In this document: in pieces, positions 1-49,569 of the stretch
Position numbering within the stretch: position 1 is the first letter of the stretch
Layout of the letters: each line of letters begins with the position of its first letter
NCBI GenBank assembly: GCA_017471985.1
Contig: JAFURE010000003.1
Location: 1 to 49,569 of the forward strand
Reading direction: 5' to 3'
DNA: 49,569 nt
Origin: Akkermansia sp.
Lineage (GTDB): Bacteria > Verrucomicrobiota > Verrucomicrobiia > Verrucomicrobiales > Akkermansiaceae
Made by a program: the position numbers and the translations under genes
Notes under the pieces: model-generated
Database searches by the model: none
What the model saw: only the letters and a program-made list of their open reading frames with translations
Told to the model about the DNA's origin: nothing

Positions 1-3
1 AGC

Positions 4-230
4 GGGCGATAGCTCAATAGAGCCCGGCGGCTGAGCCGCGTAGCGGCGAAGCCCCGGGTAGGAGTATATAAAATAGATGAGCCCGAGGAACGAGGGCGGC
101 AGATGAGAGGCAGGTTGGCATAAATAACGCGACAATTTCATTACGAGCCGTTTCTGCCGCCCTTTCAGGGCTCATGTTCTTTTTGTACTCGCTGCAGGGG
201 CTTACGCCCCTGCCTATTGAGCTACCGCCC
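4..230. repeat. Nested inverted-repeat element (intergenic)
   Basis: The outer arms are 4-20 and 214-230 (GGGCGATAGCTCAATAG against the complement of CTATTGAGCTACCGCCC, 16 of 17 matching). Inside are ATGAGCCC (77-84) and GGGCGGCAG (94-102), facing CTGCCGCCC (154-162) and GGGCTCAT (168-175), and a perfect hairpin, GCAGGGGC-TTAC-GCCCCTGC, at 194-213. Short reading frames over it are low in complexity and not believable as proteins. The nested symmetry suggests a structured RNA or a non-autonomous mobile repeat. I see no transposase and no target-site duplication. Positions 231-359 hold nothing else I can name. Confidence 0.5.
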
Positions 231-359
231 TCGTACCTCGGGCTTATTAAATTCCGCTCGCCTTCGGTTCGCCATACAGCTCGACAAATTGCCATTTATC
301 GAGTTTTTTAGAGGCTCCCAAATTATAATTGACTTGTCTATCAACAAATTACCATTGGT

Positions 360-1544
360 TTACCCGCGGAGTTCTGCCAGACGGGTAATCACCTCTTCAA
401 TCACATTAGCCGGGCAGGAGGCCCCGGCGGTCACCCCTACCCTCCAGGGGCGGCTAAGGTCGGCAGCGGCCGGTGGAAGGGCGAGTTCGACCTCAGCTTT
501 CCGCTTAAGGTCAAATGAGCGTATTGTATTGAGGTTCTGCAGGCAAGCAGCCTCTTTTACAAAGAAAGTCGGCAGTTTAAGGGAAGCGATGTGTGCCAGG
601 TGCGTGGTATTGGAACTATTGTAACCGCCAATGATGAACATGGCATCCAGCGGTTTATCCAGCAGCTCAAAAAGGGCATTCTGGCGATCCTGAGTGGCCC
701 CGCAAATCGTATCGAAAGCGTGGAAGCGCAAGTCATCGCCATCGCGCTCTGTGACGGCGGCACGCAGAATAGCCTGAATGTGCGCCGTCTCGCTCTTCAG
801 CATGGTGGTCTGGTTGGCCATACCTATTTCCGCCAGATGCACATCCGGGTCGAAGCCGGCAGAATAACAGCCCTCGAAGTGCGCCATCAGAGCAGCCCTG
901 TCCCCCCTGCCATTGATATAATCGGCCAGCATACGTGCCTCGGCCTCATTAAAAATCACGATAAAGTTACCCTTGCCATCCTCACCGCAGGACTGGGAGG
1001 CCGTGGCCTGACTCTCCTCATGGTGGGCCTTGCCGTGAATCACGCTGGTAATGCCCAGCTTGGCATAGTTACGCACCTTCTGCCACACACGAATCACATT
1101 ACCGCAGGTAGAATCCACCAGCTGCACGCCCTTCTCCTCGAGCATGCGGCGCATGAGCACCGACACACCAAAGGCGGGAATAATGACCACATCCTGCTCA
1201 TCCAGCCCCTCATAAACCGGGTCATTCAGGTTCCAGGGCAGGTGACGCAGCCCCATGGCATCCAAATCGGCATTCACGGCCGGATTATGAATAATCTCAC
1301 CAATCAGCCATATACGGCGCCCCGCAAACATGGCACAGGTAGCGTACGCAATCTCAATCGCGCGCTTCACACCATCGCAGAAACCGAACGACGCAGCCAG
1401 ATGCACCTCCAACCCCGGCAGAGAGAGCACATTGCCATTCTCGCGGATGGAGTCCACAAGTTCACTGTTATACTGCTGCACCTTATCGCGCACACGAGCC
1501 ATAACCTCGGGGCGGCGCACATTGATAGGCTTTCTGGCTGTCAT
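360..1544 (-). CDS. ispH: 4-hydroxy-3-methylbut-2-enyl diphosphate reductase
   Basis: Last enzyme of the MEP isoprenoid pathway: a cytosolic [4Fe-4S] protein that reduces HMBPP to IPP and DMAPP. The 394-residue product has the three cluster cysteines in family contexts: C56 (FGFCDGVKRA), C147 (DSTCGNVIRV) and C281 (DTICGATQDRQ). The substrate-binding histidines are in GEIIHNP (H86) and GKAHHEE. It is longer than the roughly 315-residue E. coli enzyme, as in the long cyanobacterial/plant-type forms. I chose the ATG at 1544 rather than an upstream one at 1628 because homology starts shortly after it and a promoter (TTGACA-17-CACAAT) ends six bases before it, which suggests a leaderless mRNA. 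It is divergent from the gene at 1646. Confidence 0.95.
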   Translation of the reverse strand: MTARKPINVRRPEVMARVRDKVQQYNSELVDSIRENGNVLSLPGLEVHLAASFGFCDGVKRAIEIAYATCAMFAGRRIWLIGEIIHNPAVNADLDAMGLRHLPWNLNDPVYEGLDEQDVVIIPAFGVSVLMRRMLEEKGVQLVDSTCGNVIRVWQKVRNYAKLGITSVIHGKAHHEESQATASQSCGEDGKGNFIVIFNEAEARMLADYINGRGDRAALMAHFEGCYSAGFDPDVHLAEIGMANQTTMLKSETAHIQAILRAAVTERDGDDLRFHAFDTICGATQDRQNALFELLDKPLDAMFIIGGYNSSNTTHLAHIASLKLPTFFVKEAACLQNLNTIRSFDLKRKAEVELALPPAAADLSRPWRVGVTAGASCPANVIEEVITRLAELRG

Positions 1545-1550
1545 GGGTAC

Positions 1551-1579
1551 ATTGTGCCTGCAAGTGCCGCGAGTGTCAA
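1551..1579 (-). promoter_or_regulatory. ispH promoter (leaderless type)
   Basis: On the minus strand, TTGACA (1574-1579), a 17-base spacer and CACAAT (1551-1556). Only six bases separate the -10 box from the ispH ATG, so transcription should begin at or beside the start codon. Confidence 0.6.
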
Positions 1580-1610
1580 GAAAAATGGCGGGGTACGCCA
1601 TACTTAGCAC

Positions 1611-1639
1611 TTGCAATCGGTGCGGCATAATAGTAATAT
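1611..1639 (+). promoter_or_regulatory. Promoter of the 1646 gene (leaderless type)
   Basis: TTGCAA (1611-1616), a 17-base spacer and TAATAT (1634-1639). The ATG at 1646 lies seven bases beyond the -10 box. The in-frame ATG at 1640 touches the -10 box and is a less likely start. Confidence 0.5.
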
Positions 1640-1645
1640 ATGGCC

Positions 1646-2164
1646 ATGAATATGCCCCTTTTCCGCCTGCTGTTGGCAGTACTCTGCCTGCTGGCAGCCC
1701 CCCTCAGCATGGCCCAGAGCCCGGATTTGGTGAACGAAGACCGTGATCTGGTGCGAGTGATGCGCCACCCGGATGGCTCGAAGGCCGTCTACAAGCGCCA
1801 GGCCGGCTGGCGCGGCATGCGCTGTGCCACCTACACCGCCAGTGGCAGACTGGCTGCCATCAACGACTACACCGAGGGTAAGTACGGCCAGCTGGTGGCC
1901 TGCGTTATTTACAACAGCAAGCGCCAACCCATCTACAAGGTATCCTACGGCTACGACTCTCAGGCCCGCCTGATTGAGGAGCGCATGTATGCCCACCCCT
2001 CCAACAAGCTGGTGCAGCGCGTGATTTACAAGTACGACGCCAACGGCAACCGTGCCAAACCGCTCATTATCTCCCTCAACAACACCGGGGCAGATATCGC
2101 CCCCACCATCAATGAAGACGTCACCAGCGCTCACCGCGAGCTGCGCGGTCGCCGTCGCCGCTGA
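1646..2164 (+). CDS. Secreted protein of unknown function
   Basis: About 172 residues with a clear Sec signal peptide: a hydrophobic run (LFRLLLAVLCLLAAP) and a likely cleavage after SMAQS. The mature part is rich in short beta-type segments ending in Tyr/Arg pairs, such as YGYDSQARLIEERMY and YKYDANGNRAK, which recall YD/RHS-like strand repeats, and it ends in a basic tail (RGRRRR). I do not recognise a family with a known function. Three in-frame ATGs occur at 1640, 1646 and 1652; the promoter position favours 1646. It is the first gene of a tightly packed + strand run reaching menD. Confidence 0.7.
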   Translation: MNMPLFRLLLAVLCLLAAPLSMAQSPDLVNEDRDLVRVMRHPDGSKAVYKRQAGWRGMRCATYTASGRLAAINDYTEGKYGQLVACVIYNSKRQPIYKVSYGYDSQARLIEERMYAHPSNKLVQRVIYKYDANGNRAKPLIISLNNTGADIAPTINEDVTSAHRELRGRRRR

Positions 2165-2197
2165 TAATCCGCACCCCAAACCCGAACAGATATCCCC

Positions 2198-2491
2198 ATG
2201 GAAACTTTCTCCTGGAAAGACAAGGATGCCGATGGCAACAAGGTCGTGTATGAGGCCAGTCACTTCGGCGGCTGGTGGCAGCTCACCTGCACCCCCAAGG
2301 TAGGCCGAGCCATGAAAGACGACGTGATTGCCGAGCCCGCCGAGTTCACCCCCGAACTGTGGCAAACCCTGCGTGACCTACTGTGGCGCAAATACCAGCG
2401 CCGCCGCGTGTCCTGGGCACTTATTGAGCACATTGACGCCATACTGGCCGGCAAGGCCACCAATGAACGCCGAGATCAGCGCCGCAAATGA
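2198..2491 (+). CDS. Small hypothetical protein (97 aa)
   Basis: A 97-residue soluble, charged protein with no signal peptide or membrane segment. The N-terminal half has aromatic, strand-like pieces (FSWKDKDADGNKVVYEASHFGGWWQLT); the C-terminal half is helical and basic (LWQTLRDLLWRKYQRRR ... NERRDQRRK). The stop codon overlaps the start of mazG (ATGA), so the two are probably translationally coupled. No family recognised; size, coding character and the overlap make it a likely real gene. Confidence 0.65.
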   Translation: METFSWKDKDADGNKVVYEASHFGGWWQLTCTPKVGRAMKDDVIAEPAEFTPELWQTLRDLLWRKYQRRRVSWALIEHIDAILAGKATNERRDQRRK

Positions 2492-3306
2492 CTGACGACG
2501 AAATGATAAACTGCCGTGAGCCCGAGCGCCAGCTTGAGCGGGCCATTGCCGTCATGCACCGCCTGCGAGCCCCCGGCGGCTGCCCGTGGGACGCCGAGCA
2601 GACCCACGAGAGCCTTATACCCAACCTCATCGAAGAGTCCTACGAATGCATCGACGCCATTCGCGCGAAAGACTGGGCTCACCTGCGCGAGGAGCTCGGG
2701 GATGTTCTGCTACAGGTACTCTTTCATGCCGAACTGGCAGAGGAAAATCCCGAGGCTGGATTCACCCTGGCAGATGTCGCCTGCGACCTGAGCGACAAGA
2801 TGGTACGCCGGCACCCGCATGTGTTCGGCACAGCTCAGGTGCAGGACAGCGACGGCGTGCTCACGCAGTGGGATGCCATTAAGCGAAAAGAACAATCGAT
2901 TGAGGATAAACCCTATCTGAAAAACTGCGGCAAGGGGCTACCCTCGCTGCTGAAGGCATACAAAATCACCAAAAAAGTTGCCAAGGTGGGTTTTGACTGG
3001 CCCGATCATGCCGGAGTAGTGGAAAAGATTCGAGAGGAAACAGACGAAGTGGCCGAAACGCTGGCATTGCCCGATAACGACCCGCAGGTGGAAGAAGAAC
3101 TGGGCGACCTGCTCTTCACCACGGTCAATCTCTGCCGCCGCCGCAAAGTTGACCCCGAGGTTGCACTCGATGCCGCCAACCGCAAGTTTGAACGCCGCTT
3201 CAACACACTCGAAAAACTACTGAGGGCTCAGGGAATCAGTCTGGAAGACGCCACAGCCGAACAGATGGAAGCCGCCTGGCAACAGGCTAAAAAACAGCAA
3301 TCCTGA
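2488..3306 (+). CDS. mazG: Nucleoside triphosphate pyrophosphohydrolase MazG
   Basis: Hydrolyses (d)NTPs to NMP plus pyrophosphate; a house-cleaning enzyme linked to stress physiology. The 272 residues match the usual two-domain length (E. coli 263). The N-terminal domain opens with the diagnostic GGCPWDAEQTHESL and has the metal motif EExxE (E49, E50, E53) followed by ExxD (E69, D72 in EELGDVLLQVLFHAE). The second domain repeats the pattern (REETDEVAET ... EEELGDLLFTTVNLCRR). The ATG overlaps the preceding stop codon by four bases, and a lipoprotein gene starts five bases after its stop, so it sits inside an operon. Confidence 0.95.
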   Translation: MTDDEMINCREPERQLERAIAVMHRLRAPGGCPWDAEQTHESLIPNLIEESYECIDAIRAKDWAHLREELGDVLLQVLFHAELAEENPEAGFTLADVACDLSDKMVRRHPHVFGTAQVQDSDGVLTQWDAIKRKEQSIEDKPYLKNCGKGLPSLLKAYKITKKVAKVGFDWPDHAGVVEKIREETDEVAETLALPDNDPQVEEELGDLLFTTVNLCRRRKVDPEVALDAANRKFERRFNTLEKLLRAQGISLEDATAEQMEAAWQQAKKQQS

Positions 3307-3310
3307 TGAT

Positions 3311-4255
3311 ATGAAACAACGCCTGTTCCGCTTGTTACTGCTCCTGCTCTGCTGCCTGCTGCCGGTGGCATGCAGCACCCGCGAGGTGGTGGAGGAGCGC
3401 CCCGACAATCCGCTGTCGCAGGAACCGGGACAAGAGCTTGCAGGCTTCACCGCCAACCCGCTGCTGCCCGGTGGCGGAGGACTGGGAGCCGAGACCATGC
3501 GAGTGACCTCCGAGGCCGAGCTCAGGAAAATCGACAACGGAGCTGAAGGAGAACTCATCTGGACCGACCCCGACAACCCCGATGCCGACATTCCCGGGCT
3601 GACTGCAGCCTTTGAGAACCGCCGTCAGGGTAACGGCTGGCTGAACAACCTCGGGCGTGGCCTCAAGCTCTCACGCCGCGAGGGGCGCCCGCTGCTGGTA
3701 TGGTTCCACAATTCCGTCACCAGCCCCAAAAGTAAAACACTCGGCTCGGAACTGCTCGAAACAGCCAAGTTCGACTACTGGTGCAAGGACAGGATTGTGC
3801 GCGTGAAGCTCGATGCCGGTGCAGCCATGGACGAAACCGCTGCCGGCAGTGCCCGCTACAGCATGAGTTCCATCAATAATCTGGCACGCCGCTACAACCT
3901 CAAGCGCTACCCTGCTCTCGTAGTGGTTGACCCCTGCGGCAAAATTACCGCCCGAGTGGATGGCTACGACGGGTTCATAACCGAGGTCGAGGCCGAAATC
4001 AAACTGGGGGTGGAAACCGCTGAGCAGAACTACAGGGCATACCGCGCCAAACTGAGCCAGAGGGGCTACCGCGAATGGCGCTCCCGCAAGGGCGAAACAA
4101 GTTTTGCCAAACTTCAGCGCTATGATGAAGAGAAGCAGATTGTCTACCTGCGCTCACCCGGCGGCAAAGTCTCCCGCACCCATCTGGACAAATTCTGCAA
4201 GGACGACATCGATTACCTCGATGCCCACGCCCGCGGCGAACACAGCGACGACTGA
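3311..4255 (+). CDS. Thioredoxin-like lipoprotein
   Basis: A 314-residue predicted lipoprotein: a hydrophobic N-terminus (LFRLLLLLLCCLLPVAC) ends in a lipobox with Cys at residue 21. After a low-complexity Pro/Gly linker, residues about 115-240 show a thioredoxin-like pattern: a strand with LLVWFHNS, a helix, RIVRVKLDA, then RRYNLKRYPALVVVDPCGKI with the cis-proline-type RYPALVVVD. The CxxC site is absent (HNSVTSPKS at that position), so it is probably not a disulfide oxidoreductase. The C-terminal 70 residues are basic (WRSRKGETSFAKLQRYDEEK). Likely envelope-facing; exact role unknown. It follows mazG by four bases. Confidence 0.75.
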   Translation: MKQRLFRLLLLLLCCLLPVACSTREVVEERPDNPLSQEPGQELAGFTANPLLPGGGGLGAETMRVTSEAELRKIDNGAEGELIWTDPDNPDADIPGLTAAFENRRQGNGWLNNLGRGLKLSRREGRPLLVWFHNSVTSPKSKTLGSELLETAKFDYWCKDRIVRVKLDAGAAMDETAAGSARYSMSSINNLARRYNLKRYPALVVVDPCGKITARVDGYDGFITEVEAEIKLGVETAEQNYRAYRAKLSQRGYREWRSRKGETSFAKLQRYDEEKQIVYLRSPGGKVSRTHLDKFCKDDIDYLDAHARGEHSDD

Positions 4256-4271
4256 CCACGGCACAAGTACC

Positions 4272-4898
4272 ATGAACAAGTCCGACGCCACCAAGGCGCA
4301 CATCATGCGCGCAGCCATTGCACAGTTCACCCGACTGGGCTTTGACGGGGCATCCATGCGCGAAATTGCCAACGAAGCGGGCGTCAATATCGGGCTGATT
4401 CGCTACCACTTCGGCAGCAAGGCCGACCTGTACCGGGATACACTGGCCCATGTATCGGAGCAGTACAACGAAGTCTGCCTGGCAGCCCTTGCTCAGGCTC
4501 GGGAAAACGGCGATGTGGAGGAGCTCATCTACTCCTGGCTGGCAGCCCCCATCAACCACTGGCAGGATTCCACCGTGGCCACCGGCGAAGAAGTGCTCTG
4601 TTTCCTCAATAAAATGGGATATGAAGCCCCGGAACTCACACGCGAGGTGTACGAATCGCACTACTCCTACGCCCTTCAGGAATGGCAGGAGGCCGTGCAG
4701 GCGCACTTTCCCGGCATGGAGCGGGCTGATTGGTTGTGGTGCCTGACCTGCCTGCGCGGCATGTATTTCAATATAGTGGCGCACAATGACTTCACCCTCT
4801 GGGGGCTACCCGCCATTCACGGCAAGGAACCCGCCATACGCCGACTGGCGACAGATGCCGTAGCCCTGCTGCGCACCTATACGCAGAATCAGGCGTGA
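4272..4898 (+). CDS. TetR/AcrR-family transcriptional regulator
   Basis: A 208-residue TetR-type repressor. The N-terminal helix-turn-helix is textbook: AHIMRAAIAQFTRLGFDGASMREIANEAGVNIGLIRYHFGSKADLYRDTL (broken here only by my reading), with the recognition-helix motif YHFGSKADLY. The C-terminal all-helical ligand/dimer domain (about residues 60-208) is Trp-rich and resembles the CerR-like C-terminal class. The ATG at 4272 is used because the domain begins there; the frame is open further upstream but overlaps the lipoprotein gene. Its target is not shown by the sequence; neighbours are a lipoprotein and a sugar mutarotase. Confidence 0.88.
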   Translation: MNKSDATKAHIMRAAIAQFTRLGFDGASMREIANEAGVNIGLIRYHFGSKADLYRDTLAHVSEQYNEVCLAALAQARENGDVEELIYSWLAAPINHWQDSTVATGEEVLCFLNKMGYEAPELTREVYESHYSYALQEWQEAVQAHFPGMERADWLWCLTCLRGMYFNIVAHNDFTLWGLPAIHGKEPAIRRLATDAVALLRTYTQNQA

Positions 4899-4969
4899 CA
4901 TTCTGCCAATGTTTTCTCGACAAGGGGGCTGCAATCTGCTACCATATCGCCACACAAAATCAGTTTTTT

Positions 4970-5818
4970 ATGATTACCACGGAATACCCCTACGGCCGCG
5001 ACTTTCCCATTCTGCGCATCTCTACCGAACTGTGCACGGCAGAGATATCCCTTTACGGCGCTCAGGTGCTGCAGTGGACCCCCACCGGTCAGCTGCCGGT
5101 CATCTTCATGAGCCCCAAGGCCGTCTTTACCAAGGGTAAGGCCCTGCGTGGCGGTATACCGCTCTGCTGGCCCTGGTTCGGCAAGAATACCGAGGATGCC
5201 ACCCTACCCTCGCACGGCGTGGCCCGTATATCCACCTGGCAGCATGCCGGAACTGAGGAACTGGAGGACGGAACCGTGAAAATCATACTGGCACTGCCGC
5301 CCGAGCAGGAGCTCATGCCCAGCGGGGCCGTTATCATTGAGCTGGGCAAAGAACTCATGATTACCCTGCTCACCCTCGATGTGCAGCGCACCATGCCGTT
5401 CTCTGCCGCCATGCACACCTACTTTGCCGTGAGCGACTACGAACAGGTTGCCGTCACCGGGCTCGAGGAGTGCGATTTCACCGAGTTCGCGGCGGATGCC
5501 GTTCCGCACTGCGAGGACCCGCTCATCCCAGCCGGGCACATCGACCGCATTTATCACCCCGTGGCAGAAGAACAGGAAATCACCATTCATGACCCCGCCT
5601 GGGAGCGCAGCATCCGCATCTGTCGCGCAGGCTCAGGCTCCGCCGTTGTGTGGAACCCCGGTCAGGAACTTGCCGACTCCATGGGCGATTTGGGGGCAGA
5701 AGCCGCCAGGGGATTCCTGGCAGTTGAGACCGCAGCCGTACCGGCCGAAAACCTCATGCTGCGCTGCGGCGAAACGCATAGCATGACCACCCGCATTCAG
5801 GTTATTTCCGTTGCCTGA
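4970..5818 (+). CDS. D-hexose-6-phosphate mutarotase (YeaD type)
   Basis: An aldose-1-epimerase superfamily protein (282 aa) that interconverts the anomers of hexose 6-phosphates. The YeaD-branch signatures are visible: ALRGGIPLCWPWFG (residues 58-71), SHGVAR with the likely general-acid His82, a second conserved His in MHTYFAVSDY, and VVWNPG followed by FLAVETAAV, where the Glu is the likely catalytic base. I start at 4970; an upstream in-frame ATG at 4895 would overlap the TetR gene and adds no homology. A weak promoter (TCGACA-17-TACCAT) can be drawn at about 4920-4948. A SanA-type gene begins two bases after its stop. Confidence 0.88.
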   Translation: MITTEYPYGRDFPILRISTELCTAEISLYGAQVLQWTPTGQLPVIFMSPKAVFTKGKALRGGIPLCWPWFGKNTEDATLPSHGVARISTWQHAGTEELEDGTVKIILALPPEQELMPSGAVIIELGKELMITLLTLDVQRTMPFSAAMHTYFAVSDYEQVAVTGLEECDFTEFAADAVPHCEDPLIPAGHIDRIYHPVAEEQEITIHDPAWERSIRICRAGSGSAVVWNPGQELADSMGDLGAEAARGFLAVETAAVPAENLMLRCGETHSMTTRIQVISVA

Positions 5819-5820
5819 CT

Positions 5821-6492
5821 ATGAGTGATTCCCCCCGCAAAAAATCACTGTTGCGCCGCTTTCTCGAGCTGTGTCTGTGGGGAGTGCTGGCTATCGGTCT
5901 GCTTATCGGGCTGTCCGAGGGATGGGTCCTTCTGCTCTCGCACGGTCGCTGCCACGACAGTGTTGCAGAGTGCCAACCGAACTCTGTCGGACTTGTACTG
6001 GGGTGCTCCAAGTACATTCGGCGTGGATACAATAACTATTTCTACGTCAATAGAATGAAAGCTGCCGCCAAACTGTGGCGCAGCGGCAAGGTGCGCTGTC
6101 TCATCGTATCGGGCGACAATCGGGCCATGAACTACAACGAGCCGAGGGACATGAAGAACTCCCTCATTCAGCTGGGGGTTCCGGCCGACAGAATTGTGTG
6201 CGACTTTGCCGGCATCTGCACCTACGACTCTGTGGTCAGGGCCAACAAAATCTTCGGAGCGGACAAACTTATCATCGTCAGTCAGGAGCCCCACGCCGAA
6301 CGTGCCGTAGCCATAGCTCGCCAACTGGACATCGAGGCAGAAGGGCTCAACGCCCCGAGCTTCGCCATGAAACGCAGCGCGCTCATACGGTTCTATCTGC
6401 GGGAACGCGCCGCCCGCATCTCCATGGTGTATGATATTATCACCAATCGCACGCCGCACCACATGGGTCAACCGGTCAGGTTGCCCTACTGA
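5821..6492 (+). CDS. SanA/YdcF-family (DUF218) membrane protein
   Basis: A 223-residue protein with one N-terminal membrane segment (about residues 13-33, LCLWGVLAIGLLIGLSE) and a periplasmic DUF218 domain. Motifs match the SanA branch: LVLGCSKYIRRGYNNYFYVNRMKAAAKLW, CLIVSGDNRAMNYNEP, the loop DFAGICTYDSVVRANKIFG, and ISQEPHAERAVAIA. E. coli SanA contributes to envelope barrier function (vancomycin exclusion at high temperature); the biochemical activity of the family is not settled. It starts two bases after the mutarotase stop and precedes menD by 20 bases. Confidence 0.85.
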   Translation: MSDSPRKKSLLRRFLELCLWGVLAIGLLIGLSEGWVLLLSHGRCHDSVAECQPNSVGLVLGCSKYIRRGYNNYFYVNRMKAAAKLWRSGKVRCLIVSGDNRAMNYNEPRDMKNSLIQLGVPADRIVCDFAGICTYDSVVRANKIFGADKLIIVSQEPHAERAVAIARQLDIEAEGLNAPSFAMKRSALIRFYLRERAARISMVYDIITNRTPHHMGQPVRLPY

Positions 6493-6512
6493 TATATCTC
6501 TTCTCTGAACTT

Positions 6513-8072
6513 ATGAAAAGCCTCATCTCATGCTGTGCAACAGCCGGTGTAGCAGAATGGGTCTGCTGCCCCGGGGAACTCAATATTCCCCTGCTCGCCA
6601 CTCTCGCTCAGTGCCCCATTGTTCACCGCTGGAGCCAGCAGGATGAACGAACCGCCGCCTACTTTGCGCTGGGGCGCATACAGGCTACAGCCCGTCCGGT
6701 CGCCGTGGTGGCCGGTAGCGGTGCCGCAGCGGCAGCTCTGGCTCCCGCTGTGGTCGAGGCCTACTACCAGCGCCGCCCCCTTATTGTCATCACCATTGAC
6801 GATAAAGAGAACGCCGGTGGCTCAGGGGCACCCGGGCACATCGAAACAGAGGGACTTTTCGGCATTTATGCCCCCACCATTGAGGTTACGCTGCCCTGCG
6901 CTGTATCTGACCTGCCCAATCTCGCAGCCGGCTGTGCAGAGGGATTCCCCATTCACCTGAGCCTGCGATTGACGGAGGCATCCCGCAGCAGTTGTGACTT
7001 CACCGGCCTGGAAGTAGCAGAGCCGCCTTCCGCGCCGCCCTTCCGCGCCTCGCTCGTGGCGCTCTCGCAGATGCTGCGTTTCCGTGCCGTTGAAGGTCTG
7101 GTGCTGGTCATCGGCGGGCTGGATCCCGACGAGCAGGAACCGGCGGTCTGGCTGGCCCGCACCCTGCGAGTGCCGATTGTGGCCGAAGCCGCCAGTGGAT
7201 TGCGTGAAGTGCTCTCTGCCTTCATGCTGCACGGGGCCGACCAGCTCCTGCCGCGCTATGCGCCGCGCTACGTTCTGCGAATCGGCGATGTGCCCACCGG
7301 TGCCTACTGGCGTGCACTCGAGGACATGCCGGGAACGGAGGTATTCTCCATCACCCGCAGCGGGTTCTCGGGCCTGTGCCGCAAGAGCACGGTGATTGAG
7401 GGCGAGCTCGAGCAGGTCATGAAGGCGCTGGGCGATGTTCCCCATATCGGCGACACCGAGGGGCTTATGCAGCGCAGCCGCCGTGCCTCCGGTCGTATTG
7501 AAGAGCTGCTGCTCGCCTACCCGGAAAGCGAGGCTGCCATGGTGCGCTATTTCTCCAATCAGGCCGGTATTGCCGATGTGCTCTGTCTGGGGTCCGTCAC
7601 CACCATGCGCCTGTGGAATAACTACGCCCAGACCCACGTTCCCACCCATTATGTGCGTGCTCACAGTACCACCGGCAGCTCAGACGGCACCGTATCAGCC
7701 TTCCTGGCCAACAGTGCAGATGCCGACTATGCCTGCTGCCTGACAGGTGATTTAGCGCTACTGCGCGACTGTGCCGCCGCTACCATGTTGCCCCAGCTGC
7801 CCCCTGCCCGCCGTGTGGTAGCCGTGCTCAACAATGAAGGAGCGGGCAATGCCTTTACTCCCGGCATGGATGCCGAACTTCACCGCCTGATGGTACAGCC
7901 CCCGACCTATGATATGCAGGAGGTTGCGCGCCTGTGGGGTGCCGAATACTACGCCATTCACTGCGAGGCAGACTTCGAGGTGCTCGATTCCCTGGAGCCC
8001 ACGGCCTTTGTGCTGCTCGACATCATTCCCGATCAGGAGCAAACTGCAGCATTCAACGCCGCACTCCGGTAA
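6513..8072 (+). CDS. menD: MenD-like thiamine-diphosphate enzyme (SEPHCHC synthase)
   Basis: Probable 2-succinyl-5-enolpyruvyl-6-hydroxy-3-cyclohexene-1-carboxylate synthase, the first committed step of classical menaquinone synthesis. The N-terminal Pyr domain has the MenD-like stretch DERTAAYFALGRIQATARPVAVV, including the thiamine-activating Glu (E45), and PLIVITIDD. The C-terminal PP domain has TGDLALLRDCAA (the metal/ThDP motif, GDLS-type in MenD) and VLNNEGAGNAF where MenD has a Gly-rich NNGGGIF-like loop. The 519-residue length is slightly below E. coli MenD (556). Other men genes are not in this window, so pathway membership rests on family resemblance. Confidence 0.78.
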   Translation: MKSLISCCATAGVAEWVCCPGELNIPLLATLAQCPIVHRWSQQDERTAAYFALGRIQATARPVAVVAGSGAAAAALAPAVVEAYYQRRPLIVITIDDKENAGGSGAPGHIETEGLFGIYAPTIEVTLPCAVSDLPNLAAGCAEGFPIHLSLRLTEASRSSCDFTGLEVAEPPSAPPFRASLVALSQMLRFRAVEGLVLVIGGLDPDEQEPAVWLARTLRVPIVAEAASGLREVLSAFMLHGADQLLPRYAPRYVLRIGDVPTGAYWRALEDMPGTEVFSITRSGFSGLCRKSTVIEGELEQVMKALGDVPHIGDTEGLMQRSRRASGRIEELLLAYPESEAAMVRYFSNQAGIADVLCLGSVTTMRLWNNYAQTHVPTHYVRAHSTTGSSDGTVSAFLANSADADYACCLTGDLALLRDCAAATMLPQLPPARRVVAVLNNEGAGNAFTPGMDAELHRLMVQPPTYDMQEVARLWGAEYYAIHCEADFEVLDSLEPTAFVLLDIIPDQEQTAAFNAALR

Positions 8073-8084
8073 AGCAACGGAGTT

Positions 8085-8327
8085 TTACTCAGACTCCTCA
8101 CTGCTCTCGGGCATCAGGTCAAAATGGCAGACCGCGCGGCGGGGTTTTATCGCCAAATCCAGCGCGGCATCTGCCACATGCGCGGGGTCGGTATCAAACC
8201 GGTAAGCGTAACAGTCCGGACAGGTTGCCGCTGACTTGTCCACAATGGAGCCACAAACCGCACAGAGCTTGTAACTCGTGGGGTCATTCGATACTGTCGT
8301 GGCGATTTCGCGGCGTTTTGTCCTCAT
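8085..8327 (-). CDS. Small zinc-ribbon protein
   Basis: An 80-residue protein with a single treble-clef/zinc-ribbon pattern, CAVCGSIVDKSAATCPDC: two CxxC knuckles 11 residues apart that should bind one Zn. The C-terminal half has an acidic tail (PESSEESE). The partner is unknown; such proteins are often RNA- or protein-binding adaptors. The ATG at 8327 is preferred over an upstream alternative because a promoter ends seven bases before it. It converges on menD with 12 bases between stops. Confidence 0.7.
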   Translation of the reverse strand: MRTKRREIATTVSNDPTSYKLCAVCGSIVDKSAATCPDCYAYRFDTDPAHVADAALDLAIKPRRAVCHFDLMPESSEESE

Positions 8328-8334
8328 GCCTGCC

Positions 8335-8364
8335 AGTATACCCCTGCCCGCTCTATTCTGGCAA
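8335..8364 (-). promoter_or_regulatory. Promoter of the zinc-ribbon gene (leaderless type)
   Basis: On the minus strand, TTGCCA (8359-8364), 18 bases, TATACT (8335-8340), then seven bases to the ATG at 8327. Confidence 0.5.
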
Positions 8365-8414
8365 GCCCGGCCTGAGTCATATTGACGCGCTATCACCTGC
8401 ACCCTCGTTTTTTT

Positions 8415-8443
8415 ATAAAAATTAGAATTTTTCTAATTTTTAT
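8415..8443. promoter_or_regulatory. AT-rich perfect palindrome upstream of nrdA
   Basis: Perfect 13-bp arms, ATAAAAATTAGAA (8415-8427) and its complement (8431-8443), around a TTT loop. The right arm ends three bases before the nrdA -35 box. It could be an operator or a factor-binding site for nrdAB; as a terminator it would be weak because the stem is nearly all A/T. Confidence 0.5.
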
Positions 8444-8445
8444 GA

Positions 8446-8473
8446 TTGACATCCGAAGATATGGTGCTATTAT
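8446..8473 (+). promoter_or_regulatory. nrdAB promoter with a possible NrdR-like box
   Basis: TTGACA (8446-8451), 16 bases, TATTAT (8468-8473). The ATG is 35 bases downstream, with AGGA and AAGG in the leader. At 8484-8499, ACACCACATATAGGAA matches the published NrdR box pattern (ACACwATATaTwGTGT) at about 11 of 16 positions. A second copy about 30 bases upstream is poor, so NrdR control is only a suggestion. Confidence 0.55.
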
Positions 8474-8508
8474 TCGTTTCCATACACCACATATAGGAAT
8501 ACAAGGCA

Positions 8509-11025
8509 ATGAACATACGCAAGCGCAACGGAGCAGAAGAAGCCTACAAGCGGCAGAAAATCGAAAGGGTTATACGCCTGGCCTTCGAGAGTGTGAACCA
8601 GAGCGGAGAAGAATCGGAATCCCTGGCTCAGAAGGTGGAAGAACGCCTGCTACAGGACGGCGCTGACGTTGCGGTAGAGCGCATTCAGGACCTGGTGGAA
8701 GAAGCGCTGATGGTCGGCGGGCACTTTGAGGCGGCTCGCAGCTTCATCCTCTACCGCAATGAGCGGCGGCGCCTGCGAGCGGCTCGTGCGGCCCTGCTGG
8801 TGTATTTCAACAACTGCCCTGCATTGTGCGCCACCTTGAAAGAACTGCAACAGGAGTTCAATGCAGAAGAATACTCCCTGAGCCACCTGACCGGCAAGTT
8901 CCTGAGCTTCTACCGTCAGGACATGAACAGAGAGAATGCGCTGCACTTGCTCACCCGCGCCGCCGGAGAACTCACCTCGCGGGATGCCCCTCAGTGGGAA
9001 ATGATAGCCGCGAGATTTCGCCTGTTGATGTTCCGCGAACAGGTACGGGATTTTGAACAGGCTCAGGGGCTGAACAGCCTGTACGATAAACTGCTCTATC
9101 TCACCCGCGAGGGACTGTACGGCAATTACATAACAGAATCCTACACACGAGCGGAAGTTGATGAAGCGGAGCAACTGCTCTGCCCCGAGCGTGACAAATT
9201 GCTCAATTACTCGGGGCTTGAGATGCTCATCGGCCGTTATCTCATACGCTCACGCAATGGCGAAGTGCCGGAAACACCGCAGGAAATGTTCCTGGGCATC
9301 GCCCTGCACCTGGCCATGAATGAAGAGCATGAGCGCATGGGATGGGTAAAGCGCTTTTACGACATGCTCAGCACGCTTAAAGTCACCATGGCCACGCCTA
9401 CACTGGCCAATGCCCGCAAGCCCTTCCACCAGCTCTCATCCTGCTTTATCGACACCGTGCCTGATAGTCTGGAGGGGATATACCGCAGCATAGACAACTT
9501 TGCTCAGGTGAGCAAGTTCGGCGGCGGCATGGGACTGTACTTCGGCAAGGTAAGAGCCGCCGGCAGTGCCATACGCGGATTTCCCGGGGCGGCAGGTGGT
9601 GTGATTCGCTGGATAAAGCTCGCCAACGACACCGCCGTAGCCGTTGACCAGCTGGGGGTAAGGCAAGGTGCTGTAGCTGTGTATCTGGATGTCTGGCACC
9701 GTGACCTGCCGGAATTTCTGGCACTGCGCACCAATAACGGCGATGACCGACTGAAAGCCCACGACGTATTCCCCGCCGTCTGCTACCCCGATTACTTCTG
9801 GCAGCAGGCGCGCGACAACATCAACGGTATCTGGCACCTCATGTGCCCGCACGAAATCCGCTGTGTAAAAGGTTACTCCCTCGAGGACTTCTGGGGCGAG
9901 GAATGGGAGCAGCGCTATCTCGCCTGTGTGGCTGACCCGCGCATTCACAAGCGTAGCCTGCCGATTAAGGACATCGTGCGGCTCATCCTTAAGAGCGCCG
10001 TTGAAACCGGCACCCCCTTTGCCTTCAACCGCGACCTCGTGAACCGAGCCAACCCCAATAAGCACACCGGCATCATCTACAGCAGCAACCTCTGCACAGA
10101 AATCGCCCAGAATATGAGTGCTATCGAGGGAATTCAGCAGGAGGTGAAGACCGTTGACGGCGAAACAGTTGTGGTCACCACTACTCGCCCGGGTGATTTT
10201 GTGGTCTGTAATCTGGCCAGTCTGTCGCTCGGCAGAATCGACACCGCCAACGCGGCAGAAGTCGCCGACATCACCCGCAGTGCCGTGCGAGCACTCGACA
10301 ATGTGATAGATCTGAACTTCTACCCCCTGCCTTATGCCGCTGTCACAAACCGGGCATACCGACCTATCGGTCTGGGCGTGAGTGGTTACCACCACATGCT
10401 GGCCAAGCGTGGAGTTCGCTGGGAAAGTGATGAGCACCTCAGACTGGCTGATGAGCTCTTTGAGCAGATTAACTACGCCGCCATCGCCGCCAGCTGCGAA
10501 ATTGCTGAGCAGAAGGGCGCCTACCGCCACTTTGAAGGCAGCGAATGGCAGAGTGGAGAGTACTTCAGTCGCCGTGGCTACACAGACCCCCACTGGCAGG
10601 AACTGCAGGAGCGAGTGGCAATCCATGGCCTGCGCAATGCCTGGTTGCTGGCCGTAGCTCCTACCAGCAGCACCGGCACCATTGCCGGAACCACTGCCGG
10701 TATTGACCCTGTCATGAAACTCTTCTTCATGGAAGAGCGCAAAACCGGCCTCATGCCCCGCGTGGCACCCGACCTCTCGCTGAGCACACTCTGGTTCTAC
10801 AAGAGCGCCCACCACATTGACCAGCAATGGTCCGTGCGCGCGGCCGGCGTGCGCCAGCGTCATATCGACCAGGCCCAGAGCATGAACCTCTACATCACCA
10901 ACGACTACACCCTCCGTCAAATCCTCAACCTGTACATCCTCGCCTGGGAAAGCGGGGTAAAAACCGTGTACTACATCCGTTCCAAGAGCCTCGAAATAGA
11001 AGAATGCGAATCATGCAGCAGTTAA
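8509..11025 (+). CDS. nrdA: Ribonucleoside-diphosphate reductase, alpha subunit (class Ia)
   Basis: Catalytic large subunit that makes dNDPs from NDPs (838 aa). An N-terminal ATP-cone for allosteric control spans about residues 1-90 (IRKRNGAEEAYKRQKIERVI ... SFILYRNERRRL). Active-site residues are intact: C312 (HQLSSCFIDT) and C567 (VVCNLASLSL) form the redox pair, C529 with N527 and E531 (SSNLCTEIAQN) is the thiyl-radical site, and APTSSTGTIAG supplies the phosphate loop. The C-terminal shuttle pair is C833-x-x-C836 (CESCSS), closer spaced than the CxxxxC of E. coli. The last 13 bases overlap nrdB, giving a coupled nrdAB pair. Confidence 0.96.
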   Translation: MNIRKRNGAEEAYKRQKIERVIRLAFESVNQSGEESESLAQKVEERLLQDGADVAVERIQDLVEEALMVGGHFEAARSFILYRNERRRLRAARAALLVYFNNCPALCATLKELQQEFNAEEYSLSHLTGKFLSFYRQDMNRENALHLLTRAAGELTSRDAPQWEMIAARFRLLMFREQVRDFEQAQGLNSLYDKLLYLTREGLYGNYITESYTRAEVDEAEQLLCPERDKLLNYSGLEMLIGRYLIRSRNGEVPETPQEMFLGIALHLAMNEEHERMGWVKRFYDMLSTLKVTMATPTLANARKPFHQLSSCFIDTVPDSLEGIYRSIDNFAQVSKFGGGMGLYFGKVRAAGSAIRGFPGAAGGVIRWIKLANDTAVAVDQLGVRQGAVAVYLDVWHRDLPEFLALRTNNGDDRLKAHDVFPAVCYPDYFWQQARDNINGIWHLMCPHEIRCVKGYSLEDFWGEEWEQRYLACVADPRIHKRSLPIKDIVRLILKSAVETGTPFAFNRDLVNRANPNKHTGIIYSSNLCTEIAQNMSAIEGIQQEVKTVDGETVVVTTTRPGDFVVCNLASLSLGRIDTANAAEVADITRSAVRALDNVIDLNFYPLPYAAVTNRAYRPIGLGVSGYHHMLAKRGVRWESDEHLRLADELFEQINYAAIAASCEIAEQKGAYRHFEGSEWQSGEYFSRRGYTDPHWQELQERVAIHGLRNAWLLAVAPTSSTGTIAGTTAGIDPVMKLFFMEERKTGLMPRVAPDLSLSTLWFYKSAHHIDQQWSVRAAGVRQRHIDQAQSMNLYITNDYTLRQILNLYILAWESGVKTVYYIRSKSLEIEECESCSS

Positions 11026-12056
11026 CCCGTAAGCCCCTGTTCAATCCGCTCGGCGACGCCGATATCAACGCGCGCCGAATCATCGGCGGCAATACTACCA
11101 ACCTCAACGACTTCAATAACATGAAGTACGCCTGGGTCAGCAGGTGGTACCGCCAGGCCATGAATAATTTCTGGATTCCCGAGGAAATTAACCTCGCGGC
11201 CGATGTGAAGGACTACCCGCGGCTCTCCCCCGCCGAGCGTCGCGCGTACGACAAGATACTCTCCTTCCTCGTGTTCCTCGACAGTATTCAGACTGCCAAT
11301 CTGCCCTCGGTGGGTGAGTACGTAACGGCAAACGAAGTCAACCTGTGCCTGTGCATACAGGCCTTCCAAGAGGCGGTTCACAGCCAGAGCTATAGCTACA
11401 TGCTCGACACCATATGCGAACCCCAGCAGCGCACCGATGTGCTCTATCAATGGCGCACGGATGAGCACCTGCTGCGCCGCAACACATTCATCGGCAATCT
11501 GTACAACGATTTCCAACAGAACCGCACCCCGCAGGCCTTTGCCCGCACCCTGGTGGCAAACTACATCCTCGAGGGCATCTACTTCTACAGCGGGTTCATG
11601 TTCTTCTACAACCTCGGGCGCAACAACAAAATGCCCGGCTCAGCTCAGGAAATCCGCTACATCAATCGCGATGAAAATACCCACCTCTGGCTCTTCAGCA
11701 ACATCATACGCGAATTGCAGCGCGAGCAGCCGGAGCTCTTCACCCCGGAGCTGGTGCAGGAATACCGGGATATGATTCGCGAGGGCGCCGAACAGGAAAT
11801 AGCCTGGGGCTGCTACGTCATTGGCGATGAAATACCCGGTCTTTCCAAGCAGATGATTACTGCCTACATTCGCTATCTGGCCAATCTGCGCTGCCGCAAC
11901 CTCGGGTTCGAGCCGATTTATGAAGGCCACGACAAAGAACCGGCCGAGTGCAGCTGGGTCTCGCAATTCAGCAACGCCAATATGATTAAGACCGATTTCT
12001 TCGAGGCTCGCAGCACGGCCTACGCCAAGAGTACGGCTCTGGTCGACGATTTGTAA
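11013..12056 (+). CDS. nrdB: Ribonucleoside-diphosphate reductase, beta subunit (class Ia)
   Basis: Small subunit (347 aa) that houses the diiron-tyrosyl radical. All ligands can be read: D90 (FLDSIQ), E120 and H123 (FQEAVHSQSY), E187 (YILEGIYFYSGF), E221 and H224 (INRDENTHLWLF). The radical tyrosine is Y127, in the same spacing as E. coli Y122, so this is a true tyrosyl class Ia enzyme rather than a class Ic (Phe) form. The C-terminal tail STALVDDL would dock on NrdA. The ATG at 11013 lies inside the end of nrdA; ATG 11004 in the same frame is an alternative. A hairpin follows the stop. Confidence 0.96.
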   Translation: MQQLTRKPLFNPLGDADINARRIIGGNTTNLNDFNNMKYAWVSRWYRQAMNNFWIPEEINLAADVKDYPRLSPAERRAYDKILSFLVFLDSIQTANLPSVGEYVTANEVNLCLCIQAFQEAVHSQSYSYMLDTICEPQQRTDVLYQWRTDEHLLRRNTFIGNLYNDFQQNRTPQAFARTLVANYILEGIYFYSGFMFFYNLGRNNKMPGSAQEIRYINRDENTHLWLFSNIIRELQREQPELFTPELVQEYRDMIREGAEQEIAWGCYVIGDEIPGLSKQMITAYIRYLANLRCRNLGFEPIYEGHDKEPAECSWVSQFSNANMIKTDFFEARSTAYAKSTALVDDL

Positions 12057-12072
12057 TCACTTTGTTTTCACT

Positions 12073-12103
12073 GATGCCGCAGGCTATTTTCACCTGCGGC
12101 ATC
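12073..12103 (+). terminator. Hairpin after nrdB
   Basis: GATGCCGCAGG (12073-12083), a nine-base loop, CCTGCGGCATC (12093-12103): an 11-bp perfect stem 17 bases after the nrdB stop. The following sequence (TCCGCATTTTC) has only a short T run, so termination may be partial. Confidence 0.65.
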
Positions 12104-12173
12104 TCCGCATTTTCAGCACGGGTCAGGTCCATTTTTCACATAATTTAAGTCAGAACCATGCTGCGCGCAGGGT

Positions 12174-12206
12174 AAAAAAAGAGGCGAGGTCTTGCGACCT
12201 CGCCTC
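12174..12206 (-). terminator. Rho-independent terminator of the efflux operon
   Basis: GAGGCGAGGTC (12181-12191), loop, GACCTCGCCTC (12196-12206), preceded on + by A7 (12174-12180). Read on the minus strand this is an 11-bp GC-rich stem followed by T7, 18 bases after the channel-gene stop. Confidence 0.88.
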
Positions 12207-12223
12207 GTTGGTGGGATGGGAAA

Positions 12224-13606
12224 TTACTTCTGCCAACCGCCACCCAACTGGGTGTAGAGGGTGGGAATGCAGGCAGCGTACTGATAACGGTAGTTCGCCA
12301 GCTGTTTCTGCGCGGGGAAGAGTCGCAGCTGGTTGTCGAGCACCTCGAAGTAGGCGGAGTAGCCTTCCTTGTAACGCTGCTTGGCAAGGGAAACAGATTG
12401 CTCGTAGGCGGCCACGGCGGCCTCCTGCTTGGAGATAACCTCGCGGAGCTTCTGGCGCTGCACCAGCGTGCTGGAGACCTCGGCCAGAGCATTCAGCACA
12501 GCCTGCTCGTAGTCAGCCTTGGCTGCGAGGAAAGCCTCCTTCTTAGCGGCCTCGTTGGCCGTCAGGCGACCACCCTGGAAAAGCGGGCCGGTCAGACTGG
12601 CACCAATGCCCCAACCGTCAACGGAGCTCTCGAGTCCGGGGAAAGCAAAGCCACCGGCACCGGTCAGGCTGATGGAGGGGAAATAGCTGGCAATAGCCAC
12701 GCCGACCTCAGCATTGGCAGCGCGCAGAGCCTGCTCCTTGGCGCGGATGTCAGGACGACGGGAAAGCACGTCGGCAGGTATACCGGCTGCTACCTTGGAG
12801 GCATTCATGTAGGCCTTCAGGCTGCCTCCACGGGCAATGTGACCGGGAGCGCGGCCGGCAAGCATGCTGAGCGTGTTCTCGAGAGCGGCAATCTGCATTT
12901 CAAGAGCGGGAGCCTCGGCCTCGGCTGCGGCAAGGGCGGCCTGAGCACTAGCCACCTGCAGCTTGTCTACCACACCCTCCTTGAACTGGTCATTGAAGAG
13001 GTTAAGGGTGTCGCGATAAGACTCCATGCTCTCGCGGGTAATGCGGAGCTGTTCATCGAGCATGAGCAGCTGCAGGTACCCGGAAGCCACCTGACGCATG
13101 AGCGAAATACGCAGGTTGTTGAGCTCCTCGGCCACCTCATCGGCGGAGGCCTCGGCACTCTCTACAGCGCGGCGGGTCTTACCCCAGAGGTCAAGCTCCC
13201 AACTGGCGGTCGCACCGGCCATACCGGATTTCGTAGCAGCGTCACCTGTATCAACGAATGAGGTACCACCGGCAGTATTCACACCTTTCGTTGCGTTCCC
13301 CATGTAGCCCAGTGACGGGAACCAGGAGGCACGAGCCATGGTCACATACTGGCGGGCAGCTTCCACATTGTGCTGCAGGGAAGCGATGTTACGGTTGTTG
13401 TTGAAAACATCCGTCAGGAGAGCCTGCAGGTTCTTGTCTTTCAAGACAGACTGCCAGGGCAGGTCTGCCATGTTGCTGTCGCCGACACCGGCTCCGCGGA
13501 ACACGGCGGGGACTTCCATCTGGGGTTTTTCCCAGCTCGGGCCAAGCGTACAGGCCGTGGTCAGAACCACCGCGCCGGCAAGGGTCATTAATGCGCTTTT
13601 TGTCAT
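12224..13606 (-). CDS. RND efflux outer-membrane channel lipoprotein (TolC/OprM family)
   Basis: Outer-membrane duct of a tripartite drug-efflux pump (460 aa). The signal peptide ends in the lipobox LTTAC (Cys19), and TLGPSWEKPQMEVPAVFRG follows, typical of the NodT/OprM branch. Two long-helix repeats follow; signatures include LPWQSVLKDKNLQALLTDVFNNNRNI, the central SRRPDIRAKEQALRAANAEVGVAIASYFPSISLTG (a highly conserved block of the family, interrupted here only for reading), and the second-repeat counterpart near the C-terminus. It is the last gene of the marR-adaptor-pump operon, 40 bases after the pump gene, and is followed by a strong terminator. Confidence 0.93.
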   Translation of the reverse strand: MTKSALMTLAGAVVLTTACTLGPSWEKPQMEVPAVFRGAGVGDSNMADLPWQSVLKDKNLQALLTDVFNNNRNIASLQHNVEAARQYVTMARASWFPSLGYMGNATKGVNTAGGTSFVDTGDAATKSGMAGATASWELDLWGKTRRAVESAEASADEVAEELNNLRISLMRQVASGYLQLLMLDEQLRITRESMESYRDTLNLFNDQFKEGVVDKLQVASAQAALAAAEAEAPALEMQIAALENTLSMLAGRAPGHIARGGSLKAYMNASKVAAGIPADVLSRRPDIRAKEQALRAANAEVGVAIASYFPSISLTGAGGFAFPGLESSVDGWGIGASLTGPLFQGGRLTANEAAKKEAFLAAKADYEQAVLNALAEVSSTLVQRQKLREVISKQEAAVAAYEQSVSLAKQRYKEGYSAYFEVLDNQLRLFPAQKQLANYRYQYAACIPTLYTQLGGGWQK

Positions 13607-13646
13607 ATTGTTTACGGGGATTAAGAGTTAAGGAAATATTCAGTTA

Positions 13647-16600
13647 TCAGTGGCTATCATTTTCGTGCTCAATCAGGTAACGGCGTGCGCCCTCCTCATC
13701 GGGGTCGGCGGCCAGCGTCTTGCGCTCGAACTTAATACGGAAGAGACGCATGATGAACACATAGGAACAGGGAATGAGGAACACACCCACCAGAGTGGCC
13801 ACGGTCATACCGGCCACCACCACCACGCCGATGGCATTGCGGGCCAGTGCACCCGAACCACTGGAGAGCAGCAGCGGAATACAGCCCAGAATGAAAGCCA
13901 GTGAGGTCATGATAATGGGGCGCAGTCGCAGGTTGGCAGCCACCAGAGTAGCCTCCATCAGGCTCTTGCCGCGCTCCATTTCGAGGTTGGCGAACTCCAC
14001 AATCAGAATGGCGTTCTTAGCGGCCAGACCCACCAGCATGATGAGACCCACCTGAGCGTAGAGCGTGAGGTCAAGGTTCCACACATACAGGCCCATGTAG
14101 GCACCCAGCACAGCGATGGGCACGGTCATGAATACCGATATGGGCAGCGACCACTTCTCGTAAAGAGCCACCAGAATGAGGAAGGCGAAGAAGCCGGACA
14201 TGCAGAAAATGGTTCCCAGACCGGTACTGTTGCGCACCTTGTTTTCCTGGAAGGACATATCCTGGTAGTCCATGCCGACCTTTGTTTTGTCCATGGTCTG
14301 CTCGAAGACCTCTTCCATAGCCACCATCAGCTGCTGAGTGGAGTAGCCGGGGTTGGGCATGACGTTGAGCTTGGCAGCATTGTAGCCGTTATGGTGCATC
14401 ACGAACTCGGTATCGGCAATATCGCTGATGCTCACAATGGCATCCAACGGCACACGCTCGCCCTTCTTGTTGATGACGAAGAACCCGTTCATCTGCTCCA
14501 GGCTCACACGGTCAGCGCCGCGGGCCTGCATGAATACCTGCCACTGCTGACCGAAGGCATTGAAGAAGTTCACGAACGAGGAACCATAGTAGGAAGCAAG
14601 CACACCATAGGCATCGCCGATGCTCACTCCGTACTTCTGGCACTTGGCTCGGTCGAGGGTAAGGTACTTCTGCGGCACGTCGGCCATCATCATATCGCGG
14701 CACATGGCCACTTCCTTACGGGCACCGGCAGCCTGATTGAACTTCTGCACCTGCTGGTAAAGGAAGTCCACGCCCTGACCTTCGAGGTCAGTCAGCACCA
14801 TGGTCACACCGTTGGCAGTACCCACACCGGGAATTGCCGGGGGAATGAGCACCATGGGAATACCGTCGAGACCTGCCATAGCGCAGCGGGCGGTCAGGCG
14901 CTTCTGCACCTGCTCAGCAGACTCGGAGCGCTCGCTCCAATCCTTCAGCTGTACGAAGGCAATGGCGGCACCGGGGGTCTGCACCATGTTGAGAATGTTG
15001 ATACCCACCACCGATGTGAGGTTCTTAATAGCGGGATCGGGGTTATCTGCAGGGCCGGCCAGAGCATCCTCGAACTTCTTGGCCTCGACCATGGAGCGCT
15101 GCAGGGAGTTCTCGGGCTTCATCACCAGAGCGGCCAGCAGGAAGCCCTGATCCTCATCGGGCAGGAATGCGCCGGGCACCTTGCTGCTCATGGGGGCAAT
15201 GGCTGCCCAGAGCAGCAGCAGGATGGGCATGGAGATAATCAGCTTGCGTGCCAGACCGCCGCAAATACGGGTGTACACACCGGCTGTGCTGTCGTAGGCC
15301 TTGTTGAACAGGCGGAAGAAGGGCTTGGCAATACCGTGATTCAGTTTGAACACGATACGACGCAGCGGGTTAGTCGGCTCAGTGTTTTCCTCCTCCTTGC
15401 TCTTGAGCATAAGTGCACAGAGAGCGGGAGAAAGGGTAAGAGCATTGAAGGCCGAAATCAGCATCGATATAGCAATGGTGATAGCGAACTGCTTAAAGAG
15501 CGTGCCGGTAATACCCTCGAGCATGAGCGAGGGAAGGAACACGGCTGCCAGAACCAGAGCAATGGCGATAACCGGGCCGCTCACCTCCTGCATGGCAGCA
15601 AAGGAGGCCATGCGCGGGTTAAGCCCCTTCTCAATATGGTGCTGCACAGCTTCCACCACCACGATGGCGTCGTCCACCACCAGACCGATGGCCAGAACCA
15701 TGCCGAGCAGCGAAATAGTGTTGAGCGTAAAGCCCAGCAGCGGGAATACACAGAAGGTGGAAATCAGCGATACCGGCACGGCAATCAGCGGAATGACCGT
15801 AGCACGCCAGCTCTGCAGGAACAGGAACACCACCAGAGCCACCAGCACGATAGCCTCGATAAAGGTCTGCTTAATCTCCTCGATGGAGTAACGTACGGAG
15901 GTCGTTGTATCGAGCGACACATTGCCCTCAATACCCGGGGGCAGCGCCTTGCTTGCCAGCAGAGCGCTCACACGGTCAACGGTCTGAATGGCGTTGGAAC
16001 CGGGGGACTGGAAAATCACCACACTGGCGGCGGGCTTACGGTTCAGACGACCGGTAACAGAATAGTCGGCGGAGCCGAGCTCAATCGTGGCAATGTCCTT
16101 CAGGAACACAACCTCGTCACCACGCTGGCGCACGATAATCTGCTCGAACTGCTCAGGGGTGGACAGTCGACCTTCGGTACGAATAGTAACGGTTGTCTCC
16201 TGTCCGGCAGGCACGGGGTCAGCACCCACCTTACCACCGGGGTTGGTCACGTTCTGCAGGCGAATAGCCCCCTGCACTTCATTCAGGGAGATACCGAAGT
16301 GAGACATCTTTACGGTGTTGAGCCAGATACGGATAGCATATCGACCGGCACCATACACCGTCACCTCGCCCACACCGGGCACACGCTTAATCTCGTCGAG
16401 CAGCTTCACCTGAGCGTAGTTGGCCAGGTCTACGGAATCGTAGGAGCCATCGGGCGAGGTCAGCGAGTAGAGCATGAGCGGCAGACCGGGCTGCTGGCGA
16501 ATGGTGATACCGGAGTTCAGCACCTCCGTGGGCACCTGCGACTGGGCCTGACCGTAACGCATGTTGGTGAGCACCTGGTCCAGGTCGGTATCGGAGCCGG

Positions 16601-16886
16601 GCTCGAATACCACCTGCAGGTTGTACACACCGTTGTTGGACGAAACGGAAGTCATGTAGTCCATGTGGTTCACGCCGTTCATCTGGCGCTCAATGGGCGT
16701 ACCGACGGAGTCAGCCACGGCCTGGGCATCTGCGCCCGGGTAAACTGCCGTGAGGTTAATGGTGCGGGGTGTAATCTCAGGGTACTGCTCGATGGGGAGA
16801 TTCATCATGCAGACCACACCCAGCACAGTGGTCAGCACGGCGATAACCGTGGCAATAACCGGGTGTTTAATGAAATAGGCACTCAT
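13647..16886 (-). CDS. RND multidrug efflux permease (AcrB/MexB, HAE1 family)
   Basis: Inner-membrane, proton-driven trimeric pump (1079 aa, slightly above AcrB's 1049). The start MSAYFIKHPVIATVIAVL and the first periplasmic block (LPIEQYPEITPRTINLTAVYPGA) are typical of HAE1. Proton-relay residues are present: D405 and D406 in GLVVDDAIVVVEAV (AcrB D407/D408) and the Lys of MLVGLAAKNAILIVEFA (AcrB K940). Two six-TM halves with large periplasmic loops can be followed. It lies 25 bases after the adaptor gene. Substrates cannot be inferred from sequence alone. Confidence 0.96.
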   Translation of the reverse strand: MSAYFIKHPVIATVIAVLTTVLGVVCMMNLPIEQYPEITPRTINLTAVYPGADAQAVADSVGTPIERQMNGVNHMDYMTSVSSNNGVYNLQVVFEPGSDTDLDQVLTNMRYGQAQSQVPTEVLNSGITIRQQPGLPLMLYSLTSPDGSYDSVDLANYAQVKLLDEIKRVPGVGEVTVYGAGRYAIRIWLNTVKMSHFGISLNEVQGAIRLQNVTNPGGKVGADPVPAGQETTVTIRTEGRLSTPEQFEQIIVRQRGDEVVFLKDIATIELGSADYSVTGRLNRKPAASVVIFQSPGSNAIQTVDRVSALLASKALPPGIEGNVSLDTTTSVRYSIEEIKQTFIEAIVLVALVVFLFLQSWRATVIPLIAVPVSLISTFCVFPLLGFTLNTISLLGMVLAIGLVVDDAIVVVEAVQHHIEKGLNPRMASFAAMQEVSGPVIAIALVLAAVFLPSLMLEGITGTLFKQFAITIAISMLISAFNALTLSPALCALMLKSKEEENTEPTNPLRRIVFKLNHGIAKPFFRLFNKAYDSTAGVYTRICGGLARKLIISMPILLLLWAAIAPMSSKVPGAFLPDEDQGFLLAALVMKPENSLQRSMVEAKKFEDALAGPADNPDPAIKNLTSVVGINILNMVQTPGAAIAFVQLKDWSERSESAEQVQKRLTARCAMAGLDGIPMVLIPPAIPGVGTANGVTMVLTDLEGQGVDFLYQQVQKFNQAAGARKEVAMCRDMMMADVPQKYLTLDRAKCQKYGVSIGDAYGVLASYYGSSFVNFFNAFGQQWQVFMQARGADRVSLEQMNGFFVINKKGERVPLDAIVSISDIADTEFVMHHNGYNAAKLNVMPNPGYSTQQLMVAMEEVFEQTMDKTKVGMDYQDMSFQENKVRNSTGLGTIFCMSGFFAFLILVALYEKWSLPISVFMTVPIAVLGAYMGLYVWNLDLTLYAQVGLIMLVGLAAKNAILIVEFANLEMERGKSLMEATLVAANLRLRPIIMTSLAFILGCIPLLLSSGSGALARNAIGVVVVAGMTVATLVGVFLIPCSYVFIMRLFRIKFERKTLAADPDEEGARRYLIEHENDSH

Positions 16887-16911
16887 GTGTATTCCTTACA
16901 GAATAAATGGG

Positions 16912-18345
16912 TTACTCGGATTTTGCAGTTACCGAGGGAGTAGTGGACATAGGACGGCTGTAATCATAGGCCGCCGGATTGGGAGCAATCTCGGCGAAGC
17001 CTGCAGGAACCCCGGCCTTCTTCATGGCGATGTTAGCATTGGCATATATCTGAGCCATCTGGCCACCTTCCACAATCACGGGAGCATCCAGCGGGTTGTC
17101 GTAACCCATTTCCTTCAGAATGGCAGGCAGGTCAAGAGTCTCGCCATTTTTGCCGGCAATCGGGCGGGCGGTCACCACCTGCATAGGAATTCTGTCCGTG
17201 CCGTCACCGCTGGGCATATCAAGCTCGATTTCGCGGCCCAGAATCACATCGATACCGTAGGGCTGGTTGTCCTTGCCCACCACGTAAATGAAGCGGTGGT
17301 TCATGGTGGACAGAATGGCGGCTTTGGGCACCAGGAATGCATCCTTCACCTCGCTGACCTTGGCACGCACCTGAACGGAGGCACCGGAGCGCAGGCGAAG
17401 CTCGCTGTTGGGTATCTCACCGATGAAGTTCACCGTACCGGTGGAGGTGTTCACCTCGCTGTCCATTGTCTTCACATAGCCCTTCTCGCTGTAGGTTGTG
17501 CCGTCCTCCAGAATCACCTCGAACTCCGTGAAGGGGGAATCCATATTCTCACCGGCGCGGAAATTGGTCTGAGTCACGATATCAAGCACATGCTTGCCGG
17601 TCACCACGAAATCAACACGAATGGGGTTGATGGCACTCATGCGAGTGAGAGTGATAGCACCGGGAGCCACATGGTCACCCACGCTCACCGTTGCGGCAGA
17701 GGCATAGCCGTTGAAAGGAGCGCGAATCGTGCAGCGGTCGAGGTTAATGCGGGCGTTGGTCAGAGCGGCTTCCGCCTGTTTCACCTGAGCGCGGGCAGCA
17801 GCCAGCATAGCCTCCGAGCGGCGCTTGGCATGCTCAGCATCGCGGAATGTCTTGTCAGACACCGACCCACTCTTCACCAGTTCCGTAAAGCGAGCCAAAT
17901 CCTGCTGAGCCTGCGCATCGACCACCTCAGCCTGCATCACTGCCGACTTAGCAGCCTCCAGATTAGCAGCAGCCATATCAACAGCGGCCTTATAGGTCAC
18001 ATCATCAATCCGGAACAGCACCTCACCCTTCTCGCAGGGCGAGCCGTCTATGTAAACTTTCTCCACAATCTTACCGCTCACTTCGGGCTTGATATCTGCC
18101 TGCTCTGTACCACGCAGCTGACCGAACCAGGTGGCATATACCGGCACAGTCTGCTGCTGCAGTTTCATGACCGACACCTGCAGCGGCGGCATAGGCTGGC
18201 GAGCCTGCTCTTCCCCACCACCGAGGAAATCCTTTTTCACACGTTCCAGAAAGCCGGGCTTACCATCCTCGCTCTCTCCACAGCCGGTCAGACCGGCCAC
18301 AACTACCCCACTCAGGGCCATCATCGCTATCTGTTTCGCTTTCAT
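16912..18345 (-). CDS. RND efflux periplasmic adaptor (membrane fusion) lipoprotein
   Basis: Links pump and channel (477 aa). The lipoprotein signal ends AGLTGC (Cys22). Adaptor blocks occur in order: VYATWFGQLRGTEQADIKPEVSGKIVEKVYIDGSPCEKGEVLFRID (lipoyl half, broken here only for reading), a long coiled-coil hairpin (about residues 95-190, KAAVDMAAANLEAAK ... AQVKQAEAALTNARI), then INLDRCTIRAPFNGYASAATVSVGDHVAPG, the returning lipoyl half. A beta-barrel follows. About 60 residues at the C-terminus, including repeated alanine/proline stretches, extend beyond AcrA. ATG 18345 is chosen; an upstream in-frame start at 18402 overlaps marR. Confidence 0.93.
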   Translation of the reverse strand: MKAKQIAMMALSGVVVAGLTGCGESEDGKPGFLERVKKDFLGGGEEQARQPMPPLQVSVMKLQQQTVPVYATWFGQLRGTEQADIKPEVSGKIVEKVYIDGSPCEKGEVLFRIDDVTYKAAVDMAAANLEAAKSAVMQAEVVDAQAQQDLARFTELVKSGSVSDKTFRDAEHAKRRSEAMLAAARAQVKQAEAALTNARINLDRCTIRAPFNGYASAATVSVGDHVAPGAITLTRMSAINPIRVDFVVTGKHVLDIVTQTNFRAGENMDSPFTEFEVILEDGTTYSEKGYVKTMDSEVNTSTGTVNFIGEIPNSELRLRSGASVQVRAKVSEVKDAFLVPKAAILSTMNHRFIYVVGKDNQPYGIDVILGREIELDMPSGDGTDRIPMQVVTARPIAGKNGETLDLPAILKEMGYDNPLDAPVIVEGGQMAQIYANANIAMKKAGVPAGFAEIAPNPAAYDYSRPMSTTPSVTAKSE

Positions 18346-18364
18346 TGAGTTATAAGTAAAATTA

Positions 18365-18787
18365 TCATTTAATGTTATGGTACACCCGGCAAAGCAGCTC
18401 ATAGAGCATCTGCCTTTCCTCCGGGCTTATTCCCTCCACCATCTGAGAGGTTATCAATTCTATATGCTGCGACAGCGACTCCCTGCATAACCGGGCTTTC
18501 TCGGTCACATAGGCATTCTTCACCCGACCGTCACTGCTGTCAAAAGCTGTTCGCACAAAGCCCTTCTCCTCTAATCGTTGCAGCAACCCCTTCGCCGTTG
18601 TGTGCGACACATTCAGGTACTGCTCAATGCTGCGCTGAGACACGGGACCGCCGCCGCAGGCCTCCAGATACATCAGCACCCGTCCCTGAGCTGCCGTTAC
18701 AGGCATATCGGCACGCAACGAGAACAGAGTCGACACGCGATCTGCTATCAACTTCATCAGGAACGATATGGCTTGTTCTGTCTGCAT
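18365..18787 (-). CDS. MarR-family transcriptional regulator of the efflux operon
   Basis: A 140-residue winged-helix regulator: VTAAQGRVLMYLEACGGGPVSQRSIEQYLNVSHTTAKGLLQRLEEKGFVR (read as consecutive helices) holds the recognition helix SHTTAKGLLQRL, then the wing with FDSSDGRVKNAYVTEKAR. It is the first gene of an operon with the adaptor (19 bases on), pump and channel. Its promoter overlaps a palindromic operator (ATGAAGC half-sites), and the same sequence lies in the promoter of the 18903-19160 gene. The arrangement indicates autorepression plus control of that neighbour, probably relieved by a toxic ligand. Confidence 0.92.
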   Translation of the reverse strand: MQTEQAISFLMKLIADRVSTLFSLRADMPVTAAQGRVLMYLEACGGGPVSQRSIEQYLNVSHTTAKGLLQRLEEKGFVRTAFDSSDGRVKNAYVTEKARLCRESLSQHIELITSQMVEGISPEERQMLYELLCRVYHNIK

Positions 18788-18796
18788 CTTTTTACG

Positions 18797-18825
18797 GCTT
18801 CATGTATTATGAAGCAAGCTTCATA
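18797..18825. promoter_or_regulatory. marR operator: three ATGAAGC/GCTTCAT half-sites
   Basis: GCTTCAT (18797-18803), five bases, ATGAAGC (18809-18815), AA, GCTTCAT (18818-18824). The central pair forms TATGAAGC-AA-GCTTCATA (18808-18825), a perfect palindrome around AA. It sits just downstream of the marR -10 box, where bound repressor would block initiation or escape. The same palindrome recurs at 19180-19195. Confidence 0.8.
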
Positions 18826-18836
18826 TCACAGCAAAA

Positions 18837-18864
18837 AGTATACTCGACCTTTAACGAAAGTCAA
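18837..18864 (-). promoter_or_regulatory. Promoter of the marR-efflux operon
   Basis: On the minus strand, TTGACT (18859-18864), 16 bases, TATACT (18837-18842). The predicted start falls at the edge of the operator at 18797-18825. The leader to the marR ATG is about 40 bases. Confidence 0.78.
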
Positions 18865-18902
18865 GAAAAAACGCCAAACTTTTTGACAAGGATTCCGCCA
18901 TA

Positions 18903-19160
18903 TCAGCACTCGTTACCCAGACGTCGATAACGGTTAAATATCTCGTGACTGTCAGCCCCGTCCGCGGCCAATTCAGCCAGCATCACATCCCTCATGGCCA
19001 CAGCATCTGCAAGTGCTTTCTCAGCACCACCGCTTTTTAAATCCGAAAAATAGCGAACAAACCGTTCTCCATTGCGCGTCAGGCAAAGTCGCCATCCCTT
19101 AAAGGTATAGCCCTGCCCCTGTTCCTGCCCATAGCGGGTTATATGTTTCTCTTTGGTCAT
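18903..19160 (-). CDS. Small AP2-like DNA-binding-fold protein
   Basis: An 85-residue basic protein. The segment YTFKGWRLCLTRNGERFVRYFSDLK followed by SGGAEKALADAVAMRDVMLAEL resembles the short bacterial AP2/ERF-like proteins: a three-stranded sheet built around W-x-L-x-L-x-x-x-G and RYFSD, then one helix with AL--A---RD. Function of these proteins is mostly unknown; DNA binding is inferred from the fold. Its promoter spacer contains the same ATGAAGC-AT-GCTTCAT palindrome as the marR promoter, which makes it a probable member of the MarR regulon even though it is a separate transcript. Confidence 0.72.
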   Translation of the reverse strand: MTKEKHITRYGQEQGQGYTFKGWRLCLTRNGERFVRYFSDLKSGGAEKALADAVAMRDVMLAELAADGADSHEIFNRYRRLGNEC

Positions 19161-19174
19161 AGCTTCTGCCCCTT

Positions 19175-19202
19175 ATTTTATGAAGCATGCTTCATTTGTC
19201 AA
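19175..19202 (-). promoter_or_regulatory. Promoter with a MarR-type operator in the spacer
   Basis: On the minus strand, TTGACA (19197-19202), 16 bases, TAAAAT (19175-19180). The palindrome ATGAAGCATGCTTCAT (19180-19195, perfect 16 bp) occupies the spacer and touches the -10 box, so a bound repressor would exclude RNA polymerase. Confidence 0.82.
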
Positions 19203-19231
19203 GCGTTTTTCTTACAAAAATTAAACATTTT

Positions 19232-19280
19232 GTGTTATATTTTCTAACACCTTGACTAAGGGAGTAAGCAGCGCTATAAA
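19232..19280 (+). promoter_or_regulatory. Promoter and inverted repeat upstream of the wHTH gene
   Basis: TTGACT (19252-19257), 17 bases, TATAAA (19275-19280), then nine bases to the ATG at 19290. Immediately upstream is GTGTTA (19232-19237), seven bases, TAACAC (19245-19250), a perfect inverted repeat that could be an operator for this gene or for the divergent one. Confidence 0.65.
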
Positions 19281-19289
19281 AAAGCAACT

Positions 19290-19616
19290 ATGACTCCAAT
19301 ACCCCACGTTCCAAGGCCGGAGAAGAGCTACAGCCACGCTGTAGCAGAGAATCTGACTTCAAGTGAGTTACAAGTTCTCGCATTATTAAGGAACGGACCG
19401 CCCGGCGGCCTGAGTCTCCGGCAGTTGCAACAGCAGCTCACCCTCCCCATCGCCAAGGTACGCACAATGTGCTGCAATCTCAAAGCACTGGGACTGCTAC
19501 ACATCAGCGATAGCCCCGATGCCGGCCCCTGCACCCTCTATACCCTCACCGCACTGGGACATACACTCCGCCATAGAACAACAGACGGATTTGAGGAAGA
19601 ACGAGGGAAGAATTAA
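19290..19616 (+). CDS. Small winged-helix protein
   Basis: A 108-residue protein with one probable winged helix-turn-helix, residues about 22-95: LTSSELQVLALLRNG, LSLRQLQQQLTLPIAKVRTMCCNLKALGLLH, and a wing ending CTLYTLTALGHTLR, the layout of small MarR/ROK-N-type domains. No ligand domain. The final 15 residues are charged. It is divergent from the AP2-like gene, and the intergenic region has a separate inverted repeat, so it may autoregulate. The start follows a -10 box by only nine bases. Confidence 0.65.
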   Translation: MTPIPHVPRPEKSYSHAVAENLTSSELQVLALLRNGPPGGLSLRQLQQQLTLPIAKVRTMCCNLKALGLLHISDSPDAGPCTLYTLTALGHTLRHRTTDGFEEERGKN

Positions 19617-19666
19617 AAATTCGCACTGCAGCCGCCTAGCAGCATACCTTGCAAGTCGTAAATTGC

Positions 19667-19707
19667 AAAATAAAGGAACCTGCCGCACACGAGGTACAGC
19701 AGGTTCC
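19667..19707 (-). terminator. Rho-independent terminator of rpsP
   Basis: GGAACCTGC (19675-19683), a 15-base loop, GCAGGTTCC (19699-19707). On the minus strand the stem is followed by TTTATTTTGC, about 40 bases after the rpsP stop. Confidence 0.8.
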
Positions 19708-19747
19708 GTTAGAAACAACCAAGAAAAAGCTTTGGTCAGTGGGCGAC

Positions 19748-19993
19748 TCAGGCCTTGGCGGCGCGAGCCTTCTTAATCATAGAAGCCACAGTCTCGGAAG
19801 GCTGGGCACCGTTGGCGATCCACTTCTCCACCTTCTCCAGATCCAGGGTGTAGTTCTCACCCTCGGCCATGGGATTATAGGTACCCACCTGTTCAATGAA
19901 GTCGCCATCACGGCGAGCGCGGCTGTCAACGACAACTACTTTGTAGTAAGGACGGTCCTTAGACCCCTGACGGTTGAGACGAATTGCTACCAT
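19748..19993 (-). CDS. rpsP: 30S ribosomal protein S16
   Basis: An 81-residue S16, the usual length: it starts [41 protein letters not shown] (family signature, read continuously) and ends in an Ala/Lys-rich helix. It binds 16S rRNA in the 30S body early in assembly. Here it is monocistronic, without the rimM-trmD-rplS partners common elsewhere, and is followed by its own terminator. The 5' side (19994-20176) is AT-rich with no further gene that I can see. Confidence 0.97.
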
Positions 19994-20152
19994 AGTAAAA
20001 TGAATGAGATTGGTTGTTCCCCGAGCCGCGGCATATGAGTTAGCGATTGCACGGCGGCAAGGCGGGACGCCAAATTAGCACATCGCGGTTATAATGTCAA
20101 GCATAAAGTCATAAAAAAAAGTTTTTTGTTTTGCGCAGGTCATATTTAACAC

Positions 20153-20182
20153 TTTACAGAGGGGGGCGGATTGAGGTAAAAT
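20153..20182 (+). promoter_or_regulatory. Promoter of the lysozyme-like lipoprotein (leaderless type)
   Basis: TTTACA (20153-20158), 18 bases, TAAAAT (20177-20182). Start codons at 20181 and 20184 overlap or touch the -10 box; the ATG at 20190 lies seven bases beyond it and is the only plausible one for this promoter. Confidence 0.55.
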
Positions 20183-20189
20183 GATGGGC

Positions 20190-21005
20190 ATGAAATGCTG
20201 CGTCCTGTTTTGCCTGCCCCTGCTGACCTCTTGTCTGTCGTACCATTACGCCACGCCGTCGGCAACGAGACCGACCGCCACTCCGCGCGTCGCAGCACAG
20301 CCTGTCAACTTTAACGGCATTGACCTGAATTGGCTGGGGCAGAAAATCTGGCAGAACGAATGTGCCGGTAGTGTGCAGGGGCTGGTGAGCTGGAACGCCG
20401 GCGAGGATTTTCCCTCACTGGGTATCGGGCACTTCATCTGGTACCCGGCCGGTTACAACGGACCGTTCGATGAGAGTTTCCCCACTTTCGTACGCTACGC
20501 TCGCTCTCGTGGTGCTCAGGTGCCGAGTTACTTCAACGGCCCCGCACCGTGGCCGAACAAAGCAGCCTTTCAGGCAGATCGCAGCGGGCGGGCAGATGCC
20601 ATGCGCCGCTGGCTGGCCGGGCACGTACAGTTACAGACTGAGTTCATTATTCTGCGCAGTCGTGCCGCCCTGCCCCGCATGATGCAGGCCAGTCGCAACC
20701 CGCAGGCAGTTCAGGCGCGCTACAGAGCCCTGGCCGCCACCACTCAGGGTTTGTACTGTCTGGTTGACTACGTGAATTTCAAGGGCGAGGGACTCAAACC
20801 CACCGAGCGCTACAATGGTCAGGGCTGGGGACTGCTGCAGGTGCTGGAGGAAATGAAGGGCTACCCGCAGGGACGAGCCGCCACGGCAGAGTTCTCGCGT
20901 GCTGCAGCCACAGTCATGCGCCGCCGGGTAGCCAACTCCCCCGCTGCCCGCGGCGAAAAACGCTGGCTTGCCGGCTGGCTTAACCGCTGCAACACCTACA
21001 GGTAA
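20190..21005 (+). CDS. Lipoprotein with a lysozyme-like signature
   Basis: A 271-residue predicted lipoprotein: MKCCVLFCLPLLTSC has a lipobox (LTSC). A short linker rich in Thr/Pro precedes a globular domain starting IDLNWLGQKIWQNECAGSVQGL and continuing WNAGEDFPSLGIGHFIWYPAG. The order Glu, Asp, GIGH (E, 16 residues, D, 5 residues, GIGH) resembles the T4-lysozyme active-site layout (E11, D20, GIGH), so peptidoglycan hydrolysis is possible; this is a motif-level inference. Similar proteins are conserved hypotheticals in other bacteria. A 57-residue membrane protein gene follows 11 bases later. Confidence 0.72.
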   Translation: MKCCVLFCLPLLTSCLSYHYATPSATRPTATPRVAAQPVNFNGIDLNWLGQKIWQNECAGSVQGLVSWNAGEDFPSLGIGHFIWYPAGYNGPFDESFPTFVRYARSRGAQVPSYFNGPAPWPNKAAFQADRSGRADAMRRWLAGHVQLQTEFIILRSRAALPRMMQASRNPQAVQARYRALAATTQGLYCLVDYVNFKGEGLKPTERYNGQGWGLLQVLEEMKGYPQGRAATAEFSRAAATVMRRRVANSPAARGEKRWLAGWLNRCNTYR

Positions 21006-21016
21006 GCCATAAGCCG

Positions 21017-21190
21017 ATGGATAGTTACCTCCTTTGCAGGATTCTCATCGGGCTCATCGGCGCTGTTGCCGCGCTGGTCGGCTTTACGCACGAAGAGTGG
21101 CTGGAGCGCAATAACCCCAAATTTGCTCTGGGCGTGCTGCTCATCGCGGTGGTCGTGTGCTGTTTCGGCACTCTGATTCTCACCTCATAA
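21017..21190 (+). CDS. Small two-span membrane protein (57 aa)
   Basis: The reading frame begins MDSYLLCRILIGLIGAVAAL and ends GTLILTS. Two hydrophobic segments (about residues 4-22 and 38-56) flank a short charged loop (THEEWLERNNPKF). It lies 11 bases after the lysozyme-like lipoprotein and is probably co-transcribed. A membrane partner for that hydrolase is conceivable, but nothing in the sequence proves it. Confidence 0.6.
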   Translation: MDSYLLCRILIGLIGAVAALVGFTHEEWLERNNPKFALGVLLIAVVVCCFGTLILTS

Positions 21191-21213
21191 CCCACCCGAC
21201 CTCCTCACTATTC

Positions 21214-21286
21214 AACCCCTTCGGGGTTCGCACTTATTAACCAACTGCTAGCCATTCCCCCCCCGGAAAGTTATATACTTTCCGGG
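21214..21286 (+). terminator. Two hairpins in the 21191-21439 gap
   Basis: AACCCC-TTC-GGGGTT (21214-21228) is a short stem after the 57-residue gene. CCCGGAAAGT-TATAT-ACTTTCCGGG (21262-21286) is a perfect 10-bp stem. Neither has a good T tract. The second may be a terminator, a processing site or an operator. The rest of the gap to 21439 shows nothing I can name. Confidence 0.45.
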
Positions 21287-21439
21287 CAAGCTTACCGGCT
21301 CTGAGGAGAGGGGCATCGACACACACATTGCAGCCTTACACATCAGATTTGATATTCTGCGTCTTATAACACAAATAACAAAATCTCCCGCATTAATTCG
21401 TCATAAAGGAACAAAAAGCGGCATTTTTAATCTTTATTC

Positions 21440-21468
21440 TTGCAGTAGGATTTAAAATGCGCTATCTT
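21440..21468 (+). promoter_or_regulatory. Candidate promoter of the giant protease gene
   Basis: TTGCAG (21440-21445), 17 bases, TATCTT (21463-21468). It lies inside the longest open frame but upstream of the signal-peptide ATG (21538), giving a leader of about 65 bases that includes GGTC-TCA-GACC. Confidence 0.4.
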
Positions 21469-21537
21469 ACGAGTGGTCTCAGACCGGACGACCTATCGTT
21501 TTTCGAATCAGAAAATATCGACCATACGTTATTCGCA

Positions 21538-24500
21538 ATGAAACTGCATCTTCCCCTTTCCCTCCGCAAGTGCCTGCTGATCGTTTGTGCCGCCACCGCT
21601 GCCACTACCGCCTGGGGCGGTGGTATGCATGAGGACGTAGACAAGCGCACCTACTCCGACTTCGGTCAGAACAAAGGGCGATTCCGCGTCACCGGCATCA
21701 GCTCCATGCTGCAGGCCATCCGCGATAAAGACGGCGGCATTGCCATGCCCAAGGCAAACGGCGAGGTCACCTGGGTACTCCCGGAAGAACAGGGAATGAT
21801 TAACTTCGCCGGGAGTCTGGATTACGGAGCCACCGGAACGCCATGTCACGGTGCCGCCGCAGCCTTCGGCGCCAACTATCTGGTTACCGTAGCGCACAAT
21901 CCCGGATTCAGTGCGGCTTTCGGCACAACTCAGGTGGGAAGCGATCATACCATCAAATACAGCACCGTTCAAATCACGGAAAAAGACATGGTGAGCGCGG
22001 CTGATTGGGGTCTGTACCGCCAGAATAAGATTTTTACCGATGTTGTCGGAGCCTATAATTACAGCGGTGTATCTTCCGAACAGCAGGACAGCAATGAAAA
22101 CGGCATTCCCGACATCAAAGAACAGCTCGAGGGTGAACTGATGTACCGCGCATTTGCCGGTAATGTTGCCGTCTGGAAAAAAGATGGGAAGCTGGTCGAT
22201 GCCGGCTCGCCCTATACTACCATTCTGGGCGGCATCTCCACCATACGTGCCATTGCCATCACAACAGAGGGACTCATCTTCGGCGACTGGAATTTGAAGC
22301 CCGAATCCTCCTGGGTCAATGAATCAGCACCGCTGCCAACCAACGGTCAGGGTGGTGACTCCGGTTCCCCGGTCTACGTTTACAACAAGGAAGCCGGACG
22401 CTATGAATACATTTTCTCCCTGCGAGCCGGCAATTTTACAACTTACTCTGTAGCTCACGGCTCCATCGACTTCGCTAATGAAATTCTGGACACGCACAGC
22501 GTCGAGGTGAACATGAGCACCACGAGCCCGGCACAGCTGGGAACTGTCTCCAACGGCCGAGGGGCCATTACGGTGGGCGATAACAAGTACGAGCACCTGG
22601 CGGTAGATTCCGGCAGCCACACGTGGAAAGATCTCTCAGCCGTAAAAGACAACAATAACTGGTACGCCTACGGGAATCATTACCAGAATGGCATTAGCGG
22701 TCTGGGCAACACCCAGAACCTGATATTCACCGGCAACGGCGGTAAGTATGAAATTCTCCTGAATGACACGGTTGACACCGGTGTAGGCTATCTGGAGTTC
22801 AACAATGGCAACTTCACCATCAAAAACGCAGATGGGGGCGATTTCATGCTCAATTCAGCGGGATACGTGATTAACAAAGGGGCTGAAGTCCACGTGCAGC
22901 TGACCAACCCGGCAAATTACATGCGCGAATGGCGCAAGAACGGTGAGGGTGATTTGTACATTGAGGGCGAGGGAGATAACAACATTCTGCTGGCAGTCGG
23001 CGGCGGCGGCACCACCTACCTGAATCGGCAAAACGGCCACGCCGCCTACAATGTTCTGGCCAGTAGCGGTGCAACGGTAGTTATTTCGGACATCAACCAG
23101 ATTGAGCGCGCCTTCACTTTCGGGCTCAACGGTGGCACGCTGGACATGCACGGCAACTCCATGGATTGGTACACCACCAATACCCATATTGAAGGTGATG
23201 GTTTCAGCATCAATGCCCTGACGGATGATGCCCGCATCGTCAACAGCAGCGACAGCACTACCTTAACCTACAAACAAGCCGGTAACAGCACCTGGAAAGG
23301 CTCACTGAAGGATTCCGCCAAGGGCTCGCTGAGTGTCATCGCAGACATGGGCGCCGACTCCGTATGGACCATGAACAGCATCTGCACCGACCTCAGCAAC
23401 AACGAGGACAGCTCCTTCACCGTCAAGAGCGGCACCGTTGTTCTGGCCGGTACAAACACCGAACACGGTACCGGCTCCGTCCCGTACAGTGATGCCATCT
23501 TCTTCTCAGAGGACGACTGGCACTACGCCGATGCCAAGATGAACGTCACGGTGGAAGACGGAGCAACCTTCCGCCTGGGAACACACGCCCGCGTTAAGGG
23601 GGATATCACCGTCAAGACCGGCGGTACCTATGTGATGAATGAAGGCGTGCACCATCAGCTGGAATACATCGAGGGCGGCATTGTCAAGGAAAACACTCAG
23701 CAATGGGCTGAATACTACGGTCACCGGGGTAACACTACGCTGGCAGGCGGTGCGCTCAAGGTCGAGTTTGCCGACAAGACAACAGCAACTCACACCTACG
23801 ACGGCAACATCACCGGAGAGGGCACCGTCACCGTGAATGCAGCTAACAGCATGCTCTACCTGACAGGCAACAACACCTTCACCGGCTCCCGCAGCGTTCT
23901 CGGCGGCACGCTGATGGTGGAAGATGCTGCGGCTGCCGGCAGTCAGGAATGGTACGTTGGTGAAAAGGCCGCACTGGCTGCCCACAATTCTGACGGAAAT
24001 ACGGCGCTGAACTATATTACCGGCGACTCCAACGGCGTGCTGGCACTCACGCAAAACCAGCTCACGCAAGTTGATACCTCCGAGCACAAGAACCTCATCA
24101 TCGGTGCGCTCGCAGGGCAAACCATCGAATACGGCGTACAAGACACCGGTGAGCAGTTGACGGCAGTCGACAATGCCTGGCGACTGGGCGGCGGCGGCGG
24201 TGAACTGGTGGTGAACTATCACCTCACCGGTAACAACACGCTCATTCTCGGCAACAACCATACCAAGGGTACGGTCATCCTTACCAATACACGCAACGAC
24301 TTCACCGGAGGTGTTGACTTTGCCGGTGGCGGCGTGACACTCGAGTATACGAGTGAGGATGTCATCAAGAACGTGGTCCTGAGTCTGAGTTACGGTAACC
24401 GAGTGGCCATGGGCAACCTGCTTTCCAATGTCAAAACGGAATCGGAAGGTATTCTGCTGCAAAATCAGTCGACACAGGACATTGACCTCAGTCGCCATCG

Positions 24501-27500
24501 CAATCTCTCGCTCGGCACAAAGAGCGACCTGAGCTATTCCGGCAACATAACCATTTCTGACAATCAGGCCTACAGACTTTCTGCGGCCGACGGCACATTT
24601 ACCATCCACTCCGAAATCGGTGGTGCACACGACCTTATTGTGGATGCTCAGGGGTACACGGGGGGAACAGTTCACCTCTCCAATCTCAGCAATCTCACCG
24701 GAAATATCACCGTTATGGGCAATGATGGAATGCATAGCTCCATTGACAGTGGGGCGGTCTCTCTCAAAGTTACTCAGAACAACGCACTGGACTCAGTTTC
24801 CTGTATTACCCTGAAAGACGGCGGCACATTGAACATTGATTCAACAACCCAGAAAATCAATAAACTGGTGTTGGAAGAAGGCGGCTCTCTCATCGGCAAC
24901 TACAGAGAAAACAATACGGACCCCATCGCCAGCGAGATACACATGACCATCGATTCCATGGCTGACCTCAAGGGGCAGCTTAAAGTGGAAGTCATTCACA
25001 AATACGGTGATAATGTATTAGAACTGAACAACGGCACCAACAATACCAGTAACCTGCAGTACAGAAATCTGTATGTGGAGGAAGGTGATGTGAAACTGAC
25101 CCAGCAGTACTCCAGCGTAGGCTTCCTCCATATCAGAGGCAACACGCTTGACATGAACGGCAAAAACCTCACGCTGGGAACAGTTTATGCCGAAGACGGC
25201 GCATATATTGATGCCTCTGATTCCGGGTCCGGCTTCGGGGGCACCAGTGCTCTTCGTGCCACATCGGGCACGGTTACGCTGGACAACGGTGGGAACGACG
25301 TTACGCTTGCCGGTGTTGTAAGCGCGACCAACGGCGCCACGCTGAAACTCATCGGCTCGGGCAAATGGAATCTGACGGGGTCCGCCTACAACTCCTCCAC
25401 CGGAACGCTGCGTATCGAGGGTGCCACTCAACTGGATTTCACCTACGGCAACAAGGGGACGTATACCTATTATTCCGCTTTTAACATTATGAGCGGTATA
25501 CTGGATTTGGATACAGATATTCAAACGCTCCGGGCGGCGTCTGACAAAGTCACCCAACACATGACATTTGAGACAATTAAGCTCAATGGTCAGAATCTGA
25601 CGTTAAGAGAAAAGAGCATGAGTGCCACCTGGATTATCAGCAATCTGGACTCCGGTGCCACGTCCGGTTCTACGCTCACCTGGGAAGCAAGCCAGACCAA
25701 TACGGCTACCTATGCCGACCGAGAAAGCTCAGATGTCACCCTGTACCCAACCGTCACCAACGCTTCGCGCCTGATTCTGAATGGCGACAACCGGTTTAAC
25801 GGTAGCGTGGTAGCCAAACGTACAGCCAACGGCAGCGGGTTCTGTACTTTTGTGGAACTGGCGCATGACAACGCGCTCAAGAATGCCACTCTGGACATGC
25901 AGAGCATCTCCGGTTCCACTATAGCACTGGCAGTCAATACGAACAATGCTAAAATCATGGGACTTACAGGTGATGAAAACTCCTATGCTTACAGCGGTGC
26001 TTCCTCTGACATCAAACTTGACAGCGCCCGTGAGGGTGACGGCAAAAACACGCTGACTATCACCGGCAGCGGGAACTACAACTACAAGGGTGCCGTCAAC
26101 GGGCTGAACCTCGCCATGGACGGCACAGGGACCCAGATTTTCAGCGGCAGCGATATCAAAGCTCAGAATATCTCAGCCCTGCAAGGCAACATGGAGTTCA
26201 CCCATGCTCCCACGGTGGCGGGCACCATCAGCATCGCTCAGGGTGCCACACTGAAACTGAGTGATCGCTACAGCCTGAACGCAGGAGGAACACTGGCATT
26301 GATTGCCGGGAACGGCACGCAGGGCACGCTGACCGGCACCCTGGTACTCAACGGCGGCACGCTGGAATTTGACAGCACGGTGCTGAATGCCACCACCTCG
26401 CTGTTGAACGCCACCACTGAATACGGAGCTGACTTCAGGAGTCAGGCCATCAGCTTCAGCAACCACCAATCGCTTGAGCATGGCGTTACCTATGCCCTGC
26501 TCTCCGGCGACTGGAGCGAGCATGATGCCCACCTGGCCGACAATATGCCGGATTACCTTGCCGGCAGCACCTTCGCAGGCGACAGTAACGGACTGAAAGT
26601 CACCATACGCTTTGCCGACGGGTTCGCAGAATGGCAGGATGATTATTCCGTGTTCAGCGCAGGGGAAACCGTACTGTTCCGCGACCACGAGCCATCCAAA
26701 ACCCTTCAGTTCACCAGCGCAACCAATGCGGAAGGCCTGCGCTTCACGAACAACGAAACCTACACCTTCTCCGGCAGCGATGTCACGCTCAGCGGCGACC
26801 TGAATGTAGAAAGCGGCAAGTTGGTGCTCAACAACAAGCTGACAGCAGCAGACTACACCGCTGCCAAGGGTGAAGTGGAGATTGCCGCCTCCGGCACGCT
26901 GGTACTGACCGATACCCAGGAGACCACCGCCACCGTCAACAACATCTCCGGCACCGGTACCGTGCAGATTAAGCTCGACACCACCAATAACACCTATAAC
27001 AACAAGCTCGCCATTGATGAGGATTTTGAGGGCACAACCCATGTAACGGCCGGCAACCTCACGCTCACGGGCAGCAGCTTCGGCAGCACCCTGAAACTGG
27101 CGAATGGCGTCAATGCCCAGATAACGGCAAAAACGACTATTGACGGTAATCTGGAGCTGGAAGGTAAAACAGAAGTACACCAGAACAGCGGCAATAACCT
27201 TACCGTCAACGGAGATGTGACCGGCAGCAACGGCACCTGGGAACGCAGAGGGGGCGGCACGCTGGATATCAACGGCTCTGTCTCGCTGGCAGGCTTCGAC
27301 ACAGGCTCTGATAACACCACCTCCAACTTCAACGGCACCACCTCCATTGCCACCGTCACGCTTGACCAGAGCAACATTACCGCCAACTTCAACGGCAACG
27401 CTACCGTGGAAACACTCAATCCGAGCGGGAACAACGTGACTCTGGGTGGCAAGGGCAACCTCAGCGTCCGCAACTTCAACCTGGCCGGCGGAAAGAGCGT

Positions 27501-29265
27501 CACCATCGACGGGCTCAGCATTGCCGAAAGCTCTGCACAGACGCGCAGCTGGAGCGGAAATACTACCACCACAATAAACCTGAAGAATGGTGCTGTGTTG
27601 GATTCCCGTGATTCCACCTATATAGCAACCGGAGCCATCAACGTAGGTGGTTCTGCTGCGGATGGTACGTTATACGTGAACAGCCTGCGTCTTTCACCCT
27701 CTGACACTCAGGGCTACAAGGGTTCTCTCTCCGTTTCCTCCGGTGCTCACCTGATTATTGCCGGAGAAAAGGGTGGGACTTGGGAATCAGACTTTGTCCT
27801 GGCTGTCGGCGGCGAAGTTTCACAGTTAACCGCCGGTTCCAATCAGGTCAATGTGAGCGGAACGCTGACCTCCAACGCAGCCATGACTCTCTTCTACAAG
27901 TCAGCCGATGTCACCATTCAGAACGGTGGACGGATGAATCTGCTCAGCGGGCTGGAATTGAAAGGGAGTGCCTATAATGAATGGGTCACCGGAGGCGTAA
28001 AAGCCAATCTTCAGGTCCAGGAAGGCGGGCAACTGTATGCCGCCGGCGGTACGCAGCGCAGCGTGCTTGTCGTCTCCCTCGCATCCGGTACCACTCTGGG
28101 TGCCATCGGCTCGGCTGATTCCACCGTCACCTTCAAGAACAACATGACTGTGGGAACAGCGGGCAAGGACGGCACCTTCACCGTGGATACCGCCGCCACC
28201 ACGGCAGATGACAACCTCCTGCTGACCCGCAGCGAAACCAAGGGCGTGACCGTGGATATGACCGGCAGCCTGAACCTGCAGGGCAACACTGCGGTGGAAG
28301 TCATCGGCAGCGGCGCCCTCCGGCACAAGAGCGCGTTCAATAACGCCACGGCCATTCGTGTACGGGAGGGTGCTACCCTGGCAGTAGATTCCGGAGCTGA
28401 GCTCACCGCCGCAACAGAACTGCGCAAGAGCAGCATCTCTCTGAATTCAGCCAAAGTCAGCGGCAGCGGCATTACCGTGACAGATGCGGCAACCATCCGC
28501 GCCACGGGCGACAACAGCACCATTTCCGCCGCAACCAACCTGACCAATGAATCCACACTGACCTACGATGTGGCAGAGGGAGCCACCCTGCAATCCACCG
28601 GTGAAATCACGGCCGCAACACGCAGCGATCTGGTCAAAACAGGCACCGGCTCCCTGAAGCTCAATAATGGAGCAAACAGCTTCGACAACATTCTTGCAAA
28701 CGCAGGCGAGCTGAGTGTTCACGGTGCTACGGCCTATGATTTGGATAACCTGCAGGTAGAAACCGCCGTTTCGCTGGGCTTCTACGCCGGAGAGGTCGGA
28801 AATGAGGAAACGGAAGCAGCAGTCCGAGTCAGCGGCACGGCAGACTTTGGCAGCGGGGCACTGTTGAATGCCCACCTGACTCTGGCTACCGGGTCTGTCC
28901 TGAACGTAGCAGAAGGCGGGCTTTCCATGGGAAGCACCCTGACCCTGCAGGAAGGTGTATTGCTGGGGGATTCCACCCTGGCACGCGTGCTGAGTCTCAG
29001 CGTGGGTGAATCCACAACCCTCTTCAGCGGCGTAGACGGCCTGACGCTGGGCAACACGGTTTACAGCACCATCTCAACAGAAGATGCCATTCAGGCGAGC
29101 CCATTCTTCAGTAATCTGAACGACAACTACGTGCTCACCTACACCGGAACAGACAACGGCAGCCTGAACATCACCATGCTCTCCATCCCTGAGCCGACAT
29201 CATCCATGCTTGGCTTAGCGGGGCTGGTTGCTCTCACTCTCCGCCGCCGCAGAAAAAAATCATAA
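21538..29265 (+). CDS. S6-like serine protease / autotransporter beta-helix / PEP-CTERM protein
   Basis: A 2575-residue exported protein. The signal peptide is residues 1-27 (KCLLIVCAATAATTAW). Residues about 90-310 are a trypsin-fold protease of the IgA-protease (S6) type: H120 (VTVAHNP), D156 (AADWGLYR) and S275 (GGDSGSPVYVY), with triad spacing close to EspP/Hbp. An acidic DSNENGIPDIKEQ loop (184-196), like a Ca-binding repeat, is inserted. Residues about 350-2540 are Gly/Asn/Thr-rich strands with autotransporter-associated repeats (LTGNNTFTG ... GGTLMVED). The end is not a beta-barrel but a PEP-CTERM-type tail: PEP (2551-2553), a hydrophobic run, RRRRKKS. The protease is therefore probably anchored through the PEP-CTERM/exosortase-type route, not self-translocated. 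The open frame extends to 21457, but I start at the signal peptide. Confidence 0.88.
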   Translation: MKLHLPLSLRKCLLIVCAATAATTAWGGGMHEDVDKRTYSDFGQNKGRFRVTGISSMLQAIRDKDGGIAMPKANGEVTWVLPEEQGMINFAGSLDYGATGTPCHGAAAAFGANYLVTVAHNPGFSAAFGTTQVGSDHTIKYSTVQITEKDMVSAADWGLYRQNKIFTDVVGAYNYSGVSSEQQDSNENGIPDIKEQLEGELMYRAFAGNVAVWKKDGKLVDAGSPYTTILGGISTIRAIAITTEGLIFGDWNLKPESSWVNESAPLPTNGQGGDSGSPVYVYNKEAGRYEYIFSLRAGNFTTYSVAHGSIDFANEILDTHSVEVNMSTTSPAQLGTVSNGRGAITVGDNKYEHLAVDSGSHTWKDLSAVKDNNNWYAYGNHYQNGISGLGNTQNLIFTGNGGKYEILLNDTVDTGVGYLEFNNGNFTIKNADGGDFMLNSAGYVINKGAEVHVQLTNPANYMREWRKNGEGDLYIEGEGDNNILLAVGGGGTTYLNRQNGHAAYNVLASSGATVVISDINQIERAFTFGLNGGTLDMHGNSMDWYTTNTHIEGDGFSINALTDDARIVNSSDSTTLTYKQAGNSTWKGSLKDSAKGSLSVIADMGADSVWTMNSICTDLSNNEDSSFTVKSGTVVLAGTNTEHGTGSVPYSDAIFFSEDDWHYADAKMNVTVEDGATFRLGTHARVKGDITVKTGGTYVMNEGVHHQLEYIEGGIVKENTQQWAEYYGHRGNTTLAGGALKVEFADKTTATHTYDGNITGEGTVTVNAANSMLYLTGNNTFTGSRSVLGGTLMVEDAAAAGSQEWYVGEKAALAAHNSDGNTALNYITGDSNGVLALTQNQLTQVDTSEHKNLIIGALAGQTIEYGVQDTGEQLTAVDNAWRLGGGGGELVVNYHLTGNNTLILGNNHTKGTVILTNTRNDFTGGVDFAGGGVTLEYTSEDVIKNVVLSLSYGNRVAMGNLLSNVKTESEGILLQNQSTQDIDLSRHRNLSLGTKSDLSYSGNITISDNQAYRLSAADGTFTIHSEIGGAHDLIVDAQGYTGGTVHLSNLSNLTGNITVMGNDGMHSSIDSGAVSLKVTQNNALDSVSCITLKDGGTLNIDSTTQKINKLVLEEGGSLIGNYRENNTDPIASEIHMTIDSMADLKGQLKVEVIHKYGDNVLELNNGTNNTSNLQYRNLYVEEGDVKLTQQYSSVGFLHIRGNTLDMNGKNLTLGTVYAEDGAYIDASDSGSGFGGTSALRATSGTVTLDNGGNDVTLAGVVSATNGATLKLIGSGKWNLTGSAYNSSTGTLRIEGATQLDFTYGNKGTYTYYSAFNIMSGILDLDTDIQTLRAASDKVTQHMTFETIKLNGQNLTLREKSMSATWIISNLDSGATSGSTLTWEASQTNTATYADRESSDVTLYPTVTNASRLILNGDNRFNGSVVAKRTANGSGFCTFVELAHDNALKNATLDMQSISGSTIALAVNTNNAKIMGLTGDENSYAYSGASSDIKLDSAREGDGKNTLTITGSGNYNYKGAVNGLNLAMDGTGTQIFSGSDIKAQNISALQGNMEFTHAPTVAGTISIAQGATLKLSDRYSLNAGGTLALIAGNGTQGTLTGTLVLNGGTLEFDSTVLNATTSLLNATTEYGADFRSQAISFSNHQSLEHGVTYALLSGDWSEHDAHLADNMPDYLAGSTFAGDSNGLKVTIRFADGFAEWQDDYSVFSAGETVLFRDHEPSKTLQFTSATNAEGLRFTNNETYTFSGSDVTLSGDLNVESGKLVLNNKLTAADYTAAKGEVEIAASGTLVLTDTQETTATVNNISGTGTVQIKLDTTNNTYNNKLAIDEDFEGTTHVTAGNLTLTGSSFGSTLKLANGVNAQITAKTTIDGNLELEGKTEVHQNSGNNLTVNGDVTGSNGTWERRGGGTLDINGSVSLAGFDTGSDNTTSNFNGTTSIATVTLDQSNITANFNGNATVETLNPSGNNVTLGGKGNLSVRNFNLAGGKSVTIDGLSIAESSAQTRSWSGNTTTTINLKNGAVLDSRDSTYIATGAINVGGSAADGTLYVNSLRLSPSDTQGYKGSLSVSSGAHLIIAGEKGGTWESDFVLAVGGEVSQLTAGSNQVNVSGTLTSNAAMTLFYKSADVTIQNGGRMNLLSGLELKGSAYNEWVTGGVKANLQVQEGGQLYAAGGTQRSVLVVSLASGTTLGAIGSADSTVTFKNNMTVGTAGKDGTFTVDTAATTADDNLLLTRSETKGVTVDMTGSLNLQGNTAVEVIGSGALRHKSAFNNATAIRVREGATLAVDSGAELTAATELRKSSISLNSAKVSGSGITVTDAATIRATGDNSTISAATNLTNESTLTYDVAEGATLQSTGEITAATRSDLVKTGTGSLKLNNGANSFDNILANAGELSVHGATAYDLDNLQVETAVSLGFYAGEVGNEETEAAVRVSGTADFGSGALLNAHLTLATGSVLNVAEGGLSMGSTLTLQEGVLLGDSTLARVLSLSVGESTTLFSGVDGLTLGNTVYSTISTEDAIQASPFFSNLNDNYVLTYTGTDNGSLNITMLSIPEPTSSMLGLAGLVALTLRRRRKKS

Positions 29266-29274
29266 ACCATGAGA

Positions 29275-29410
29275 GGTTCATACCTATTTTGCAAGTTGAA
29301 TGGGCGATTATAGAAGGGACTCATTTCGAGGTAGGAAGGACCGGGTGAAAAATTCCACGGCTTACGCCGCAGGGTGCTAGTGCCCGGCCTCGGCTCCCCC
29401 CAAGCCCGAA
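29275..29410. repeat. Structured intergenic repeat between convergent genes
   Basis: Noncoding sequence after the PEP-CTERM gene, with a GC-rich half that has hairpin CGGC-TTAC-GCCG (about 29359-29370) and GC-rich arms (GTGCCCGGCCTCGGC). It shares the stem-TTAC-stem motif of the element at 4-230. A short minus-strand frame across it has no credible protein. It is probably a dispersed structured repeat; copies elsewhere in the genome would settle it. Confidence 0.35.
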
Positions 29411-29412
29411 GC

Positions 29413-29796
29413 TCAGCCGTCAAGCTCTATACTTTGTGGATTCTGCTCGAGAATCCAGGCGGAGAGTTCGTCTTGGGCTGACGGGGTTAACTCCGGGGCT
29501 GCCTCATCCTGCGGGGTAAGCAGCACGATATTTCCCGGGCCACAGAAAAAGCGCGTTCCGGGCTGAGCCTGTTCCAGACGCTTGCTAAGCTCGGCATATT
29601 CGGCAAGAGGAACGCCGTGCAGGTGGTAATACGCGGACAGCCCACTGCAATCTGTACAGAAACAAGGTGGCTCCAGTTCCCGCAATGTGCTGCAATTGTA
29701 GTAATTGCCCCACCGGGGTAACAATGCACGCAGACCACAGGCAAGCAACCACAGCAGCAACAGGCCAACGTATATCCTGAGAGCAATTCTTTTCAT
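29413..29796 (-). CDS. Small membrane-anchored protein
   Basis: A 127-residue protein with one N-terminal hydrophobic segment (RIYVGLLLLWLLACGLRALL), which may be a lipoprotein-like or uncleaved anchor. The remainder carries four cysteines in NCSTLRELEPPCFCTDCSG, then an acidic C-terminus (DEAAPELTPSAQDELSAW). No family recognised. Its start overlaps the stop of the next upstream gene (ATGA, 29793-29796), so the two are translationally coupled. Confidence 0.6.
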   Translation of the reverse strand: MKRIALRIYVGLLLLWLLACGLRALLPRWGNYYNCSTLRELEPPCFCTDCSGLSAYYHLHGVPLAEYAELSKRLEQAQPGTRFFCGPGNIVLLTPQDEAAPELTPSAQDELSAWILEQNPQSIELDG

Positions 29797-30182
29797 TCAG
29801 CTCTCCCCTTCCTATCATTAAGCCAGCTCTCCAAAGCCTGTTGCCTGCGGATAGACACACCATCTGAGCCCCAACACCAGCTCCAGAGAAGGCGCACTTG
29901 CAGCAACTCCAGCCCGCCATCAGCGGTCGGGACAACCTGCATCACATTCTTACCGTAGAAACCGACACCCGGCGATATATTCCATATCTTGCCGCCATCA
30001 TCCTGCAAGCAATGATTCAGCTCCTCAACCTCCTGAGCCGTCATGTCCACCTGCGAGAGCGGCAGCGGAGAGCGCTCCACCACGTATGCGACGGGAGTCA
30101 GAGTCAACAGCAAGAATTCCCCGGCTACCCACACCATGAGAGCAACCGGTAGCAACACACATATTTTCACCCACTTTCTCAC
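29793..30182 (-). CDS. Small membrane-anchored protein (GTG start)
   Basis: A 129-residue protein with an N-terminal membrane segment (about residues 6-34, ICVLLPVALMVWVAGEFLLL) and an extracytoplasmic part of about 95 residues rich in Trp/Gly (GGKIWNISPGVGFYGKNVMQVV). It starts with GTG, six bases after a -10 box, so the mRNA would be leaderless. It is coupled to the 29413-29796 gene. No family recognised. Confidence 0.62.
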   Translation of the reverse strand: MRKWVKICVLLPVALMVWVAGEFLLLTLTPVAYVVERSPLPLSQVDMTAQEVEELNHCLQDDGGKIWNISPGVGFYGKNVMQVVPTADGGLELLQVRLLWSWCWGSDGVSIRRQQALESWLNDRKGRAE

Positions 30183-30188
30183 ACCCCC

Positions 30189-30217
30189 AACCTAGCACAT
30201 CGGTGTGGCAAAGTCAA
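30189..30217 (-). promoter_or_regulatory. Promoter of the 29413-30182 operon (leaderless type)
   Basis: On the minus strand, TTGACT (30212-30217), 17 bases, TAGGTT (30189-30194) with an extended -10 TGC, then six bases to the GTG start codon. Confidence 0.6.
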
Positions 30218-30230
30218 TCTGTCTTCCTGC

Positions 30231-30248
30231 TGTAACACATTTGTTACA
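30231..30248. promoter_or_regulatory. Palindrome TGTAACA-N4-TGTTACA
   Basis: Perfect 7-bp arms (30231-30237 and 30242-30248) just after the stop of the 30254-31075 gene and upstream of the promoter at 30189. It may be an operator for the downstream pair or a weak terminator. Confidence 0.4.
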
Positions 30249-30253
30249 AAAAC

Positions 30254-31075
30254 TCAGCGTCGCGGGAGAGTGTGAGCGGAGCTTGCCGGGCGGGGATTAT
30301 TGCTGTGAATGACGGGGCGAGGGCGCCGCGGGGGAGCCGCCGGGCGACAATGAGGAGGTGGCGGGGGCGGACATGGGCGCACGACCGTTGTAGGCACCGG
30401 CACGTAGACAGGGTTGTCAACCACCACGGTTGTGGATGTAGCGTTGGCTCCGGCGTTGGCAATCTGCCTGCGCAGAACCGCATTCTGCTGCTGCAGGTGC
30501 TCCACCTGAGTTCGGAGCTTTTCAACCTCGCTCTGAGCCTGTTGCGCCGCACGCAGAGCGGCCAGTTCTTCCTCTGCGGAGCCGCGCAGGGCTGCGGCAT
30601 CTGCCGCATAGCGCTCAGCGTCCACCGGCAGCCCCATGCGGGAGGCCTCGCGCCTGTTCCAGAGAGCAGCCAGGTACTCAGCCGTACGCGGACTGATAGC
30701 ATTTGCCTGGCTGTAAATGGAATAAACATCGGCACCACTCAAGTAGCGAGGGTGCTGACCACTGGCCTGCAGAGCAGCCATTCGGGCAGCCTGGGCGGCA
30801 TCCCGCTCGCGGCGGCGATTGTCGGCAGCCTGCTGTGCGGCTGCGCGTCGCTCGGCCACCAACTCGGGGGTCATGCCCAGTTGTTGCTGCAACTGCGGAC
30901 TCAGGCGATCAAAGAGCAATTGCTGCACACCATTGCTGTGGCGAACCAACACCGAATCCAGCGAGGTTCGTACAACAGTAGCATCCTGCAGCACAGAGCC
31001 GTCGTTCAGCACAAAATCGTCGGCGCTTGCGCTCATGGAGCAAGCGCACATCAGTAAAGCAGCGTACTTTTTCAT
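30254..31075 (-). CDS. Secreted coiled-coil protein with a Pro-rich tail
   Basis: A 273-residue exported protein: the signal peptide ends SMSASADD. A small N-terminal domain (DFVLNDGSVLQDATVVRTSLDSVLVRHSNG, read in two parts) resembles the short SH3-like strand modules found in such proteins. A long Ala/Gln/Arg coiled coil follows (about residues 78-205), ending in a leucine-zipper-like EVEKLRTQVEHLQQQNAVLRRQIA, then a Pro-rich basic tail (CPPPPPPHC, PPRRPRP). Its start overlaps the stop of the ankyrin gene upstream (ATGA), so it is the second gene of that operon. Function unknown. Confidence 0.72.
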   Translation of the reverse strand: MKKYAALLMCACSMSASADDFVLNDGSVLQDATVVRTSLDSVLVRHSNGVQQLLFDRLSPQLQQQLGMTPELVAERRAAAQQAADNRRRERDAAQAARMAALQASGQHPRYLSGADVYSIYSQANAISPRTAEYLAALWNRREASRMGLPVDAERYAADAAALRGSAEEELAALRAAQQAQSEVEKLRTQVEHLQQQNAVLRRQIANAGANATSTTVVVDNPVYVPVPTTVVRPCPPPPPPHCRPAAPPRRPRPVIHSNNPRPASSAHTLPRR

Positions 31076-31869
31076 TGAGGGATGGGGGTGGAGGTTAATA
31101 AATTATCAATCTGTTCCGAACGGCTGTAATCGGCAGCACTGCGCCCCTCCGCATCAGTTCGGGCGGGGTCAGCCCCGGCCTGCATGAGCAGTTTCACAAC
31201 GGGAGCACTCTCTGCCAGCACGGCATGGATGAGGGGCGGCGTGCCCTCGGCATCTGCCAGGTTAGCATCTGCCCCACTCTGCAGCAGTAACTCCACAGCC
31301 TTGCGCTGCCCGTTCTGGGCAGCTGCACAGAGGAGCGTGGTGCTGCCGGCTGTGGAATTCACCGGGGTTCCGCTTGCCAGCAGGAGCTTCAGTACATCCA
31401 CCCGGCCATTTTCGGCAGCACGTCGGGCAGCCTCGGCCAATTGCCCGGCGGGGGCACTCCCGCCCGCCAGCACTTCCTGCACCAGCTCAACTTTGCCGAG
31501 GGAGGCCGCCGTGGTGAAGAGGGAATCGCCGTTTTCATCGATACTGAACGGGCTCTCCCCCTGCTGCCAGGCCTGTTTGAGCACCAACAGGGCGCCCTGC
31601 TCTTCGTCGGCAGGGTTCAGCACTGTACCATGCAGCACCCAGGCGCAACTCCCCAGAATAAGGTAGCCCATGGACCAGACCACGCTCATGAGAGCACGCC
31701 GACGCGCCAGCAGGCGAGCCATACACAATGCGCCATTCACAATAAAAGCCGTCACCGTCAGCGCCAGAATCCAGCCATCCAACGTGACGACATCACCCAC
31801 CCCGCCGGCTCGACAAGCCAGCAGCACAACAACAACCAACAGTACCAGCGGGTTCACAAAGTCTCTCAT
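31072..31869 (-). CDS. Ankyrin-repeat membrane protein
   Basis: A 265-residue protein. Three hydrophobic segments lie at the N-terminus (NPLVLLVVVVLLACRAG, WILALTVTAFIVNGALCMARLL, VVWSMGYLILGSCAWVL). From about residue 120 there are four ankyrin-type units: DSLFTTAASLGKVELVQEVL, AARRAAENGRVDVLKLLLASGT, TLLCAAAQNGQRKAVELLLQSGADANLADAEG, PPLIHAVLAESAPVVKLLMQAGADPARTDAEG. ATG 31869 is chosen over 31965 because AGGAG lies six bases upstream and a promoter lies just before it. Likely a membrane-tethered protein-interaction module; partner unknown. Confidence 0.78.
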   Translation of the reverse strand: MRDFVNPLVLLVVVVLLACRAGGVGDVVTLDGWILALTVTAFIVNGALCMARLLARRRALMSVVWSMGYLILGSCAWVLHGTVLNPADEEQGALLVLKQAWQQGESPFSIDENGDSLFTTAASLGKVELVQEVLAGGSAPAGQLAEAARRAAENGRVDVLKLLLASGTPVNSTAGSTTLLCAAAQNGQRKAVELLLQSGADANLADAEGTPPLIHAVLAESAPVVKLLMQAGADPARTDAEGRSAADYSRSEQIDNLLTSTPIPQ

Positions 31870-31879
31870 GGTGCTCCTA

Positions 31880-31908
31880 CTTATAGCAAAGCCGCCACAG
31901 GGTGTCGA
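31880..31908 (-). promoter_or_regulatory. Promoter of the ankyrin/coiled-coil operon
   Basis: On the minus strand, TCGACA (31903-31908), 17 bases, TATAAG (31880-31885), ten bases before the ATG. AGGAG lies between the -10 box and the start codon. Confidence 0.5.
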
Positions 31909-31910
31909 GC

Positions 31911-31946
31911 AAAAAAAAGCCCCCTGCACCGTTAATCGGTACAGGG
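31911..31946 (-). terminator. Rho-independent terminator of the Ro60-like gene
   Basis: On the minus strand, the stem CCCTG-x-ACCG pairs with CGGT-x-CAGGG around a five-base loop, then GGGGC and T8 (31911-31918 complement). It lies about 18 bases after the Ro60-like stop. Confidence 0.8.
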
Positions 31947-31964
31947 AGTTCTTGCGTAATGACA

Positions 31965-33464
31965 TTACTGTCGGGTAGTTGCACCACGAGTAGGATTGAA
32001 ATCCGCCGTGGCAAGGATATTCGGTATGCGAGGTAGAACGGTGGAATCCACCATCTCGCGAATGGGTGCCAGCGCGTTCTCCATCACGACAAGCGGGTCG
32101 AGTTTCACCGGCTTAGCCTCGCGGAAGTCAGAGACATTGCCATCGAACACAGCCTTCAACAAGCGCGGGGAGAAACCGCTGACAAGCGCACAGTTGTCGA
32201 GTGCGGATGCCGCCACACCGGTATTGGTGGCATCGAGATTCCAGTACACAATGGCAGGGAACTCGTAGCCGGCATACTTGTAGCGCAAGCGCAACTCATC
32301 CATGAGGGTGATGTTGCAATACGCACCGGAGTCGAACTGCATATCCGATAAGAGCAAGACACAGCGGGGCATGGCCTCTGCCCGGCACTTGGCGCTCTTG
32401 GCTCGGGCAAGCAACAACTCGAATACCGACACAATGTTGGTGTTCTCGACAATGCTGTAGCTATCAAGGTGCTGCATACGCTGAAGCGTTGTTGCGTTCT
32501 CCGGAAGCTCGATAAACTGAGCCCGCGAGCTGAAGGTAACGATGCGGTTGCGGAAAGGACCGCTGAGACGCTCGGCGCAGTAAAGAGCCAACGGATATGC
32601 CACATCACGCGGTATTACCGAGCGACCCCAAGTCATGGAACCCGACGTATCGAGCACCGGCAAGAAGGACGCACCCTCGGGCATCATGTTCGGCAAGCTA
32701 CGCCACTGGGCATCGATAATGGACGAAAGCATATCCTCCGACATTGAGCGACATTGCCCCTTAAACCAGGCGGCGAATACCTCGTGGGGATACAACGCAC
32801 CGGCGTTGAGCTTCTTCTGCGTAATCACCTGCTTCAAGCGCTCGCCATCCTCGCGGGCAAAGAGACGCTTGTAACGGTTGAATGCCTGAGAGGGCAACTT
32901 ATCATACTGCACGTCCTCCATACGGCGGGCGCAGAGCAACTGCTCCACAGTGGTGGATGCCCTTGCCACACGCTGACGGAACTCGCGGTTGGTTAAACCG
33001 GTGCGGGCACGTACGTCGGCATAAAGCTTGCTGCGACGGGGCAACCACTTGCAGGCAAGGTGATTGTCGTTCATGACGCCATCGGCAAAGATTGCCACAA
33101 CATCATCGCGGAGCTCGGGGAACTCATCTGCCACCCATACGTAATCCTTGTAGCTGCCGAGCTCAGCAAACAAATTCAAGTGAGCACGCAATGCCTGCGG
33201 AGCAAGCTGGTGTGCAGCCTTTAACAACACACGGGACACAGCACGCTCACCCGCACCTAAGCGCACGGAACGAGCCCAGAGCGCAATACAGAATGCCGTG
33301 GTAGGGTCACTCTTCCAGGCCTCCAGAAACATAGCCTGAAGCACATCCGGAGAGCTGAGCGCCATGTTACGAGCCGAACCAACCTCGGCGAAGAGGTCCA
33401 CGCAAGCCTTGCCGGTCGTGCGGAGCTGAGTGGCGCCGTTCTCAGTATATGTAAAAGTATTCAT
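31965..33464 (-). CDS. Ro60-like RNA-binding protein (TROVE/DUF2828 plus vWA)
   Basis: A 499-residue cytosolic protein. Residues 1-255 are an all-helical repeat domain with Ro60/DUF2828 features: YTENGATQLRTTGKACVDLFAEVGSARN, AWKSDPTTAFCIALWARSVRLGAGERAVSRVLL. Residues 265-450 are a von Willebrand A fold with an intact MIDAS: DTSGSM (272-277), NTN (341-343) and SDMQFD (373-378). Ro60 proteins are ring-shaped and bind misfolded RNA and Y RNAs; bacterial Rsr uses its Y RNA to tether PNPase or other RNA enzymes. The gene follows about 780 bases of transcribed-looking tRNA-mimic repeats, which strongly supports the assignment. No Shine-Dalgarno sequence is visible before the ATG. Confidence 0.83.
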   Translation of the reverse strand: MNTFTYTENGATQLRTTGKACVDLFAEVGSARNMALSSPDVLQAMFLEAWKSDPTTAFCIALWARSVRLGAGERAVSRVLLKAAHQLAPQALRAHLNLFAELGSYKDYVWVADEFPELRDDVVAIFADGVMNDNHLACKWLPRRSKLYADVRARTGLTNREFRQRVARASTTVEQLLCARRMEDVQYDKLPSQAFNRYKRLFAREDGERLKQVITQKKLNAGALYPHEVFAAWFKGQCRSMSEDMLSSIIDAQWRSLPNMMPEGASFLPVLDTSGSMTWGRSVIPRDVAYPLALYCAERLSGPFRNRIVTFSSRAQFIELPENATTLQRMQHLDSYSIVENTNIVSVFELLLARAKSAKCRAEAMPRCVLLLSDMQFDSGAYCNITLMDELRLRYKYAGYEFPAIVYWNLDATNTGVAASALDNCALVSGFSPRLLKAVFDGNVSDFREAKPVKLDPLVVMENALAPIREMVDSTVLPRIPNILATADFNPTRGATTRQ

Positions 33465-33502
33465 TTTCTTATTTTTTTGATTATGATAGATTTATAAATT
33501 GT

Positions 33503-33594
33503 ATCACCCGTGAAAGGAGTTGCCGGAACTTCGGGGTGTACTATAGTCGTTTCTGGAATGATATTAAGATTGAATAACATTTGCAGAAAAGTTC
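33503..33594 (-). ncRNA. Y RNA-like unit 4 (no tRNA mimic)
   Basis: It has the conserved 5' element (complement of 33581-33594, GAACTTTTCTGCAA) and 3' hairpin (33503-33540; stem CACCC/GGGTG, loop starting GAAGTTCCGGCAAC). Only 40 bases, AT-rich, lie between them and no T- or D-arm is present. It ends 38 bases before the Ro60-like ATG and may act as the mRNA leader. Confidence 0.6.
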
Positions 33595-33608
33595 AGAACA
33601 TTCTGAGG

Positions 33609-33660
33609 GCGGAATTGGTCAACTTAGTTGCCCTTGGCTACCGCGTTGAGATTCTTCCGC
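33609..33660 (-). ncRNA. Nested hairpin between units 3 and 4
   Basis: On the minus strand, GCGGAA (from 33660) pairs with TTCCGC (to 33609), with CAAC/GTTG nested inside and GGTAGCCAAGGGCAACTAA at the tip. It contains TTGACC, a string also seen in the Ro-binding strand of animal Y RNAs, but the match is short. Confidence 0.45.
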
Positions 33661-33726
33661 TGTATGGAAATTGTATGTTTTCATAATAATGCTTATGATA
33701 ATTGGTTATATTGGGGATAAAGGAGT

Positions 33727-33878
33727 GCACCCGTGAAAGGAGTTGCCGGAACTTCCGGGTGCGTTGATTTCAGGCTCTTCCAACTGAGCTACGGTGACCA
33801 TTAAGTGGCTGTGAGAGGGCCACCGGGCGGAGTCGAACCGCCGACAATGAACATCAGATCAGAGTTGCAGAAAAGTTC
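33727..33878 (-). ncRNA. Y RNA-like unit 3 with permuted tRNA mimic
   Basis: Minus-strand order: GAACTTTTCTGCAA (33878-33865); anticodon-stem half TGATGTTCA; five-base variable loop TTGTC; T-arm GGCGG-TTCGACT-CCGCC (33842-33826); acceptor half CGGTGGC; a 20-base joining loop; acceptor half GTCACCG (33798-33792), a perfect 7-bp stem with one G-T; TA; D-arm GCTC-AGTTGGAA-GAGC; C; TGAAATCA, which pairs with the first half; then the 3' hairpin (33727-33762, stem GCACCC/GGGTGC). Every canonical tRNA landmark is present, but the acceptor end is sealed and the molecule opens at the anticodon. It cannot be an ordinary tRNA; this is the layout of YrlA-type bacterial Y RNAs. Confidence 0.82.
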
Positions 33879-33892
33879 ACGAAAGGGGGAGT

Positions 33893-34029
33893 GTGTGCCC
33901 GTGAAAGGGGTTGCCGGAACTTCAGGCACACGAGTTGGTTAAGCCGCTACCTCGTTAAAGGAATCGCGGCAGCCCGAACCACTTAAGGGTGACGGTAAGG
34001 CCAGTCTGTAGTGATTGCAGGAAAGTTCC
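33893..34029 (-). ncRNA. Y RNA-like unit 2 (hairpin instead of tRNA mimic)
   Basis: The 5' element is GGAACTTTCCTGCAA (34029-34015). The 3' hairpin (33893-33931) has stem GTGTGCC/GGCACAC and the shared loop GAAGTTCCGGCAAC. Between them, an imperfect long hairpin replaces the tRNA mimic: AGTGGTT ... GCCGC, loop, GCGGC-TT-AACCAACT (about 33933-33983). No T-loop or D-loop consensus is present. Confidence 0.65.
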
Positions 34030-34039
34030 ATGAAGGGGA

Positions 34040-34185
34040 GTCAACCGTAAAAGGAGTTGCCGGAACTTCAGGTCGACGAATGCATCAACTGCTCTACCAT
34101 CTGAGCTAAAGTAGTCAAACCACTTCGCGGATTCGAACCGCGGACCAATTGCTTACTCTTGCAGGGTGGGGTTGCAGTAAAGTTC
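34040..34185 (-). ncRNA. Y RNA-like unit 1 with permuted tRNA mimic
   Basis: Minus-strand order: GAACTTTACTGCAA (34185-34172); a spacer; CAAT (34151-34148, anticodon-stem half); variable loop TGGTC; T-arm CGCGG-TTCGAAT-CCGCG (34142-34126); acceptor half AAGTGGT; a three-base loop TTG; acceptor half ACTACTT (34115-34109), seven pairs with one G-T; TA; D-arm GCTC-AGATGGTA-GAGC (34106-34091); A; GTTG pairing with CAAT; then the 3' hairpin (34040-34077, stem GTCGACC/GGTTGAC). The mimic is closed at the acceptor end, so it has no CCA terminus and cannot be charged. Confidence 0.82.
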
Positions 34186-34250
34186 AGCAGGAAAGCTGCC
34201 GGAGCACCTCGGGAGATAGGAGCCGGGAGCGGGTAGTTCCTGTGGGGAGA

Positions 34251-34278
34251 AGATTAGCACATTTCCAACCCTTGTCAA
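34251..34278 (-). promoter_or_regulatory. Promoter of the Y RNA-like array and Ro60-like gene
   Basis: On the minus strand, TTGACA (34273-34278), 16 bases, TAATCT (34251-34256) with an extended -10 TG. Transcription would start near 34244, about 60 bases before unit 1. I see no intrinsic terminator between it and the Ro60-like ATG, so one primary transcript may carry all four units plus the mRNA. Confidence 0.7.
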
Positions 34279-34300
34279 GCATTTTTTCTAAAAAAAATGC
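34279..34300 (-). terminator. A/T hairpin after the ankyrin gene
   Basis: GCATTTTTT (34279-34287) and its complement (to 34300) flank the RNA-locus promoter. It follows the stop at 34328 and probably ends that upstream minus-strand transcript, though the stem is almost all A/T. The A/T tracts could also act as an UP element for the promoter at 34251-34278. Confidence 0.4.
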
Positions 34301-34327
34301 AAAAAAGTTGTAAAAAACACGTTTTTT

Positions 34328-35776
34328 TTAATTTTCGGGCTTCAGCAAGTGCGAGGGAGTAGCCTCGTCATACATAACGACACGATAACCCTCGCTGCCT
34401 GTCGTCACCAGACTCCTCCACTCCACCTCGGAGTACAGATTGCAGAGGGTCATGGTATGTCCGGGTTCAATGGCCGAGGTACCGCGCATGAGCTGGTAAA
34501 GGACATCCCCCAGCGGCTCGAAGGGTGAGAGCCGTTTTTCATAGACCGAGGCGGGCATCTCCAGTTCCACCTCAGGCAGGCCGAAATCCGTCATTCCCTG
34601 AGTGGCAAGCAGATAGTCATCATCCTCCGTACGCCCGAGAGCCACGCCAACGAGGTTGTAGGGCATCAGCTCCTCCGGCTCACCTTTGAATGCGGAGCCA
34701 ATAAAAGATTGGAACTGCACACCGACAACACCGGGCATGGTCTCAAACATGTACAGGGCTGTCAGGGCACGCTCAGCGACTGTCACGGGGTCCTCGTTCT
34801 CACGCCCCTGCACCGCCACCTCTACGTAAGCGGAGTGGCTCATAATCTGCGCAATAACTTCATCCTTAAGCGGGCTCTCCTTCAGGCTCTCGCGCAGAGT
34901 GTCGGCATTCCACTGCCCGGCATGAGCCGTGATGGTCAGGCTCTCCGGCATGGCGGCAGCGATGGCGGCGACATCGGGCAGCTCCCCCTTCACAAACACC
35001 CGCCCACTGTAGGTCGGCACAGGCACACGCAGGTTGCGCCCCCGCTTGCCACCGGCCTCGGTCAGCAGGCGGCGCAGCTCGTCATTCTTCTCGTAGCCTA
35101 CGTGCGTTTCATCGCAGGCAAGGTCGAGCGGGGTATTGCCGGAAATACTGCACGCATTCACATCTGCCCCATACTCGTGCAGCAGGTAGCGCAACATAGC
35201 GAGGGATTCCTCGGGGTTATAGAACCAACCGTAGACCACGGCATGCAGGGGCGAGTTGCCATGCGCCTCCTGCGACTGGCTCTCGGTAATCTTGTCTGCC
35301 CCCAGCTCTACCAGCACACGCGCCTTCTCCACTGAACCATGCACAATACAACCCAGCCACGGGGATTCCGTCTCGGTCTCGGGGTTCATGCCGGACTCCA
35401 GCAGCAGGCGCAGCATTTCGGGGGAACCATGCTGCACACAGAGATTGAGTAGTTCCACATCATCCGTCTCCTTCAGTCGCTCCTGCAGGTGAGCAGCATT
35501 CCCGCCCAGCGACAGCAGTTCTTTCATGCAGTCCGGGCTGTTCTCCATCACCGCTACCGTCAGGTAAGACACCAGCAGCTCGTAGTCATCATCCACCAGA
35601 TAGCTGCGGTTCTTCTGCAACAGCAGTCGCAGAGCCGCGGCATCGCCTTTTTCAATCACCTGTGATATCTGACGCCCAATGCGATAAAACTTCACCCAGT
35701 ACCAGCCAAAACAAAGGGCCATAAACAAAACTACGAGACCAATCTTAATAAGCGGCTTTATCCAGGTGGCGTCCAT
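34328..35776 (-). CDS. Ankyrin-repeat membrane protein
   Basis: A 482-residue protein. One N-terminal membrane segment (about residues 8-28, IGLVVLFMALCFGWYWV) precedes about five ankyrin-type units (residues 40-245), such as DVELLNLCVQHGSPEMLRLLLESGMNPETETESP, NSPLHAVVYGW and ADVNACSISGNTPLDLACDE. The C-terminal half (about 250-480) is a separate globular domain of unknown type (TYSGRVFVKGELPDVAAIAAAMPESLTI), resembling a DUF4261-like domain only loosely. ATG 35776 is used: a promoter's -10 box ends seven bases upstream. It lies directly upstream of the Y RNA locus but is separated from it by a promoter and an A/T hairpin. Confidence 0.75.
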   Translation of the reverse strand: MDATWIKPLIKIGLVVLFMALCFGWYWVKFYRIGRQISQVIEKGDAAALRLLLQKNRSYLVDDDYELLVSYLTVAVMENSPDCMKELLSLGGNAAHLQERLKETDDVELLNLCVQHGSPEMLRLLLESGMNPETETESPWLGCIVHGSVEKARVLVELGADKITESQSQEAHGNSPLHAVVYGWFYNPEESLAMLRYLLHEYGADVNACSISGNTPLDLACDETHVGYEKNDELRRLLTEAGGKRGRNLRVPVPTYSGRVFVKGELPDVAAIAAAMPESLTITAHAGQWNADTLRESLKESPLKDEVIAQIMSHSAYVEVAVQGRENEDPVTVAERALTALYMFETMPGVVGVQFQSFIGSAFKGEPEELMPYNLVGVALGRTEDDDYLLATQGMTDFGLPEVELEMPASVYEKRLSPFEPLGDVLYQLMRGTSAIEPGHTMTLCNLYSEVEWRSLVTTGSEGYRVVMYDEATPSHLLKPEN

Positions 35777-35783
35777 GCACAGC

Positions 35784-35812
35784 ATTCTACCAGACAACTC
35801 ATACGCCGTCAA
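35784..35812 (-). promoter_or_regulatory. Promoter of the ankyrin gene (leaderless type)
   Basis: On the minus strand, TTGACG (35807-35812), 17 bases, TAGAAT (35784-35789), seven bases to the ATG at 35776. The ATG at 35785 overlaps the -10 box and is therefore unlikely to be the start. Confidence 0.62.
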
Positions 35813-35863
35813 GAAATAGTTGCTTTTTTTTAACTACTTTTCCATAACGTACACAATAAAGCC

Positions 35864-35892
35864 TTGCGGGGGTGCGTCCGCGCGCGTATAAT
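35864..35892 (+). promoter_or_regulatory. aroB promoter (leaderless type)
   Basis: TTGCGG (35864-35869), 17 bases, TATAAT (35887-35892), then six bases (GCGCCC) to the ATG at 35899. Confidence 0.65.
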
Positions 35893-35898
35893 GCGCCC

Positions 35899-37020
35899 AT
35901 GCCAACCGTCAACCTGTCTCTCGGAGCCCGCTCCTACAATGTGCATGTGGAAAACAACTCGCTGGACAGCGTGGGGTACCTTACCGGTCGCCTGCGCATG
36001 AATGGCAAGGCCGCCGTTATCAGCGACAGCAATGTGTGCCCCCTGTATGGCGAGAAAGTCATTCAGAGCCTGGAGGACGCCGGTTACAGCACCTCGCTGC
36101 ATGTGTTCGAAGCGGGGGAACAGAGCAAAAACCTGAGCACGGTTGAGCAGATTGTCAATGAGATGGTAGCAGCCGGGCATGACCGCAGCAGTTTTGTGGT
36201 TGCTCTGGGCGGCGGCGTTGTCGGCGACATGGCCGGGTTCATTGCCTCCATTTATTACCGTGGCATTCCTTTCATTCAGATACCCACGACTGTCATGGCG
36301 CAAGTCGACAGCTCAGTGGGCGGTAAAACGGCGGTTGACATCGCCGGGGGCAAGAACCTCATCGGCGCCTTCCACCAGCCGGCTCTCGTTGTGGCCGACC
36401 CCACCACCCTGCTCACCCTGCCGCCGCGAGTACTGCGTGAAGGTATGGCCGAGATGGTTAAGCACGCCGCCATCCGCAAGCCGCGTATGCTGCAGACCCT
36501 GCGACGCCTGGCCGATGAAATAGATTTGGGCTTTACCCTCAACACCATCGAAAGGCTCCCGGGTATCATTGCCGACAACATCGCCATCAAAGCCCGTATT
36601 GTTGAGGAAGACGAAAAGGAAACCTGCGGCGTGCGAGCCTTCCTGAACCTGGGGCACACACTGGGGCACGGTATCGAGGCAAGCGTACCCTACGGCGAGC
36701 TGCTGCACGGCGAAGTGGTGAGCTTGGGATTGCGCGGTGCACTGTGGCTGAGCCGCAAGTACTGCGGACTGAGCGAAAGCGCAGCACGCGAAGTGCTCGA
36801 TACCCTGGCCGCTCTGGAATTACCGCTGACCATGCCCGAGGGTGTGGAAGTCGAGCGCGCCCTGAAGTTCACCGCAAGCGACAAGAAGTTCAGCGGTGGC
36901 AACATACGCTTTGTGCTGCTGAAAGCCCCCGGCGCCCCCATACTATCCAAAGACATCACCGCCGATGACCTGGCCGACGCCATGCGTCACCTCACCACTC
37001 CCGTAACCCGTAATTCATAA
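35899..37020 (+). CDS. aroB: 3-dehydroquinate synthase
   Basis: Second step of the shikimate pathway: DAHP to 3-dehydroquinate, NAD- and metal-dependent, cytosolic. The 373-residue product has the NAD-binding ALGGGVVGDMAGFIASIYYRGI, the PTTVMAQVDSSVGGKTAVD loop and the metal ligands in REGMAEMVKHA (Glu), NLGHTLGHGIE (His) and LLHGEVV (His). Length matches the family (about 360). The start at 35899 follows the promoter; an in-frame upstream ATG at 35872 lies inside the promoter spacer. Two aminopeptidase genes follow at six-base spacing, suggesting an operon. Confidence 0.96.
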   Translation: MPTVNLSLGARSYNVHVENNSLDSVGYLTGRLRMNGKAAVISDSNVCPLYGEKVIQSLEDAGYSTSLHVFEAGEQSKNLSTVEQIVNEMVAAGHDRSSFVVALGGGVVGDMAGFIASIYYRGIPFIQIPTTVMAQVDSSVGGKTAVDIAGGKNLIGAFHQPALVVADPTTLLTLPPRVLREGMAEMVKHAAIRKPRMLQTLRRLADEIDLGFTLNTIERLPGIIADNIAIKARIVEEDEKETCGVRAFLNLGHTLGHGIEASVPYGELLHGEVVSLGLRGALWLSRKYCGLSESAAREVLDTLAALELPLTMPEGVEVERALKFTASDKKFSGGNIRFVLLKAPGAPILSKDITADDLADAMRHLTTPVTRNS

Positions 37021-37025
37021 CCTTT

Positions 37026-38135
37026 ATGACCGATCCCCGCACAACTCAGCTCGCAACGAGCCTTATATCCCACTCCTGCCGTGTGCAACCCGGTGAGCAC
37101 GTACTGCTGGAGATTATTGACGCGCCCGATGAAATTGCCATCGAGCTCATTCGTGCCGTACGTCAGGCCGGCGGTATACCCCACATCAACCTGCGCCACA
37201 GCCGCGTGACCCGCGAAATGCTCGCCGGTGCCACCGATGCTCAGTACGAGAGCATAGCCGGACTGGAACTGGCCGAAATGCAGGCGATGGATGCCTATAT
37301 CGCCATCCGCGGCGGCAGCAACAGTTTCGAGAACTCATCCGTTCCCGCAGAAGCCATGCAGCTGGCTATGAAACACATGCGCCCCGTACACAACCACCGC
37401 GTCTGCAAGACCAAGTGGTGTGTGCTGCGCTGGCCCACCCCGGCCATGGCTCAGGGTGCCGGCATGAGCACCGAGGCCTTCGAGGACTTCTACTTCCGCT
37501 GCTGTCTGGCCGATTACGATGCACTGAAAGCCGCTATGGACAAGCTGGCCGAGCGCATGATGAAGACCGACATCGTGCACATTGTCGGCCCCGGCACCGA
37601 CCTGACTTTCAGCATTAAGGGCATGCCCGCCATTCCCTGCGCCGGCGAGATGAACATTCCCGACGGCGAGGTCTTCACCGCCCCGATTAAGGACAGCGTG
37701 AACGGCACCATTCACTACACCGCTCCCACCCTGTTCCAGGGTATTCCCTTCGACGGCATTCGCCTGACGTTCAAGGACGGCAAGATTGTGGAGGCTCACT
37801 GCAACGGCAATGACGAGGCTCTCAACAAGATTCTCGATTCCGACGAGGGTGCCCGCTACATCGGCGAGTTTGCTCTCGGCGTGAACCCCTTCATTCTGAA
37901 GCCCATGCGTGATATCCTCTTCGACGAGAAGATTGGCGGCTCCTTCCACTTCACCCCCGGGCAGGCCTACGAGAACTGCGACAACGGCAACCGCTCTCAG
38001 GTTCACTGGGATATGGTGTGCATACAGCGCGCCGACTACGGCGGTGGTGAGATTTACTTCGACGGCGAGCTCATTCGCAAGGACGGCATCTTCACCGACC
38101 CCGAGCTGTCCATTCTTAACCCTGTCATGGACTGA
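37026..38135 (+). CDS. M29-family aminopeptidase (copy 1)
   Basis: A 369-residue M29 (thermophilic aminopeptidase, AmpS/PepS) metallopeptidase that removes N-terminal residues; cytosolic. Typical blocks: VQPGEHVLLEIIDAPDEIAIELIRAVRQAGGIPHI, the central FEDFYFRCCLADYDALK, GPGTDLTFSIKG, GEMNIPDGEVFTAP (first metal Glu), RYIGEFALGVNPF (second Glu), and FDEKIGGSFHFTPGQAYE with QVHWDMV, which supplies His and Asp ligands. Closely related to the next gene (roughly two-thirds identical by eye). It starts six bases after aroB. Confidence 0.9.
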   Translation: MTDPRTTQLATSLISHSCRVQPGEHVLLEIIDAPDEIAIELIRAVRQAGGIPHINLRHSRVTREMLAGATDAQYESIAGLELAEMQAMDAYIAIRGGSNSFENSSVPAEAMQLAMKHMRPVHNHRVCKTKWCVLRWPTPAMAQGAGMSTEAFEDFYFRCCLADYDALKAAMDKLAERMMKTDIVHIVGPGTDLTFSIKGMPAIPCAGEMNIPDGEVFTAPIKDSVNGTIHYTAPTLFQGIPFDGIRLTFKDGKIVEAHCNGNDEALNKILDSDEGARYIGEFALGVNPFILKPMRDILFDEKIGGSFHFTPGQAYENCDNGNRSQVHWDMVCIQRADYGGGEIYFDGELIRKDGIFTDPELSILNPVMD

Positions 38136-38140
38136 ATACC

Positions 38141-39247
38141 ATGAAAGACCCGCGTTATCAGAAACTTGCCGAGCAGGTTGTGGGCTACGCCGTGCGAGTG
38201 CAGCCCGGTGAGCGTGTGAACCTGCGCATGCTCGACATCCCCGACGCCATGGTCGTGGAGCTCATTCGCGCCGTGCGCCAGGCTGGCGGCATACCTCACG
38301 TGGATATCAGCCACGCTGCCATCAACCGCGAATTGCAGAAAGGTGCCACCGAGGAACAGTACGAACTCGAGGGCCGCTACCGCCTGCAACGCGCTCAGGA
38401 CATGGACGTCAATGTTGTCTTCTACGGCGATTACAACAGCTTTGAAAGTGCCGACGTGCCCGCTGAGTGCATGAAAATCGTAAGCCGCCACATGAAGGCC
38501 GCCAGTGATTTCACCGTCAACAAGCGCAAATGGACTGTTCTGGCCTGGCCCACCCCGAGCATGGCACAGGCTGCCGGTATGAGCACCGAGGACTTCGAGG
38601 ATTTCTACTTCCGCTGCTGTCTGGCTGACTACGCAGCCATGAAGGAAGGTATGCAGAAACTCAAGGCTATGATGGAGGCGACTGATGAGGTGCGCATCGT
38701 GGGGCCGGGGACTGACCTGCGCTTCAGCATTAAGGGCGTACCCGCCATTGTGTGCGCCGGTGACTGCAATATACCCGATGGTGAGGTGTACACCGCCCCG
38801 GTGCGCGACAGCATCAACGGTACCATCACCTACAATGCACCCACTATCTACCATGGCATACCCTTCGATGGCGTATCCTTCCGCTTTGAAAACGGTAAGA
38901 TTGTGGAGGCCCACTGCAACGGCAACGACGAAGCGCTCAACAAGATACTCGACACCGATGACGGCGCCCGCTACATCGGCGAGTTCGCCCTGGGCGTGAA
39001 CCCGTATGTTCTCAAGCCCATGCGTGACATCCTCTTCGACGAGAAGATTGCCGGCTCCTTCCACCTGACCCCCGGCCAGTGCTACGACGAGGCCCCCAAC
39101 GGCAACGAATCGGCCATTCACTGGGACCTGGTCTGCATACAACGCCCGGAATACGGTGGTGGCGAAATCTACTTCGACGGCAAGCTCATTCGCAAGGACG
39201 GCGTGTTCACCGACCCTGAGCTGGCACTGTTCAACGCCGCTGAATAA
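38141..39247 (+). CDS. M29-family aminopeptidase (copy 2, tandem paralogue)
   Basis: A 368-residue paralogue of the preceding gene; all M29 blocks are kept: FEDFYFRCCLADYAAMK, GPGTDLRFSIKG, GDCNIPDGEVYTAP, ARYIGEFALGVNPY and FDEKIAGSFHLTPGQCYDEA with AIHWDLV. Differences cluster in the N-terminal half (for example SHAAINRELQKGA against RHSRVTREMLAGA), which may change substrate choice. Intact, so a functional duplicate rather than a decayed copy. Six bases separate the two, and a metallophosphoesterase gene follows six bases later. Confidence 0.9.
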   Translation: MKDPRYQKLAEQVVGYAVRVQPGERVNLRMLDIPDAMVVELIRAVRQAGGIPHVDISHAAINRELQKGATEEQYELEGRYRLQRAQDMDVNVVFYGDYNSFESADVPAECMKIVSRHMKAASDFTVNKRKWTVLAWPTPSMAQAAGMSTEDFEDFYFRCCLADYAAMKEGMQKLKAMMEATDEVRIVGPGTDLRFSIKGVPAIVCAGDCNIPDGEVYTAPVRDSINGTITYNAPTIYHGIPFDGVSFRFENGKIVEAHCNGNDEALNKILDTDDGARYIGEFALGVNPYVLKPMRDILFDEKIAGSFHLTPGQCYDEAPNGNESAIHWDLVCIQRPEYGGGEIYFDGKLIRKDGVFTDPELALFNAAE

Positions 39248-39252
39248 ACACC

Positions 39253-40107
39253 ATGAAAAATCCACATCTCATCCGGCGATTTACCGACCACGTCATCCGC
39301 AACAAATACCGCTATGTTGCGCTGGCTCTGGCGGTCCTGCTCTGCAAGTGCACGGCAGAAATCACCGGTGGGATGTGGGCCGACAGTCTGGAGTGTAACA
39401 CAACAACTCTCCCAGCGGAGGCTTTGCCCGGAGCCGGCCCCCTGCGCATTGCCCTCATAACCGACCTTCACAACGTCCCTGACAGGCTTGCAAAAGTAGT
39501 GCAGGAGCTGGAAGCACAGAAACCTGACCTCATCCTGTTCGGGGGTGACCTGGTTACGGCAGAAGAACGTTTTCGCCGTACCCGCTGGGCTGTGACAGGG
39601 TTCCGCCGACTGGCTGCCATTGCCCCGACATACGCCGTACTGGGCAATCATGATTACGAAAAACTGGAGCAGGTGGAGCGTGTTTACGCCACTGCCGGGG
39701 TCACCCTGCTGCGAAATCAGGCCGTTGACCTGCAAACTCCTGCAGGGGGCAAGCTGAAGCTGGTCGGCATGGGTGACTGGAATGAGGGGGACGAAAAACC
39801 ACAGCTCTGCCTCGCCCCCAAAGGCAAGGACGCGACAGCCGTACTTCTGCTCAGCCATGACCCCGAGAGCCGCTGGCTGCTGCGTGAATATGACTGGGAC
39901 CTCATGCTCTCCGGGCACAATCACGGCGGGCAGCTGGGGATTCCCTTCACCGATACTTACCTGAGCTTCCGCTCATCCATGCCCGCCGGGTTATTTGACT
40001 TTGAGGAAGGGCGACGCGTGCTGGTATCTCGCGGGGTTGGCAGCATACTCAACATGCGCTTTTTCTGCACCCCCGAAATCAATATCATTGAGCTTGCTGC
40101 TGAGTAG
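39253..40107 (+). CDS. Membrane-anchored metallophosphoesterase (YaeI/YkuE type)
   Basis: A 284-residue calcineurin-like phosphoesterase with an N-terminal hydrophobic anchor (about residues 20-33, RYVALALAVLLCKC). All dinuclear-metal motifs are present in order: D71-x-H73 (TDLHN), GGD (D99), GNHD (131-134), LLSHDP, and GHNHGGQ. This branch includes phosphodiesterases acting on envelope lipids or nucleotides; the substrate here is unknown. Its 3' end overlaps the convergent gene at 40085 by 23 bases. Confidence 0.88.
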   Translation: MKNPHLIRRFTDHVIRNKYRYVALALAVLLCKCTAEITGGMWADSLECNTTTLPAEALPGAGPLRIALITDLHNVPDRLAKVVQELEAQKPDLILFGGDLVTAEERFRRTRWAVTGFRRLAAIAPTYAVLGNHDYEKLEQVERVYATAGVTLLRNQAVDLQTPAGGKLKLVGMGDWNEGDEKPQLCLAPKGKDATAVLLLSHDPESRWLLREYDWDLMLSGHNHGGQLGIPFTDTYLSFRSSMPAGLFDFEEGRRVLVSRGVGSILNMRFFCTPEINIIELAAE

Positions 40108-40516
40108 CCTCGCCCTCTGTCTGATTAGCGGGTTGCACCTGCTGAGTTTCCTCGGTGGGGAACAGCTTATCTGTCGCTTCGTCCCACATGAAGAAGGCAA
40201 TAATGGCATATATGGGGGTCAGGGCAATGCCAACGTAATTCACAATACGCCCCAGCGACTTGCCATCAACCACCAAACCGGCTATATAAACAGCCAGACC
40301 GGCTATCACCGAAATAGACATCAGCGATATCGTGCCGGGAATATCATGGTCATTGAAAATAAAGTTCAGCACAGCCGGAAACACGCCTAACATGGCGGCA
40401 GCCCCAACGGCATCCCACTTTCCAAATGCATTGTAATCCTCCGGTTCTTCTGGCATACGCCCCAGAGTATACCCTTCCTCACCCCTTTTGGCAATACTTT
40501 TGTTGACAACAGACAT
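40085..40516 (-). CDS. Membrane protein of unknown function
   Basis: About 143 residues with a soluble N-terminal stretch (SVVNKSIAKRGEEGYTLGRMPEEPEDYNAFGKWD), three hydrophobic segments (GAAAMLGVFPAVLNFIF, TISLMSISVIAGLAVYIAGLVV, IVNYVGIALTPIYAIIAFFMW) and a Gln/Glu-rich tail. No family recognised. ATG 40516 is used; GTG 40525 in the same frame is an alternative. Divergent from the 40585 gene and overlapping the phosphoesterase gene tail to tail. Confidence 0.6.
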   Translation of the reverse strand: MSVVNKSIAKRGEEGYTLGRMPEEPEDYNAFGKWDAVGAAAMLGVFPAVLNFIFNDHDIPGTISLMSISVIAGLAVYIAGLVVDGKSLGRIVNYVGIALTPIYAIIAFFMWDEATDKLFPTEETQQVQPANQTEGEATQQQAQ

Positions 40517-40544
40517 TCCCAACACACATTTTCAAACATTGACC

Positions 40545-40574
40545 TTGACGTAAGGGGGGGATTTGATTTAGAAT
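40545..40574 (+). promoter_or_regulatory. Promoter of the 40585-42291 operon
   Basis: TTGACG (40545-40550), 18 bases including a G run, TAGAAT (40569-40574), then ten bases to the ATG at 40585. Confidence 0.55.
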
Positions 40575-40584
40575 AGCCGCTGAC

Positions 40585-41265
40585 ATGAAGATTCTTGTGG
40601 CCCTTTTCCGTATACTCTGCAGCGTACTTCTGGTATTGCTGGCTCTGGCACTTCAACACATAACTTACAACATGACTGTCGGCGACCTGTGGCAGCAGCT
40701 CACGGCTCATGCCGGCTCCGACTGGCAGATTCTGGCCTGGGCGGCAGGTGCAGCGCTCGTACTCAGCCTGATACGTTGTCTGGATATTGTGTGGAATGTT
40801 ATTTTCAGTCTGCTCACGTTCCTGCTGATGGCCTATCTGGTGCTGATAGCAGCCGGCGCTCCGGATGCCGCGTTAACTCCTCAGCTCGCCACACTTCTCG
40901 ACTCCGCCGGCTACATCAAACAAGTACCCGATATCCTGTGGCTTATACCGGTTCTGTGGTTTATAAGTTGCCTGTGTGCCCGCAATCAGGTTGCAGTGTT
41001 CCTGACGGCTGTTGTGTGCTACCTGCTGTGGCTGCTGCTCACCTGGCTGCTGACTCTCGGGGTGGATACGTGGCTGAGCATGGGCAAGCCCTCTCCTGAA
41101 ATGCTCGCCGACCTCTTCCGTAGCAATAGCTGGTTGCCGGCTGCTATCACCGGCACCTTCCTGCTGGTCTATGCTCTGATGATGTCCATCTTCGAAGCGT
41201 TCCTGCGCAGAAAGAAAGCCACCAAAACAGAAAAAACGACCGAGCCCACCGAAGCCCAGGCATGA
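40585..41265 (+). CDS. Polytopic membrane protein of unknown function
   Basis: A 226-residue integral membrane protein with about six hydrophobic segments: VALFRILCSVLLVLLALAL, ILAWAAGAALVLSLI, VIFSLLTFLLMAYLVLIAAG, ILWLIPVLWFISCL, VAVFLTAVVCYLLWLLLTWLLTL, AAITGTFLLVYALMMSI (shown piecewise). The C-terminal tail is basic then acidic (RRKKATKTEKTTEPTEAQA). No family recognised. Its stop overlaps the start of the L,D-transpeptidase gene (ATGA, 41262-41265), so it may work with that periplasmic enzyme. Confidence 0.72.
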   Translation: MKILVALFRILCSVLLVLLALALQHITYNMTVGDLWQQLTAHAGSDWQILAWAAGAALVLSLIRCLDIVWNVIFSLLTFLLMAYLVLIAAGAPDAALTPQLATLLDSAGYIKQVPDILWLIPVLWFISCLCARNQVAVFLTAVVCYLLWLLLTWLLTLGVDTWLSMGKPSPEMLADLFRSNSWLPAAITGTFLLVYALMMSIFEAFLRRKKATKTEKTTEPTEAQA

Positions 41266-41936
41266 AGATTTCCACCGCCCTTCTACCCATACTCATGCTC
41301 CCGATGTTTACAGGTTGTGAGGGGGCTCCGCCCGAGCAGCGAGTTACCACGGCTCGCCAGAATGCAGAACCCGAACTGGGTGAGCATTTCGGCAAGCCGG
41401 TTTTTATTCGCATTATTAAGGAAGACTACGAACTCGAACTATGGGTGCAGGAGCCTGACAACAGTTGGCAGCTTATCAAGACGTATGAAATCGCCGGCAT
41501 GAGCGGCGAGCTCGGCCCCAAAACACAAGAGGGTGATGAACAGGCCCCCGAGGGCTTTTACCGGGTTGTTCCCGCTGCCATGAACCCGCGCAGCAGCTAC
41601 CACCTTTCATTCAACATTGGTTACCCCAACGCGTATGACCGCCGTCTGGGACGCACCGGCTCCTACATCATGGTGCATGGCAGCGACGTATCCATAGGCT
41701 GCTTTGCCATGACCGACCCGGTTATAGAAAAGATATACACCCTTGTAAATGAGGCATTCAAGGCCGGAACGGCGTATATTCCGGTACAGATATACCCCTT
41801 CCGCATGACCCCGGAACGCATGGCGGAAGAAGCACAGAACAGCCACTACGAGTTCTGGCAACACCTGCTGCCCGGCTGGACCTTCACAGAAGAACATCAG
41901 GCCCCGTACGAGGACAATGATTCAGTGGCTGAGTAA
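41262..41936 (+). CDS. L,D-transpeptidase-family lipoprotein (YafK/DpaA type)
   Basis: A 224-residue exported protein with lipobox FTGC (Cys19). The YkuD-type catalytic block is IMVHGSDVSIGCFAMTDPVIEKIY, with catalytic Cys147 and His139, in the YafK branch form (SIGCFAMTD) rather than the classic SHGCIR. A second conserved region, PVQIYPFRMT, lies downstream. YafK/DpaA members cleave or remodel peptidoglycan crosslinks such as the Lpp attachment. It couples to the preceding membrane protein and overlaps the next gene by 20 bases. Confidence 0.85.
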   Translation: MKISTALLPILMLPMFTGCEGAPPEQRVTTARQNAEPELGEHFGKPVFIRIIKEDYELELWVQEPDNSWQLIKTYEIAGMSGELGPKTQEGDEQAPEGFYRVVPAAMNPRSSYHLSFNIGYPNAYDRRLGRTGSYIMVHGSDVSIGCFAMTDPVIEKIYTLVNEAFKAGTAYIPVQIYPFRMTPERMAEEAQNSHYEFWQHLLPGWTFTEEHQAPYEDNDSVAE

Positions 41937-42291
41937 TTCACCTCACGGCCTGCTGTGGGGAATCGCCCTTTTTATTCCGTTTGTAGCGGCGTGTCTGACC
42001 TGGATTGATGACGAGGAGTATCGTCACCGCGCACTGGCCATCTGCGCTGCGATGTTACTCAGTCTCTTAGTTTTTATCGGCATGCTGGAACTGACAGGCT
42101 GTACGATTGACGACATCGTGAGGCGAAATCGCAATCTGTTGGGATTTCGCCGCAGGAATCCCAGAGTGTATACGATGATTTTCATTTGGCTCGGGGTCTC
42201 ATACTACCTTTCAGGTATACTACTTCGCCTCTTCTACCACTGGCGTGACAGAAGAGGCGAAGATGATGAAACGAATAATTCGGACGATTGA
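41917..42291 (+). CDS. Small membrane protein
   Basis: A 124-residue protein with about three hydrophobic segments (GLLWGIALFIPFVAACLTW, ALAICAAMLLSLLVFIGMLEL, MIFIWLGVSYYLSGILLRLF, shown piecewise), a basic cytoplasmic loop (RRNRNLLGFRRRNPR) and an acidic tail (GEDDETNNSDD). No family recognised. It begins inside the end of the L,D-transpeptidase gene in another frame. Last gene of this operon. Confidence 0.65.
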   Translation: MIQWLSNSPHGLLWGIALFIPFVAACLTWIDDEEYRHRALAICAAMLLSLLVFIGMLELTGCTIDDIVRRNRNLLGFRRRNPRVYTMIFIWLGVSYYLSGILLRLFYHWRDRRGEDDETNNSDD

Positions 42292-42294
42292 GCC

Positions 42295-43332
42295 TTATTC
42301 AATCTCAATCGTATCTGCAGCACGGCGCTGGTCGCGCTTCTTGGCCTTCTTTTCTTTATCCTTGGCTCGCTTAGCCTCGCGAGCAGCCTTGCGCTCTTCG
42401 GAGGTCAGCTTGTGCTTGATATTCCCCCAGAGGTTCACCAGTGTGGGGGAGAGCTTACCATAGTCAGTGTTCGGGTCAATCTTATTGACTTTCTTAATGA
42501 ACCCCTTGAGCTGATTAGCCTGAATAGCCTCACGGCGGGACTGCCCTATGTAGAGATTGAGTACGGCCTGACGGTCACGGGGGTCATATGCCTCGTCCTC
42601 AACAATTTCAAAGCAATCCTTCTTCATCTGGGCATAATCGGCCTCGAAATCAGGCTTAAGGAACCCATCGGGGGTATCAAGCTGCTTGTACATGAACTGC
42701 AGAGCGTTGAACTTGTGGCGACGAATGCCACCCAGTTTATCGGTGGGGTCAGCAAGTTCGAGCTGCTCCATGAAATCAGCAGGCTTCTCGATGGGCAGAT
42801 TGCCGACTTCGACAAGCAGCTTAGCCTTCTCAAGCCCCACCTTACCTTCCGCCTGAGCGAGCAGCTCCTGCTGTTTGCGCAGAGCCTGAATGTACTTGGC
42901 AATATTCTTAACGCCCTCCGTGCATTCATCGTCCGAGCCCAGATAATCGGAGCCCTGGAAATCGGCATACTTGCGCCCGGACTTGTCGAAGAACATTACC
43001 GTGGGACATACGCTGAAGGGAGGGGCGGGCATTTTCCCGCGAATGGAAGCAGCCTCATCTGCCCCTTTGGCGTCATCGCGCTCATAGAAGGGAACGGCCA
43101 CCATCACGGCGTTGCCGGCTGCCTCCTCCGCAGCGGGCGATTTCCAGAAGGTCTGCAGCAGCTTCACGCTGCGGGCATTCCAGTCAGGGCCGTAGCAGTA
43201 GGCAATCACGCCGTCATCGCCGGCTTTCTCCAGTGCCTCATCAAAGGTGTTGGCACGCTGCGCCGCCTGTACCAGTGAGCCCAGCAGCAGAGCCACCACA
43301 GCAAGAACCTTACTTGACTTTCTTGTTATCAT
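42295..43332 (-). CDS. Exported thioredoxin-like protein
   Basis: A 345-residue protein with a signal peptide (VLAVVALLLGSLVQAAQ). The first 150 residues are thioredoxin-like: FDEALEKAGDDGVIAYCYGPDWNARSVKLLQTFW, then VCPTVMFFDKSGRKYADFQGSDY, with the cis-Pro context but no CxxC (PDWNARS in its place). A helical, charged region follows, ending in a strongly basic coil (SEERKAAREAKRAKDKEKKAKKRDQRR). Catalytic disulfide chemistry is therefore unlikely. It overlaps the end of the transglutaminase-like gene by 23 bases and is probably co-expressed with it. Confidence 0.72.
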   Translation of the reverse strand: MITRKSSKVLAVVALLLGSLVQAAQRANTFDEALEKAGDDGVIAYCYGPDWNARSVKLLQTFWKSPAAEEAAGNAVMVAVPFYERDDAKGADEAASIRGKMPAPPFSVCPTVMFFDKSGRKYADFQGSDYLGSDDECTEGVKNIAKYIQALRKQQELLAQAEGKVGLEKAKLLVEVGNLPIEKPADFMEQLELADPTDKLGGIRRHKFNALQFMYKQLDTPDGFLKPDFEADYAQMKKDCFEIVEDEAYDPRDRQAVLNLYIGQSRREAIQANQLKGFIKKVNKIDPNTDYGKLSPTLVNLWGNIKHKLTSEERKAAREAKRAKDKEKKAKKRDQRRAADTIEIE

Positions 43333-45952
43333 ATACCAGAATTGCTTTGAAGTTAATACCTACCAGCTGATCTTCACCGGAATCGATACGAATGAACTTA
43401 GCCGTGGGATGACTACGCTTTATGCAGACGCGGATATAGGGTTCCTTAGAGCCGTCGGGCAGCTCGGTAAGGGTTTTCCAGGTCTGCCCATCGGCCGAAA
43501 TATCAATCTTCCAGGTGCGATAGGAGCCGCAACCATTGGTGGGAATGATGATAATGCCACCGATACGGGTCTTCTTGGGCAGCTCAACGGTGACAGTCTG
43601 GTGCTTACCGAAGGCGGAGTAAATGTGCCCACCCTTCTCGGTGAGAGCAGCAGCGTGGTGAATGATGTTGCTCTGGTCATCATTGTACTTACTGAGCGTC
43701 ACCAGACCACCGGCCGATACCAGATTGCCGCCGGCAGGCTCATACTCGGGCATCTGCTTGCCGCTGTCGAGGTAGTCCTGACTCCACAGGTTAGCCAGCT
43801 CCATATCACCGATTTCCTCAGCACCGCGAATCACACCGCAGCTGATGAGGTCCTTGGAGTCCGGGTGATCCTGAATAGCCTTCTCAATCATGGCCATAAC
43901 CTTCTTGGCAAAGGGCTTACCCTCGCCATGAGCAGTCTTCACGGCCCAGGCAATCATCTGGCAGAACTCGGGGTGCAGAGCCACGTTGTCCACCAGTATC
44001 TGCATGAATTTCTCCTTGTGAGTGCGGGCCTTGCCGAGTGACTGGTACTGCATATCGAGCAGCAGGTGGAATTCCCACTGAGCTTTCTCATTGATATTGA
44101 GGCTCTTGAAATAGGCCTCGAACGCCGCAAGTTTCTGCTTGGGTGAGCGCAGGGTCTTCAGCATCGAGGGGTAAATTCGCTCCAGCAGGAACTTGGAGCA
44201 CATCTCGGGGTGCTCGGGAGTGATGGAGGTACACACGAACTCATTCACACCAAGCCACTTGCGCGGGCGCTTACCCAGCGAGCGTGCTGCGGTATCCATG
44301 TAGAAGTCCCACACGGGGCGGTAAAGCGGCTGCATCTGCACCGAAAGCTCAAAGAGCTTGAGGGCATTAACGGGGTTGTTGTGCTCGCCCAGCATGGTGG
44401 CAAGTGTACAGACCATCTGCGCATCGCGGGTAATTGCCCCCTGCATATACATGGCCGTCTGCATCTGCAGTGCACTCCAAGTGAACTCGCCCCAGCTGCT
44501 CCAGTGCGGGTGACGATCCTCAGAGAGGGAGTTGGCACCGTGCCATTTACCGTCAAAGAAAACGGCGTATGCACAGTGACCGGGCTCACCCATAGTGATA
44601 GCCGGCACACCATTGGCACAGGCTGCCGAGGTACCGAAGTGCGACAAACCGCCACACACAGCACCTACATCGCGGGTTTCCTTGGCGAAGTTGTCGGGGT
44701 AGAGCACATCAAAGGGCTGGTAGTACCACTGAGAGAAAATCGAGTCGCCGTATACGTTGGTGGGCAGATAGGGCACCTGGAAAGCCATACCCGTATAGGC
44801 GCGGGAGGGAGCGGCGCAGTTATCACGAAGCCAGCGCATGGTGTTGGCCGAGCCGAAGGGGCTGTTGCCCTTCCAACCACAGCAGTAATGAATAAGCCAG
44901 GTAGGCAGCTGTGCGAAATAGCCGTTCAGGCGGTCCTGATCAATACTCTCGGCAAAGTACAGATAGCGCTCTCTTGCCGCACGGTACACGTCCTTCTTGT
45001 TCTTACCTTTCTTGCCGCCGGGCAGCGTGGGCATGATATAACCCAAATCTTTCATGCTCTCAAGCTCTTCCTTCGACAACTCTTTGTCCTCGCCATACCA
45101 GCCATTGCGTGTGAACTGAATGGCAATGGCTCCGGCTACTCGGCGCTTCAGACCTACATTAGAAGGCTTGTCGCCGCCATCCACCAGAACTTCCTCATCC
45201 ATCTTGGGGTCAACCTGACGGAAGTGTGCCAACATGGAGAGCGCCACCTCGCCATTGGTCAGCTCGCCATCATAAACAAAGTCTGCAACCCACTGCAGGT
45301 CATTAAGTAGCGGCGCCAGAGATTCACAAGCCACACGGTCTTTCATCAGAGCACTGAGGGCATCCAGATCACAGCGGTTGAGCAGCTCCCACTGGGCCAA
45401 CATAAGGCGGACCTCAGGGTCCTGAAGGTATTTCTCAATGCTATCCTGGTCAACACCTTTCAGTCGCGTACGCAAGCGACCTGCCAGGCGGCGCTTAAGA
45501 ACTTTCGGCTGTTTCCACACTGCCGGGCTGAAATTGGATTTATGGGCAGGCTCACGTACCGGACGCAGGCCGTCATCTTCCCCCTGGCCTTTTCCCTTGC
45601 GGCGGTACTTGGCAATCTTCTCGGGGGTAACGTTTTCGCCCTCAAGGTCATCATCTTCGGTGATGGCCTCTTCCTCTCCATCCTGGAAAGCATCCGGATC
45701 CTCGGCATCGGCCAATCTATCCATGCCGTCATCCGGTTCACCGGACCAGTCAAAGTCCCCACTTTCCTTGTCTTTGGTATCGACTACAGGCGTTTCTTTC
45801 TGAGTCGGTTCTGTCTTGGGTTTATCGGGCTTTGCAACGACCTTTTCACCGTGAATAGCCTTTTCGAGCACAGGTAACAACCCGGGTGCAGCCATATAAC
45901 CACCGGCCAGGCCAAGTGCAAGAATAATGAGGTAAACGTATCTGGGCTTCAT
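43310..45952 (-). CDS. Transglutaminase-like protein with a C-terminal discoidin-type domain
   Basis: An 880-residue exported protein: an N-terminal anchor (YLIILALGLAGGYMAAPGL), an acidic low-complexity linker (about 35-130), a helical region, then a papain/transglutaminase-like core with GAVCGGLSHFGTSAACANGVPAI (Cys433) and EPGHCAYAVFFDGKWHGANS (His459). A TPR-like helical stretch follows. The last 150 residues form a beta-sandwich of F5/8 (discoidin) type: IYSAFGKHQTVTVEL, RIGGIIIIPTNGCGSYRTWKIDISADGQTWKTL, AKFIRIDSGED. The combination suggests an envelope enzyme that binds a carbohydrate or surface ligand; reaction not established. A promoter lies just upstream. Confidence 0.78.
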   Translation of the reverse strand: MKPRYVYLIILALGLAGGYMAAPGLLPVLEKAIHGEKVVAKPDKPKTEPTQKETPVVDTKDKESGDFDWSGEPDDGMDRLADAEDPDAFQDGEEEAITEDDDLEGENVTPEKIAKYRRKGKGQGEDDGLRPVREPAHKSNFSPAVWKQPKVLKRRLAGRLRTRLKGVDQDSIEKYLQDPEVRLMLAQWELLNRCDLDALSALMKDRVACESLAPLLNDLQWVADFVYDGELTNGEVALSMLAHFRQVDPKMDEEVLVDGGDKPSNVGLKRRVAGAIAIQFTRNGWYGEDKELSKEELESMKDLGYIMPTLPGGKKGKNKKDVYRAARERYLYFAESIDQDRLNGYFAQLPTWLIHYCCGWKGNSPFGSANTMRWLRDNCAAPSRAYTGMAFQVPYLPTNVYGDSIFSQWYYQPFDVLYPDNFAKETRDVGAVCGGLSHFGTSAACANGVPAITMGEPGHCAYAVFFDGKWHGANSLSEDRHPHWSSWGEFTWSALQMQTAMYMQGAITRDAQMVCTLATMLGEHNNPVNALKLFELSVQMQPLYRPVWDFYMDTAARSLGKRPRKWLGVNEFVCTSITPEHPEMCSKFLLERIYPSMLKTLRSPKQKLAAFEAYFKSLNINEKAQWEFHLLLDMQYQSLGKARTHKEKFMQILVDNVALHPEFCQMIAWAVKTAHGEGKPFAKKVMAMIEKAIQDHPDSKDLISCGVIRGAEEIGDMELANLWSQDYLDSGKQMPEYEPAGGNLVSAGGLVTLSKYNDDQSNIIHHAAALTEKGGHIYSAFGKHQTVTVELPKKTRIGGIIIIPTNGCGSYRTWKIDISADGQTWKTLTELPDGSKEPYIRVCIKRSHPTAKFIRIDSGEDQLVGINFKAILVYDNKKVK

Positions 45953-45961
45953 TTGTCCTAT

Positions 45962-45990
45962 TTATTAGCAAATTCCCCCCGCCCTGTCAA
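45962..45990 (-). promoter_or_regulatory. Promoter of the transglutaminase-like/thioredoxin-like operon
   Basis: On the minus strand, TTGACA (45985-45990), 17 bases, TAATAA (45962-45967), nine bases to the ATG, with AGGA four bases before it. Confidence 0.62.
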
Positions 45991-46080
45991 GAATATGTTG
46001 ATAATCACCCCAATCTCTGATTTTTTTGCCGGCACATTCCGGTCGATTCTAAAAAAACGCCCTAAAATGGCAACTTAACA

Positions 46081-46108
46081 TTGCAATCAGCCCAAAAGTT
46101 GATATCAT
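46081..46108 (+). promoter_or_regulatory. Candidate promoter of the 46140 gene
   Basis: TTGCAA (46081-46086), 16 bases, TATCAT (46103-46108). The leader would be about 25 bases. Confidence 0.4.
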
Positions 46109-46139
46109 AGAATACGCGAATAACAGAACTCATCAACAC

Positions 46140-46586
46140 ATGGCGACCAATTCTCTTCTGACAGACCTGCCAAAACGCATCGATTACCGGGTGCACAAGA
46201 CCTCCATTACCGTTCTGCTGGCGGCAGTAGTTTGCCTTGCTCTGTCATTCATTCTCCCCGAAAGTTACGGTCACAAAAATGCCCCGCCCGAGTTTGCTCA
46301 GCTGGGTCTGCTGATTCTGTGCGCCATCTATGCCTTCACCGCCAACAACAATCGTCGGCTCTTCATCTTCGCCGGTTTCGTGATTATTTTCCTGTCGCTG
46401 CGGGAAATTAACTACGGCCGCACGCTCTGGTTCTTTGCCGATGAGAATGATCCCGCCAAGTTCCCCAAGTGGAAGGATATCCCCTATGGCTGGCTCGCGC
46501 ACGTTCTGGTGGGTGTGTATCTGGCCATTCTGGCTGCGGTCTTTATATGGAAAAAACTCTGGCGCGACTTCGGGATATTCTGCTGA
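46140..46586 (+). CDS. Membrane protein, 5' part of a probably frameshifted gene
   Basis: A 148-residue protein with about four hydrophobic segments (SITVLLAAVVCLALSFIL, FAQLGLLILCAIYAFTA, LFIFAGFVIIFLSL, LAHVLVGVYLAILAAVFIW). REINYGRTLWFFADENDP lies between the third and fourth. It ends soon after an A6 run (46550-46555), and the next frame continues a membrane protein without a gap, so this is probably the N-terminal two-thirds of a longer protein (see 46547-46765 and the finding). No family function assigned. Confidence 0.65.
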   Translation: MATNSLLTDLPKRIDYRVHKTSITVLLAAVVCLALSFILPESYGHKNAPPEFAQLGLLILCAIYAFTANNNRRLFIFAGFVIIFLSLREINYGRTLWFFADENDPAKFPKWKDIPYGWLAHVLVGVYLAILAAVFIWKKLWRDFGIFC

Positions 46587-46765
46587 GCAGTCGATTGCCG
46601 GTATGGGAGCTCTGCCTTGCTATCGTAATGGCGGCAGCAGCTCACACCGTCGAAGAGGTGACTCACAACAGCCTGCTCGAGGAATGCCTGGAACTGGGCT
46701 TCTACATCTGCCTGACCACGCTCTTCTGGCGCTACACCCGCAATAAGTGCCAATCTGTTGAGTAA
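46547..46765 (+). CDS. Membrane protein, 3' part of a probably frameshifted gene
   Basis: A 72-residue frame overlapping the previous gene by 40 bases in the -1 frame: MEKTLARLRDILL, then two hydrophobic stretches (VWELCLAIVMAAAAHTVEEVTHN and LGFYICLTTLFWRYTRN). The HTVEE acidic motif inside a membrane segment mirrors the acidic residues of the upstream part. It could start on its own at the ATG at 46547, but a -1 slip at TGG-AAA-AAA-CTC would join it in phase to the upstream protein. Confidence 0.5.
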   Translation: MEKTLARLRDILLSSRLPVWELCLAIVMAAAAHTVEEVTHNSLLEECLELGFYICLTTLFWRYTRNKCQSVE

Positions 46766-46794
46766 ACACAGCGTGTCTGCCCTCAAATTGGCGT

Positions 46795-46824
46795 TTGACA
46801 GCCACCGCGCGCGTGTGATAGAAT
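46795..46824 (+). promoter_or_regulatory. polA promoter (leaderless type)
   Basis: TTGACA (46795-46800), 18 bases, TAGAAT (46819-46824), seven bases to the ATG at 46832. Confidence 0.65.
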
Positions 46825-46831
46825 GGCGGCG

Positions 46832-49569
46832 ATGGAGACACTCTACATACTCGATGGCATGGCGCTGATGTACCGCGCCTTCTACGCATTCATCAACGCC
46901 CCCATGCGCACCTCGGGCGGGTTGAATACCTCGGCCATGTTCGGGTTCACCAACACGGTGCTGTCGCTCATCGAGAAGGAGTCACCCACACACATTGTAG
47001 CCTGTCTGGACCCCTCCGGCCCGACTTTCCGACACGAGCAATACCCTGAGTACAAAGCCAATCGCCAGGCGATGCCGCAGGAGCTGCGCGACTCCATACC
47101 GTGGATTATCGACATTCTGAACGCCATGCGCATACCGGTGGTGCGCGTACCGGGGTACGAGGCAGACGACCTTATCGGCACCTTCACCCGTCTGGCAGAG
47201 GAGCGAGGGGATATGCACGCCTACATGGTATCCCTCGACAAGGACCTGGGGCAGCTGCTCTCCCCCGTTTGCTCATTCCACAAGCCGGGCAAGAAGGGTG
47301 CTGATTTCGAGGTGATAGACCAAGCGGCCTTCCTGCAAGAGTGGGGAATCAGCGAGCCACGCCAAATCATTGACATTCTGGCACTGATGGGCGATAGCAG
47401 CGATAACATCCCGGGTGTACCCGGTGTGGGGGCCGTAACGGCCCGCAAGCTCGTGGCTCAGTTCGGCAGCGTGCAGAACATGCTTGCCCACACAGCAGAT
47501 ATCAAGGGGAAACTGCGTGAAAAGATAGAAACGAACGCCGACAATGCCCGCCTGTCGTATGACCTGGCCACCATTCGGCGGGATGCCCCCCTGCCCATCA
47601 CTATAACTGACTGCGCCCGTGTAGGCTACGACGTGCCGGCCCTGCGAGCCATTTTCGCCAAACTCGAGTTCCGCGGGCTCGATAAGCGCCTGGGCTCAGC
47701 CCCGGCGGATGACTTGTTTACCGCAGCGGCAGCCCCGGCTCAGGAAGCAGAGGGGCCCATGCAAATGGAACTCTTTGCCGCCGCCCCCGAGCTGACCGAT
47801 ATCAATAACACCCCGCACGAGTACAAGCTCATCAGCAGTGATGAAGAGCTCGCCGCCCTTGCCCGGGAACTGGAGTCGGCACCCCGCTGGGCGTTCGACA
47901 CAGAAACGACGGGGCTTAATCCCTTGCAGGACAGGATGCTGGGCATTTCCTTCTGTACCACACCGGGCAAGGCATATTATGTGCCGGTGAGCGATGGGCG
48001 CTGCCCTGCTGCCCTGTTGCCGGCTCTGGCCGGAAATGCCGAGAAGGTGGGACTGAACCTGAAGTTTGACCTGCAGGTACTGCACACCGCCGGGGCTGAG
48101 GTTCAGGGGCCATTCTTCGATGCCATGCTGGCTCACGCCGCCCTGTACCCTGAGCTGCGGCACAACATGGACGACATGGCCGAGGCTCTGCTCAACTACC
48201 GTACAGTGCACCTGACAGACATTGCCGGCAAGGACTGCGACACCGCCGCGGTGCCTGTGGAGCAGATGGCTGACTACGCCGCCGAGGATGCCGATGTCAC
48301 CCTGCGACTGGCCGATGTGCTGGCGCCGCAGCTGGAGAGCGCGGGGCAAACCGCCCTCATGCGAGACATAGAGTTCCCGCTGGTGCCCGTGCTGGCAGCC
48401 ATTGAGCAGGAGGGCATGCGCGTGGAACCCGGGCTGCTGCAGACGGCCTCTGCCGAGCTGGGGGAACAGATTGCCGCCATTGCCGGCCGAATTGATGAGA
48501 TGGTGGGGCGCCCCATCAACCTGAACTCACCGCGCCAACTCGGCGACCTGCTGTTCGGCGAGCTCAAACTACTGGCCAAGCCCAAGAAAACCAAGACGGG
48601 ACAGTACGTTACCGATGAGGAAACTCTGCGCAAGCTTGCCCCGGCCTTTCCCCTCGTACGCGATATTCTGGAGTACCGCGAACTCAGCAAGCTCAAGGGG
48701 ACTTATCTGGATGCCCTGCCCCGCTATATCTCACCCGCCGACGGGCGCATACACTCCACCCTGCAACAGATGGTCACCGCCACAGGACGTCTGGCCAGTC
48801 AGAATCCCAACCTGCAGAATATCCCCGTGCGTTCCGATGCCGGCAAGCTCATACGCCGCGCATTCATCGCCCGCAGCGAGGAGTACAGCATACTCTCCGC
48901 CGACTACTCGCAGGTGGAACTCAGGCTCATGGCTGCCCTCTCAGCAGACCCTGCCATGATTGCGGCCTTCACCGAGGGGCGTGATATTCATGCCGAAACC
49001 GCCGCCCGTATTTACGGCGTAGACCGCGCAGACGTTACCCCCGCCATGCGCCGAGCTGCCAAGACGGTGAACTTCGGCATTATTTACGGCATTTCCGCCT
49101 TCGGGCTTTCCCAACGCCTTGATTGCCCCAGGGGCGAGGCCGCAGCACTCATTGAGAGCTACTTCACCCAGTTCCCCGGCGTCAAATCCTGCATGGATAA
49201 GCTGGTGGAGGACGCGCGCAGCAAGGGCTATGCCGAAACCCTCAGTGGGCGCCGCCGCCGACTGCCCGACCTGAACAGCAGTAACTTCAACCTGCGAGCC
49301 GCGGCAGAACGCACCGCCATCAATACCCCCATACAGGGCACCGCCGCCGACATGATTAAAATCGCCATGGTGCGCGTGCATGAGTTGCTGAAGGGACGCC
49401 GCACCCGCCTTATCATGCAGATTCACGACGAACTCCTCTTCGACCTGCACCGCGATGAGCACGACCTTATCCCCGAAATCATTGCCACCATGCAGTCCGC
49501 CCTCCCCCTGCCCCACGGCGTCCCCCTCGAAGTAGAGGCCAACCACGCCCCCAACTGGCTGGAAGCCCA
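46832..49569 (+). CDS. polA: DNA polymerase I (3' end cut by the window)
   Basis: 912 complete codons are visible. Three domains occur in order. The 5' nuclease, residues 1 to about 290, has YILDGMALMYRAFYA, YKANRQ, YEADDLIGTF and LMGDSSDNIPGVPGVGAVTA. The 3'-5' proofreading domain is intact: AFDTETTGL, GLNLKFDLQVL and YAAEDADVTLRL. The polymerase domain has motif A DYSQVELRLMA, the O-helix RRAAKTVNFGIIYGIS and motif C QIHDELLFDL. Proofreading activity is expected, unlike in Taq or Deinococcus-type enzymes that have lost it. Only the extreme C-terminus is missing. It lies 66 bases after the split membrane gene, with its own promoter. Confidence 0.97.
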   Translation, partial: METLYILDGMALMYRAFYAFINAPMRTSGGLNTSAMFGFTNTVLSLIEKESPTHIVACLDPSGPTFRHEQYPEYKANRQAMPQELRDSIPWIIDILNAMRIPVVRVPGYEADDLIGTFTRLAEERGDMHAYMVSLDKDLGQLLSPVCSFHKPGKKGADFEVIDQAAFLQEWGISEPRQIIDILALMGDSSDNIPGVPGVGAVTARKLVAQFGSVQNMLAHTADIKGKLREKIETNADNARLSYDLATIRRDAPLPITITDCARVGYDVPALRAIFAKLEFRGLDKRLGSAPADDLFTAAAAPAQEAEGPMQMELFAAAPELTDINNTPHEYKLISSDEELAALARELESAPRWAFDTETTGLNPLQDRMLGISFCTTPGKAYYVPVSDGRCPAALLPALAGNAEKVGLNLKFDLQVLHTAGAEVQGPFFDAMLAHAALYPELRHNMDDMAEALLNYRTVHLTDIAGKDCDTAAVPVEQMADYAAEDADVTLRLADVLAPQLESAGQTALMRDIEFPLVPVLAAIEQEGMRVEPGLLQTASAELGEQIAAIAGRIDEMVGRPINLNSPRQLGDLLFGELKLLAKPKKTKTGQYVTDEETLRKLAPAFPLVRDILEYRELSKLKGTYLDALPRYISPADGRIHSTLQQMVTATGRLASQNPNLQNIPVRSDAGKLIRRAFIARSEEYSILSADYSQVELRLMAALSADPAMIAAFTEGRDIHAETAARIYGVDRADVTPAMRRAAKTVNFGIIYGISAFGLSQRLDCPRGEAAALIESYFTQFPGVKSCMDKLVEDARSKGYAETLSGRRRRLPDLNSSNFNLRAAAERTAINTPIQGTAADMIKIAMVRVHELLKGRRTRLIMQIHDELLFDLHRDEHDLIPEIIATMQSALPLPHGVPLEVEANHAPNWLEA

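Follow-up and report, generated by a model that had tools for sequence, protein, structure and literature searches.

A gene for a DUF2828/DUF7788 protein with a predicted Ro60-like fold lies directly downstream of four units, each closed by a 7-bp clamp, in the window, the 49,569-nt stretch of a contig from the gut bacterium Akkermansia sp. analyzed here. The cargo of units 1 and 3 includes a permuted tRNA elbow, and across the gene family the gene is accompanied by clamps whose strands vary in sequence and remain complementary. Our preferred reading, which we consider reasonably probable, is that a Ro60-like protein is encoded together with four clamp RNAs whose tRNA-mimic cargo baits tRNA-handling enzymes or serves them as an adaptor. 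The array would be transcribed as a single RNA from a promoter at 34278 and processed into separate Y-like RNAs, the clamp of which may be bound by the Ro60-like protein. The displayed tRNA parts might then tie up tRNA nucleases and tRNA-repair enzymes or draw them in, which is the least certain step.

Clamp array and protein gene

The array spans 33505-34185 on the minus strand, and the features of the locus are as follows:

34251..34278 (-), promoter-like TTGACA-16-TAATCT ahead of the array, read by eye
34040..34185 (-), unit 1: clamp GAACTTT/GAAGTTC, permuted tRNA elbow cargo, 3' hairpin GTCGACC/GGTTGAC
33893..34028 (-), unit 2: clamp, non-tRNA cargo with a GCCGC/GCGGC hairpin, 3' hairpin GTGTGCCT/GGGCACAC
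33727..33878 (-), unit 3: clamp, permuted tRNA elbow cargo, 3' hairpin GCACCCG/CGGGTGC
33505..33594 (-), unit 4: clamp, short 48-nt cargo, 3' hairpin CACCC/GGGTG
31965..33464 (-), DUF2828+DUF7788 protein gene, 499 aa, predicted Ro60-like ring and vWA domain

The sequence-only reading had described a bipartite element in four copies, and all of its parts were located. The 5' elements GAACTTTnCTGCAA begin, on the minus strand, at 34185, 34028, 33878 and 33594, while the 3' elements GAAGTTCCGGCAAC, one after each 5' element, end at 34056, 33910, 33742 and 33519. What had been missed is that the two parts are mutually complementary (GAACUUU/GAAGUUC, six Watson-Crick pairs and one U-G pair in all four units). 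Since they pair with each other, each unit is a 7-bp clamp enclosing an insert. The 3' hairpin in turn encloses GAAGTTC, so that hairpin and clamp would likely form an H-type pseudoknot. Such a hairpin, of at least 5 bp, was found in 12 of 13 units from five related loci, with nine distinct stem sequences (swapped control: mean 6.2, maximum 10). Minimum-free-energy folds were weakly better than those of shuffled sequences (z = -1.06, -2.40, -0.96 and -1.36 for units 1-4, unit 3 being folded without its first four clamp bases), and the clamp was present in the minimum-energy fold of unit 1 only. In the window clade, the 5' strand is followed by CTGCAA with 1 nt before it, in place of CAGCAA; within the same genus, loci L007-L010 show CAGCAA in most cases.

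The upstream site had been called a good promoter. Its two boxes are recognizable by eye, and TTGACA with a similar second box was also seen by eye in L002 and L008-L010, but the site falls below the consensus threshold of the promoter-scoring tool. No true tRNA genes were found in the window by ARAGORN.

The protein scores 82.6 and 119.4 bits against the Pfam profiles DUF2828 and DUF7788 (cut-offs 29 and 27.1, respectively). Its DxSxS..T..D motif, which we take to be the MIDAS, is intact as had been noted before, residues D272, S274, S276, T342 and D374 being invariant across 63 sequences. When the protein was checked by structure prediction, a Ro60-like fold came out, with a helical-repeat ring and a vWA domain. 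The earlier Ro60-like assignment therefore stands for the predicted fold but not for the family. TROVE proteins of the Ro60/Rsr type, ring proteins of RNA quality control, bind Y RNA and misfolded RNA; the window protein resembles them in its predicted ring, in its vWA domain with MIDAS and in a gene that adjoins Y-like RNAs, whereas it belongs to DUF2828/DUF7788 and has no match to TROVE PF05731 (Pfam profile, E <= 0.001). A family sequence profile compared with PDB chains had a TROVE protein as its best match, at E 0.2 and in the vWA region only. Without a PF05731 match and with this PDB result, a plain TROVE Rsr identity was ruled out. The TROVE profile gave no matches over the window's own genome, while one control genome did match.

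Elbow cargos and the YrlA Y RNA

Two of the cargos contain modules of the YrlA type:

34083..34150 (-), unit 1: T arm, 7-bp acceptor-like stem AAGTGGT/ACTACTT, D arm
33767..33850 (-), unit 3: acceptor-like stem CGGTGGCC/GGTCACCG

Against the Rfam YrlA model, the unit 1 module scored 35.9 bits (E = 5.3e-6, model positions 23-89 of 114) and the unit 3 module 30.5 bits (E = 1.9e-4, positions 23-88 of 114). Both remain below the gathering score of 69, at which YrlA (RF02553) had no matches in the window, and units 2 and 4 showed neither a YrlA match nor a recognizable tRNA part; the earlier description of the units as Y RNA-like thus applies to units 1 and 3, at these scores, but not to the other two. 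These two units share with YrlA the permuted tRNA elbow of T arm, acceptor-like stem and D arm. The YrlA ends (model positions 1-22 and 90-114; about CGGCGAAUGC and CUUGUCGCCG) are absent, with another clamp in their place, and units 2 and 4 differ from YrlA further in lacking the elbow. By eye, the unit 2 cargo resembles a cargo in L227 of genome G064.

Unlike the window units, TROVE relatives gave full-length YrlA matches, and the TROVE loci of four relatives (G364, G361, G097, G103) hold three to five YrlA-like copies in tandem. The contrast originally drawn with known loci, said to carry usually one or two Y RNAs, is therefore unsound. The locus is new as a variant of the Ro60-Y RNA system, but the novelty lies in the protein family, which occurs in many bacteria and phages and has a clamp and anticodon-arm cargos of its own, not in the number of units. 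An additional YrlA candidate at C60:6735 of the window's own genome was rejected, as it spans two tandem tRNAs. Because adjacent tRNAs can mimic the T-D permutation, the clamp was used as the criterion in phages.

Clamp units across DUF2828 loci of bacteria and phages

Related loci were sampled as 80 of 565 and 80 of 591 relatives, giving 80 bacterial and 80 viral loci. In the bacterial loci listed, the sequence upstream of the DUF2828 genes contains 251 CAGCAA sites, of which 170 have a perfect 7-bp partner (22.9 in the swapped control); the viral loci listed have 107 such sites, 61 of them with a perfect partner (2.7 in the control). The stem sequence varies from copy to copy in these loci while complementarity is kept. 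Among the loci listed, 13 of the 80 bacterial ones and 43 of the 74 viral ones lacked CAGCAA units by descriptor. The 13 bacterial loci include some of the window clade, which carry CTGCAA.

In the bacterial loci listed, 159 of 179 forward units lie less than 1 kb upstream on the strand of the gene, an arrangement that would also suit a cis-acting leader, in which the protein would bind the clamps and autoregulate its own gene without free small RNAs. However, 31 units in the viral loci listed lie 1-2 kb past the gene start (6 of 80 viral loci with less than 300 nt upstream were left out of the position count, and 5 of 80 with less than 150 nt upstream out of another). The Felixounavirus radambza (MN850639, locus L211) and the M. 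smegmatis phage LilDestine (MH779511) likewise have their units after the gene, in radambza amid tRNA genes; a fourth descriptor match in LilDestine, within the gene, was set aside as chance. Given also that tRNA bodies or anticodon loops are unnecessary for a leader, we consider this reading improbable.

The exact 5' pattern occurs in 19 of 142 related genomes, and among the matches listed, clustered copies were found only next to a DUF2828 gene (four in the window, four in G072 and two in G035). Genome G141 has two copies on separate contigs, and the remaining genomes have one each. Five lone GAACTTTTCTGCAA sites away from a DUF2828 gene were inspected, of which L221, L222, L224 and L228 are partnerless and L227 is partnered. 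A looser CAGCAA-type pattern, which matched 39 of 142 genomes and matched also as a reversed control, was too loose and was not used. When 387 genomes of the phylum were searched with profiles, DUF2828 was detected in three and TROVE in six. A DUF7788 search of eight genomes had no match anywhere, controls included, and so gives no sign of absence.

Functionless tRNA-gene remnants or a mobile repeat would agree with the patchy occurrence of the gene, which is strongly matched in 10 of the 76 genomes from the same genus, with unit copies in L002 that look like tandem duplicates, and with L227, where units are present without a DUF2828 gene. Against this, relatives conserve clamp pairing, the T and acceptor stems and the 3' hairpin despite changing sequence, and the positions of the units follow one gene family, which makes this explanation very improbable indeed.

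Among phages, a phage member of the family had matches in 682 of 50,697 records, and three of eight named phage loci inspected were without units. Annotators have already given such proteins a Ro-like name, or HHpred has been used to compare them with Rsr. LilDestine gp55, a mycobacteriophage "Ro-like RNA binding protein", is a DUF2828/DUF7788 protein adjoined by clamp units. Bacterial and mycobacteriophage Y RNAs were reportedly described by Chen et al. in 2014, and these may already include some of the mycobacteriophage elbow units. Clamp units, three in number and located at 25290-25552 of OR088597, also adjoin the Listeria phage gene CKA15_055, whose locus shares 96.8% identity with the DUF2828 locus annotated in LMTA-57. 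The accessible text on these phage proteins held no description of the shared clamp and cargo classes. The authors of the CKA15 study, in the part of the paper available, propose Y RNAs next to an Rsr-like protein and report three abundant RNA regions, one of which (26,236-26,727) lies outside the clamp units (PMC12282133); the word DUF2828 is absent from the text of that paper. We left the most abundant CKA15 RNA unnamed because ROOL matched in LMTA-57 and not in CKA15.

tRNA-like cargos, RtcB and the proposed role

The cargos of relatives include anticodon-stem-loop-like hairpins, whole tRNA-like bodies and elbows. Anticodon-like hairpins are frequent in short inserts, where 21 of 55 7-nt loops were identical to real anticodon loops, compared with 0 of 52 on the reverse strand. 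Column-shuffled loops also matched real loops often (mean 19.7, maximum 28, versus 26 of 41 observed), and the stems of anticodon-like hairpins were no closer to tRNAs with the same anticodon (8.30 versus 8.15 of 14; 20 of 37), after 3 of 40 hairpins without such a tRNA had been dropped. In inserts longer than 60 nt, hairpins of most loop sizes, not 7-nt loops alone, exceeded shuffles. A set of 250 units, 245 of them non-identical, was obtained as filtered descriptor matches in 100 of 160 loci, and with strict patterns 174 of the 250 cargos had no recognizable tRNA part. Rfam at gathering thresholds found only tRNA in 10 Firmicute/Spirochaete loci. Looser cut-offs added weak matches to YrlA (L008), a leader and a tmRNA fragment, and a further looser scan matched a group I intron and a plastid UTR, none of them at non-tRNA cargos.

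In 38 of the 80 bacterial DUF2828 loci listed, a gene for the RtcB ligase lies no more than a few kb away, although one of the 38 matches is a fragment of 27 residues where the contig ends (L077). A single Firmicute query found RtcB in 0 of 80 viral loci listed, though LMTA-57 carries one. In the window's own genome, RtcB is found on contigs C57 and C60, not on C63, and is not adjacent to the window gene. As in the Salmonella rsr-yrlBA-rtcBA operon, a Ro60-like gene, Y-like RNAs and RtcB occur together in bacterial relatives; the window differs from the operon in having no adjacent RtcB, another protein family and another clamp.

These cargos and neighbors bear on a tether of the Deinococcus type, in which the RNA would link the ring to a ribonuclease such as PNPase, the cargo serving only as a docking handle and the system degrading structured RNA instead of dealing with damaged tRNA. 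The accessible text of PMC7790460 gives the Rsr-Y RNA-PNPase complex of D. radiodurans as the described bacterial case and states that, as of 2020, work on bacterial Ro60 and Y RNAs had been confined to Deinococcus. The predicted fold and the elbow module agree with a tether, yet one should suffice, while a locus may hold up to eight units with differing cargos (L044), many cargos are anticodon-arm-shaped, and RtcB is a recurrent neighbor. We regard a tether as possible but rather unlikely.

Anticodon arms, tRNA bodies and elbows in the cargos of relatives, together with the frequent proximity of RtcB, are the reason why we propose a role in tRNA damage. Many gut bacteria and phages have arrays similar to that of the window next to DUF2828 relatives, and these would likely act as tRNA decoys or adaptors. 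A bolder version, which we put forward only tentatively, is that DUF2828 arrays are modular decoy libraries, in which a second Ro60-like ring, apparently with no relation to TROVE detectable by sequence, uses interchangeable clamp RNAs, each with its own tRNA surface on display. A selected anticodon loop, an elbow or an entire tRNA body might absorb tRNA-cutting nucleases or steer RtcB repair, in bacteria against toxins and in phages against tRNA-cutting defenses, and array contents would shift with the enemies.

In the accessible parts of the open-license PMC literature, including PMC7790460, PMC7824862, PMC12363180, PMC11208441, PMC7765460 and PMC9569102, we found no link between DUF2828 and Y RNAs. 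The clamp units would be concrete candidates for some of the abundant RNAs that are unexplained in the Listeria phage, and Felixounavirus of E. coli K-12 and M. smegmatis phages would be convenient models. If our reading is true, there is a second, widespread family in which tRNA-mimic RNAs, encoded in arrays, accompany a Ro60-like ring; this would link Y RNAs to tRNA damage and repair and indicate what two domains of unknown function may do.

The four-unit array and its clamp

The sequence-only reading had described four copies of a bipartite element ahead of the Ro60-like start codon, and these are present in the sequence as described. GAACTTTnCTGCAA occurs four times on the minus strand, each time with GAAGTTCCGGCAAC 48–109 nt further on, over a span from 34185 to 33519, and the ATG at 33464 sits downstream of the array.

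33505–34185, minus strand: four predicted RNA units (units 1–4)
31965–33464, minus strand: gene of the 499-aa window protein (DUF2828 and DUF7788)
33595–33726: spacer of about 130 nt separating unit 3 from unit 4, containing no unit, by eye a possible decayed cargo stretch
21457–29265, plus strand: 2602-aa reading frame, whose end, PEPTSSMLGLAGLVALTLRRRRKKS, we take to be PEP-CTERM-like

The two elements are mutually complementary, forming six Watson-Crick pairs plus one U-G pair; each unit is thus an insert, or cargo, closed by a 7-bp clamp. GAAGTTC, the 3' clamp strand, lies inside the 3' hairpin that the sequence-only reading had noted: the 5' arm of this hairpin precedes it by 0–1 nt and the 3' arm follows 15–16 nt further on, and this predicted order of hairpin and clamp is that of an H-type pseudoknot. 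Across five related loci, the window's four units included, a 3' hairpin of at least 5 bp was found in 12 of 13 units, with 9 different stems, compared with a mean of 6.2 and a maximum of 10 when arms were swapped between units. Since the 3' strand of the clamp is almost constant in this clade (GAAGTTC in 12 of 13 units, TAAGTTC in one), the support within the clade is repeated complementarity, not covariation. The minimum-energy fold contained the clamp in unit 1 only, and the folding energies of the window units are weak evidence. For the window protein, a Ro60-like fold is established as a prediction.

Association of the clamp with the DUF2828 family

The window protein was strongly matched in 10 of 76 genomes of the same genus. 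Its close relatives (loci L002–L005, 56–70% identity) carry 1–5 units each with the same clamp, while loci L007–L010 of the same genus (33–35% identity) carry arrays with a different clamp, AAGRCNC..CAGCAA...GNGYCTT, in which elbows (permuted T arm, acceptor-like stem and D arm) are again present.

We analyzed 80 of 565 relatives from public genomes and 80 of 591 from viral contigs. Upstream of the bacterial genes, 170 of 251 CAGCAA sites, the motif following the 5' strand of the clamp, had a perfect 7-bp partner 20–220 nt downstream, compared with a mean of 22.9 (maximum 37) when stems were swapped between loci; in the viral loci a partner was found for 61 of 107 sites (swapped mean 2.7, maximum 7). 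Partnered sites with G as the next base included 43 distinct clamp 7-mers among 169 bacterial and 34 among 59 viral sites, so complementarity is preserved as the clamp sequence varies. The units cluster within 500 nt upstream of the gene, on its strand (117 versus 0 on the opposite strand; viral, 41 versus 0), and a second viral cluster of 31 units lies 1–2 kb past the gene start. Counting only loci whose upstream sequence reached 300 nt or more, a CAGCAA unit was present at least once in 67 of 80 bacterial and 31 of 74 viral loci, the highest count being 8 (L044). Five of eight named phage loci carry units (radambza 4, LilDestine 3, S13 1, CP39 2, LMTA-57 3), and no clamp units were found at VH1_2019, phiM12 and Alsa_1.

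Of 36 aligned proteins, the 11 nearest the window protein carry a C-terminal extension that ends in approximately NPxRGxSxR, which the rest, including L006–L010, lack; the extension may accompany the GAACUUU clamp. By eye, locus L227 (G064:C82) contains two units at 1355–1640, one with a cargo like that of window unit 2 and one close to unit 3. No DUF2828 gene follows these units, G064 is not among the genomes matching the window protein, and the reading frame after them resembles a Fic-type protein (motif HPFTDGNGR).

tRNA-like and other cargos

At gathering thresholds, Rfam gave no match in the window. At a permissive threshold, the Y RNA family YrlA (RF02553, gathering score 69) matched the inserts of unit 1 (positions 23–89, 35.9 bits) and unit 3 (positions 23–88, 30.5 bits); the terminal parts of YrlA are missing from both. 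By this match, the inserts are circularly permuted tRNAs with, in order, T arm, acceptor-like stem and D arm, the clamp standing in place of the anticodon arm. In an alignment of 16 elbows (units 1 and 3 and 14 others, some near-duplicates), three T-stem pairs showed both-sided changes in 10, 8 and 7 sequences, and 12 had an acceptor-like stem with 4 bp or more (swapped mean 2.4, maximum 7); unit 1 has 7 bp there and unit 3 has 8 bp. In contrast, loci of the Ro60 family TROVE in four relatives carry full YrlA in rows of 3–5, several under the gathering score, and two such loci searched for the DUF2828-type clamp contained no site. Thus, arrays as such are not new; it is the DUF2828-type clamp and the DUF2828 protein family that go together.

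Among 129 short inserts (25–60 nt), 52 contained hairpins of at least 5 bp with 7-nt loops (shuffle mean 16.1, maximum 24); 9-nt loops were modestly enriched (30 versus 14.6, maximum 25), and no other loop size exceeded the shuffle maximum. In longer inserts most loop sizes exceeded the shuffles, 7-nt loops most strongly (73 of 116 versus 31.4). Loops of anticodon type, defined as a pyrimidine, U, any three bases, a purine and a base other than G on a 4-bp stem, were present in 42 of the 129 short inserts; the reverse complement gave 1, and shuffles averaged 4.8 (maximum 12). The loop was identical to one of 103 real anticodon loops from tRNAs in the examined loci in 21 of 55 short-insert hairpins with 7-nt loops. 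For comparison, none of 52 such hairpins from the reverse strand and 8 of 1070 from the coding region had a loop of this kind. None of 40 mimics had A at the first anticodon place. Mimic stems were no nearer to tRNAs with the same anticodon, and mimic loops equalled real loops in 26 of 41 cases (column-shuffled mean 19.7, maximum 28); mimicry of one given tRNA is therefore not supported.

ARAGORN identified eleven tRNAs inside clamps. By strict patterns, a recognisable tRNA part is present in 76 of 250 units and absent from 174, some of which fall into groups of their own; Rfam scans of selected loci gave no name for cargos lacking a tRNA part. The main rival to the tRNA-repair reading given below, in which the RNAs would act purely as a PNPase-type tether, appears less likely to us. 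The array, the clamp, the family-wide DUF2828 association and the enrichment of tRNA-like cargos are established.

Long phage cargos (about 130–230 nt) fall into two groups by similarity, one with 7 members and one with 6, and Rfam scans of five of the eleven viral loci gave no match on those cargos:

Viral loci with long cargos: L131, L141, L143, L145, L148, L153, L159, L161, L176, L182, L183

By eye, a recurrent non-tRNA cargo motif, CTGAATAGGCTAAGG...CCTGAACCTTATCA, was seen upstream of DUF2828 at L044 and L100.

RNA abundance in a Listeria phage and possible links to RNA repair

According to the report on Listeria phage CKA15, very high RNA-seq reads came from three non-coding regions up to 2 kb upstream of CKA15_055, which matches Rsr by HHpred, and Y RNAs were proposed as one explanation; the protein was detected in virions with 20 peptides, with the caution that proteins of this sort are perhaps not truly particle-associated (PMC12282133). 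The CKA15 region is 96.8% identical to the LMTA-57 DUF2828 locus and has three clamp units at 25290–25552, in the gap ahead of the gene; of the three abundant regions, one is given as 26,236–26,727 (PMC12282133) and is distinct from this array. By analogy with CKA15, clamp RNAs may be produced. At LMTA-57 (L215), a ROOL RNA match (1422–1973) reached 88.5 bits, short of the 99.1 needed for gathering. It lies some 0.6 kb ahead of the clamp array, roughly at the place of the most abundant CKA15 RNA; no ROOL match was found at the corresponding place in CKA15.

The RNA ligase RtcB is encoded near 38 of the 80 bacterial loci (from 565 relatives), mostly adjoining the gene or array, its identity being confirmed by Pfam in two of these and in phage LMTA-57. 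The window gene has no adjoining RtcB, and that of its genome lies on other contigs. In Salmonella, one operon unites rsr, yrlBA and rtcBA and responds to broken tRNAs, and the authors of that work suggest that YrlA might, through its tRNA-like portion, compete for an anticodon nuclease (PMC7790460).

In the proposed mechanism, the array would be transcribed and processed into RNAs, which the protein would bind through the clamp. Among the open-access papers searched, those naming DUF2828 are plant studies. Ro60 is not known from plants, and clamp RNAs beside plant DUF2828 genes would accordingly be of interest. For the family, we consider it probable that DUF2828 proteins form a Ro60-like RNP that would display parts of tRNAs, serving as bait or adaptor where tRNAs are damaged and repaired.
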